A stretch of 42,876 bases of DNA from Syntrophobacter sp. SbD2 (GTDB lineage: Bacteria > Desulfobacterota > Binatia > UBA9968), in contig CAMDBU010000031.1 of assembly GCA_945889495.1 (NCBI GenBank), positions 1-42,876 of the forward strand. The letters run 5' to 3'. A model generated the notes under the pieces. That model saw only the letters and a list, made by a program, of their open reading frames with translations, ran no database searches and was not told the DNA's origin. This document shows, one piece after another, positions 1 to 42,876 of the stretch. The position numbers were made by a program, and so were the translations under genes. Position 1 is the stretch's first letter. Each line of letters starts with the position of its first letter.

Positions 1-90
1 ACGATGACAACCCAAAACAACGGCGAGCCACCTGCTCACATCAACCTACGGAAAAAAACCAAACCTATCGTCAATATCTACCAACCCCTC

Positions 91-170
91 GGTTACATTC
101 TTTATGAGGCAACAACTTCCCCTTGGGTTACATTCTCTTATGAGTTGACTTCACCACGTCTGGGTTACAT
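91..170. repeat. three short periodic direct repeats (possible IS21-like end)
   Basis: The octamer GGTTACAT starts at 91, 126 and 163, so the copies are 35 and 37 bases apart. The first two copies extend to GGTTACATTC and are followed by TATGAG. Multiple short repeats at the ends are typical of IS21-family elements, and this could be such an end with the element lying left of the window. No transposase is visible, so this is inference from the repeat layout. Confidence 0.4.
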
Positions 171-206
171 GCTGAACTTTTGCCCCGGAACAACGTCTAA
201 AAGTAA

Positions 207-2066
207 ATGGTTTATCGACTCAAAGAACTGCTCGCCAAGCTGGCGCTGCTGCTGGCGCTCTACACCCTGTCGCGCGGGCTCTTCTTGGCGCTCAACTTTC
301 ATTCCTACAGAGAGCTGCCGCTGAGCGAGCTAACCGAAGCTTTCATGGTCGGCGGGCGCTTCGACATCGCGGCGATCTGCCGGATCAACGCGCCGTTTAT
401 CGTATTATCGCTCCTGCCATTCGCCTTCGTCGTCCAGAGCTGGTTTCGCGGATTACTCAAGGCGATGTTTATGCTCGCCAACATCCCCTTCCTACTGCTC
501 AACATCGTCGATTATGAATATTTCAAGTTTACCGGCCAGCGCTCTTCCTTGAGCCTGCTCGACATGGCCACGGATATCCCCGACCAGATCGGCCAGCTGT
601 CGATGCACTACTGGTATCTCACCGTCATCGCCGGGCTATTTGTTTTTGCGCTCTATTATTTAAATAAAAGCTGGCGCGCCGCGCCGCTTGAACACCCGCC
701 TTCGCATTGGGCGACCGGCTGGGTGATCCTGTTCGTCGTGGCCTCGTTGGCCGTCATCGGCGGCCGCGGCGGTATCCAGCGGCGCCGCCTGACCACCGCG
801 CTGGCGGCGGTGAACGACAAAGAAAGCCTCGCCCATTTGGCGTTGAACTCCACCTACACGATGATCAACAGCCAACATAAATGCGACGGCATGACGCCGC
901 TGTACTACTTCGCCAGCGACGCCGAGTTGGCCAAGCAGTTCCCAGCGCAAAATTCACCGGTCCGGCCGGCCATCGGCGACAAGAAAAATATCGTCATCAT
1001 CATCGTCGAAAGTCTATCCGCCGAGTACACCGGCATCGGCAATCCCGGCCATGGCTACACGCCGTTCCTCGATTCGCTGGCCAAGAAGGGCATCTATTTT
1101 ACCAACAGCTTCGCCGACGGCCGCCGCTCCATCGACGCACCGCCGTCGATCCTCGCCGGTCTGCCGCACCTGCGCGACGAGACATTTTTCTGTACCCAGA
1201 ACAAAACCCTGCAGGGTCTCGGTTCGACGCTGAAGACACAGGGCTACAACACGAGCTTCTTCCACGGCGGGCGCAATGGCACGATGTCCTTCGACACTTT
1301 TTCCCAGCGCATGGGCTTTGACGACTATTACGGCTTGAACGAATATCCCAACCCCCAGGACTCCGATGGCATCTGGGGAATTTACGACGAACCCTATCTC
1401 CAATACTTCGCCCAACAATTATCGCGCCACCCGCAACCCTTCGCGTCCATGCTGTTCACTCTGAGCACGCATAATCCCTACCAAGTGCCGGCGCAGTATC
1501 AAACCACGCTACCCAAAGGCGAGCAGCCGATCCACCGCACGGTGGCCTACTTCGATCTGGCGCTGAAGCATTTCTTCGCCACCGCCGCGACCCAGCCTTG
1601 GTACAAAGACACGTTGTTCGTCATCACCGGCGACCATATCGGCCCATCGCTGAAGACCTCCGAGCGCATGCTCGATAGCTACCGCGTGCCGATCGTTTTT
1701 TATTATCCGGGTGGTGAGTTACCGCCGGTGGACCGCGATCGCTTGGTGCAACATGTCGACATCGGCCCGAGCGTCTTGGATTTCACCGGCGTTGCCGCGG
1801 ACAAGGTGTTGCCCTTCGGCCATTCGATCTTCGATCCAAGCTACAGCGGTTTAGCCGTCGGCCAAAAGGGCGGCAGCTTTTGGCTCGCCGATGGCCGATA
1901 TTATTTGGAATATCGCCAAGGCGCGCCGAGCAAACTTTTCGCCAGGGCCAAACTCGACACGCTGATCGCCGACCAAGCCAAAGTCCAGGCGAGTTTGGAA
2001 ACCAAACTCAAAGCCCAGATCCAGTGGTTCACCAACGGTTTGATTGAAGACCGGCTATATCGCTGA
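207..2066 (+). CDS. LtaS/MdoB-type sulfatase-fold membrane phosphotransferase
   Basis: A 619-aa protein with several N-terminal membrane segments (about residues 8-28, 55-75, 83-100, 130-150 and 170-190) followed by an extracytoplasmic alkaline-phosphatase/sulfatase-fold domain from about residue 255. Visible motifs are NIVIIIVESLSAE (about 260-272), the loop GRRSIDAPPSI, where Ser308 occupies the nucleophile position that is Thr in LtaS, the downstream SFFHGG, TLSTHNPY, and the metal-binding GDHIG (475-479). Known family members transfer phosphoglycerol or phosphoethanolamine to cell-envelope glycans or lipids; the substrate here cannot be read from sequence. The ATG at 207 has only a weak ribosome site. 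The gene runs convergently toward the ankyrin gene with 23 bases between them. Confidence 0.85.
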   Translation: MVYRLKELLAKLALLLALYTLSRGLFLALNFHSYRELPLSELTEAFMVGGRFDIAAICRINAPFIVLSLLPFAFVVQSWFRGLLKAMFMLANIPFLLLNIVDYEYFKFTGQRSSLSLLDMATDIPDQIGQLSMHYWYLTVIAGLFVFALYYLNKSWRAAPLEHPPSHWATGWVILFVVASLAVIGGRGGIQRRRLTTALAAVNDKESLAHLALNSTYTMINSQHKCDGMTPLYYFASDAELAKQFPAQNSPVRPAIGDKKNIVIIIVESLSAEYTGIGNPGHGYTPFLDSLAKKGIYFTNSFADGRRSIDAPPSILAGLPHLRDETFFCTQNKTLQGLGSTLKTQGYNTSFFHGGRNGTMSFDTFSQRMGFDDYYGLNEYPNPQDSDGIWGIYDEPYLQYFAQQLSRHPQPFASMLFTLSTHNPYQVPAQYQTTLPKGEQPIHRTVAYFDLALKHFFATAATQPWYKDTLFVITGDHIGPSLKTSERMLDSYRVPIVFYYPGGELPPVDRDRLVQHVDIGPSVLDFTGVAADKVLPFGHSIFDPSYSGLAVGQKGGSFWLADGRYYLEYRQGAPSKLFARAKLDTLIADQAKVQASLETKLKAQIQWFTNGLIEDRLYR

Positions 2067-2089
2067 GCCAGCGAACCGGCCGCTCATTA

Positions 2090-2779
2090 TCAGCGCGCAG
2101 CGAATTTTTCCAGTAAGCGAATCATTTCACTGTAGCCGCCCCGGCGCGCATGGCCGAGTGGCGTTACGCCATCGCGGTCGGCGAGATTCACGTTGGCGCC
2201 ATGCTGCAAGAGTAGCCCCATGATCTCTTGATGCTTGGCGCCGCCGTCGCCGAGGATGACCGTCTCCAAGAGCGCCGTCCAGCCGAGATTGTTGACATGA
2301 TTGACGTCGATCTTGGTTTTCAGCAGCTCGCGCACCACGTCGACATGGCCGTAATGGCAGGCGGGGATCAGCGCGTTGCCGCCGTATTGATTGAGGCTCT
2401 TCACATCGGCGCCGGCGGCCAACGCCAAGCGGACGATCTCGACGTAACCGCGAACGGAAGCGGTCATCAACGGCGAACTTGGCACATTGTCGGGTTCGTT
2501 GACGCTAGAACCGGCGGCGAGCAAGCGGCGGAATGCTTCGACATGATTGCCGTAAGCGGCATTGTTGAGTGCGGTCCTGCCGTTGGCGTCCTTGGCGCGG
2601 ACATCGGCGCCTGCGCCGAGCAGTTTCTCCAGTGCCGGCAATTCGCCTCTGCCGGCGGCAGCGATCAACGCCAAGTCGCGGCGTAAGTTATTGTCGTCGG
2701 TTGCCGCTTGTGCCGGCGCCAAAGTGGCGACGCACAAAAGAACCGCCATCGCTCTGCTCAATTTGGCAAGTCGACTCAT
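2090..2779 (-). CDS. secreted ankyrin-repeat protein
   Basis: 229 aa. The N-terminus is a clear signal peptide (basic MSRLAKLSR, hydrophobic core, AQA cleavage site near residue 25), so the protein is probably periplasmic. The rest is ankyrin repeats, about five units from residue 35 to 225, with the usual G-TALNNAA, G-TPLGHA and LL--GADVN signatures. Ankyrin repeats bind protein partners; no enzymatic domain is present. The ATG lies two bases after the stop codon of the upstream dehydrogenase, so the two genes are probably translated together. Bacterial periplasmic ankyrin proteins are sometimes linked to catalase or stress functions, but nothing here shows that. Confidence 0.85.
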   Translation of the reverse strand: MSRLAKLSRAMAVLLCVATLAPAQAATDDNNLRRDLALIAAAGRGELPALEKLLGAGADVRAKDANGRTALNNAAYGNHVEAFRRLLAAGSSVNEPDNVPSSPLMTASVRGYVEIVRLALAAGADVKSLNQYGGNALIPACHYGHVDVVRELLKTKIDVNHVNNLGWTALLETVILGDGGAKHQEIMGLLLQHGANVNLADRDGVTPLGHARRGGYSEMIRLLEKFAAR

Positions 2780-2781
2780 AA

Positions 2782-3756
2782 TCAGCCACGCCGCAGCACT
2801 TCCGGATTGGCGACATGAATCGGCGCGCCGGCGAGGTAAGCCAAAATCTGCTCGACCGCCAAGCCGTAGTGAATCTCGTAGGTCTCGGCGGTGACGAACC
2901 CTAAATGCGGCGTGCAGAGCGCGTTGTCGAGCTTGAGGAGCGGATGGTCGGCATTGACGATCGGTTCGTCTTCGTAAACATCGACGGCGGCGCGGCCTGG
3001 CCGGCCGGCCTGTAACGCTTCAACCAACGCGCCATCCTCGATCAGCTTGGCCCGGCTCGTGTTGACCAGCAGCGCGGTAGGTTTCATGCCCGCCAAATCG
3101 GCGCGGGTGATAATCCCGCGGGTCTCGCGCACCATCGGCAGATGCAGACTGAGAATATCCGAATCGGCGAAAAACTCCTCACGACTGGCAGCGACGTCGT
3201 AGCCGGCACTACGCGCGCGCTCTAACGACGCGCCCCGTCCCCAGCAGAGAATTCGCGCGCCGAACGCCCGGCCGATGTTGGCTACGATGGCACCGATACC
3301 GCCGAGCGCGTAGATGCCCAGCGTCTTGCCGTAAATATCGACGCCCAAGGTCGACTGCCAGCGCCCTTCGCGCAGACCCTGAACTTCGCGCGGCACATGG
3401 CGTAGCGCGGCGAGAATCAACGCCCAAGCGAGCTCGGCCGTCGAATGCGGCCGTCCCTTGCCGCCGGCGCACACCATGACGCCGCGCTCGGTGCAGGCTT
3501 TGAGATCGATATGCGCCGTCACCCGGCCGGTCTGGCTGAGCAGGCGCAAGTTAGGCAGCCGCTCAAGCAACGGCCGGCGAAACCACGAGCGCTGCTGGGT
3601 CAACACCACGCACTCGGCATCGCCCAGCCGCTCGGCGAGCCGCGCCGGCTCGGCCACCGTATCGTTGTAAATCGCGATCTCATGGCCGGCGAGTTTAGCG
3701 AAGCCGGACATTTTTCGGAAAGCGTCCTGGTAGTCGTCGATGACGGTGATTTTCAT
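2782..3756 (-). CDS. D-2-hydroxyacid dehydrogenase family protein
   Basis: 324 aa from the ATG at 3756. A TTG start at 3780 would add eight residues and is less likely. The NAD-binding Rossmann motif GIYALGGIGAIVANIGRAFG lies near residues 145-165. The catalytic triad of the family is visible: Arg in VNTSRAKLIEDGALVEAL, Glu in VYEDEPI, and His in CTPHLGF. The family reduces 2-keto acids, oxidises 2-hydroxyacids, or acts on phosphoglycerate-type substrates; the substrate is not predictable. It is the first gene of a two-gene unit with the ankyrin protein. Confidence 0.9.
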   Translation of the reverse strand: MKITVIDDYQDAFRKMSGFAKLAGHEIAIYNDTVAEPARLAERLGDAECVVLTQQRSWFRRPLLERLPNLRLLSQTGRVTAHIDLKACTERGVMVCAGGKGRPHSTAELAWALILAALRHVPREVQGLREGRWQSTLGVDIYGKTLGIYALGGIGAIVANIGRAFGARILCWGRGASLERARSAGYDVAASREEFFADSDILSLHLPMVRETRGIITRADLAGMKPTALLVNTSRAKLIEDGALVEALQAGRPGRAAVDVYEDEPIVNADHPLLKLDNALCTPHLGFVTAETYEIHYGLAVEQILAYLAGAPIHVANPEVLRRG

Positions 3757-3794
3757 GCTGCGATGGGAAATTGCGCTCAAGGAACCGGATCACT

Positions 3795-3871
3795 CACCAC
3801 GAAGACGCGAAGGACACGAAGTCGGACGTTGTCATGTTTCCGAAACCTTCGTGTCCTTCGTGTCTCCTTCG
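3795..3871. repeat. dispersed inverted repeat, 'ACACGAAG' family
   Basis: A perfect 14-base inverted repeat, CGAAGGACACGAAG at 3808-3821 and its complement at 3847-3860, inside a longer block that begins CACCACGAAGAC. The same words recur at 12052-12163 and, in a variant, at 16666-16751. All copies lie between genes. Confidence 0.85.
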
Positions 3872-3919
3872 AAAATATCGGCCGGTGGCTGTTCTGCGCA
3901 TCGAATCGGCGCAGTTTCC

Positions 3920-3996
3920 GTCATACCCGCGAAAGCGGGTATCCAGGTTAATTCGGCGGTGACCAAACCTGGATTCCCGCCTGCGCGGGAATGACG
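3920..3996. repeat. paired REP-like palindromes
   Basis: Two small palindromes in opposite orientation: a unit with ACCCGCGAAAGCGGGT (3920-3947) and a unit with TTCCCGCCTGCGCGGGAA (3968-3996). Each is bounded by TCAT and ATCCAGG. A pair with the same layout occurs at 42105-42188 and a single unit at 21871-21900. Such extragenic palindromes are common and often mobilised by RAYT transposases; no RAYT gene is in the window. The 3757-4135 gap holds only this and the flanking repeats. Confidence 0.85.
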
Positions 3997-4100
3997 AATT
4001 AGTTTTGCGCAGCCTGCGGCGGGAAATCCTCCATTTTCATCGTCTGTGGACGAGTGAAAGCTCATGACCACTTCGTGGCAAACAATCCCGTTCCCAACTT

Positions 4101-4130
4101 TGTGTCCTTTGCGTTCTTTGCGGTTAAAAA
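4101..4130. repeat. dispersed repeat, 'TTTGCGTTCTTTGCGGTTAAA' type
   Basis: A run of the form TTTGCG-TTCTTTGCGGTTAAA. Closely similar copies are at 13619-13641, 14878-14900 and 35610-35640. It overlaps nothing coding and ends just before the SET-domain gene. Confidence 0.75.
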
Positions 4131-4135
4131 TCCGG

Positions 4136-4606
4136 CTACTCATCCTCGCCCAGCATCGTGCCACGGCAAGCTTTAGCGCCGCAAAGGCACTCATGATCTT
4201 TTTTCGCTTTCTTGGTGTGCTTCTCGCCGATTTGTAAATTGTAATCGTAGGCGAGCTCCTCGCCGGGGCGGATGTTGCGGCGCGCCTCGATGAATACCCG
4301 GTGAGTTTTTTCCTCGATCTCGCAGTTGGGCGCGCAGGAGTGGTTGATCCAGCGCGCCGAATTGCCGCCCCGGGTGGCGTCGATGACCAAGCCATCGTCC
4401 ACCGAAAACAACATCGTGTGCGACGAGTTTTCATGGAGCTTGCCGAAGCGCCGGTCGGCCTCTTTGTCGGTGATCACTTTGCCTTTGTATTCGAGGATCC
4501 GCGTGCCCTTGGCGATCGCTCGCAAAGCGAACACGCCGCGGCCGTGGATCGGCGAGTTGCGCACGACGATGCGGCGGAGAACTTTTGTCGATTTAACCTT
4601 CTGCAT
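4136..4606 (-). CDS. SET-domain protein lysine methyltransferase
   Basis: 156 aa and almost wholly a SET domain with a post-SET tail. Seen in order: GRGVFALRAIAKGTRI (about 23-38), the cofactor/active-site motif NHSCAPNC (88-95), AYDYN with the catalytic Tyr (119-123), and a post-SET cluster C140, C142, C147 in CLCGAKACRGT that would bind zinc together with C95. SET enzymes move a methyl group from S-adenosylmethionine to protein lysine. Bacterial free-standing SET proteins of this size are known, but their targets are mostly unknown. The window offers no obvious substrate gene. No good ribosome site precedes the ATG. Confidence 0.9.
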   Translation of the reverse strand: MQKVKSTKVLRRIVVRNSPIHGRGVFALRAIAKGTRILEYKGKVITDKEADRRFGKLHENSSHTMLFSVDDGLVIDATRGGNSARWINHSCAPNCEIEEKTHRVFIEARRNIRPGEELAYDYNLQIGEKHTKKAKKDHECLCGAKACRGTMLGEDE

Positions 4607-4636
4607 GTTGTTTAAATTTAACTCGCTGCGGCGGTT

Positions 4637-6067
4637 TTAATCCTTATCCATATTTTTGACGAACTGCATGATGCGCTCGGCCGGCGCCGGATCTTGAAAT
4701 TGGCTGTAGAGCCGCTGGCGCGTGCGGTCGACCTCGCCGCTCTGCAGGCGCTCGTAAAGCTGGCTGCGCTTGCCGAAGGGCGTCATGACCATGTCAGCCG
4801 CCACCGCCATCAAACGCAAATGCTCCTTGGTATCCGGCGCGCCGCCGCGAAAATAACGCTCGACGAAAGGCCCGAGATCGGCGCTCGTCAAATCCGACGC
4901 GCCGCCGCTCAGCATCAACGTGCTAGTGAGCAACCCTTCCATGGTACGCTCGGCGCGGTCCGACGCTTCGATGCTATGGATGCGGTAGGCGGAGCTCAAT
5001 TGCGGCGCCCATGTGCCGCCGGCGGCACGGTAGCCGCGCGACTCACCGACTTGAATGCAGGAGCGGAGAATCTCGATGTCTTGAATTAGACTCGACAGGA
5101 GAATCTGCGACGGCGGCAGCATATTGCGCTTGGCGTACTTGGTGAGCAGCAGCGCCACGCCGAGAAACGCTTCGAGCTTGGTCACCAGCCGCAGCATGGT
5201 CGAGTACTGCCCCCAGGTGTGAATGTACATGATTCCTGAGAGCAGTTGGGGATCTTTGTAAACGAACATGCGTTCCCAAGGCACGATCACATCGTCAAAT
5301 ATCAGCGCGGCGTCGACTTCGTCGAAACGCGTGGTCAGCGGCTGGCGCTCGGGATCGGCATGCTCGGCGTAGAGATCGCGGCAGAGAATTTTTAGTCCCT
5401 TGGTGTTCATCGGGATGGCAAACGCGATGGCGTAGTCCTGTTCATCCGGTTCCCGCGGCCGGTTCGGATAAACGATCACCTCATCGGAGATCGGCGCCAA
5501 GGTCGCCAGCGTGCGTAGACCGCGCACCACCGCCCCTTCCTTGGTCTCGCCGACGACCCGGAGAATCAGATCGGGATCGGCCTGCTTGCCCACCGGCTTG
5601 GTGCGGTCGTAGTACTGATCGGTCAGCGCGTGGGTCAGGCAAAGATCGTTGCGGCTGACATAGCGGTAATAGGCGCGGGCATTCTCCGCCCATTGCGTGT
5701 TGGTCTTCTCGATGTGATGGGACCAGTCGCGCAGGCCGACGACCAGCTCGGCGACGAATTCCGGATAGCGCCCCATCTGGCCGAAGGTCTGTTGCGCCCA
5801 GAACTCGATGTTGCGCCGCTTGAGCAAGAGCTCTTCATGATTTTTCGGCGGCAAATAGCTATAAGAGATGCGCTCGCCTTCATAGTCGCAGGTCATGATG
5901 TCGCGATACTCGGCCGTATGCTGCTTGTCGTACATGTCAGCCAGAGTCTTGATCGTGCCGGTGAAACCAGAATGCGCCGTGACGTCAGGAATGCGCTTGC
6001 CGGCGTGCCACACCTCGCGGCCGTCGCGCAGCGCCTTGATATAATCCGCCCCTCTTCTAATGGGCAT
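4637..6067 (-). CDS. 4-hydroxyphenylacetate 3-hydroxylase (HpaB) family flavin monooxygenase
   Basis: 476 aa from the ATG at 6067, which has a good ribosome site (GGAGG, nine bases upstream). Longer N-terminal readings lack one. The protein keeps the family's opening (GADYIKALRDGREVW), the AFAIPMNTKGLKI block and the VPWERMFVY segment in the acyl-CoA dehydrogenase-like fold. HpaB enzymes hydroxylate phenolic compounds with FADH2 supplied by a separate reductase (HpaC). No reductase gene lies nearby. Paralogues act on other substrates (pyoverdine chromophore, 4-hydroxybutyryl-CoA dehydratase branch), so the family call is firm and the substrate open. Confidence 0.88.
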   Translation of the reverse strand: MPIRRGADYIKALRDGREVWHAGKRIPDVTAHSGFTGTIKTLADMYDKQHTAEYRDIMTCDYEGERISYSYLPPKNHEELLLKRRNIEFWAQQTFGQMGRYPEFVAELVVGLRDWSHHIEKTNTQWAENARAYYRYVSRNDLCLTHALTDQYYDRTKPVGKQADPDLILRVVGETKEGAVVRGLRTLATLAPISDEVIVYPNRPREPDEQDYAIAFAIPMNTKGLKILCRDLYAEHADPERQPLTTRFDEVDAALIFDDVIVPWERMFVYKDPQLLSGIMYIHTWGQYSTMLRLVTKLEAFLGVALLLTKYAKRNMLPPSQILLSSLIQDIEILRSCIQVGESRGYRAAGGTWAPQLSSAYRIHSIEASDRAERTMEGLLTSTLMLSGGASDLTSADLGPFVERYFRGGAPDTKEHLRLMAVAADMVMTPFGKRSQLYERLQSGEVDRTRQRLYSQFQDPAPAERIMQFVKNMDKD

Positions 6068-6268
6068 GAACGAAAACCTCCAAATTAATTCCGCGGCCGT
6101 GGTCAACACCAAACCGCTCAATACTCATATCGAAATGCGCGCGAATTATCCACGGTCGCCCGACCGTTACTCTATCGACAAAAAGATTCAGCCTTGGCCA
6201 TGAACCCAATCTTGACAGCCCGTCATGGCGGTGAAATAAGCGAGTCCAGTGCAGCACCGGAGGAAACC

Positions 6269-7528
6269 ATGTTCTTCAAGCAATTATTCGATCCGACTTC
6301 ATCCACCTATAGCTATCTCATCGCCGACGACGAGACCCACGAGGCGGTGTTGATCGATCCGGTGATCGAGCAGGTCGAGCGCGACTTAAAGCTGATCCGC
6401 GACCATGACCTGACATTGAAATACGTTTTGGAAACCCATGTCCACGCCGATCACATCACCGCGTCGCGGGCGCTCAAAGAAGCCACCGGCGCGCAGACCG
6501 CGGTGTGCCAGGACTGCCACGCCCAAGGTTACGACCGCATGCTCGAAGACGGCAACGTGGTTTTGTTCGGCCGCGAGGAGATCCTGGTCATCGCAACGCC
6601 GGGCCATACTTCCGGCAGCGTTTCTTACCTCTGGCGCGACCGCGTCTTCACCGGCGACACACTCTTGATCGGCGGCTGCGGCCGGACAGATTTTCAATTG
6701 GGCAGCGCCGCGGATCTCTGGCAGAGCATCAGCGAAAAATTGTTTCGCCTCGACGATCAAGTGCTGGTTTATCCCGGCCATGACTACAAAGGCCGGCGGG
6801 TGAGCAGCATCGGCGAGGAAAAGCAATTCAACGCCCGGTTGGCGGGGAAAAGCCGCGAAGAATTTATCGACATCATGAACAACTTGAATCTGCCCATGCC
6901 GGCGCGCATCCAAGAGGCGGTGCCGGCCAATCTCGCCGGCGGCGCCAGTCTCCCGCCGTCGGAAGGCGCGCGCAAGCAAGTGGCCACGGGTGGCGCGGCC
7001 CACTTGCGCAGCGTGTCGGCGCAGCAGTTGGCCGTACTCGCGACCGCGGAGAAGTTGGCGATCCTCGACGTGCGCACTCCCGGCGAGTTCGCCAGCCTGC
7101 GCATCGCCGGCTCGATCAATATTCCCTTCGAACGGCTCGATCCGCCGGCGCTGCTATCGCGCTTTGCCACCGACGCGGCGCTCTACTGCATTTGCCAGAC
7201 CGGCACGCGCAGCCAGTTGGCCGCCGACCGGCTGCGCGCCGCCGGCTTCACCAACGTCGTCCATGTCGACGGCGGCACCAACGCCTGGAGCTCGGCGAAG
7301 CTGCCGTTAGAACGGGGCGAGCGCAACGTGATGTCGTTGGAGCGCCAGGTGCGCATCGCCGCCGGATTGCTTTCCGTCATCGGCGTTATTTTTGGCGCGG
7401 CGATCCATCCCTTGGGCTACCTGCTGCCGGCTTTCATCGGCGCCGGCCTAGTCTTCGCGGGGATCACCAACAGCTGCGGCATGTCCATGGTCCTGGCCCG
7501 GATGCCGTGGAATCAGGCGAGCGCGTAA
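6269..7528 (+). CDS. persulfide dioxygenase-like MBL hydrolase fused to rhodanese and DUF2892
   Basis: 419 aa from the ATG at 6269, preceded by GGAGG. Domain 1 (about 1-240) is a metallo-beta-lactamase fold of the ETHE1/Blh type with HVHADH (H57, H59, D61, H62) and GHTSGS. Domain 2 (about 255-355) is a rhodanese with the active loop C309-QTGTRS. Domain 3 (about 365-419) is a DUF2892 membrane hairpin, as in the YgaP sulfurtransferase. Known relatives oxidise glutathione persulfide to sulfite, and the fused rhodanese handles sulfane sulfur. The membrane tail would hold the enzyme at the inner face of the membrane. Role inferred: sulfide/persulfide detoxification. Confidence 0.9.
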   Translation: MFFKQLFDPTSSTYSYLIADDETHEAVLIDPVIEQVERDLKLIRDHDLTLKYVLETHVHADHITASRALKEATGAQTAVCQDCHAQGYDRMLEDGNVVLFGREEILVIATPGHTSGSVSYLWRDRVFTGDTLLIGGCGRTDFQLGSAADLWQSISEKLFRLDDQVLVYPGHDYKGRRVSSIGEEKQFNARLAGKSREEFIDIMNNLNLPMPARIQEAVPANLAGGASLPPSEGARKQVATGGAAHLRSVSAQQLAVLATAEKLAILDVRTPGEFASLRIAGSINIPFERLDPPALLSRFATDAALYCICQTGTRSQLAADRLRAAGFTNVVHVDGGTNAWSSAKLPLERGERNVMSLERQVRIAAGLLSVIGVIFGAAIHPLGYLLPAFIGAGLVFAGITNSCGMSMVLARMPWNQASA

Positions 7529-7561
7529 CCGCAACGGAAGGAAGCGTTGACGGAGACAAAA

Positions 7562-7700
7562 ATGTTGCTCGTCGTTTCGGTCGCCTTGCTCTCGCATACG
7601 GTGGGCACCTGCCAAGCGCCGACCACGCTGCAATCCATGCGCTTTCTCTAACCGAGTTTGAGCGGCACCTTCGTCGCCACACCGCTTGCCCATCTTTGTT
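7562..7700 (+). pseudogene. truncated NMT1-type solute-binding protein remnant
   Basis: Reading from ATG 7562 gives a signal-peptide-like start followed by QAPTTLQSMRFL, a TAA stop, then PSLSGTFVA. The intact gene at 9103 reads QAPSAPQAMRFLYPSLSGTF at the same place, so a Tyr codon (TAC) has become TAA. Similarity is lost after about 7690. This is a decayed 5' fragment of a paralogue. The remainder of the 7529-7869 gap shows nothing else recognisable. Confidence 0.8.
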
Positions 7701-7869
7701 GATCTTGAATTCAGCTATTTTTGTGCGGTCCGACGAGCCCCACATTGGGCATACTGGTTGAACTAGATCGAGAATAGCTACCGTTGACAGGAAGTCGGGA
7801 CGGTGAAACAAGGTTAAAAAGCTTCATGTCCTGGCGGTTCTCTTAAACTGACCCTTTGAGGAGGCACGT

Positions 7870-8943
7870 TTGCTGACCCAACATCTTACTCACCTTCTCA
7901 TAACGCACACTGGCTGGAGGGCTCGAAGCAAGGTCCGCCACCCAGGGGCAGGCAATTCTAAATGGCTGCTAGTTTCAACTTTGTTCCTCGCCCTCGGAAT
8001 GTGGGGGGCGGTAGTCAACCCGCAGCAGCCACCAAAAGTTCCGCGCATCGGTTACATTTCCGGCACCGGCGACGCGACGAATCAGGGACCATTCGTCGAG
8101 GCGCTACGCCAGGGGCTGCTAAAGCTCGGCTACGTCGATGGGAAACACTTCAGAATTGAGTATCGAGGCGCCGAAGGCCAAGTGGACCGCGTCCCAGCTC
8201 TGGTAAACGAACTCGTGCAACTTAAGGTTGAGGTTCTGGTCGTTCCCCTTCCAAACGCGATTCGCGCCGCCAAGCAAGCGACTCAGACGATTCCGATTGT
8301 CATGGTCGCCAGTTTAGACCCAGTCGCGGCGGGGCTGGTCGATAGCTTGGCGAGGCCTGGTGGCAACATCACCGGGATTTCCACGCTGGCTCAAGACCTA
8401 GATGGCAAACGGTTAGAATTGCTCAAGGAGGCGATCCCACAGTTAACTCGCGTGGGCATTCTATTGGATATCGAAACTCCAAGCTCGGTTGTCAACTTGA
8501 AAGAGTATGAAAGCGTAGCACCGGCTCTTAAGATACAGATTCAAACTCTTGAGGTGCGCGGCCTGAAACCCGACTTGGAGAGCGCATTCCAAACTGCGGC
8601 CAAGGCGCGTGCTGGCGCAATCATAACGATTACAAACGCCAATCTCTTTCTTCAACAAAAGCGAATTGCCGATCTAGCTATAAAGAACCGACTACCATCC
8701 ATGTTCCAGGGTAGCACGTGGGTGGAGGCAGGCGGTCTTATGTCCTACTCATCCGACGAGCTTGGTGCCTTTCGCCGTGCCGCATATTTCGTAGACAGAA
8801 TTCTTAAGGGCGCCAAGCCCGCCGACCTACCGGTGGAGCAACCCTTGAAGTTCGAGTTCGCGATCAACTTGAAGACAGCGAAGCAGATTGGTCTGAACTT
8901 TCCATCGTTGGTACTTTTCCGCGCGGATAAAGTAATTCGGTAA
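7870..8943 (+). CDS. ABC_sub_bind (TrpX-like) substrate-binding protein
   Basis: 357 aa from a TTG start with a strong ribosome site (AGGAGG, five bases upstream). An unusually long positively charged leader precedes a hydrophobic segment (about residues 31-50), giving a signal peptide or anchor. The mature part has the family pattern PRIGYISGTGD, FVEALRQGLLKLGYVDGK and VASLDPVAAGLVDSLARPGGNITG. Members bind amino acids or unknown small ligands for ABC importers. No permease or ATPase gene follows. Base composition is lower in GC than the flanking genes, and the gene sits between a broken and an intact NMT1 paralogue, which suggests it arrived by insertion. Confidence 0.85.
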   Translation: MLTQHLTHLLITHTGWRARSKVRHPGAGNSKWLLVSTLFLALGMWGAVVNPQQPPKVPRIGYISGTGDATNQGPFVEALRQGLLKLGYVDGKHFRIEYRGAEGQVDRVPALVNELVQLKVEVLVVPLPNAIRAAKQATQTIPIVMVASLDPVAAGLVDSLARPGGNITGISTLAQDLDGKRLELLKEAIPQLTRVGILLDIETPSSVVNLKEYESVAPALKIQIQTLEVRGLKPDLESAFQTAAKARAGAIITITNANLFLQQKRIADLAIKNRLPSMFQGSTWVEAGGLMSYSSDELGAFRRAAYFVDRILKGAKPADLPVEQPLKFEFAINLKTAKQIGLNFPSLVLFRADKVIR

Positions 8944-9102
8944 GCGGAAGTTATAACGCACGGGCCGACTCAAAGCATAGGTCCACCCACAAGTGCCCAC
9001 TGGCAGCTTTACTTACCGATATCGGCAAGCGCAGCAGGTGACCGAGAATTCTTCTCTGCAAGATCGACAGCACGGGTTCATTGCGCATACCAGGAAACGT
9101 TC

Positions 9103-10083
9103 ATGATCATAAAAATTGCCATTGCCCTATTTCTCACATTGGTAACAAGGGTAGCCGACGCCGGCCAAGCGCCCAGCGCGCCGCAGGCCATGCGCTTTCT
9201 CTACCCGAGTCTCAGCGGCACCTTCGCCGCGGTGTGGATCGCCAAAGAGGCGGGATATTTCGCCGGAGAAAATCTCGACGTCGAGCTGATCCGCGTCGGC
9301 GGCAGCACGCGCATCGTCGCCTCCATGGTCGGCGGCAGCGCGCCGATCATCCACGCCGGCGCCTCCGCCAGCATGGCCGCCACCGTGGCGGGCAGCGATT
9401 CGGTGATCATCGGGTGCATGAGCACCAAGTCGCCGTTTCATCTGATCGCCCGGCCGGAGATTAAGCAGCCGAGCGATTTGAAAGGCAAGCGCGCCGCCAT
9501 CAGCGCCTTCGGCGCGACCTCCGATTTTCTCGTGCGGCTGGGATTGCGCCGGTTCGGTCTCGAACCGGGCAAAGACGTGGCACTCCTACCCGCCGGCGGC
9601 GACGCGGAAGTCTTCGCGGCCTTGCAAGCCGGCAGCGTGCAAGTAGCAGCGCTGGCCTATCCGGCCTACATCCATGCCTTGAAAATGGACATGAAAGAGT
9701 TGATCAACTTTTCCGAGATCGGCTTCGAAGCGGTCAACGCCGCGCTGGTCAGCACCCGGTCTTATTTAAATCAAAATCGCGATCAAGCCACCCGCTTCAT
9801 GCGCGCTTACATCCGCGGCATGCAGCGCTACGGCAGCGACAAAGAGTTCAGCAAAAAAGTCCTGGGCAAATACCTGCGCACCGCCGACACCGAAGTCCTC
9901 GAAGCGAGCTGGAAAGACGTCGCGCCGCATCTATTGAGAATCCCGCGCCCGTCGACGAAAGCGGTGCAGTTCATCATCGACGGCCAGTTCAAAGACAAGC
10001 CGCACAAACCGGAATTTTTCGTCGACACCTCGATCATCGATCAATTGGAACGCAGTGGGTTTATCGATTCGGTGTATAAATAG
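9103..10083 (+). CDS. NMT1/THI5-type ABC substrate-binding protein
   Basis: 326 aa with a signal peptide (MIIKIAIALFLTLVTRVADA). The mature protein follows the NMT1/SsuA pattern: RFLYPSLSGTFAAVWIAKEA, GYFAGENLDVELIRVGG, and KGKRAAISAFGATSDF for the ligand-facing loop. Homologues bind pyrimidine, nitrate, taurine or sulfonate-type ligands. A ribosome site AGGA precedes the ATG. The gene has no transporter partners here and is a paralogue of the fragment at 7562. Confidence 0.88.
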   Translation: MIIKIAIALFLTLVTRVADAGQAPSAPQAMRFLYPSLSGTFAAVWIAKEAGYFAGENLDVELIRVGGSTRIVASMVGGSAPIIHAGASASMAATVAGSDSVIIGCMSTKSPFHLIARPEIKQPSDLKGKRAAISAFGATSDFLVRLGLRRFGLEPGKDVALLPAGGDAEVFAALQAGSVQVAALAYPAYIHALKMDMKELINFSEIGFEAVNAALVSTRSYLNQNRDQATRFMRAYIRGMQRYGSDKEFSKKVLGKYLRTADTEVLEASWKDVAPHLLRIPRPSTKAVQFIIDGQFKDKPHKPEFFVDTSIIDQLERSGFIDSVYK

Positions 10084-10173
10084 AACGCTAGAGGGGCGGT
10101 CAAATCGACTCCCGCCCGACGTAGGAAGCTCACCCGGTCTATGGTAAAGTCATAATATCTAATCGGGACGGAT

Positions 10174-10488
10174 ATGGCCCTAATAGACGAAATCGCAGAA
10201 AAAATTCGAGACCACCGTTTTGAGTTTTCTAAACATGCCGTTGATTAAAGTATTATTCGCAAGATTACTGTTCGGGAAGTGCGGGAAGTATTCAGTGCCG
10301 CCGAAATCATTGAAGACTATCCCGATGACAAATACGGCCCAAGTTGCTTGATATTTGGCAAGACCGCTTCAGGGCGAGCGTTACATGTGCAGTGTAGTTA
10401 CCCATCGAGACCATTGGTAAAAATCATTACTCTGTACCAACCCGATTTAGAACGTTGGGTAGATTTTAAAATGCGGAGGCAAAGATGA
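10174..10488 (+). pseudogene. DUF4258 (RelE-like toxin) gene interrupted by TAA
   Basis: From ATG 10174 the frame reads 24 codons (ending SKHAVD), a TAA at 10246-10248, then continues to 10488. The part after the stop, with VREVFSAAEII, DYPDDKYGPSCL and HVQCSYPSRP, is a standard DUF4258 sequence. DUF4258 proteins are small predicted toxins paired with YgiT/MqsA-like antitoxins, as here. A GTG at 10279 could restart translation and give 69 residues, but the N-terminal helix would be missing. A single C-to-T change (CAA to TAA) would explain the break. The stop overlaps the antitoxin start (ATGA). Confidence 0.8.
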
Positions 10489-10703
10489 ACCAGAAACAAG
10501 ACAAGTTAATCCCACGTCGCGTGACCTACACTCTGGAACATGAAGGTAAATTTTACATCGTCGAGAATGTCCCCGCACGGGTCGACGAAGAGACCGGAGA
10601 GCAGTTTTTCTCTCCAACGACTGTTGAGCGTTTGCAGCAAGTGATTTCTGGAAAAGAGCCCAACCGTGTGATTGCCACACCAGTCTTTACCTACGCGGAA
10701 TAG
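10485..10703 (+). CDS. YgiT/MqsA-like antitoxin lacking zinc cysteines
   Basis: 72 aa. The pattern VTYTLEHEGKFYIVENVPARV followed by D-ETGEQF matches the YgiT-type domain, in which two CxxC pairs normally bind zinc (the second normally reads C--CGE). Here the N-terminal pair is absent and the second is replaced by DEETGE, so no zinc site remains. The end (ERLQQVIS) is the usual helix. The start overlaps the DUF4258 stop, giving the toxin-antitoxin layout. The antitoxin appears intact while the toxin frame is broken. Confidence 0.75.
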   Translation: MNQKQDKLIPRRVTYTLEHEGKFYIVENVPARVDEETGEQFFSPTTVERLQQVISGKEPNRVIATPVFTYAE

Positions 10704-10728
10704 CAAGGGGGCCTGAGATTAAATTATT

Positions 10729-10986
10729 GTGGTGCCCCAAGATCGCGACACCGATATGACCGATCCTCGCTCCGTCACCGCCTTAGCGACAAGCATCCTT
10801 GCCGCATCAGGAGTAGTTTGCGTTGGCGTGGCGATCTATCGCCAAGATGTCTCATTGCTACTGGACTGGCTCAACGCCATAGCGATCTTAGCCGTGGGCT
10901 GTGTAGCGATCTCTTTGATTTGGTCCGTAACCATTTGGCCGCTAGTCCTCGTGATCGCCAGACTATTCCAGCGATCACGCGACTAA
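10729..10986 (+). CDS. small two-segment membrane protein, unknown
   Basis: 85 aa from GTG 10729, or 76 aa from ATG 10756. Neither start has a convincing ribosome site. Two hydrophobic stretches (about residues 17-37 and 46-78) would cross the membrane. The short basic tail FQRSRD would lie in the cytoplasm. I do not recognise a family. It follows the toxin-antitoxin pair by 25 bases and converges with the rhodanese gene. It may not be a real gene. Confidence 0.4.
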   Translation: MVPQDRDTDMTDPRSVTALATSILAASGVVCVGVAIYRQDVSLLLDWLNAIAILAVGCVAISLIWSVTIWPLVLVIARLFQRSRD

Positions 10987-11011
10987 GCGATCGATGTCGG
11001 CGACGTGAAGT

Positions 11012-11446
11012 CTAATTCTTCTTCCCCGGCTCGGCCTGGTAACCTTCCTCTTTCCACTTACTGATCGGACAAAACACCGTGCTTTGGAAACCCATCTCTT
11101 CTGCTAGCTTCGCAGCCTGCGAGCTTGATTGTCCGGAGCCTCAGGTAAATACGATATAAGTGTCCTTGGCGATTTTTTTAAGATGGCCCTCAAGCTCTGG
11201 CAGCGGGATGTTGATCGCACCGGGGATCGTTTCCTTTTGGAACTGCTCGGCGGCGCGCACGTCGATGATCAGCATCCGGCCTGCTGCCATTTCTTTCTTA
11301 AGGTCGTCGGCCGGTTTCTGCCTGGCGCCCACCGCCCACTTAGTGTTGGGATCGACCGGATAGCGCCGCTCCGCCTGGGCGGCGAATAGGGACGTCGTCG
11401 ACAAGACCAGCGCCAGCCAACTGGCAACGGTGAATATTGATTTCAT
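11012..11446 (-). CDS. exported rhodanese with in-frame TGA at the catalytic Cys (candidate selenoprotein)
   Basis: Start ATG 11446 follows GGAGGG. The protein has a signal peptide (MKSIFTVASWLALVLSTTSLF), then a rhodanese domain with IIDVRAAEQFQKETIPGAINIP. The reading reaches YIVFT and meets TGA at 11143-11141, codon 102, exactly where the catalytic Cys of VF-C-GSGQSS belongs. The frame then stays open for 42 codons with normal rhodanese sequence (GSGQSSSQAAKLAEEMGF, then WKEEGYQAE) to TAG at 11014-11012. Read through, the product is 144 residues with one selenocysteine. An 8-bp stem-loop begins 15 bases after the TGA. The alternative is a simple Cys-to-stop mutation; nearby genes show other stop mutations. 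Confidence 0.6.
11106..11125 (-). promoter_or_regulatory. possible bacterial SECIS stem-loop
   Basis: On the minus strand AGCTCGCA pairs with TGCG-A-AGCT (one bulged A) around a GGC loop at 11117-11115. The loop lies 23 bases after the TGA. Bacterial SECIS elements have a short apical loop with G in its first two bases, about 16-37 bases after the UGA; this hairpin meets that rule and resembles the GCAGGUCUGC tip of Escherichia coli fdhF. A stem of this size can also occur by chance in GC-rich DNA. Confidence 0.4.
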
Positions 11447-11482
11447 GAAACCCTCCATTCCCAGTACTCTGAGATTATGTTC

Positions 11483-12001
11483 TTACCGGTCCGACGACTC
11501 GAACGCCAGCGTCGCGTAGCGCATGAAGACGCCGCCCACCGGCTCGGCCAGCGGACCGTTGGCGACCAGACAGGCGATGACAAACTTAGCGCCGGCTTCG
11601 GCGGTGCGGCTGATCTCGACGCGCTGTTGGGCGTTGATGCCGACGATGGTGCCGGCCGGCCGCTCGATCTTGCCGTTGACCCAGATCTCGCCGTAGTTAT
11701 CGACATTGGTCTCGAACCACACCCGGTAGTCGCGTAAGGCTACGCCATTGAGCTGCTCGGGCAACTCGACGGCGATGCGATACCAAGCGAAGGTGAAGCC
11801 CTTGGAAATGCTCTTGCGAATGTTGGTGCAGACCTCCCAAGCTGAGTCATCGTAATCCGCCAGCCGCGCCGGCGTGTTTAATATTTGCGCCGTTAATCCT
11901 TCATTGGGCTGTCCCGGCACCAGCCCGGTTCCAATGCGCCACTGCGCCTTGACCTTCCGTAGGTCATCTTGGTTGTTCAGATCGAGTGCGATTCTTGGCA
12001 T
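11483..12001 (-). CDS. galactose-binding-like jelly-roll protein
   Basis: 172 aa with no signal peptide. The start ATG at 12001 has AAGGAG upstream. The sequence resembles the sugar-binding jelly roll of glycoside hydrolase family 2: DDSAWEVC, FAWYRIAVELPEQL, RVWFETNVDNYGEIWVNG, and GINAQQRVEIS. There is no catalytic barrel, so it is a free-standing binding domain. Its ligand is unknown. It lies 36 bases upstream of the rhodanese gene on the same strand and could be cotranscribed. Confidence 0.65.
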   Translation of the reverse strand: MPRIALDLNNQDDLRKVKAQWRIGTGLVPGQPNEGLTAQILNTPARLADYDDSAWEVCTNIRKSISKGFTFAWYRIAVELPEQLNGVALRDYRVWFETNVDNYGEIWVNGKIERPAGTIVGINAQQRVEISRTAEAGAKFVIACLVANGPLAEPVGGVFMRYATLAFESSDR

Positions 12002-12051
12002 GATGGTCTCCTTACAAGTGTATTGTTACAGTGAATCGAAATATTTTTTGT

Positions 12052-12163
12052 CACCACGAAGACATCCTTCGACTTCGCTCAGGACAGGCTCCGAGCAAGA
12101 CGTAGGGGCGAAAGATTTTTCGCCCTTCCGAAACCTTCGTGTCCTTCGTGTCTTCGTGGTGAA
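12052..12163. repeat. nested dispersed repeats
   Basis: Outer arms CACCACGAAGAC (from 12053) and GTCTTCGTGGTG (to 12161) belong to the ACACGAAG family. Inside them lie a CATCCTTCGACTTCGCTCAGGAC block, related to the repeat at 41454, and a hairpin GGGCGAAA/TTTCGCCC near 12106-12125. Different repeat types have inserted into one another here. Confidence 0.75.
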
Positions 12164-12176
12164 CCCAATCTTTACT

Positions 12177-13529
12177 TTAACCGCGCAACAGATCCGTCAC
12201 CGACCGAACGTCACCGACGGTTTCCAAACCTTCGATCAGCGCCAGGGCGCGCGCCGCCGCGTCGGCGCTCAAGGTTTCGCGTGCGCACTCGGTAAATTTT
12301 CCCTGCAGCTCCACCTCTGTCATGGGGAATTCCGGACTGCCTTTGGAGTGCTGCGCCTCGCGGACGTAGGTCTGGCCGCTGGTGGTGCGCAACGTCACCC
12401 GGCAGGGACGGCCGCCTGGGTCGGTCTTTTTCAGATCGCCGCCGAGATTCATGCGCACCCGTTCGGCCAGTTTCAAGATACTGGGCTCGCGCACGGCGGC
12501 GTCGGTGAACGCGTGCAGCGACACCTTGCCGTCGGTCAGCGCCCGCGCCACCAGATAGGGCATGCAAAATTTCCCCTGGATGCTGGTCTGCGGCACTTTG
12601 AAAACGATTCTTTCGAAAGTGTGCTTGGCGACATCGACATCGACGCTGTCGATCATCTCCGGCGTCAAGCCATGCTTGGCTCTGAATTCCAAGATCGAAT
12701 CGATCGCCTGGTGGGTCAGTCCGCCGCAGGGATAGGGCTTGATGCGAATGCCGTCGCTGACCAGCGCGTAGGCGCGACCCAACTCCTCGATCGGTTTTTC
12801 GTCCACCGCCGTGCCCGGATGGAGGACTTTGTAAAAGCCAAAACCCGATTCGATCGCTTTGCCGTTGGCGGTGAAGCCCGCTTGCGCCAGCTTGGCGGCG
12901 AGCACGCCGTTGCGCGCGCCCAGGCCGACATGGAGCGGCTTGGTCATGGTGCCAAAGTTGGCGACCACGCCGCCAGCCATCGACGCCGTCATGCCGAGCG
13001 CCATCTCGACTTGGCCGGCGTTGAGTCCGAGCAGCTTGCTGCACGCCGCCGCGGCGCCGAAGACGCCCAGGGAACTCGGCGCGTGCCAGCCGTCATGCTC
13101 GCTGTCGCGCAGCGAATGCACGAGCTTGGCCGTGACCTCATAGCCGACCGCGTAAGCTTCGATGATCTGCCGGCCGCTGGCGCCCAGCGCTTCGCCCAAC
13201 GCGAAGGTGGCGGGAATGATCGGCGCCGTCGGCTGGCCCATCATGGTGAAGCTATGATCGAAGTCCATCGCATGGGCCGCCGTGCCGTTAGCCAACGCGG
13301 CGTTGAGCGCCGAGGATTTGAATCCCTGGCCAATCACCGTGGTCTCTTCCTTAGCCTCTTCCTGGCGCGCCACCGCGGCGCAAATCTTCGCGTCCTCTTC
13401 CTTGCTGCCGGCCAGCGCCACGCCAAGACAATCGCGAATCGCGACCTTCGCCGTGGCGATCGCCGCCGCCGGGAAGTTCTCATACTTGGCGTTGACAACG
13501 AACTGCGCGATCTTTGCCGTTACATCCAT
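12177..13529 (-). CDS. MmgE/PrpD family protein
   Basis: 450 aa from ATG 13529, preceded by GAGGA. A longer open frame to 13706 only translates dispersed repeats. Family features include ALANGTAAHAMDFDH near residues 70-85, EAYAVGYEV, the glycine-rich SMAGGVVANFGTMTKPLH segment, and KPYPCGGLTHQAIDS. Known members are 2-methylcitrate dehydratase (PrpD), cis-aconitate decarboxylase and iminodisuccinate epimerase. No prpB or prpC lies nearby, so propionate use is not supported and the substrate is open. Confidence 0.9.
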   Translation of the reverse strand: MDVTAKIAQFVVNAKYENFPAAAIATAKVAIRDCLGVALAGSKEEDAKICAAVARQEEAKEETTVIGQGFKSSALNAALANGTAAHAMDFDHSFTMMGQPTAPIIPATFALGEALGASGRQIIEAYAVGYEVTAKLVHSLRDSEHDGWHAPSSLGVFGAAAACSKLLGLNAGQVEMALGMTASMAGGVVANFGTMTKPLHVGLGARNGVLAAKLAQAGFTANGKAIESGFGFYKVLHPGTAVDEKPIEELGRAYALVSDGIRIKPYPCGGLTHQAIDSILEFRAKHGLTPEMIDSVDVDVAKHTFERIVFKVPQTSIQGKFCMPYLVARALTDGKVSLHAFTDAAVREPSILKLAERVRMNLGGDLKKTDPGGRPCRVTLRTTSGQTYVREAQHSKGSPEFPMTEVELQGKFTECARETLSADAAARALALIEGLETVGDVRSVTDLLRG

Positions 13530-13582
13530 CTGCGTCCTCGCTTTGCTCGGAATTTCAAATTCCAAATTGTTCACGCCGAAGA

Positions 13583-13694
<112 letters not shown>

Positions 13695-13723
13695 CCTTCG
13701 ACCCAAATTGTCTCACGCGCGGC

Positions 13724-14770
13724 TTAACTCCCAAGTATCTTCTTCGCCTGCTCGACCACTTCGGCGGGCTGGTTCAAGACTTCCCGCACCAACGTCTCCA
13801 ACTCTTCACCGGCGGTGTATTCCACATCCATGCGCGCCCGTTTCGCTTCGGTCAACAGCTCAGCATCTTTCAAGACATTGCGAAAGCTGTCGCGCAACAC
13901 TTTCACCCGCTCGGCCGGCGTCCCCGGCGTCACCAGCACCGGCCGGCCGAATTCGCCGCCCGACAACAGCGCCTGGGCGACCCGCCGTTTGGCGCCGGCG
14001 ACTTTGAATTCGTCCATGACCTCGTAAACCGTCTGCGCCTCGGCCGCGCGCGGATCGCGTTTGCGGCCCGATTGCAGGACATGAAAGTCGAAACCCTTTT
14101 TGTGCCAGCCGTTGAACGGCTCGCGGCCAAAATGGGACGCCAGCGTATGCGCCCGGCAGGCGATCTCACCTTTCTCGACGGCGAGATCGGCGTCGCTGCC
14201 GCCTTGATAGCCCGAGACCGAATTAATCTTGGCGCCCACTGTCAGTTCGAGAATCCGCGCGATGATGTAATCCGAACTGGTGGTCCCCGAGCCGCCGCAG
14301 CTCGGCGGTTGCTTGGCCTTGACGATGTCGGCGACCGTGCGAAGGCCAGTGTCGGCGCGCATGTACAGAATGATCGAATCCTGCGACGCCGAACCCAGCC
14401 AGTGAAACTTGCGCAGATCGAAGCGCGCTTCGCTGCGGCCCACCAGCTGCTCGATGTAGATGCTGTTGTTGGGCAAGAGCACACTCAGTCCGTCCGGTTT
14501 CGCCACGCCGTAGACAAAATTGGTCGCGCTGATCGAGCCGGCGCCCGGCATGTTGTGCACGATCACGTTGGGGTTGCCGGGAATATACTTGCCCCAATAG
14601 CGCGCGATCAGCCGCGCCCAGGAGTCATAAAAATTCGCCGGCGCCGAGCCGACCACGAAGCGCAGCGTCTTGCCTTTATAGAATGACTCGCTCTGGGCTT
14701 CGGCCAGCATTAATGGCAAGCACAGCGCCACCATCGGCAGCCAGCTAATACTTGCGAGCAACAATTGCAT
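13724..14770 (-). CDS. TctC/Bug-type tricarboxylate transporter substrate-binding protein
   Basis: 348 aa from ATG 14770; a GTG at 14779 is an alternative. A signal peptide (MQLLLASISWLPMVALCLPL to about residue 24) leads into SFYKGKTLRFVVGSAPANFYD, then HNMPGAGSISATNFVYGVAK and FHWLGSASQDS, all standard in the Bug family. These periplasmic proteins bind carboxylates for TctAB-type transporters, or act as sensors. No tctA or tctB is in the window. A second, broken TctC-type gene lies at 42324. Confidence 0.9.
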   Translation of the reverse strand: MQLLLASISWLPMVALCLPLMLAEAQSESFYKGKTLRFVVGSAPANFYDSWARLIARYWGKYIPGNPNVIVHNMPGAGSISATNFVYGVAKPDGLSVLLPNNSIYIEQLVGRSEARFDLRKFHWLGSASQDSIILYMRADTGLRTVADIVKAKQPPSCGGSGTTSSDYIIARILELTVGAKINSVSGYQGGSDADLAVEKGEIACRAHTLASHFGREPFNGWHKKGFDFHVLQSGRKRDPRAAEAQTVYEVMDEFKVAGAKRRVAQALLSGGEFGRPVLVTPGTPAERVKVLRDSFRNVLKDAELLTEAKRARMDVEYTAGEELETLVREVLNQPAEVVEQAKKILGS

Positions 14771-14827
14771 TTTTTTCACGACGATCGTCACTCCGGCTGA
14801 AGTTGGACAAACCCCACTCACCACCCA

Positions 14828-14900
14828 GGGCGTATGCCATACGCCCCTACATCGGATTCCTACTTTGTAACCCTTTGTGCTCTTTGCGTTCTTTGCGGCC
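14828..14900. repeat. dispersed repeat cluster upstream of murJ
   Basis: GGGCGTATGCCATACGCCCC (14828-14847) is a perfect palindrome, followed by CTTTGTGCTCTTTGCGTTCTTTGCGG-type sequence to 14900. It lies in the divergent gap between the TctC gene and murJ (14771-15012). Confidence 0.75.
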
Positions 14901-15012
14901 AATCCTTCCGATTCCGAACCGCGAGCCTAGTCGATATCGAATCGCTCTGTCAACTTACCATGCGTCGACGCGCCGGCGGTTTCATGCTACCGCTAGAGAA
15001 ACATTTCTCATC

Positions 15013-16653
15013 ATGGAAAAAGCATCGGCCCAGCAGTCCCGCGCCAACGTCGCGCGCAACGCCGGCATCGTCAGCCTGGCGGTCATGGCGAGCCGGGTGC
15101 TCGGCCTGGTGCGCGATCAAATTTTCGCCCTGCTGTTCGGTGCCGGCTTGCAATACGACGCCTTTCTCACCGCCTTTCGCGTGCCCAACTTGCTGCGCGA
15201 CCTACTCGCCGAGGGCGCGCTGTCGTCAGCTTTCGTCACGTCGTTCACGCAAACGCTGCAACAAAAAGGCAAGGCCGCCGCGATCCGTCTGTCCAACCGC
15301 GTCGCCACGTTGATCGTCGCCTTCATCGCCGTGGTCTCCATCTGCGCATGGATTTTCACCCCGGAAATTGTGCGTACTCTGGCGCCCGGCTTCTCCGCCG
15401 TGCCGGGCAAGGCCGAGCTCACCGTCGAGCTGACCCGGATCATGATCCCGTTTCTCTTGCTCATCGCCCTGGCCGCGCAAGCCATGGGCATGCTCAACGC
15501 TTTCAATATTTACGGCGTCCCGGCCCTGGCCTCGGCGTTTTTCAATCTCGGCTCGATCCTCGGCGGTTTGCTGCTGGGATATCTCATCGGCCCGGTCATC
15601 GGCTTGAGTCCCATCGCCGGCATGGCCTACGGCGTGGTCATCGGCGGCTTTTTGCAATTCGCCGTGCAGTGGCCGAGCCTGCGCCGCTGCGGCGTCGGCT
15701 ATCGCGCCGACTGGAACGTCAAGGACGCCGGCGTGCGGCAGATCATGCGTCTCATGGGTCCGGCGATCATCGGCGCCGCCGCCGTGCAGGTGAACGTATT
15801 CGTCAACACCAGTTTCGCCTCGGCGATTATCGATCCGGCCACCGGCGCGGTGGCCAACGGCCCGGTCTCCTGGTTGAACTACGCTTTCCGCTTCCTACAG
15901 TTTCCCATCGGCGTTTTCGGCGTCGCCATCGCCACCGCGACTTTGCCGGCCTTGTCGCGCAGCACGGTCAATCCTAATTATCAAGAATTTCGCCAGACCC
16001 TGGCGCACTCACTGGCCCTGGTGTTTCTCCTGTGCATCCCATCCGCCGTCGGCCTGGCCGTGCTGGCGCATCCGATCATCGCCCTGGTCTTCGAGCATGG
16101 CAAATTCACCGCCTTCGACACCGCGCAAACCGCCAACGCGCTCACCGCCTACGCCATCGGTCTGGCCGGCTACGGTGCGATTAAAGTTTTGTCGCCGGCC
16201 TTCTACGCGCTTAACGACGCGCGCACGCCGATGCTGATTAGCCTGGGCTCCATCGTCGTCAACTATGTCATGAACTCGCTCTTGGTCGGCCGCTTCGGCC
16301 ATGTCGGCTTGGCGTTTTCGACTTCCGCCGTGGCGTTGGTAAATTTTCTTTTGCTCGCGCTCTTCATGCGCCGCCGGCTCGGCCGCCTGGGTGGCCGCCA
16401 GCTCGCCGGCACGGCGGTGAAAATTGCCGTCGCCGCCGCCGCCCTGGCCATTGTCGCCTGGGTGGTCAACGCCGGCGCCGGCGCGCTGCCGCTCCACGGC
16501 TTGATGTTGGAATTCACCCGCGTCGTCCTCGCCATCGCGCTGGCGACGGCAACTTTCTACTGCTTCTGCCGCCTGCTCGGAGTCAGCGAACTGCAAGAAG
16601 CCGTCGACGCCATCGGCGGCAAACTCATGCGCCGGCTGAAGCGTAACAAGTAA
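15013..16653 (+). CDS. murJ: lipid II flippase MurJ
   Basis: 546 aa from ATG 15013, chosen because the conserved N-terminus follows directly (NAGIVSLAVMASRVLGLVRD, then FLTAFRVPNLLRDLLAEGALSSAFV). These are the MVF/MurJ signatures, with fourteen predicted membrane segments spread through the length. MurJ moves the peptidoglycan precursor lipid II across the inner membrane. Conserved charged residues in the early loops (R, D in GLVRDQ and RDLLAEG) are present. The gene stands alone and converges with the cyclase gene. Confidence 0.95.
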   Translation: MEKASAQQSRANVARNAGIVSLAVMASRVLGLVRDQIFALLFGAGLQYDAFLTAFRVPNLLRDLLAEGALSSAFVTSFTQTLQQKGKAAAIRLSNRVATLIVAFIAVVSICAWIFTPEIVRTLAPGFSAVPGKAELTVELTRIMIPFLLLIALAAQAMGMLNAFNIYGVPALASAFFNLGSILGGLLLGYLIGPVIGLSPIAGMAYGVVIGGFLQFAVQWPSLRRCGVGYRADWNVKDAGVRQIMRLMGPAIIGAAAVQVNVFVNTSFASAIIDPATGAVANGPVSWLNYAFRFLQFPIGVFGVAIATATLPALSRSTVNPNYQEFRQTLAHSLALVFLLCIPSAVGLAVLAHPIIALVFEHGKFTAFDTAQTANALTAYAIGLAGYGAIKVLSPAFYALNDARTPMLISLGSIVVNYVMNSLLVGRFGHVGLAFSTSAVALVNFLLLALFMRRRLGRLGGRQLAGTAVKIAVAAAALAIVAWVVNAGAGALPLHGLMLEFTRVVLAIALATATFYCFCRLLGVSELQEAVDAIGGKLMRRLKRNK

Positions 16654-16665
16654 GAATGAAGAGAT

Positions 16666-16751
16666 TTTAACCACGAAAAACACGAACGACACGAAATCGA
16701 GAAACCCATCCGGACCCAATTTTCGTGCCTTTCGTGTTTTTCGTGGTTAAA
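16666..16751. repeat. 21-bp perfect inverted repeat between convergent genes
   Basis: Arms at 16666-16686 and 16731-16751 are perfect complements. Each carries ACCACGAAAAACACGAA or its complement. It fills the gap between murJ and the cyclase gene, which converge, so it could end transcription in both directions, although the arms are 44 bases apart. Confidence 0.85.
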
Positions 16752-16780
16752 TTTTCTCTCCCGGCTTTGCCACCATTGCC

Positions 16781-18442
16781 TCACGTTCTAGCTAAGACGC
16801 CGAGATCCTCCACGGCGAACACCGCCAGCGCCTCGCGCCGGTTGCGCACGGTCAATTCGTGGCGCGGCAGGCCGGCGATCGGCTGGCCCGACTGCATGGC
16901 GACTTCGTCGGAGAATACCAACTGGCAGTGGAACTCCTTGGTGGCGTCTTGCAGCCGGCTGGCGACGTTCACCGTATCGCCGATGGCGGTGACGTGAATC
17001 GTCTCGCCGTAGCCCATCCGTCCCACCACCGCCGGTCCGCAGTGCACGCCGATGCCGATGCGCAGCGGCGCGCTCAGCTCCTCGGACAACGCCCGGCTCA
17101 GTCCATCGACATGGGCGATCATCGCCTGGGCGGCGGCCAACGCCTGGCGGCAACCTTCTTCGGGACCGCTCTCAACGCCGAACAACGCCATCACGCCGTC
17201 GCCGACGAATTTGTCGATGATGCCGCCGTTGGCGACGATCGCTTCGCCCACCGCGGCGAAATAGCTATTGAGAAAAAATACCAAGTCATAGGGCAGCTTG
17301 GTTTCAGCGATGGCGGTGAACGAGCGAATGTCGGCGAACATCACGGCGATCTGACGTTCCTGGCCGGTGAGATAGGCCGGCTGGCCGTAGCCATCGCTCG
17401 CCTGGGCGTTGGCCGGCAACAGCGGCGCCACGGTGAGATTATGGCTCGGCCGCAGCTGGCAGGCGAGCCGGACATCGGGCGCGGCGCCGACCCGCTGCAA
17501 GACCTTCAACTCGCCGGCGCTCGGCGGCGGCAAACTAGCCAAGCCATGCGACACACGCACCCGGCAAGTCGAGCAGCGGCCGCGCCCGCCGCAGACCGAC
17601 GCGTGCGGGATATTCGCCAAACGGCTCGCTTCGAGGACGGAAAAATTACGCGGCGCCTGCACCAGCAGCCCATTGGGATAGGAGATCCGAATCCGGCTGC
17701 GCCGCTCCACCAAACTACGCACAACCCGCGCCAACAGCGCCAAGGCGATCGCCGCGCCGAAGGTGATCAGCACGCCGTCGTAAATTTGCGTCAGGATCGC
17801 GCGCTGGCTGCGCGGCGGGATTTTCGCGGCGATGAGAAACCGTTCGAGCCAGTCCGGCTGGCGCGCGATCAGGTTGGAAACTTCCCGGCCCGCGTCGACG
17901 AATCCCAACAGCCCGCACACCGGAATCAGCAAAGCCAAGGTAAGAAAGTAGGGCGCCGCGCGCGGGTACCACTTCTTCAAGCGAAGCCAATAATGACAGC
18001 CGATGCAGCCATGGGTCCAGGCGATGATAATGAGAATCGCCTGGCGTAAACCGTCCATCGGCGATGCATGCCAGAGCGTCAACACCATCAACGTGTAAGA
18101 ATCGTCGACGGCAAAATATTCATGGGTCAACCGGGTGCCGACGATGTGAACCGTCAACAGCAGCGGGATCGTCAGTCCGAAGGTGAGCTGCAACATCTCG
18201 GTCACCGGCATGCGCCAGTGGCGCCGTTGATACAGCGCCCAGATCGCCAAACACAAATGGGTCAACAGCGCGCCATAAAGCACCGCCGTGCCGAGCGGAT
18301 TGCGCCACAACAACAAAAACCACTGCCGCCCCCACTCCATGGCGTCGAGCGAAATCAACCCAAGCCCATGATTGAGCAAATGGGTCGCCAGATAAGTAAG
18401 GAGAATCAGCCCCGAAACCAGCCGCGTGCGCCGAACATTCAT
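16781..18442 (-). CDS. class III adenylate cyclase with SDH-like membrane anchor and 2Fe-2S domain
   Basis: 553 aa from ATG 18442. Residues about 5-235 form six membrane segments rich in His (ATHLLNHGLG, TVHIVGTRLTH, WTHGCIGCHYWLRLKKW), like a diheme succinate-dehydrogenase-type cytochrome b. Residues about 260-345 are a plant-type ferredoxin with CGGRGRCSTC (about 282-291) and a fourth Cys in LACQL. Residues about 360-545 are a class III cyclase with FADIRSF, IIDKFVGDGVMALFG and GDTVNVASRL, so both metal Asp residues are present. The rhizobial CyaC cyclase has a comparable quinone-responsive diheme anchor. Inferred role: making cAMP in response to membrane redox state. Confidence 0.88.
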   Translation of the reverse strand: MNVRRTRLVSGLILLTYLATHLLNHGLGLISLDAMEWGRQWFLLLWRNPLGTAVLYGALLTHLCLAIWALYQRRHWRMPVTEMLQLTFGLTIPLLLTVHIVGTRLTHEYFAVDDSYTLMVLTLWHASPMDGLRQAILIIIAWTHGCIGCHYWLRLKKWYPRAAPYFLTLALLIPVCGLLGFVDAGREVSNLIARQPDWLERFLIAAKIPPRSQRAILTQIYDGVLITFGAAIALALLARVVRSLVERRSRIRISYPNGLLVQAPRNFSVLEASRLANIPHASVCGGRGRCSTCRVRVSHGLASLPPPSAGELKVLQRVGAAPDVRLACQLRPSHNLTVAPLLPANAQASDGYGQPAYLTGQERQIAVMFADIRSFTAIAETKLPYDLVFFLNSYFAAVGEAIVANGGIIDKFVGDGVMALFGVESGPEEGCRQALAAAQAMIAHVDGLSRALSEELSAPLRIGIGVHCGPAVVGRMGYGETIHVTAIGDTVNVASRLQDATKEFHCQLVFSDEVAMQSGQPIAGLPRHELTVRNRREALAVFAVEDLGVLART

Positions 18443-18570
18443 AGTTGCCGGCCAATCTACTACGAGTGCGCCTGCCGCGTCTATGTGATTGAGTCGAATG
18501 GCGAGCAAAGCAGCGATCCGATTTCTGACTACTGACCACTGACTACTGACTTCTGCGTCTCCGCCTGCTG

Positions 18571-18600
18571 TTGACTCCCTCCGCCAACTCAGCCTATTTA
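18571..18600 (+). promoter_or_regulatory. possible sigma-70 promoter for the amidohydrolase operon
   Basis: TTGACT at 18571-18576 and TATTTA at 18595-18600 with an 18-base spacer, 61 bases before the ATG at 18662. Short ACTACTGAC/CACTGAC repeats lie just upstream at about 18525-18553. This is a motif match only. Confidence 0.35.
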
Positions 18601-18661
18601 TGGACGGTCAAGTTTTTCACCGCGTGCCGGACCGGCGCGCGCCATTGGAAAGGAGCCAACC

Positions 18662-19795
18662 ATGAGAGACGGATTCAAGATCATCGACGCCGACCGCCAT
18701 GTGCTCGAGCCGTCCGATCTGTTCGCCAAATATTTGCCAGAGAAGTTTCGTAGCCGGGTCGACATCCAGGGGCCCAATCAATCCTACCGTCGAGTCGACG
18801 GCGAGTTGATTTCCGATGCCGACCGTCTGCGCGGCGCCGTCGGCCAAGTTGATTACGGCTTCACCTTCGCCGCCTCGAAGAAATGGCGCGAGACCTTCGC
18901 CGAGGCGCTGGCGGCGAAATTCGACGCCGCCTCCAACGTCCGCGACATGGACAAGGAAGGTGTCGATATCGGCGTGCTCTTCCCCACCGTCGGCCTCTAC
19001 ATCATGTGGCGCGACAATTTAGATCCCGAACTCTCCGCCGCCATCTGCCGCGCCTACAACACCTGGATGTCGGACTATTGCAACGCCAGCGGCAAGCGGC
19101 TCTACGGCGTCGCCTTGATCCCGCTGCAAGACCCGGTGCGCGCGGTGGAGGAATTGAAACACGCCAAGAAGCTCGGCCTGGTCGGCATCTTCTGGCGGCC
19201 CAACAAAATCTGCGGCCGGACTATGTCGAGCGTAGACTATGACCCGATCTACGCCACCGCCGCCGACCTCGGCATGACGGTCTGCGTCCACGAAGGCGCG
19301 CGTACAGTGCTGGCGCAGGCCGGCTCGGAGCGCTACAGCGAATTCGGCCGCCATGTCGCCTGCCACCCGATGGAGCAGATGCTCGCTTGCTTGAATCTCT
19401 GCGCCGACGGCGTGTTGGAAAAATTTCCCAAGCTCAAAGTCGCCCATTTGGAATCGGGCTGCGGCTGGGTGCCCTTCTGGTTGGAGCGCATGGACGAGCA
19501 TTGGGAACATGAAGGCCAAGGGCAAGCCAAGGTCACCAAGGAAAAGCCCAGCTACTATTTCAAGCGCCAATGCTTCACCAGCGCCGAGGCCGGCGAAGAG
19601 CTGGCGCCGGTGTTCGTCGAGCATGTCGGCGAAGATTATCTGATGGTCGCCACCGACTATCCGCACAGCGACTGCATCGGCAAGTTCCCCGACCGCACGG
19701 TCGGCGATCTCACCACCAACAAGCATCTCTCACAGGAAGCGCGCCGGAAAATTTTATGGGACAATCCAAAGCGCTTTTACGGACTGGAGGTTTGA
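18662..19795 (+). CDS. amidohydrolase-2 family metal-dependent hydrolase
   Basis: 377 aa with a good ribosome site (AAAGGAG). A TIM-barrel enzyme of the ACMSD-like amidohydrolase-2 group. Seen: DADRHVLEPSDLF at the first strand (the D-x-H form common in this subgroup), VCVHEGARTV for the mid-barrel His, HLESGCGWVPFWLERMDEHW, and the final ATDYPHSD Asp. Family members hydrolyse or decarboxylate aromatic acids and related substrates using one metal. The next gene starts five bases after this stop, so the pair is an operon. A second member is at 40375. Confidence 0.9.
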   Translation: MRDGFKIIDADRHVLEPSDLFAKYLPEKFRSRVDIQGPNQSYRRVDGELISDADRLRGAVGQVDYGFTFAASKKWRETFAEALAAKFDAASNVRDMDKEGVDIGVLFPTVGLYIMWRDNLDPELSAAICRAYNTWMSDYCNASGKRLYGVALIPLQDPVRAVEELKHAKKLGLVGIFWRPNKICGRTMSSVDYDPIYATAADLGMTVCVHEGARTVLAQAGSERYSEFGRHVACHPMEQMLACLNLCADGVLEKFPKLKVAHLESGCGWVPFWLERMDEHWEHEGQGQAKVTKEKPSYYFKRQCFTSAEAGEELAPVFVEHVGEDYLMVATDYPHSDCIGKFPDRTVGDLTTNKHLSQEARRKILWDNPKRFYGLEV

Positions 19796-19800
19796 CTCAC

Positions 19801-20826
19801 ATGGGGAAGTTTCACGTAGTTTATTTTGGCAGCAACGACGTTCCGGTGGATTTGTTGAAGCCGATCCTGGCCGAGATCGACGCCGACATGACCATCCGCC
19901 GGCCGACCACCGACGCCGAAGTGATTGAAATGGCCCAAGACGCCGATGGCATCATCATGCATGGCTCGGTGCCGCTGTCGCGCGACATCATCTCGAAGAT
20001 CAAGCGCGTCAAAGTCGTCTGCCGCACCGGCGTCGGCGTCGATCGCATGGATCTCAAAGCCGCCGCCGATCATGGCCTGATCATCTGCAACGCGGCCGGC
20101 TGCAATTCTATAGAAGTCGCCGAGCAAGCGATCGGTTTAATGATCGCCATCTCGCGCAAACTCATGCGCATGAACCAATACGTCCACGACGGCAAGTGGA
20201 AACGCCACACCGCCGAACTGCACGCCTACCGCGGCCGGGTTTACAGAATCCAAGGCTGCACCATGGGCATCGTCGGCCTCGGCCATGTCGGCAAACAAGT
20301 GGCGCCGCGCGCCCAGGGCATGCGTTTGAACGTGCAAACCTTCGATCCCTATCTCGATCCCAAGGTCGCCGAACAGATGAACGTGAAAATGGTCTCCTTC
20401 GATGAGTTGGTGAAAACCTCCGACTTCATCAGCGTCCACGCGCCGCTGACCAAACAGACCAGACATATGTTCGGCATGCCGCAGTTCAAGATGATGAAAA
20501 AGTCCGCTTATCTCATCAACTGCGCCCGCGGCGGCTTGGTCGACACCGACGGCTTATACGACGCCCTGGTCGCCGGCGAACTCTCCGGCGCCGCCCTCGA
20601 CGTCACCGACCCCGAGCCGCTGCCGGCCGATCACAAAATCTTGACGTTGCCGAATGTCATCGTCACCTGCCACACCTCGGCGAACAGCGACGAATCCTAC
20701 GTCGACTGCCAAAGCCACGCCGCCAGAGAAGTCGTCGGCGTGCTAAGCGGCCGCGGCCCAACGACCCAGATCAAAGATCCCTGGTTGCTGGCCGAAGCGC
20801 AGGATGAGGGATTTGGCGGGGTGTAG
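19801..20826 (+). CDS. D-2-hydroxyacid dehydrogenase (D-3-phosphoglycerate dehydrogenase-like)
   Basis: 341 aa from ATG 19801. Its ribosome site (GGAGG) lies inside the end of the amidohydrolase gene. The NAD site is GIVGLGHVGKQVAPRAQGM (about 157-175). The catalytic residues are Arg in NCARGGLVD, Glu in DPEPLPAD, and His in TCHTSANS. The last 171 bases, including the codon for that His, are duplicated at 21570-21740, beyond a toxin-antitoxin pair. The downstream copy has Asp instead of His. This copy is therefore the functional end. The substrate is not predictable. Confidence 0.92.
   Translation: MGKFHVVYFGSNDVPVDLLKPILAEIDADMTIRRPTTDAEVIEMAQDADGIIMHGSVPLSRDIISKIKRVKVVCRTGVGVDRMDLKAAADHGLIICNAAGCNSIEVAEQAIGLMIAISRKLMRMNQYVHDGKWKRHTAELHAYRGRVYRIQGCTMGIVGLGHVGKQVAPRAQGMRLNVQTFDPYLDPKVAEQMNVKMVSFDELVKTSDFISVHAPLTKQTRHMFGMPQFKMMKKSAYLINCARGGLVDTDGLYDALVAGELSGAALDVTDPEPLPADHKILTLPNVIVTCHTSANSDESYVDCQSHAAREVVGVLSGRGPTTQIKDPWLLAEAQDEGFGGV
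20656..20826 (+). repeat. direct repeat, copy A (functional 3' end of dehydrogenase)
   Basis: Matches 21570-21740 over 171 bases without gaps, with about 20 mismatches (about 88 percent identity by eye). Similarity stops right after the TAG stop codon in both copies. It flanks the MntA-HepT pair. Confidence 0.92.
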
Positions 20827-20877
20827 AGTAAAGTTCGCCGCGATTTCACATCGGCGTTGTGGTAAATTGGCAATGCT

Positions 20878-21207
20878 ATGACTCATGGCGAACCATCGGT
20901 GCTGGAAACGAGATTTCCGATTGCGAAAAATCGCCTGGCAGATTTTTGCCGGCACCACCAGGTTCGCAAACTTTCGCTGTTCGGCTCGTTGTTGCGCGAC
21001 GATTTTTGCGATGCCAGCGACGTTGACGTATTGGTGGAATTTGAGCCAGGCGCCAAAGTGAGTTTGTTTAAACTCTACGATTTGGAACAAGAGCTATCGC
21101 AACTGTTGGGAGGCCGCAGAGTCGATATCAACACGCCCAAATCGCTGAGCAAGCACTTCCGCGACCAGGTACTTGCGGAGGCCGAGGTCTTGTATGTCCA
21201 GGCGTGA
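20878..21207 (+). CDS. mntA: MNT-domain antitoxin (MntA)
   Basis: 109 aa. A minimal nucleotidyltransferase with the signature GSX10DXD: GS, ten residues, then DVD (GSLLRDDFCDASDVDVLVEF). In studied HEPN-MNT systems MntA transfers AMP to a tyrosine of HepT and so silences it. The next gene starts inside this one (14-base overlap), the usual layout. The pair sits between two copies of the dehydrogenase 3' end. Confidence 0.9.
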   Translation: MTHGEPSVLETRFPIAKNRLADFCRHHQVRKLSLFGSLLRDDFCDASDVDVLVEFEPGAKVSLFKLYDLEQELSQLLGGRRVDINTPKSLSKHFRDQVLAEAEVLYVQA

Positions 21208-21544
21208 CCCGCAGGTTCGCCTCAAACACATGCTCGATTACGCCCGCGAAGCCGTCGAAATGGCCAAGGGCAATGCCGCCGAAGAGCTGGACAAAGATCG
21301 CAAACTCGCTTTGGCTTTAACTCACCTAGTCGAATTGATCGGCGAAGCGGCCAGCCAAGTGCCACAGGAAGTTCGCGAGCAATATCCCAACATCCCCTGG
21401 CCGAAAGTCGTCGGCATGCGCAACCGGCTAATCCACGGCTACGATTTTGTCGACTACGCGATACTTTGGGATACGATTACGGATGACCTTCCGCCGCTCA
21501 TAACAGAATTGGAGAGAATTATTCCGGATGCCGCGAGCCAATAA
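21194..21544 (+). CDS. hepT: HEPN-domain toxin (HepT, DUF86)
   Basis: 116 aa from ATG 21194. The HepT motif RX4HXY is present as RNRLIHGY (about residues 76-83), giving the ribonuclease Arg/His pair and the tyrosine that MntA modifies. Two long helices (about 10-60 and 85-112) fit the HEPN fold. HepT is an RNA-cutting toxin held off by MntA. The frame is complete with no lesions, so the module looks functional. Confidence 0.9.
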   Translation: MSRRDPQVRLKHMLDYAREAVEMAKGNAAEELDKDRKLALALTHLVELIGEAASQVPQEVREQYPNIPWPKVVGMRNRLIHGYDFVDYAILWDTITDDLPPLITELERIIPDAASQ

Positions 21545-21569
21545 CGCGAAGAACCTCGCGCGACTGGAC

Positions 21570-21740
21570 GTCATCGTCATTTGCGACACATCCGAGAACA
21601 GCGACGAATCCTACATCGACTGCCAAAGCCACGCTGCCGGAGAAGTGGTCGGTGTGCTAAGCGGCCGCGGCCCAACGACGGAGATCAAGGATCCCTGGTT
21701 GCTGGCCGAAGCTCAAGACGAGGGGTTTGGTGGAGTGTAG
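21570..21740 (+). pseudogene. displaced duplicate of dehydrogenase 3' end
   Basis: Codes for VIVICDTSENSDESYIDCQS and onward to GFGGV-stop, 56 codons equal in length to the end of the gene at 19801. The catalytic His is Asp here. An ORF from 21528 could express it as a 70-aa peptide, but it lacks a ribosome site and any complete fold. It is best read as a leftover of an insertion event. Confidence 0.85.
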
Positions 21741-21771
21741 AATTTCGGACGCGCAATTTTTACCCAACCAC

Positions 21772-21802
21772 AAAGGCCCGAATCTTAACGATTCGGGCCT
21801 TT
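21772..21802. terminator. strong bidirectional hairpin
   Basis: AAAGGCCCGAATC (21772-21784), loop TTAAC, GATTCGGGCCTTT (21790-21802): a perfect 13-bp stem. The arms end in AAA and TTT, so it could stop transcription from either side. It separates the toxin-antitoxin zone from the low-GC operon. Confidence 0.8.
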
Positions 21803-21870
21803 CAATCTCTGCGGGTTTAATCTCCGCAAATCACCACGTAAAAGCTATTCCAGACCTCTAAGCGCCCGAC

Positions 21871-21900
21871 ATTCCCGAATGCTTCTATCGGGAATCCAGA
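21871..21900. repeat. single REP-like palindrome
   Basis: ATTCCCGA at 21871 and TCGGGAAT ending at 21895 flank nine bases and are followed by CCAGA. It is a divergent relative of the units at 3920 and 42105. Confidence 0.65.
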
Positions 21901-21952
21901 TGAATCATCCAAAAGCTTGTCCGCATAGCTCCGCCTTCCGTCCCGAAGCTCT

Positions 21953-21973
21953 GTTATAAGTTTTACTTATAAC
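21953..21973. promoter_or_regulatory. AT-rich perfect inverted repeat upstream of the island operon
   Basis: GTTATAAG (21953-21960), spacer TTTTA, CTTATAAC (21966-21973). It lies 108 bases before the first operon gene in otherwise featureless sequence. An operator for a dimeric regulator is possible. No regulator gene is adjacent. Confidence 0.4.
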
Positions 21974-22025
21974 TCAGATACAAATATTTCTTATTGGACA
22001 AGTGATCAGCGATTTGATTACATTG

Positions 22026-22054
22026 TTGCGAAAGAAAAGTTTGAACCCAATAAC
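22026..22054 (+). promoter_or_regulatory. possible promoter of the island operon
   Basis: TTGCGA (22026-22031) and AATAAC (22049-22054) with a 17-base spacer, each matching four of six consensus bases. It would give a short leader ending in the ribosome site GGAGGGG before ATG 22081. Weak evidence. Confidence 0.3.
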
Positions 22055-22080
22055 TCGCCCGGTCTTGTACGGAGGGGAGA

Positions 22081-22680
22081 ATGATCACTGCACTGCTTGT
22101 AATAGATGTTCAACGCATCTACACGAATTCGGAGTCGGAAATGTATTGCCGCGATGCTCGCGGGACAGTTACGCGCATCAATCGGCTCATTGAGCGATAC
22201 CAGGCCGAGCGTCTGCCAATTTTTCTAATCCGCCATATCCACAAGGCTGACGGGACGGATCTCGGGAGGATGTTCGACTTCTCGGGTGAGTCGGACCCGG
22301 AGTTCAATTTTCGCCAGGGAACACCCGAGGTTGAGTATGATCCTAAACTTGCACGACCAGGATCGGCCCGAGAGTTGGTTAAGAACAGATATTCAGCCTT
22401 TGCAGGAACTGATTTAGACCAACGTCTGCGAGCTGCTAAGGTTCAACGAGTTGCAATCTGTGGATTCATGACAAATTTCTGTTGTGAGTCCACTGCGCGA
22501 AGCGCGCACGACCAAGACTACTTTGTCGACTTCATCCTCGATGCAACAGGCACTCCGGGTACGGGAAAATACAATGAGGTTAAAACTCGGGCGATTGTGG
22601 CAGAATTGCTGGGCGCGGGATTTGCTCAAGTGGTCTCAACACGGTCTCATCTCGGCAGCCGCTGGCCTCGAAGTAAGTAG
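22081..22680 (+). CDS. isochorismatase-like cysteine hydrolase
   Basis: 199 aa with a strong ribosome site (GGAGGGG). The catalytic triad of the family is in place: Asp9 in LVIDVQ, Lys101 in LVKNRYSAF, and Cys134 in GFMTNFCCESTAR. Relatives cleave isochorismate, nicotinamide, N-carbamoyl amines or biuret-like amides. First gene of the five-gene low-GC operon; the adenylating enzyme follows after eight bases. Inferred role: processing or degrading a small amide made or sensed by the operon. Confidence 0.88.
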   Translation: MITALLVIDVQRIYTNSESEMYCRDARGTVTRINRLIERYQAERLPIFLIRHIHKADGTDLGRMFDFSGESDPEFNFRQGTPEVEYDPKLARPGSARELVKNRYSAFAGTDLDQRLRAAKVQRVAICGFMTNFCCESTARSAHDQDYFVDFILDATGTPGTGKYNEVKTRAIVAELLGAGFAQVVSTRSHLGSRWPRSK

Positions 22681-22688
22681 TAGTCCAA

Positions 22689-24164
22689 ATGCAGTTTGGT
22701 ATCGCAGAAGCGGTCTATCACTGGGCGAAGTACCGGCCGAGCAGCATAGCTGTGTATGCCGGTGGGACACCTTGGACATATGCGGAACTAAATAGACTTG
22801 CCGCCGCGATGGCGGCGGAAGTCGAGGTCGTCGCAGGCGACAATCAACGAGTCGCTGTGGCTTTTGGATCTTCGGTGCGGCTCTTGGCTGCAATTCTAGG
22901 AGTTTTAAGAACTGGTCGATCGGTCGTTCTCGTGAATACCGGCCTGCCACTAGACGCCATACGGATCAATCTTGAAGACGCAGCTGTCAAAGCAATGTTA
23001 TATGACGACGATCAGTCACACCTTGCCAAAATGGTCAGATCTTCGGTGGCGGCTCCTAAATTGGCACTTCCTACGATGTTGGAAATGCCGTTAACTAAAC
23101 GGGGACCAGGCGATGAGTGGGGGGTTATTTATTCTTCGGGAACGACAGGTGTGCCGAAGGGAATCGAGCGCGACTATGAATCAATTGTTACAGAGCTAGT
23201 TGGATGGTGTCTGGAACTCGGTTTGACGCGTCAGAGTCGATTCTACATTGGCCGCCCGATATACTACACTGGTGGATTGGTACTCGCTCTCGCTACGCTC
23301 CTAGTAGCGGGGTCCGTTATCCTCAACGAGTACCAGATCGGTGATTCTGTCGAGGACGTCTGGAGAGATTATCAACTTACTCTTGAGAGATACCCCATCG
23401 ATTTTGCGTTTTTCATTCCTGATCAGTTACGCGGATTCCTTCGGGTTGCCGCCGGGCAACAACCCCGGAGCGCACGGACGATACTCACCATGGGCGGTCC
23501 GATTTCGGGAGCCGAAAAGACACAAGTGACGACAGCATTCAGTTGCGACCTTGTTGAATCATGGGGCAACACCGAATCACTGGGCACAATCACTGATCCT
23601 GCGGATGTGCACATAAGACCAAACTCAATTGGTCATCCGTTCTTGACCGACGAGATGTGCGTTGTGGACGAGGAGTGTTGCGTTGTAGCGCCTGGCGTCT
23701 TGGGACGACTAGCTGGAGGTATGAGCGCTGGTTTCCTACGCTATTCTAACCGCCCCAAGGATACAGCTCTCGTACGAAGAAATTCATTGATCATCTCTGA
23801 AGATATTGGCTATCAGGACGAGAATGGCTTTTTTTACATTCGGGGACGATCGCAGGATTGCGTGGTCTTATTAGATGGATCGACCGTGTTTCTGCAAGAC
23901 CTAGAGCAAGAACTCCGTAAGCTCCCGATGATTCGAGACTGCTCTATCGTCGCCAAACCAGGGACCAACGGTGAAACGCGTTTTCTCGTCGCTCTCGTTC
24001 TAGCCGGTTCACAGGAAGACGGGGCGTGGGATGACGCTGTACGCCAGCAACTAAGGTCACGAATCGCCTTGGAACGGATTCGTATCTTAGACGAACTGCC
24101 ACGCTTACCTTCGGGTAAGATCAACCGACCCGCCATTGAGCAAGAATTTGACCGCACTATCTGA
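22689..24164 (+). CDS. stand-alone adenylating enzyme (ANL superfamily)
   Basis: 491 aa. The core motifs of AMP-forming acyl/aryl ligases are present: YSSGTTGVPKG (about 147-157), ESWGNTES for the A5 region, SEDIGYQDENGFFYIRGR for A7, and LPRLPSGKINR near residue 476 with the catalytic Lys of the mobile C-terminal domain. It has no carrier-protein domain and none is nearby. It probably activates a carboxylic acid as an acyl-adenylate for transfer to CoA or an amine. The next gene overlaps its end by 29 bases. Codon choice is clearly less GC-rich than in host genes. Confidence 0.88.
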   Translation: MQFGIAEAVYHWAKYRPSSIAVYAGGTPWTYAELNRLAAAMAAEVEVVAGDNQRVAVAFGSSVRLLAAILGVLRTGRSVVLVNTGLPLDAIRINLEDAAVKAMLYDDDQSHLAKMVRSSVAAPKLALPTMLEMPLTKRGPGDEWGVIYSSGTTGVPKGIERDYESIVTELVGWCLELGLTRQSRFYIGRPIYYTGGLVLALATLLVAGSVILNEYQIGDSVEDVWRDYQLTLERYPIDFAFFIPDQLRGFLRVAAGQQPRSARTILTMGGPISGAEKTQVTTAFSCDLVESWGNTESLGTITDPADVHIRPNSIGHPFLTDEMCVVDEECCVVAPGVLGRLAGGMSAGFLRYSNRPKDTALVRRNSLIISEDIGYQDENGFFYIRGRSQDCVVLLDGSTVFLQDLEQELRKLPMIRDCSIVAKPGTNGETRFLVALVLAGSQEDGAWDDAVRQQLRSRIALERIRILDELPRLPSGKINRPAIEQEFDRTI

Positions 24165-25341
24165 TTATTGGACTAATTTGGTTGCGGCGGCCACCGCTAG
24201 ATGGCCTACGCCGTTTTATCTGACGGCTTGGGAGCCAATCGATTTAGCCCTTCGCGATCTAAAACAAATCGTAATACAGCGCCCCCTGCGACACTGGTTG
24301 TCAGTGAAGACCCAACCACTGAAGCCGCTGCTACGGCGTTGGGCTGAGGCTGGCTGGGGTGCTGAAGTTGTTTCCGAATACGAGCTTCGGGCAGCAGTTG
24401 CGGAAGGCTTCAAGCCCGAAAAAATTCTCGTCAATGGTGTTGCAAAGCACACGTGGCTATCGCGGTGCTTACTCCCCGGCTTAAATGTGCATGTAGATTC
24501 CCTCACTGAAGCATCGCACATAGGGTCTTGGGCCAGCGAATTTAATTGGCGTTTAGGCCTGCGTTTGCATGTTGACGAAGAGTTCGATCCGGACGAGCCC
24601 CAATTCGGCGGACAATTCGGGATGACTGGAAGCGAGGCGAGCGAGGCACTCGACCTGTTGCGAGGACGGGGATTAACCGTATCGGGCCTGCATTTTCACC
24701 TGCGCTCAAATGTCGACTCTGCTGACTCTTTTCGGCGTGCGCTCTCCGAAGCCGCTCAATTTTGTGACTCAACGAACTGGCGCCCTGTGTACATTGACAC
24801 TGGCGGTGGGTTGCCAGATCCAGGAGTGACATCAAACTTCGACGTTGCGTATTTATCAGATTTGGGCAGTGCAGTAGACGAGTTCATATCTAAAGTTGGA
24901 AGCGTGCAAGAAGTCTGGATGGAACATGGTCGGTTCCTTACAGGTTGTTCCGCTGTGTTGGTGTTGCGCGTTCTAGATATGAAGGACCGCCGGGAGTGTC
25001 GTTACTTGATATGCGACGGCGGCCGCACTAACCACGCACTGATTTCCGACTGGGAAAGTCACCCACTCTGTCTGCTGCCTGAGCGCGAAGGGCCCAACGT
25101 GTTGACGACGGTGAGTGGTCCTACGTGTATGGCGTTCGACCGGTTAGCTCGATTAGACTTACCAAATGATGTTGCGATCGGCGATCTGGTTATATGGACA
25201 CATGCGGGTGCATACCACCTTCCGTGGGAGACACGTTTTTCTCGTGGCCTCTGCCGGGTCGTTTGGTGTCGAGCAGATGAGGACCTTCGGCTTGTGCGGG
25301 ATGAAGAGAGCTTTGATGATTGGTGGGGTCAATGGCCATGA
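24136..25341 (+). CDS. fold-III PLP decarboxylase (LysA/ornithine-decarboxylase-like)
   Basis: 401 aa from TTG 24136; a TTG at 24148 is an alternative. The PLP lysine is K58 in SVKTQPLKPLL. Other family landmarks follow: AEVVSEYELRAA, GLHFHLRSN, the phosphate loop DTGGGLP, EHGRFLTG (usual EPGR), CDGGRTNH, the active-site Cys in SGPTCMAFD, and THAGAYHLPWETRFS. These suggest a working diaminopimelate/ornithine/arginine decarboxylase relative that produces an amine, or an amino-acid epimerase. It sits between the ligase and the GNAT-CHAT gene with overlaps on both sides. Confidence 0.85.
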   Translation: MSKNLTALSDYWTNLVAAATARWPTPFYLTAWEPIDLALRDLKQIVIQRPLRHWLSVKTQPLKPLLRRWAEAGWGAEVVSEYELRAAVAEGFKPEKILVNGVAKHTWLSRCLLPGLNVHVDSLTEASHIGSWASEFNWRLGLRLHVDEEFDPDEPQFGGQFGMTGSEASEALDLLRGRGLTVSGLHFHLRSNVDSADSFRRALSEAAQFCDSTNWRPVYIDTGGGLPDPGVTSNFDVAYLSDLGSAVDEFISKVGSVQEVWMEHGRFLTGCSAVLVLRVLDMKDRRECRYLICDGGRTNHALISDWESHPLCLLPEREGPNVLTTVSGPTCMAFDRLARLDLPNDVAIGDLVIWTHAGAYHLPWETRFSRGLCRVVWCRADEDLRLVRDEESFDDWWGQWP

Positions 25342-26843
25342 GAAAATTGCCTCTAGGCCCCTTGATCAGGGTGCAAAGGGGTTGGAAAGCCGGTTTAGCC
25401 GCAGGTGCAGCAACTGTTGGTTTCGGCCGAACAGTCCTAGCGTTTACTAGCGCCGCTGATCTACATTTCACACCTCAAGTCTTGGTAATCGCTGCTTCGT
25501 CGTTCTTACTCGTTGGAGTGGTCGCTGCTTATGTACATGGCCGGAGCAAGCTGTTTCCAGATGTTTTTGTTGATGAAATCGGATCTGAACCCTCCTTTCG
25601 CGCAGAGTTATGTAATGCAGTTGCACTTCACGAGGCTTGTGATCTTACACGAGAGTCTTATCGACACGAGTATGTGGGCCACCAAGTTGCGGAGCAGTGG
25701 CGCATTAAAAACCCTCGAGCATTCGTGCAAATCAAAGCACCAGACAATAGGCTCTGTGCGGCGTTCGGTGTCTTGGCTTTGCGTGAGAGTTTTATGGACC
25801 AATTCATCAAGGGACGTGTGTGCGACACTGAGCTAGGCGGCGACGATATCTACTCGTGGGCCGAGTCAACGAAATGCTTGCGGATATACCTCAGTGGTGT
25901 CGTCGTTTTGGGTCCATCTACTATTCCAGGAAGCAAGAGAGCAAGAGTGATGATGTGGGTGATGCTTGAATATATGCGTCAACTTTACGGGTTGAAGACG
26001 CATCGTCAGCTCTATGCCGTAGCTGTTACGAAGGAGTCGATTCGGTTGATGACCGATCTAGGATTCGTCGTTGAGACACCGGCCGCGGGACGCGCCGATA
26101 AATGCGACTTATATCGCTACGATCTCACCGAAGCGAGCTGGCGCACTCTACTGTGTCGGGTTGGAGATCTTTCCCCCATGTGTAGTTGTAACTTTGAACC
26201 TAGTAATCATGGGGATGCGCCCCGGACCTCTGTATTGCAAGAGCCTGAATTCCCAAAGACGATCCTCTTCGTTGCAGGTGATCGTGGCGGATCTCAGCGA
26301 AATCAACTCCAGATACCCAGGGAGTTCGCGTCTATACAAGAAGCCCTCCGAAGCAGCAAACACAGAGACGCCTTTCTCGTCGCTCCCCCAATTCTGGCAG
26401 CCACTCGTCAGACGCTCGTGGAAGCATATCGCCACCGACCGCTGATCCTCCACTTCTCCGGGCATGGTGATAATCGAAGCCTATCATTCATCTTTGACCA
26501 AGGTTTAGTTGTTAACCAGACACAGATATTCGCGGAACAACTTGCCGCGATTCTGAGAAATTTTCCAAACCCAGTTCGTCTGTGTGTACTTAACACGTGC
26601 GAATCTGCAGCCATCGCTAGGCATCTGGTTGACGAACGCGTGGTTGAAGCCGCTGTCGGTTGGCCTGCGAAATTAGCAGATGCGACCGCAATTACATTTT
26701 GCAAGACATTATATGAGTGTCTGGGAGATGGCCTGGCGCTATCAAATTCCGTGAACCTTGCTACTCAGAGCTGTGGCGCTAATGAAGCTCCTATCGTTTG
26801 TACGGCCGAGGGTGTCGATGGAGACACTATCATCTACGTTTAG
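25338..26843 (+). CDS. membrane-anchored GNAT-like/CHAT caspase-like fusion
   Basis: 501 aa from ATG 25338, which overlaps the previous stop (ATGA); ATG 25332 is also possible. A hydrophobic N-terminus with at least one clear membrane segment (PQVLVIAASSFLLVGVVAAY, about 45-64) leads into a GNAT-like region (about 75-265; CAAFGVLAL, LSGVVVLGPS, ARVMMWVMLEYM, KESIRLMTDLGF). The C-terminal CHAT domain (about 310-500) has the protease dyad His376 in HFSGHGDN and Cys421 in LNTCES, plus ITFCKTLYECLGDG. CHAT peptidases are effectors in bacterial conflict and signalling systems. The GNAT assignment is by pattern only. Confidence 0.78.
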   Translation: MRKLPLGPLIRVQRGWKAGLAAGAATVGFGRTVLAFTSAADLHFTPQVLVIAASSFLLVGVVAAYVHGRSKLFPDVFVDEIGSEPSFRAELCNAVALHEACDLTRESYRHEYVGHQVAEQWRIKNPRAFVQIKAPDNRLCAAFGVLALRESFMDQFIKGRVCDTELGGDDIYSWAESTKCLRIYLSGVVVLGPSTIPGSKRARVMMWVMLEYMRQLYGLKTHRQLYAVAVTKESIRLMTDLGFVVETPAAGRADKCDLYRYDLTEASWRTLLCRVGDLSPMCSCNFEPSNHGDAPRTSVLQEPEFPKTILFVAGDRGGSQRNQLQIPREFASIQEALRSSKHRDAFLVAPPILAATRQTLVEAYRHRPLILHFSGHGDNRSLSFIFDQGLVVNQTQIFAEQLAAILRNFPNPVRLCVLNTCESAAIARHLVDERVVEAAVGWPAKLADATAITFCKTLYECLGDGLALSNSVNLATQSCGANEAPIVCTAEGVDGDTIIYV

Positions 26844-26858
26844 CGCAAGGAGTGAAGA

Positions 26859-28064
26859 ATGAGCACGGTAGCAGAGTTATTTGATCGCTTGAATGGAGAT
26901 CCCCGGAGGATCAAACTTCCGTTCAGCGACGACCTACTGCAAGCGAACGCGCTTTTGCACAATACCGCGGCGACTGAAGATGAGATGGCCGAATGTCTAG
27001 CCCTGTGGTGCCAGCAGCGACAGCCTTGTCAGTTTGGCCGTGCCGCGGCCAAGCATGGACGCATTCACTTTTGCTTTTTGAGAGACGCAGCTGTCGCTGG
27101 GTGGAGCGATGCTGAGATTGCGGAGAAAATTCGCGAGGAGAAGCAGCTATGGAAGCAACGGGCTGCGTTCGATTCCAAGCGGGCTGCGCACAGCCTCGTA
27201 ATTGTCATTGCCTCTCCGCGAGTAGCACTTGCGGCACCAGATCAGCAGCTTCGAGCGTTTTGTGACCGGATCCTTGAGCTGGCAGGGTGGGAGAACGACC
27301 GTCGTGGAGTGCGTCTGAGAAACACGGTTACGAGTGACTATTTATATCTGAGGAACCCCACGGACGGCGGGTTTTACGGGTTTCAATTCAATGCTGATTT
27401 CTTTGCTTGTGCCGGAGACAATCGCTGGTGGCACGATCACCGGTTTCCAGGTGGCATCGCGTTCACCGCAAACAGCACAGGCCACATGATACGATTTCGC
27501 GAATGGTACCAAGCCAAGGATCACAACGAGGCCTGGGGGTTGACGCAGGCCATGCTCACGATTCAGAACGCTGCGCCAACCAAGTCAACAGACAGCAGCA
27601 TCCCGCAAGATCAGGGACGTGTAACTTGGCTGCGTCCCTTGGACGCGAGTGGCAGGCCGCTAGTAGAAAATGTCTCGTGCCCGCTTGCTAAGGTTCCATC
27701 GACGATCGAGGGGAAAGACTGGACTCGTTATGAAGGGCTGCTCCACACCGATCATGCCGTACGTGAGGAGTTTTTCGTTGATCGGGAAATCGCGCCGACC
27801 GCTTCCAAGCCGTACTTGATGGACTTCACCTATCTTTATGACGACAAACAAGAGGAATTCGAAGAATTTACTCGTGGGAAACGGTTATCTGAAGAAGAGG
27901 TGTATGCCGAAATAGGGCGCCCCGAAGATTGGACGCATCGCGCCAGCTCTCGTGCGGAATCCCGTTCAGAAGAGCAAGCAGCTAAGGTTGCGGAACAGCT
28001 GCTGACTTGTAGACGTTGGGAAGCTCCTTCGTGGTACGCGATTGACAACGACGAAGGGACGTAA
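26859..28064 (+). CDS. unrecognised 401-aa protein of the CHAT operon
   Basis: 401 aa with a good ribosome site (AAGGAG) 15 bases after the CHAT gene. It has no signal peptide or membrane segment. Notable segments: QPCQFGRAAAKHGRIHF (about 56-72), SLVIVIASPRVALAA, a Trp/His/Gly-rich stretch GDNRWWHDHRFPGGIAFTAN (about 187-206), and a charged C-terminal tail. The spacing of PC-FG--A and the central Phe/His-rich part faintly recalls the YqcI/YcgG family, but I would not assign it. The late gene position suggests it works with the CHAT protein, perhaps as a substrate or partner. Confidence 0.8.
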   Translation: MSTVAELFDRLNGDPRRIKLPFSDDLLQANALLHNTAATEDEMAECLALWCQQRQPCQFGRAAAKHGRIHFCFLRDAAVAGWSDAEIAEKIREEKQLWKQRAAFDSKRAAHSLVIVIASPRVALAAPDQQLRAFCDRILELAGWENDRRGVRLRNTVTSDYLYLRNPTDGGFYGFQFNADFFACAGDNRWWHDHRFPGGIAFTANSTGHMIRFREWYQAKDHNEAWGLTQAMLTIQNAAPTKSTDSSIPQDQGRVTWLRPLDASGRPLVENVSCPLAKVPSTIEGKDWTRYEGLLHTDHAVREEFFVDREIAPTASKPYLMDFTYLYDDKQEEFEEFTRGKRLSEEEVYAEIGRPEDWTHRASSRAESRSEEQAAKVAEQLLTCRRWEAPSWYAIDNDEGT

Positions 28065-28167
28065 TCAATTTCTACGCATAACAAATTTGAGGCGAGCGTT
28101 GGGAGGTGTCAGTATTGAGTTATATTGTTTGATTCGATCCAACTCGGTCAGTAGTCAGGTGTGAACC

Positions 28168-28195
28168 TATTCCACTTATCATGATGATTGGAATA
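28168..28195. repeat. short inverted repeat downstream of the island
   Basis: TATTCCA (28168-28174) and TGGAATA (28189-28195) with a 14-base loop. It lies in the 28065-28308 gap, which otherwise holds nothing I can identify and marks the return to host-like GC. Confidence 0.45.
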
Positions 28196-28308
28196 AGAAC
28201 TACGTAGAACAGGGACCCAATGCCGCGTCTTCCCACCGTGTCTTGAGTCACAACCCAGCTCCGCGTTAACGTTAAAAGATGTAAAGGGCGTTCGTATAAG
28301 AACTCAAT

Positions 28309-29523
28309 ATGCCCCAAACCCGTATCATCATCGCCGGCGCCGGCCCGGTCGGCGTCGTCTCCGCGCTGGCGCTGGCGCAGCATGGCTACGCTGTCACAAT
28401 ACTCGAAGCCGACGCGGTCATCGACGACAATCCGCGGGCGGCGACGACTCATCCATCGACTTTAGAGATGATCGCGCGGGTGGGATTGATCGATCAGTTC
28501 ATCAAGGAAGGTTTGGTCGCGCGCTATTTTCAGTTCTGGGACAAACCCACCCGCACTCGGATTGTCCAGTTCGATCATGAGCTTTTGCGCGAGGAGACCG
28601 CATACCCGTTCGTCGTCCAGACTGAGCAGCATAAGCTGGCGCGCATGGGCATCGAGCGGCTGAAGACGTTTGCCGATGTCGAAGTGCGATTCTCGACGCG
28701 AGTCACCGGCGTCACTCAGGACGGCGACGGCGCGACGGTGACGGCCGAGGGGCCCAATGGCGTGGAAACCTTTCGCGGCGACTGGGTGATCGGCGCGGAC
28801 GGTGGGCGCAGCACGATTCGGAAATCGATGAACATCGACTTCGAAGGTTTTACCTGGCCGGAGAATTTTCTCGTGCTGACGACCACGGAGGACTTTCAAC
28901 AGCTGCTCGGCGGCTGTTGTTACCGCAATTATCTCGCCGACCCGGACGAGTGGACGAACTTATTCAAAGTCGCGGGCGACGACGGCAAGGGACGTTGGCG
29001 CGCGGTGTTTCCGACCAAGGTCGAAGAGAGCGACGAGCATGCGTTGGGCGACGAGTCGACCTACTCGCGTTTGCAGCGGGTTTATCCACTCAATCGGCGC
29101 TACAACGTCGTCCACCGCAATCTCTACAAAGTCCATCAAAGAGTAGCCGCGACCTTTCGCAAGGGGCGCGTGATCCTCGCCGGCGATTCGGCCCATGTGA
29201 ACAACTCGGTCGGCGGGTTGGGATTGAACAGCGGCATCCACGACGCCATGGAGCTGGTCGACACGTTACACGAAATTATCGACAAGAATGCCGACCCTTC
29301 GCTGCTCGACCGCTACTCACGCCGGCGCCGCACGAGCAATATCGAATCGGTGCAGGAACAAACCATCGCCAACAAAAAGCGCCTCGAAGAAACCGACCCC
29401 GCGGCGCGCCGAGCGCGCTTTGACGAACTGCGCGCCACCGCCGAGGATCCAAAAGCGCACAAGGAATTTCTCCTGCGAACATCGCTGATCGCCAGCGTGC
29501 GCAAAGCGCAAACCATCGACTGA
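28309..29523 (+). CDS. FAD-dependent aromatic monooxygenase (PHBH fold)
   Basis: 404 aa. Three flavin signatures are visible: IIIAGAGPVGVVSALALAQHG at the start for the ADP part, the DG-type motif GDWVIGADGGRST (about 157-169), and ILAGDSAHVNNSVGGLGLNSG (about 286-306). These define the p-hydroxybenzoate hydroxylase class, which uses NAD(P)H and oxygen to hydroxylate aromatics such as 3-(3-hydroxyphenyl)propionate or phenol derivatives. The sequence returns to GC-rich codon use typical of the host. No ring-cleavage genes are adjacent, so the substrate is open. Confidence 0.9.
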   Translation: MPQTRIIIAGAGPVGVVSALALAQHGYAVTILEADAVIDDNPRAATTHPSTLEMIARVGLIDQFIKEGLVARYFQFWDKPTRTRIVQFDHELLREETAYPFVVQTEQHKLARMGIERLKTFADVEVRFSTRVTGVTQDGDGATVTAEGPNGVETFRGDWVIGADGGRSTIRKSMNIDFEGFTWPENFLVLTTTEDFQQLLGGCCYRNYLADPDEWTNLFKVAGDDGKGRWRAVFPTKVEESDEHALGDESTYSRLQRVYPLNRRYNVVHRNLYKVHQRVAATFRKGRVILAGDSAHVNNSVGGLGLNSGIHDAMELVDTLHEIIDKNADPSLLDRYSRRRRTSNIESVQEQTIANKKRLEETDPAARRARFDELRATAEDPKAHKEFLLRTSLIASVRKAQTID

Positions 29524-29642
29524 TTGGTCTCAAAGGAAATTCGGAGTATCTCGCGCCAAGCTCGCCAAGGGCGCAAAGGTTAGAACCCGATCATTTCGAC
29601 CGAAGGGAGAAATCTTTCCGCATCGTTCGCAGCCTTTCTAAT

Positions 29643-29659
29643 GACGGGCTTGGCCCGTC
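29643..29659. repeat. small perfect hairpin in a gene-free gap
   Basis: GACGGGC, loop TTG, GCCCGTC. The 29524-29867 gap also has a CGCCAAGCTCGCCAAGGGCGCAAAGG repeat-like stretch near 29555-29579 and no coding frame that I would support. Confidence 0.6.
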
Positions 29660-29867
29660 GCTTGGTATCCTTGGCGCGAGCAAGATCCGAGTCTGATCGT
29701 TCGAACCGAGACTAAATTCCCGGCACAACTTTGTTCCTATTCCACCGAGAATCGCCCGCTTGACGGAAGACTGTCGTCAATAACGCGCACTTCTAAGCTA
29801 TCGAGGGAGCTTTCGCACGGGGCATGGTAGTTGCTGCAAAATGCCGTATAGGTTAGGAGGCAATGCG

Positions 29868-30446
29868 ATGAGAAACTATTTGATCGTTGGAACCTTGGTG
29901 GCGCCGCTGGCGGCGACCTCGGCATTGGCTCAGAGCAGCAATGATGATTTTTACCGGCCTTGGGTCGATATCAAGAACGGCGAAGTTTCGGTCGCCTTCA
30001 ATGAGACGCCGGTGCGCTTCGCTCTCGATGCGTTTCACGCCCAGACCGGATTCCACATCGTCATCCCGCCATCGACGCAAACCCAGACCGTCAACTTGCG
30101 CCTCGATCGCCAACCCGTCGAACCGGCGGTGCGATCGCTGCTCTCGACTATCGGCTATCAAAACTTCGCGTTAGTTTACGATCAGGAAGGCCGGCCCCAT
30201 AGCGCGGTAGTGCTCGGAGCAAAGCCGATCGAATCGGCGGCGAGCGTCGCGGCTGACAACAACGCGGCGGTCACGCCGCTTAATAGCGAAGAGCGCGATC
30301 GGCTGAAAAAAGAGCTCGACCGCTGGACCGAGCTTAAACAGGAAGAGCGTGGCCGCATTGAAGACCGCTTGCGTAAAGCGCCGCCGTCGGACGACCGCGA
30401 GATTCTAGTTCGTGAATACGGCCGTCAGATTTTGGGCATGAAGTAG
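29868..30446 (+). CDS. small secreted STN-like protein
   Basis: 192 aa from ATG 29868, which has AGGAGG seven bases upstream. A signal peptide (to about residue 22, ALA-Q) exports it. Residues about 30-115 resemble the secretin/TonB short N-terminal (STN) fold: VSVAFNETPVRFALDAFHAQTG, FHIVIPP and VNLRLDRQPVEPAVRSLLS. The C-terminal third (about 140-192) is charged and helical. STN domains usually precede secretins or TonB receptors; a free-standing one has no obvious function. No partner gene is adjacent. Confidence 0.7.
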   Translation: MRNYLIVGTLVAPLAATSALAQSSNDDFYRPWVDIKNGEVSVAFNETPVRFALDAFHAQTGFHIVIPPSTQTQTVNLRLDRQPVEPAVRSLLSTIGYQNFALVYDQEGRPHSAVVLGAKPIESAASVAADNNAAVTPLNSEERDRLKKELDRWTELKQEERGRIEDRLRKAPPSDDREILVREYGRQILGMK

Positions 30447-30466
30447 TTGAATCGACCAAGCCGGCG

Positions 30467-30554
30467 CGGGCGGGTTTCAAACCCGCCCTTACAGTTTGAG
30501 ACCATTTTCCGACAATCCCCCCTCTGTGATCTCTGTGCCCTCTGTGGTGGAAAA
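30467..30554. repeat. dispersed repeat cluster
   Basis: GCGGGCGGGTTTCAAACCCGCC (30467-30488) followed by CTCTGTGATCTCTGTGCCC and TCTGTGGTGGAA (30522-30552). Same modules as at 13583 and 35571. It lies between convergent genes. Confidence 0.8.
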
Positions 30555-30583
30555 GTCTTTCCCCCGTACGTTGAATAATCGCT

Positions 30584-31738
30584 TTACCTCCCCCACAACT
30601 CTTTAGTCGCGATGCGCGCGCCTTCGGCCATCGCTTGGAACTTCGCCCAGCCCACTTGCGGGTGGCCGACCCGCGAGCCGATGCCGCAGTCGGTGCCGGC
30701 AATAATATTTTCCTTGCCGACAATCTTGGCGTAGCGAACTAACCGGTCGGCGATGGCGCGCGGATGTTCGATGAAGTCGCTGCAGTGGCCGATGACGCCG
30801 GGCATGAGCATCTTGCCGTCGGGCAGCTTCACCTCTTGCCAGACGCGCCACTCGTGCTCGTGCACCGGATTGGACGCCTCGATGGAATAGCACTGGGCGC
30901 GGACTTTGAGAATCAAGCTAACAATGTCTTTAAGCGGCACGTCATACTTGTGCGGGCCGTGGTAACTGCCCCAGCACATGTGAAAGCGGATGCGCTCTTC
31001 CGGCAACCCTTTCAGCGCGGAATTGAGCGCGTCGATGCGCAGCTCCTGGTACTTGTGATAGTCGGCCAGCGACATGTCGGGGAACATCTGCCAGGCGTCG
31101 GCGAGATCAGGATCGTCGATTTGCAGGACGAAGCCGGCGTCGACGATCGCTTTGTATTCCTCCGCCATGGCGCCGGCGATGGCGAATAAATATTCTTCGT
31201 TAGTTTTGTAATATTCGTTCTTCATCCAGTGCTCCATGGTGCCGGGAGCTATGGCCGGGAGAAATCCCTCGGCGTACTGCTTGCCCTGGAGCGCGGCTTT
31301 CAAGTTTGCGATGTCGGCGTTGACCTCATCCTGGCCGATATATTTGAGCGGCTCGACGCAGTAGAACACCCGCGCGTGATGGCCGATGGCGGTCCGGCCG
31401 CCGCGGTTGAAATACTCGGTGAACTCCTTCATATCGCGGCCAAAGATCGACGTCGGTTTGAAGTCCGGTCCAACCGCGCGCTCGACAAAGCCACCCAGCC
31501 GCTCCTTGGTGTAACGCGAAAAATTCGACTTGCCCAACTCACCGTCGTTGACGACATCGATGCCGCAGTCGATCTGCTTTTGCACCACTTCCGCCACGGA
31601 TTCGCTGGTGCGCTTGGCCAACGCCGCGCTGTCATACGCCCGCCCTTCGTTGCGCGCCAACAGCATCTCCATCAAATCCTTGGGCCGAGCCAAACTGCCA
31701 ACATGGGAAACTAAAATTCTCTCCGTGCTATGTTTCAT
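30584..31738 (-). CDS. MetE C-terminal-like (cobalamin-independent methionine synthase family) protein
   Basis: 384 aa, about the size of the catalytic half of MetE. The zinc ligands are visible as His and Cys in FHMCWGSYHG, Glu in SIEASNP and Cys in GTDCGIGSR. The start has the family's SHVGSLARP and VNDGELGKS. Short MetE-like enzymes act as core methionine synthases or as methyltransferases for other thiols or xenobiotics. The neighbours are solute-binding proteins rather than methionine genes, so the methyl acceptor is uncertain. It is the last gene of a minus-strand run starting at 35550. Confidence 0.88.
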   Translation of the reverse strand: MKHSTERILVSHVGSLARPKDLMEMLLARNEGRAYDSAALAKRTSESVAEVVQKQIDCGIDVVNDGELGKSNFSRYTKERLGGFVERAVGPDFKPTSIFGRDMKEFTEYFNRGGRTAIGHHARVFYCVEPLKYIGQDEVNADIANLKAALQGKQYAEGFLPAIAPGTMEHWMKNEYYKTNEEYLFAIAGAMAEEYKAIVDAGFVLQIDDPDLADAWQMFPDMSLADYHKYQELRIDALNSALKGLPEERIRFHMCWGSYHGPHKYDVPLKDIVSLILKVRAQCYSIEASNPVHEHEWRVWQEVKLPDGKMLMPGVIGHCSDFIEHPRAIADRLVRYAKIVGKENIIAGTDCGIGSRVGHPQVGWAKFQAMAEGARIATKELWGR

Positions 31739-31801
31739 TTTATATTCCGCTTTTTCCGAAAACGTTTTGAACGATTTGAACGGCTTGAACGAATTGAACC
31801 C

Positions 31802-32956
31802 TTACTGCTTTACGGGCAACGCCTTCTTGACCAACTCGCGAATCGTCTCGATCTCGTCGATCCACTCGGTCTTGATCCACAGATAGCGCCCGGCTTTGAC
31901 CCGCTTGGCGAGATCGAGGACTTTGTCTTTGGAAATATCTTCGCGCAGCGAGTCGTACTGGCCGAAGGTCTTGGCGTTATGTTCGAGCCAAGTGCTCTGG
32001 CCTTCCTTGGACAGTAACCAATTGACCGCCACCTTGGCCGCGTTCGGATGGGGCGCGCGATTGAAAAAGCTCAACGTGCCGTTGTAAGTCGCCAGTGACG
32101 CCCCTTCCTTCATGTGGTTGGGCACGAATTGATTGATCGGCAGCCCTTGAGCAATCGCCTTGTCGACATCCCGCGCGCCGAAGCCCAGCGCGTGGCGCCC
32201 GGTGCTGAGCCAGTCCATCAGCTGGTCGTCCGAGCGCACGATGGTCATGTTGGTCTCAGCGTAGAGCCGGCGCAGAAATTCCGGGCCGAGATCGGGATGT
32301 TTGTAGAAAAATATCTGCGGCGTGTTGATCGGCCCGGCGATGAGCGGATCGATGGTGACGATCTTGCCTTTCCACTTGGCGTCGAGCAGATTCCAGTAGG
32401 AACGAATCTCGCCGGCGTTGACCAGCTTGGAGTTGAACGTGATATCGCCCGCCCGCGGCGTGCCCTCGAAGACAAAAATATAGCGGTTCTCCGGATCGTT
32501 GTAGGTATGCTTGCCCTCGAACCAATTGGCCTCGTTGAGAATTTCCGGCAGCACCAGCAGCGGCTTGATCGGTTCGAGAATTTTCGCCTTGTGAAACACC
32601 GTCAGCGGCGTGACGTTGCCGGTGATGCATAGGTCGGCAATATATTTTTCGCCGCGCCGCTCGCTCATCACCCGCTGGCCCAACTGGAAGCCGCGGCCGA
32701 CCACCGATGTCACCTTGATCTTGGGATATTTCTTTTGAAACGCGTCGGCGAACACCGACTCGAAGGCCGAGGTCATGTAAATCGTCAGCGCGCCCTCTTG
32801 CTCGGCGGCTTTCACGGTCTTGTCCCAATCCGCCTGCCAAGGCGCCGGCTTAACTTCGGCGGCGGGTAATTCCGATCCGGCAAGACAAGCGGCAACAACG
32901 AGAACGAAAGCACTCAAGGCGCGCTTGAATCGCCTCGGGTATAACTTAATCTTCAT
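31802..32956 (-). CDS. Fe(3+)/PBP2-type extracellular solute-binding protein
   Basis: 384 aa with a signal peptide (MKIKLYPRRFKRALSAFVLV to about residue 32). The mature part follows the AfuA/FutA-like type 2 binding-protein pattern: EQEGALTIYMTSAFESVF, FQKKYPKIKV, and a late NWLLSKEGQSTW. Homologues bind ferric iron, putrescine or thiamine for ABC importers. The iron-binding Tyr pair is not clearly recognisable. No importer genes follow. The gene is eight bases downstream of another binding-protein gene, so the two are probably cotranscribed. Confidence 0.85.
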   Translation of the reverse strand: MKIKLYPRRFKRALSAFVLVVAACLAGSELPAAEVKPAPWQADWDKTVKAAEQEGALTIYMTSAFESVFADAFQKKYPKIKVTSVVGRGFQLGQRVMSERRGEKYIADLCITGNVTPLTVFHKAKILEPIKPLLVLPEILNEANWFEGKHTYNDPENRYIFVFEGTPRAGDITFNSKLVNAGEIRSYWNLLDAKWKGKIVTIDPLIAGPINTPQIFFYKHPDLGPEFLRRLYAETNMTIVRSDDQLMDWLSTGRHALGFGARDVDKAIAQGLPINQFVPNHMKEGASLATYNGTLSFFNRAPHPNAAKVAVNWLLSKEGQSTWLEHNAKTFGQYDSLREDISKDKVLDLAKRVKAGRYLWIKTEWIDEIETIRELVKKALPVKQ

Positions 32957-32964
32957 CCTTAGTC

Positions 32965-33936
32965 CTACTTTCGCCCCGGCTGATCGAGCAAGCTCAAGTC
33001 CAGCGCCTGCTTGGCGCTGAAGCGACCCGGCAGCAAATTATTTTGCGCCGCCTCATCGAGATAGGCCTGCACGCCCTCTTCGGTCATGCGGCCGTCCATG
33101 GTCAACATCCACAGATAATCGCCGGATAGCAGTTGCTCCGCCAGGTCGCGCTCAATTTTGAATTTGGCGGTCACATAATCCGCCGTCTTGCTTTTGTTGT
33201 TGACGATATACGCCATCGAGTCGAGCAGCGCCGTGGTCATGCGCCGCGCCTGATCGCGGTTCTTGTCTATTCTCTCCGCGCGTACCAGCAGCCCGCCATG
33301 GGGCCGCTGGCCGATGTCCTTGGGCGCACCCAGCAAGTTGAAACCTTTCTTCATTACTTCCTGCGCCGTCGGCATGGAAAAGACCGAACCGTCCACCGAT
33401 CCGGTTGACAGCGCCAAGACTCGGCTGGCGTTGGAGCCGGCTTGAATGTAGGTCACCTTGTCCGGATCGAGACCCAGCCGTTGAAACATCACGCGCGCGA
33501 CAAAGTAGGACGACGCGCCGATGCGCGAGACGGCGAACTTCTTTCCGGCGAGCTCCTGCACCCGCTTAACATTGGGCCGGCCCAGAGCGTAGAACGGCGG
33601 CGCTTTGGTCGTCAGCATGACGACTTTGAACGGCAACCCCTTGGCGATGGCGAGCAGCCCCGGGTCGGGCGACCCGCTGTAGTCGATCTCGCCGCTGGCC
33701 AACGCCGCCAAACCCACCGCGCCGCCAATGTAGATCAACTCCACTTCGAGATTATATTTGCGAAAGATCCCAACATCGCGCGCCAGCAAATGCGGCAGAA
33801 ATGTGAACGACAAATCGGCGATGCTCAGGCGAACTTTTTCCGGCGACTGCGCCGGCGCCGGGGCGGCAAACGCGAGTGTGATGCAAAAGGTAAGAACCAG
33901 ACAAAGAGTCGCTCGCGGCGGATAAGCACCCGCCAT
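32965..33936 (-). CDS. NMT1/SsuA-type ABC substrate-binding protein
   Basis: 323 aa from ATG 33936. This start has AAGGGGAG upstream and leads straight into a signal peptide (LCLVLTFCITLAFAAPAPA). The longer frame to 34014 only reads a repeat. Mature features: VRLSIADLSFTFLPHLLARD, GIFRKYNLEVELIYIGG, LASGEIDYSGSPDPG and KKFAVSRIG. Ligand unknown. The ribosome site itself lies in a dispersed G-rich repeat (33944-33980), so repeat insertion appears to have shaped the 5' leader. Confidence 0.87.
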   Translation of the reverse strand: MAGAYPPRATLCLVLTFCITLAFAAPAPAQSPEKVRLSIADLSFTFLPHLLARDVGIFRKYNLEVELIYIGGAVGLAALASGEIDYSGSPDPGLLAIAKGLPFKVVMLTTKAPPFYALGRPNVKRVQELAGKKFAVSRIGASSYFVARVMFQRLGLDPDKVTYIQAGSNASRVLALSTGSVDGSVFSMPTAQEVMKKGFNLLGAPKDIGQRPHGGLLVRAERIDKNRDQARRMTTALLDSMAYIVNNKSKTADYVTAKFKIERDLAEQLLSGDYLWMLTMDGRMTEEGVQAYLDEAAQNNLLPGRFSAKQALDLSLLDQPGRK

Positions 33937-33943
33937 CAGCGAT

Positions 33944-34047
33944 CTCCCCTTTGGAAACAAAGGGGGGAAGGGGGGATTTTCTTGAGTAGCTGTTTTCACT
34001 GTCACGACTTTCAAATCCCCCTCGATCCCCCTTTTTCAAAGGGGGAA
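33944..34047. repeat. dispersed G-tract repeat pair
   Basis: CTCCCCTTTGGAAACAAAGG with GGGGGATTTT (33944-33980), and AAATCCCCCTCGATCCCCC then TTTCAAAGGGGGA (34013-34046). They are two oppositely oriented copies of one element around a 30-base spacer. They occupy the leader between two minus-strand genes. Confidence 0.75.
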
Positions 34048-34065
34048 GCTCAGATCGTTGGCAAG

Positions 34066-35550
34066 TTACTGTTTCGCCCCAGCCGCCCGCCGCTCCATCA
34101 CATACTTCACCAAGAACGGCCACACCTGGGTCGCGTCGGCCAGCATCTCGGCGTAGATGCCGTCCTTGTCGGCTTTGCGCCAGGACTCGTTTTCCGAATA
34201 GGTGCAGCCCGACAGATGGCCGAAGTGCGGTTTGTCGGGGCAGATGCGGATGCCGTAGCAGAATCTGCGGTTGGGAAAGGTCGGCCCCAAGCGTTCGTTG
34301 ATGATCTCGATCAGCGGCGCGACGTTTTGCACGTTGTTGCGCGGCACGCCGCCGCCGATGGAGAGAATGCCAAAGCGCTTAGGTCCAGTAACCACGCGGA
34401 TCAGTTCCTTACTATCGCGCTCCAGGTCCATCAGGATCGGCTTTTTGCCGCGCCGGCGCCGCTTGATGTTGTGAATGTAAAGATCGTTGCCCAATTCCGA
34501 ATCGACAAAGGCGGGCACGAAGACCGGCACGCCTTTCAAGTACGCCGACTTCAACACGCCGCGGTCGTTGGGATAGTTTTCGGCCAGGTGCTTGCCGATC
34601 AGCTTGTTGAAAGCCGTCGGGCTCAACATCTGCTTGCCGTCGATCTTGTCGACCACCTTGCCGATGACATCTTCGACGGTGTCGAGATTGGTCTCAGGCT
34701 CCAGGGTGTCGGTGACGCGATTGAGTTTGCGCCGCGCCAGCTCGGTGTCGTTGTACTTGGGATTGTATTTATAATGTTTCAGACCGATGGACGAAACCAA
34801 GCCATGGGCCATCAGCGCGCCAGTGGACGAGATCGCGTGGACCAAACCCATCTCGATCATGTCGCAAATAATCAAATCCATCTTGCCGACGGTCATGGCG
34901 CCGCTGATGGTGAGAAAGCGCACGCATTCCTTATCGCCGGTCATGACGTCCAACGCCTTGGCGCCACGGGCAACTTGCACCGCCAGGCCGCCGTTGGCCG
35001 CCAACCTGGAAATGAACGAAGTCACCGTCGAGCGCTTGCCGTTCAACCACTCGTCCAACGCCGCGTAAATCACCGGCATGATGTAGCGCGGATCGGCGAA
35101 CACCGCGTCGGGGAAAAACCCGTCGCGCACCTGCCCCGGCCGCGCCATGTCGAAGGGATTGATGAAGATCGCCCGCTTGGGTTTCCGGTAAATCGCCGCG
35201 GCATCGCGCTCGCTAAACGCGCCGACGACAATCACATTGCCGCCGCGCGCCTTTTGCTTGGCATAGGCCGCCGGCGAAACGATGCCTCGGCACCAACCCT
35301 GGGCGACAAATTTTTTCAGCAGCCGCCCGAGTGGTGTCTTTTCCAGGCCGTCGTAAATCAGCAGCGGCTTGTCCTTGGCCGCCGCCATCTCGCAAATCGT
35401 CCGCGCCACTTCGCCGAGCATGCGCCCGCCGAAGGCGCAGTAGCGCATGGCATCGACGATGTCGCCCACCGTCTGACACTTTTGCAGATCGAGGGATCGA
35501 AGCTCTTCGAATTGTCCGGTCTTGGCCGATTGCTTCATTGCAGCTTTCAT
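34066..35550 (-). CDS. deoxyhypusine-synthase-family protein with duplicated N-terminal half
   Basis: 494 aa, longer than usual deoxyhypusine synthases (about 330-390). Residues 174-494 follow the family: RFLTISGAMTVGKMD, SSTGALMAHGL, GVPVFVPAFVDSELG, SIGGGVPRNN and ESWRK with the catalytic-type Lys459, then YAEMLADATQVWPFLV. Residues about 27-93 repeat the start of the fold (TVGDIVDAMRYCAFGGRMLGE, LLIYDGLEKTPLGRLLKKF), so the first segment looks duplicated. Bacteria lack eIF5A; characterised bacterial relatives are often homospermidine synthases using NAD and spermidine or putrescine. Substrate is therefore uncertain. Confidence 0.83.
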   Translation of the reverse strand: MKAAMKQSAKTGQFEELRSLDLQKCQTVGDIVDAMRYCAFGGRMLGEVARTICEMAAAKDKPLLIYDGLEKTPLGRLLKKFVAQGWCRGIVSPAAYAKQKARGGNVIVVGAFSERDAAAIYRKPKRAIFINPFDMARPGQVRDGFFPDAVFADPRYIMPVIYAALDEWLNGKRSTVTSFISRLAANGGLAVQVARGAKALDVMTGDKECVRFLTISGAMTVGKMDLIICDMIEMGLVHAISSTGALMAHGLVSSIGLKHYKYNPKYNDTELARRKLNRVTDTLEPETNLDTVEDVIGKVVDKIDGKQMLSPTAFNKLIGKHLAENYPNDRGVLKSAYLKGVPVFVPAFVDSELGNDLYIHNIKRRRRGKKPILMDLERDSKELIRVVTGPKRFGILSIGGGVPRNNVQNVAPLIEIINERLGPTFPNRRFCYGIRICPDKPHFGHLSGCTYSENESWRKADKDGIYAEMLADATQVWPFLVKYVMERRAAGAKQ

Positions 35551-35570
35551 CTCTATTGACTCATTAAAAG

Positions 35571-35684
35571 CGGGCGGGTTTACAACCCGCCCCGACTAAT
35601 CCGGATTTTTTTGCGTTCTTTGCGCCCTTTGCGGTTAAATCATCCGATTCCGAACTCTGTGCTCTCTGTGCCCTCTGTGGTGAA
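35571..35684. repeat. cluster of three dispersed repeat types
   Basis: CGGGCGGGTTTACAACCCGCC (35571-35591), TTTGCGTTCTTTGCGCCC-type run (35610-35640) and CTCTGTGCTCTCTGTGCCC with TCTGTGGTGAA (35654-35684). The order is the same as at 13583-13694, including the CATCCGATTCCGA linker. Confidence 0.82.
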
Positions 35685-35696
35685 GATTCCGAACTC

Positions 35697-36731
35697 TCAC
35701 CGCAGTGCCGGCATCACTGAACTGGCGAAGCGCTCCATCGACTTGAGCGTCTTCTCCTGGCTCAAGCCGCCGAAGTGAAACGTCAAGCCGATATGGTCGG
35801 TGCCGACGACGTCGATGATTTTTTTCAAAATTCGCACGCAGCTTTCCGGCCCGCCGAAGACGCCGCGGCTGTCGCGCGCCATGAAGTCGTAGCTCAAGTG
35901 TGGCGAACGGGTCGCGTGGGCCGGCGTTCCCGGTAGCGCGCCGGTGGCGGCCAGGGCGAACGCGCGCCAGCGGTGCCAGGACTCTTCTACTTCCGCCTTG
36001 GCGCCGGCGTCGCTGTCGCCGACATAGATTGGATACATGGTGAAGACTTCCTTGTCGGCGACTGAATGGCCGCCTTCGCGCAGCGCGGTCTTGTACCACT
36101 CGATGCGTGGCGCCTGCTCTTCATTGGTGGCGATCCACGGCAAGGTCATCAAGTGATGGCCGCGCTTGCCGATCATGGCGAAGCTCTCGGGATCGCGATT
36201 GGCGGTGACGTAGATCGGCGGATGGGGCTCTTGATAGGGCTGCGGAAAAACTCGGAGCTTGCGAAAATTGTAACTCTCGCTCTGCCAGTCGAACTCGTCG
36301 CCGCTCCAGGCGCGCATGACGATGTCGAGCGCCTCGGGCAAGCGAGCTTGCGCAGTGGCGTAGTCCTGACCGAACACCTGATACTCGTCGGGATGCATGC
36401 CGCGCCCGGCGCCGAAACAAACCCGCCCTTGGGACAACTGGTCGACCATGGCGAACTCTTCGGCGATGCGCAATGGATTGTGCATCGGCAACAGCGACAC
36501 CGCCGCGCCCAAGCGCATTTTCTTGGTGCGCTGCGCCGCCGCCGCGAGGATGATCGTTGGACTTGGCATCTGGCCGCCGAAGTGGCGGAAGTGATGCTCG
36601 GTCACCCATAGGGAATCGAAACCCAGCGTTTCCGCCGCGTCGATTTGTTCGAGCCACTTGGCGTACATGTCGCGGCTGCCGCCGTCCAGTTCGGGAACAT
36701 AAGTGTTGAGAATGTAGTAACCGAATTTCAC
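35697..36731 (-). CDS. LLM-class flavin-dependent oxidoreductase
   Basis: 344 aa from GTG 36731, which has GAGG upstream; the open frame upstream of it has no family similarity. A luciferase-like TIM barrel: FDSLWVTEHHF, PTIILAAAAQRTKKMRLG, HNPLRIAEEFAMVDQLSQGRV, and FGAGRGMHPDEY. These enzymes use FMNH2 or F420 to oxidise diverse substrates; here the bacterial-luciferase-type WVTEHHF favours FMN. Two minus-strand repeats separate it from the deoxyhypusine-synthase-like gene. It is transcribed away from the binding-protein gene at 36857. Confidence 0.88.
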   Translation of the reverse strand: MKFGYYILNTYVPELDGGSRDMYAKWLEQIDAAETLGFDSLWVTEHHFRHFGGQMPSPTIILAAAAQRTKKMRLGAAVSLLPMHNPLRIAEEFAMVDQLSQGRVCFGAGRGMHPDEYQVFGQDYATAQARLPEALDIVMRAWSGDEFDWQSESYNFRKLRVFPQPYQEPHPPIYVTANRDPESFAMIGKRGHHLMTLPWIATNEEQAPRIEWYKTALREGGHSVADKEVFTMYPIYVGDSDAGAKAEVEESWHRWRAFALAATGALPGTPAHATRSPHLSYDFMARDSRGVFGGPESCVRILKKIIDVVGTDHIGLTFHFGGLSQEKTLKSMERFASSVMPALR

Positions 36732-36856
36732 GCTAACCTCGCTTTGTAACTTGCCAGTGAAAATATGGGTTATTACCGCGAGGGTCAAGCCAAATGGCGG
36801 TTCAATTGACGCTATCGAAGCCGCGGTGCTATCTTGCCGTAAAAGTCGATCGAAAA

Positions 36857-37843
36857 ATGCCCCACCCAATTCTCGCCACTCTGTTGTTACTGATCCTGTC
36901 CGCCCCGGCAAATTGGCTCCACGCCCGGGAGCGTTTGCGCCTGGCCTGGGCCGGCATCAGTCCGGCGCTGAGCCCGATCTGGGCCATGCAGGAGCAGAAA
37001 TTCTTGCAGCGCCAAGGCGTCGACGGCCAGGTCATCGCCATCAGCTCGAGCATCACGGTGATCCAAGCCTTGCTGTCAGGCGAGATCGATGCCGCCAGCA
37101 CCGGCGTCAACGTGCTGATCAGCTCGCGCCTGGCCGGCGCCGATACGATCATGATCTTGGGCGGCGTGCCGACCTTCGCCGATCACATCATCGCGGCGCC
37201 GAGTATTGCCAACGTCGAGCAGCTGCGCGGCAAGATCGCCGGCGTCAACCGCTTGGGCAGCACTTCGGATCAAGCGCTGCGGCTGACCCTCAAGCGCTTG
37301 AACATTAATCCCGACAAGGAAGTAAAAATCCTCCCGGTGGGCGGCGCGCCGGAGCGCTTCGCCGCGCTCAAGAACGGCGTCATCCATTTCACCATGGTCG
37401 CCGAGCCATTTGTCTTGGAAGCCGAAAAGCTCGGCCTCAAGGATTTATTCCCCATCGCGTCGCTGAAAATTCCCTTCTGGCAAAACGGCCTGCTGGTGCG
37501 CGAGAGCGCGCTCAAAGCCAAGCGGCCGCTGTTTCTCAAACTCGTCCGCGCCAACATCGAAGGCATTCATTACATCAAGACCGAAAAAGACGGCGCCAAG
37601 GCGCTGTTCAAAAAATATCTGGGCGTCGCCAACCCCGAAGGTTTGGAACGCGCCTACCGCGACATGAGCGCGATCCTCCCCGAACTCCCCTATCCGACGC
37701 CCGACGGTGTGAAGACTCTGCTCGATGACATGGCCGGACAAAACCCCAAAGCCGCCGCTGCCGACCCGCGCAGCTTCGTCGACCAGAGCCTGGTGAAAGA
37801 ACTGGATAGTTCGGGGATGATCAAGCAGCTTTACCGGCGCTAG
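36857..37843 (+). CDS. NMT1-type ABC substrate-binding protein
   Basis: 328 aa from ATG 36857, chosen because a signal peptide (MPHPILATLLLLILSAPANW) begins there; a start at 36794 would put 21 polar residues ahead of it. The mature part has LRLAWAGISPALSPIWAMQE, VIQALLSGEIDAASTG, LRGKIAGVNRLGSTSD, and GAPERFAALKNGVIHF. The family binds pyrimidine-, nitrate- or sulfonate-type ligands. It diverges from the LLM flavin enzyme with a 125-base gap, and shared regulation is possible. No ABC partners nearby. Confidence 0.87.
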   Translation: MPHPILATLLLLILSAPANWLHARERLRLAWAGISPALSPIWAMQEQKFLQRQGVDGQVIAISSSITVIQALLSGEIDAASTGVNVLISSRLAGADTIMILGGVPTFADHIIAAPSIANVEQLRGKIAGVNRLGSTSDQALRLTLKRLNINPDKEVKILPVGGAPERFAALKNGVIHFTMVAEPFVLEAEKLGLKDLFPIASLKIPFWQNGLLVRESALKAKRPLFLKLVRANIEGIHYIKTEKDGAKALFKKYLGVANPEGLERAYRDMSAILPELPYPTPDGVKTLLDDMAGQNPKAAAADPRSFVDQSLVKELDSSGMIKQLYRR

Positions 37844-37924
37844 CGATTGTTCGACCGAGTCGCGCGCTAATCGCCAGTCTCCATCTTTACTCGAAGTCGC
37901 ACCAAACCGCCTGTTCGACCACCG

Positions 37925-39328
37925 ATGGAAACCAATTTTGAAACCACTGACACGGCCAGCAATAGCTGGGCGCTGGGCAAAAATTTACTCAACGCCGTCA
38001 AGCTCGCGCTGTTGCGCCCGGTCGCCGATGAGCAACTGCCGGTCTCATGGGGCCAGCTCTGCGCCTTCGCCCTGATCGGTCTCTTGCCGCCGCTCCTCGG
38101 CGACATCGCCCAGGTCGGTCTGCACGGCCATTTGAGTTGGCAGAATCTCGCTGACGCTTTGGTCCACCTGCCAATCTTGCTATTCGCCGCCATCGCCGCC
38201 GGCTTTCTAACAGGTCGCGCGGAGCGAACTTTAAGATTGTGGCAATGCTTTGTCATGATCGCGGTGGTGGTCGACGCCACCATCTATCTGCTCGCTGGAA
38301 TCGCGCCCAGCGCCCAGGCGCCCAGCTGGCTGCGCGGATTGCAGGTAGACGACACCCAGTGGCCACTGCTCTGGTTGGCCGGCGCCTGCGCCATCGCGGC
38401 GGTGCAGCGAATCGCCATGCCGGTTATGCGCGCGTTGACAGCCACCACGCTCTGCGCCGTGATCATCCTGATGCCGCTCACCGCCATGGAACGGGAGCGC
38501 AGCCTCTGGCAGCGGTCGTTCACCGACGCCGAGCTCGCCGAGACCCAGCCTGGCGCCGGCTTCGGCGAAGACGACCTTTACAACCAGCGCGAGCGCCTCG
38601 ACCGCGAACTCGCCGCCGTGCAACCGGGCCGGCCGGGAGTGGCGGAGATTTTTTTCATCGGCATGGCCGGCTACGGCGGCCAAGAGGTTTTCACCAAAGA
38701 GGTCAACGCGGTGAGCCAACTATTTCAAGATCGCTTCGGCGCCGCGGGCCGAACCATCCGGCTGATCAACAACCGCAAGGCGGCCGGCGTTGCGCCCATC
38801 GCCAGCGTCACCAGCTTGAGCGCCGCGCTCAAGCGCGTCGGCCAGGCGATGAACCGGGACGAAGATATTTTGTTTCTGTTTCTCACTTCCCATGGTTCCA
38901 AGGATCACCGCTTCGCCCTCGATCTCTGGCCGCTCAAGTTTCACGATCTCGGCCCGGCGCGCTTGCGCCAATTGTTGGACGAGTCGGGAATCAAACATCG
39001 CGTCGTGGTGGTCTCGGCTTGCTACTCCGGCGGCTTTGTCGACGCGCTCAAGAGCGACCATACCCTGGTGATCGCCGCCTCGGCGCCGGACAAAAACTCT
39101 TTCGGCTGTAGCAACGAAGCCCAGTGGACTTATTTCGGCCAGGCCTACTTCGACCAGGCGCTGCGCAAAACCTATTCTTTCATCGAAGCCTTCGACATCG
39201 CCAAGCCAGCCATCGCTGAGCGCGAGAGACGCGAAGACTTCGAGCCGTCGGAACCGCAGATCGCCACTGGCGTGGCTATCAAGGTAAAACTCGACCAGCT
39301 CGCCAAACAACTGGCGGCGAGACCTTAG
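37925..39328 (+). CDS. membrane-anchored C13 (legumain-like) peptidase
   Basis: 467 aa. Residues about 20-190 contain five or six membrane segments. The soluble part from about residue 240 is a peptidase C13 domain with the dyad His323 in FLTSHGSKDH and Cys366 in VVSACYSGGF. AEIFFIGMAGYGGQEVF marks its first strand. C13 is clan CD, which includes legumain and the GPI transamidase subunit. Bacterial membrane forms exist but their targets are unknown. The gene is alone, 81 bases after the binding protein. Confidence 0.88.
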   Translation: METNFETTDTASNSWALGKNLLNAVKLALLRPVADEQLPVSWGQLCAFALIGLLPPLLGDIAQVGLHGHLSWQNLADALVHLPILLFAAIAAGFLTGRAERTLRLWQCFVMIAVVVDATIYLLAGIAPSAQAPSWLRGLQVDDTQWPLLWLAGACAIAAVQRIAMPVMRALTATTLCAVIILMPLTAMERERSLWQRSFTDAELAETQPGAGFGEDDLYNQRERLDRELAAVQPGRPGVAEIFFIGMAGYGGQEVFTKEVNAVSQLFQDRFGAAGRTIRLINNRKAAGVAPIASVTSLSAALKRVGQAMNRDEDILFLFLTSHGSKDHRFALDLWPLKFHDLGPARLRQLLDESGIKHRVVVVSACYSGGFVDALKSDHTLVIAASAPDKNSFGCSNEAQWTYFGQAYFDQALRKTYSFIEAFDIAKPAIAERERREDFEPSEPQIATGVAIKVKLDQLAKQLAARP

Positions 39329-39422
39329 CGCAACCAACGCCGCAGTGCCGTAAGCGGCAACTTCTAGTTGCAATCCCACGGCAAATTGGGATTATAGTTA
39401 CATATTAACCAAGGAGTCTCGC

Positions 39423-40292
39423 ATGATTCGAAACAAGATCGGCGCTCGCCTACTGTTCGCCGTCAGTTGCTTGGCGTTAGCGGCGGTGGTGCAAGCTCAG
39501 GATTTAGAAAAACTACCCTATGTGCCGACGCCGCAGATCGTCGTCGATGAGATGCTCAAGATGGCCGGGGTGAACGCCAACGATCTGGTCATCGATCTCG
39601 GCTCGGGCGATGGCCGTTTGATCGTCACGGCGGCGCGTAACTTCAAGGCCAACGGCATCGGCGTCGACATCGATGCCAAACTTGTCGAGCTCGCCACCCG
39701 CAACGCACGTAACGAAGGGGTCGGCGACCGGGCCAAGTTTCTCGAACAAGATATGTTCAAGGCCGACATCAGCAAGGCCAGCGTGATCACGCTCTACGTC
39801 CTGCCCGATTTCATGGAAAGGCTCCGGCCCAAACTCTTGCGCGAGTTGAAGCCCGGCGCGCGCATCGTCGCCCATGATTATTACATGAGCGACTGGCATC
39901 CCGACCGCTTCGCCGAATTGACCGTACCGGAGAAAAAAGCCGCCAACGGCACCGAAAAGGCTTATCTCTATCTATGGACCGTCCCGGCGGTGGTGCAAGG
40001 CGACTGGCGCATCAATTGGGATTTCGGCCCAGGCAAGTTGCCGGTCATCGCCCTGGCGTTCAATCAAAGATATCAAATGATCAACGCCTCGGCGGCCAAC
40101 GGCGATGGCGCCATGGAGATCGTCAACTCCACGCTCAAAGGCGACGACATCGATTTCTTCCTCACCATCGGCGCCAACAAATACCGCTTCAGCGGCAAGA
40201 TCCAAGGCGATCGCATGAGCGGCAATGCGGTCACCGGCGCCGGCGGCAAGCCGATCCCCTGGAGCGCCACCAAGATCGCACCGGAAAAGTGA
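39423..40292 (+). CDS. SAM-dependent methyltransferase with an export signal
   Basis: 289 aa with AAGGAG upstream. The first 25 residues are a plain signal peptide (RNKIGARLLFAVSCLALAAV, then VQA-Q). A Rossmann methyltransferase follows with VIDLGSGDGRLIVTAA (about 57-72), GVDIDAKLVELA and FLEQDMFKAD. This resembles the ATPSCKMT/ANT-KMT (FAM173) lysine methyltransferase group. The C-terminal third (about 195-289) is beta-rich and unlike that group. S-adenosylmethionine is not expected in the periplasm, so the signal is puzzling; it could instead be an uncleaved anchor. Confidence 0.83.
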   Translation: MIRNKIGARLLFAVSCLALAAVVQAQDLEKLPYVPTPQIVVDEMLKMAGVNANDLVIDLGSGDGRLIVTAARNFKANGIGVDIDAKLVELATRNARNEGVGDRAKFLEQDMFKADISKASVITLYVLPDFMERLRPKLLRELKPGARIVAHDYYMSDWHPDRFAELTVPEKKAANGTEKAYLYLWTVPAVVQGDWRINWDFGPGKLPVIALAFNQRYQMINASAANGDGAMEIVNSTLKGDDIDFFLTIGANKYRFSGKIQGDRMSGNAVTGAGGKPIPWSATKIAPEK

Positions 40293-40374
40293 GTTTGACA
40301 TCGCGGCGCGGTTTTCATAGTGAGAACGATAATCCTTCGAACCTAAAACGAGAACGAAAGCGAGGGCATAGCTG

Positions 40375-41433
40375 ATGAACGCACCGACAACCCTGTACAC
40401 GCCTGAAGTGGTCCTGGCCGGCGAAAAAATCATTTCCGCCGACTCTCATATTCAGGAGCCGGAAGATCTCTGGATCAAGGAACTACCGGCGGCGCTCAAA
40501 GACCGCTACCCAAAATTTCCCAAGCGCAACTCGCCCGGCGAGAAGCCCGGCGGCTACGATCCTAAAGCGCGCATCAGCGAGATGGAAACCGACGGCGTGT
40601 CCGCCGAAGTGCTCTATCCCACCCTCGGCCTGCGCCTGTTCGCCATGGAAGACGCCGAAGCCCAGGAAGCCTGCTTCCAGATCGCCAACGACTGGATGAT
40701 CGATTACTGCAAAGTCACGCCCGGCCGCTTGATCGGCATTCCGATGATCTCGCTCTATAATATTAAGAACGCCATCAAGGAACTCGAGCGCTGCAAGAAA
40801 GCCGGCATGGTCGGCTGCTTGATCTGGCAAGTGCCGCCGGCGCATCTGCCGTTCTCCAGCGACTATTACGATCCGTTCTGGGAAGCCGCCGGCGAGATGA
40901 ACATGCCGGTGAATCTGCATATCCTCACCGGCTTCAACTATAGCCGCTTCGAGCGCCAGGGTCTCGACACCTACAAGACCGCGGTCAACGATAAGGTCAA
41001 CGACGCGGCCAATACGTTATTCGATTTAATTTTCACCGGCGTGCTGTCGCGTTTCCCGAAATTAAAATTTGTCTACGTCGAAAACGAATGCGCCTGGCTG
41101 CCTTTCTATTCGCACGAGTGGGATAAATATTACACCCGGTTCAAAAACAAAGTGCCGCTGCCGTTCATGAAAAAACTCCCCGGCGAGTATATCGAAGAAC
41201 AGGTCTTCGCCACCTTCTTCAGCGATCCCTGCGGCGGCCAATTGATGAACCGCTTCGGCCAGGACACTTTCATGTGGTCCAACGATTATCCCCACGCGGC
41301 GTCCCCCTGGCCGCACTCGCGCAAAGTCATCGCCGAAGAGCTGGGCCACCTGCCCAAGGACGTGCTGCGCAAAGTCGTGCGCGAGAACGTGATCAAATTA
41401 TACGACCTGAAAATCGACGGTATTAACAATTGA
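40375..41433 (+). CDS. amidohydrolase-2 family metal-dependent hydrolase
   Basis: 352 aa. Same family as the gene at 18662: SADSHIQEPEDLW at strand one, YPTLGLRLF, MPVNLHILTGFNYSRF with the barrel His, VENECAWLPFYSHEWDKYY, and the last Asp in SNDYPHAASPWP. Related enzymes act on aromatic acids and other carboxylates; the presence of two copies with a flavin monooxygenase and HpaB enzyme fits aromatic or xenobiotic breakdown, but that is inference. The stop codon lies within an 11-bp hairpin. Confidence 0.9.
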   Translation: MNAPTTLYTPEVVLAGEKIISADSHIQEPEDLWIKELPAALKDRYPKFPKRNSPGEKPGGYDPKARISEMETDGVSAEVLYPTLGLRLFAMEDAEAQEACFQIANDWMIDYCKVTPGRLIGIPMISLYNIKNAIKELERCKKAGMVGCLIWQVPPAHLPFSSDYYDPFWEAAGEMNMPVNLHILTGFNYSRFERQGLDTYKTAVNDKVNDAANTLFDLIFTGVLSRFPKLKFVYVENECAWLPFYSHEWDKYYTRFKNKVPLPFMKKLPGEYIEEQVFATFFSDPCGGQLMNRFGQDTFMWSNDYPHAASPWPHSRKVIAEELGHLPKDVLRKVVRENVIKLYDLKIDGINN

Positions 41434-41456
41434 CCCACTTGCCCCCAAGTGGGTCA
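41431..41456 (+). terminator. hairpin at the amidohydrolase stop codon
   Basis: TGACCCACTTG (41431-41441), loop CCCC, CAAGTGGGTCA (41446-41456): 11 perfect base pairs starting at the TGA stop. No T-tract follows, so it may be a repeat end rather than a true terminator. Confidence 0.55.
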
Positions 41457-41483
41457 TCCTGAGTAACGCGAAGGATCTCGACC
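41454..41483. repeat. dispersed repeat, 'TCATCCTGAG..GAAGGATCT' type
   Basis: TCATCCTGAGTAACGCGAAGG then ATCTCGACC. A reversed relative lies at about 12063-12087 (CATCCTTCG-CTTCGCTCAGGA). The word is a palindrome-like unit widespread in many genomes. Confidence 0.65.
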
Positions 41484-41510
41484 GAATTACCACTAACACG
41501 GAGCAACATC

Positions 41511-42008
41511 ATGCAAAAAAGCGCCACCGCCGCGATCTACAAAGATTACATTCAACCCAAGAGCCAGCTGTTTTCACTCAAGACGCCCTACATGGAACAG
41601 GGCCGGGTCACCCAGCTGGTCGCCGAGACGCCGAGTCTGTGGATTCACACCAAGGTCAACGCCGAAGGCGGTGAGAACGAGATCCACAAACATATCACCG
41701 AAGATCACGCCTTCATCGTCCTCGAAGGCCAGATGAGCGTCTTCGACGAAAAAGGCGGCGAGATCGAAGTGAAGCAGTACCAAGGTGTAATGATCCCCAA
41801 AGGCGCTTACTATCGCTATCACAATACCGGCGAAGGCAACCTGGTCGTCATCCGCGTCGGCGCTGGCCAAAGAGGCCAGGAACAACAGGCTGGACAAGAA
41901 ACCCGGCTCGGCGCCGACGGCAAACCGCTGACCAGCGGCACGGTCGAGAACCGCAACAAACCCCCGATCGAAAAGATCGGCAGCTTTTTCGCCGAAGCCG
42001 CGGGTTAA
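41511..42008 (+). CDS. cupin-domain protein
   Basis: 165 aa. A single cupin barrel of about residues 30-125: metal-site residues in KVNAEGGENEIHKHITEDHAFIVLEG (G-x5-H-x-H-x-E-type, with H-K-H and the following E) and the second motif PKGAYYRYHNTGEGNLVVIRVG with His. The C-terminal 40 residues are polar. Cupins of this size range from dioxygenases to isomerases; function is not assignable. GGAG lies 9 bases before the ATG. A strong terminator follows. It probably shares a role with the preceding amidohydrolase. Confidence 0.85.
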   Translation: MQKSATAAIYKDYIQPKSQLFSLKTPYMEQGRVTQLVAETPSLWIHTKVNAEGGENEIHKHITEDHAFIVLEGQMSVFDEKGGEIEVKQYQGVMIPKGAYYRYHNTGEGNLVVIRVGAGQRGQEQQAGQETRLGADGKPLTSGTVENRNKPPIEKIGSFFAEAAG

Positions 42009-42050
42009 TCAGTCGAAATCAAGAAAGACTTCCAACAGAAGCTACAAAGG

Positions 42051-42077
42051 GCCGCTCAAAATGAGCGGCTTTTTTTT
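42051..42077 (+). terminator. Rho-independent terminator
   Basis: GCCGCTC (42051-42057), loop AAAAT, GAGCGGC (42063-42069), then eight T. A textbook terminator for the cupin gene. Confidence 0.92.
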
Positions 42078-42104
42078 CGATCAAGACAACCTCGGTCGCT
42101 ATTT

Positions 42105-42188
42105 CGTCATTCCCGTGAAAACGGGAATCCAGGTTTATTGAATTCGAAACTGATACCAACCTGGATTCCCGCCTGCGCGGGAATGACA
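42105..42188. repeat. paired REP-like palindromes
   Basis: CGTCATTCCCGTGAAAACGGGA at the left and TTCCCGCCTGCGCGGGAATG at the right, facing each other across about 30 bases with ATCCAGG inside. Same layout as 3920-3996. Confidence 0.85.
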
Positions 42189-42323
42189 GATGTGCGGATT
42201 TCCAATGATGAGCGCTCACAACTTTCCCTTCAAGCCAGTTTGACAGCCCACCGCCGCTTTCAGTATGGCTCATAGCGAACGGCATTAGCAGGGCGCGCCG
42301 GCGCCAATCCTGTGAGGGCTGCC

Positions 42324-42735
42324 ATGACAATAACGGTTGTAGCTTTTTTACTTTTCTACTTGTCCTCGCCGCAGCTCCACGCCCAGGCGAACTTCTACGA
42401 AGGCAAGACCGCCAAGATCATCGCCGGCTTCGGCGCCGGCAGCGTCGACGATAGCTGGTCGCGCATGCTGGCACGCTTCATGGGCAAGCATATCGCCGGC
42501 ACGCCCAACTTCATCGTCCAAAACATGCCCGGCGCCGGCGCCATGATCGCGGCCAACTATACTTACAGCGTCGCCAAGCCCGACGGACTGACCCTCGCCG
42601 GCATTCGCGCCGGGCTTTACTTCGATCAACTGGTGCGGCGCAAGCAGGTGCAATTCGACTGGCGCAAGTTCACCTGGTTGGGCAGTCCGTCGCAGCCGCA
42701 CCAGATGATCTACATGCGCGCCAACTCGCCCTTGT
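42324..42735 (+). pseudogene. TctC/Bug-type substrate-binding gene, broken at about 42732
   Basis: ATG 42324 (GAGGG upstream) opens a signal peptide (TITVVAFLLFYLSS, then LHAQA) and a clear TctC N-terminus: FYEGKTAKIIAGFGAGSVDD, QNMPGAGAMIAANYTYSVAK, and FTWLGSPSQPHQMIYMRANS. After SP (about 42731) similarity to TctC stops and AT-richer sequence follows, although the frame stays open to the window end. About 136 of an expected 320 residues remain. Insertion of a mobile element or an assembly join would both explain this. Confidence 0.8.
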
Positions 42736-42876
42736 ATAATGAAATTGAAGTGTCTGTATGCACATTGTTTAACACGAAACAGGATGGGACAGGCCGTTCG
42801 CCCCTCGGTCCTTGGAGACCGTTTTGTAGCATGGACCGTCCCATCGTGGCTCCCAAAAAGCTCGAACAGTTGCCAG
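42732..42876 (+). mobile_element. possible left end of an inserted element
   Basis: From about 42732 the sequence changes to TTGTATAATGAAATTGAAG and is no longer TctC-like. An ATG at 42831 begins MDRPIVAPKKLEQLP and runs off the window; it could be the start of a transposase but I do not recognise it. The right boundary and terminal repeats are outside the window. Confidence 0.35.

Follow-up and report, generated by a model that had tools for sequence, protein, structure and literature searches.

The window analysed here, a stretch of 42,876 nt of the Syntrophobacter sp. SbD2 genome (contig CAMDBU010000031.1, positions 1 to 42,876), carries on its minus strand a small rhodanese gene interrupted by one in-frame TGA. 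The gene and its elements are listed in the direction of reading, with the gene itself first:

11012..11446 (-): rhodanese gene, 144 codons including the TGA read-through, identified by Pfam, an AlphaFold model and PDB matches
11451..11456 (-): Shine-Dalgarno-like GGAGGG, read from the sequence, 4 nt upstream of the ATG
11446-11444 (-): start codon ATG, preceded by GGAGGG
11141..11143 (-): in-frame TGA, codon 102, at the place of the catalytic cysteine; motif FT-U-GSGQS (UxxG)
11106..11125 (-): SECIS-like hairpin AGCUCGCA-GGC-UGCGAAGCU, 8 pairs with one bulged A, -7.7 kcal/mol
11012..11014 (-): true stop codon TAG

The TGA lies in the catalytic position of an otherwise intact rhodanese

Read through the TGA, the protein is MKSIFTVASWLALVLSTTSLFAAQA-ERRYPVDP...DTYIVFT-U-GSGQSSSQAAKLAEEMGFQ..., with one internal stop and no frameshifts. 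Residues 46-125 match the rhodanese domain PF00581 (E 9.9e-18, 64.9 bits, exceeding the membership threshold of 22.2 bits), and residues 1-25 were judged by eye to be a likely signal peptide, cut after AQA; the protein is thus probably exported. The AlphaFold model has a pLDDT of 94-98 over residues 41-140 and retrieved many rhodanese chains from the PDB with Z scores of 12-17, and the protein is accordingly predicted to adopt the rhodanese alpha/beta fold. In the model, residue 102 sits between strand 97-101 and helix 106-117, a rhodanese-like placement. A standard annotation would cut the protein at residue 101, with loss of the active site.

In an alignment of 23 sequences the TGA falls in the column of the catalytic cysteine, in which the other 22 rows show C or UGA and, in a single case, R; distant homologues with 26-34% identity have C or UGA at this place. 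The first-pass annotation had described a single TGA exactly at the catalytic cysteine of an intact rhodanese, followed by 42 conserved codons, and both statements hold: the TGA is the sole internal stop of the gene, and exactly 42 conserved codons separate it from the TAG. The Cys/Sec pairs that it proposed to look for among close homologues are seen as C or UGA in the distant relatives but not in the sole close orthologue, which has CGA (Arg).

The same annotation had pointed to other stop mutations nearby as signs of gene decay. This was not confirmed. The neighbouring genes (HpaB, a metallo-beta-lactamase/rhodanese fusion, two substrate-binding proteins, DUF4258, MmgE/PrpD and TctC) are open and most have domain matches, no broken neighbours were seen, and a scan of the whole window returned no other ORF that is open on either side of one internal TGA. 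Gene decay was rejected on these grounds. Two neighbours deserve mention in their own right. The fusion at 6194-7528 (+) is a metallo-beta-lactamase/rhodanese/YgaP-like protein with a normal cysteine, about 4 kb from the candidate selenoprotein gene, and the DUF4258 protein at 10279-10703 (+) overlaps a 72-aa partner in a toxin-antitoxin-like arrangement.

The genome encodes the complete selenocysteine machinery

The genome surveyed for sel genes is a draft of 5.64 Mb in 239 contigs with 95.6% completeness. All four of selA, selB, selC and selD, whose presence in the same genome had been proposed as a check, were found. The selA, selB and selD genes are consecutive on one contig (C26) and score above curated cut-offs; selC (tRNA-Sec) is above the Rfam cut-off with 73 bits, 95 nt and anticodon TCA. 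Among related genomes, 51 of 58 have selA above cut-off. The selD gene of Syntrophobacter sp. SbD2 has an in-frame TGA of its own, at SAG-U-AAKLG. It can fold a GGUC-CGGGU-GACC hairpin, with the loop letters of the hairpin in two genes for DedA-like proteins considered below (L049, L052).

A SECIS-like hairpin follows the TGA

As expected for a bacterial selenoprotein, a hairpin with a small, guanosine-containing loop lies downstream of the TGA. It begins 15 nt past the TGA, and its GGC loop (11117-11115) begins 23 nt past it, in agreement with the distances claimed for this stem-loop at first reading. Random positions in the window yield an equally stable hairpin under loose SECIS rules in about 12% of cases (10.6% at -8 kcal/mol, 14.2% at -7 kcal/mol). 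With about 1 in 8 such positions matching, the shape by itself carries little weight.

The apical core is more telling than the shape: GCA-GGC-UGC in the window nearly equals that of E. coli fdhF, GCA-GGUC-UGC, a sequence verified in E. coli genomes. The chance of the strict core GCAGG(N)CTGC/GCAGGYTGC within the 13-position range is about 0.0003, and that of a looser form in the same range about 0.016, both for comparisons made after the sequences had been seen. An Rfam search of the whole window and of the hairpin region with E up to 10 matched no family. Global folding of 57 nt starting within the TGA region preferred a different minimum (z +1.3); in this alternative fold some pairs involve the UGA, a codon that would be inside the ribosome. 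No formate dehydrogenase (TIGR01553) of the genome scores above cut-off, which removes this family as a SECIS control.

The sole orthologue carries CGA and an identical hairpin

A single orthologue was found, in a genome of the same family (G005, record JAHKKJ010000411.1, labelled Deltaproteobacteria bacterium). No further ones were detected in 148 genomes of the class or a 395-genome sample of the phylum, nor in a GTDB pattern scan, viral contigs or plasmids, where the best plasmid match had 34% identity. The G005 protein shares 65% identity with that of the window, and its gene reads CGA (Arg), a single transition away from TGA, where the window gene has the TGA. The orthologue group holds no Cys/Sec pair, since its only other member has CGA.

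Between the two genes dN is practically equal on the two sides of the TGA (0.18 upstream, 0.19 downstream), while dS is saturated. A search for random stops or frameshifts downstream or nearby, named beforehand as an observation that would count against selenocysteine, turned up none. The hairpin is identical letter for letter despite the saturation of synonymous sites elsewhere: hairpin codons 108-114 are unchanged in 7 of 7 cases, compared to 38 of 85 conserved-residue codons elsewhere (hypergeometric p 0.005). The linker from TGA to hairpin differs at residues 104, 106 and 107. This combination of an identical hairpin and saturated synonymous sites points to a recent loss of the Sec codon in G005. 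From these two sequences we infer as the simplest history Cys (TGY) to TGA to CGA, in which G005 would recently have lost Sec while retaining the hairpin. The TGA/CGA pair with its unchanged hairpin offers a testable case of Sec-codon loss.

Selenocysteine insertion compared with alternative explanations

The UGA is very probably a Sec codon because it occupies the place of the catalytic cysteine in a genome with the full machinery. The earlier reading of Sec in place of the catalytic cysteine is supported by the sel genes, by the Cys/UGA column of the homologues and by the lack of decay. We therefore predict with high confidence that the window gene encodes a selenoprotein with Sec at the rhodanese active site, a claim that the CGA of G005 keeps short of certain. 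That codon is also the starting point for the alternative of a young pseudogene, in which an ancestral CGA (Arg), as in G005, underwent a C to T transition to a stop truncating the protein at residue 101. One transition separates the two codons, and G005 has 13 codons, this one included, that a transition of this kind would turn into a stop; the odds of hitting the catalytic site by coincidence would thus be about 1 in 13 rather than 1 in 144. Nor is CGA tellingly rare, making up 20% of the Arg codons on the G005 contig. This scenario nevertheless requires a Cys to Arg change in an otherwise conserved rhodanese and then a stop, with an enzyme devoid of its catalytic residue kept for a long time, whereas the route from Cys (TGY) via TGA to CGA is shorter. 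It leaves unexplained the identity of the hairpin at synonymous sites and the fdhF-like core, and neither the gene nor its neighbours show further decay. We consider a pseudogene unlikely.

A sequencing or assembly error, the real codon being TGC, TGT or CGA, is conceivable in a draft of 239 contigs where a single base is decisive. It would have had to strike precisely the catalytic codon of a gene that shows no other error-like break and that happens to have a SECIS-like hairpin suitably placed downstream, and appears very improbable. A change of the genetic code, with UGA read as an ordinary amino acid in this genome, has next to no probability. Nothing turned up in its favour, TGA terminates 19 of the 39 long ORFs in the window, the very use as a common stop that speaks against such a change, and the only role seen for a TCA anticodon is that of tRNA-Sec.

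Proposed mechanism

For a selenoprotein at this locus, we infer selenocysteine insertion, export and a sulfur-transfer reaction. SelB would bind the hairpin 16-35 nt downstream and bring Sec-tRNA to UGA codon 102, and the ribosome would continue for the remaining codons to the TAG. The protein would be exported via the Sec (general secretory) pathway and then fold as a single rhodanese domain, with U102 in the loop U-G-S-G-Q-S between the strand and the helix described above. Its selenol may accept sulfane sulfur from thiosulfate, persulfide or polysulfide, forming a selenenyl-sulfide, and the sulfur would be passed to a thiol or other acceptor. We know of no study measuring what a rhodanese gains from selenium in place of sulfur, although our search was not exhaustive.

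Relation to known rhodaneses

Rhodanese selenoproteins were reported earlier in the Sargasso Sea and GOS surveys (PMC1088965, PMC2398784), and five forms have been distinguished, numbered 1 to 5, with the motifs UxxS, UxxG, CxU, UxxG and UxxxxU (PMC13188914). Because of its UxxG motif the window gene belongs to these already described Sec rhodaneses. It resembles form 2, 'rhodanese-related sulfurtransferase' (PF00581/COG0607; PMC13188914), in having a single rhodanese domain with a predicted Sec at the catalytic place and UxxG; we provisionally assigned it to this form, for which MBM9537886.1 is the listed example, by the motif U-G-S-G together with a COG0607-type single domain. It differs from form 2 in its likely signal peptide and in having one known orthologue, and that one with Arg.

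The form 3 family NF041203 (rhodanese_LYCAU) shares the rhodanese domain and is described as a (seleno)protein, but its CxU motif is absent from the window rhodanese, which scores 30.8 bits against a cut-off of 115. The best NCBIfam match is PspE (NF007627), the small periplasmic rhodanese of E. coli, likewise a small exported single domain; however, PspE is a Cys enzyme and the score of 48.6 bits falls short of the cut-off of 102. With both scores under cut-off, assignment to either equivalog was rejected.

Predicted Sec rhodaneses in the lineage

A cousin family with the motif LY-U-ACPHHLAS or LY-U-QCPRHLAS was found in 23 of the 148 class genomes, spread over three families (L071, L022, L067-L088). 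In all 23 genomes its members have exactly one TGA, always at the catalytic place, and a conserved downstream hairpin whose loop lies 22 nt past the TGA (CCA-GUY-UGG) with the CA-GNY-UG tip of the window hairpin. In 13 of the 23 a QueC-like gene comes directly after it. This genome has a copy as well:

G000:C42:10048-10431 (-): LY-U-AC rhodanese L071, motif UxC

Like these cousins, the window rhodanese is small, its Sec is predicted at the corresponding catalytic position and its SECIS-like tip resembles theirs, but identity is only about 30%, and the cousins have a UxC motif and often stand beside the QueC-like gene. The UxC form is absent from the five forms in PMC13188914, and two LY-U-AC members reached about 60 bits against the cut-off of 115 of the CxU family NF041203. 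One genome (G003; L050, L068) has a TGA-containing LY-U-AC rhodanese and no full selA in the draft, probably owing to an assembly gap.

Judged by these predicted genes, it is usual for this group of bacteria to have Sec rhodaneses. A literature search for selenoproteins in Binatota found nothing. The window gene would contribute a further Sec rhodanese from a lineage that has received little study and in which enzymes of this type prove common. A broader proposition, which we regard as evenly balanced, is that the lineage uses selenium widely in rhodaneses (UxxG, UxC, CxU on DedA-like proteins, and two types in which the Sec stands later in the loop) and that the window gene at the same time shows a Sec codon being lost, with TGA in one genus and CGA plus an intact hairpin in another.

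Further candidates were noted among rhodanese domains of the lineage. L049 and L052 have YCS-U-PNEATSA in a DedA-like membrane protein with a rhodanese domain, together with a strong hairpin whose loop CGGGU lies at about 20 nt. In the rhodanese domains of L047 and L055 the in-frame TGA stands further along the active-site loop (YCNDYQ-U-DL and YCAGPT-U-PL).
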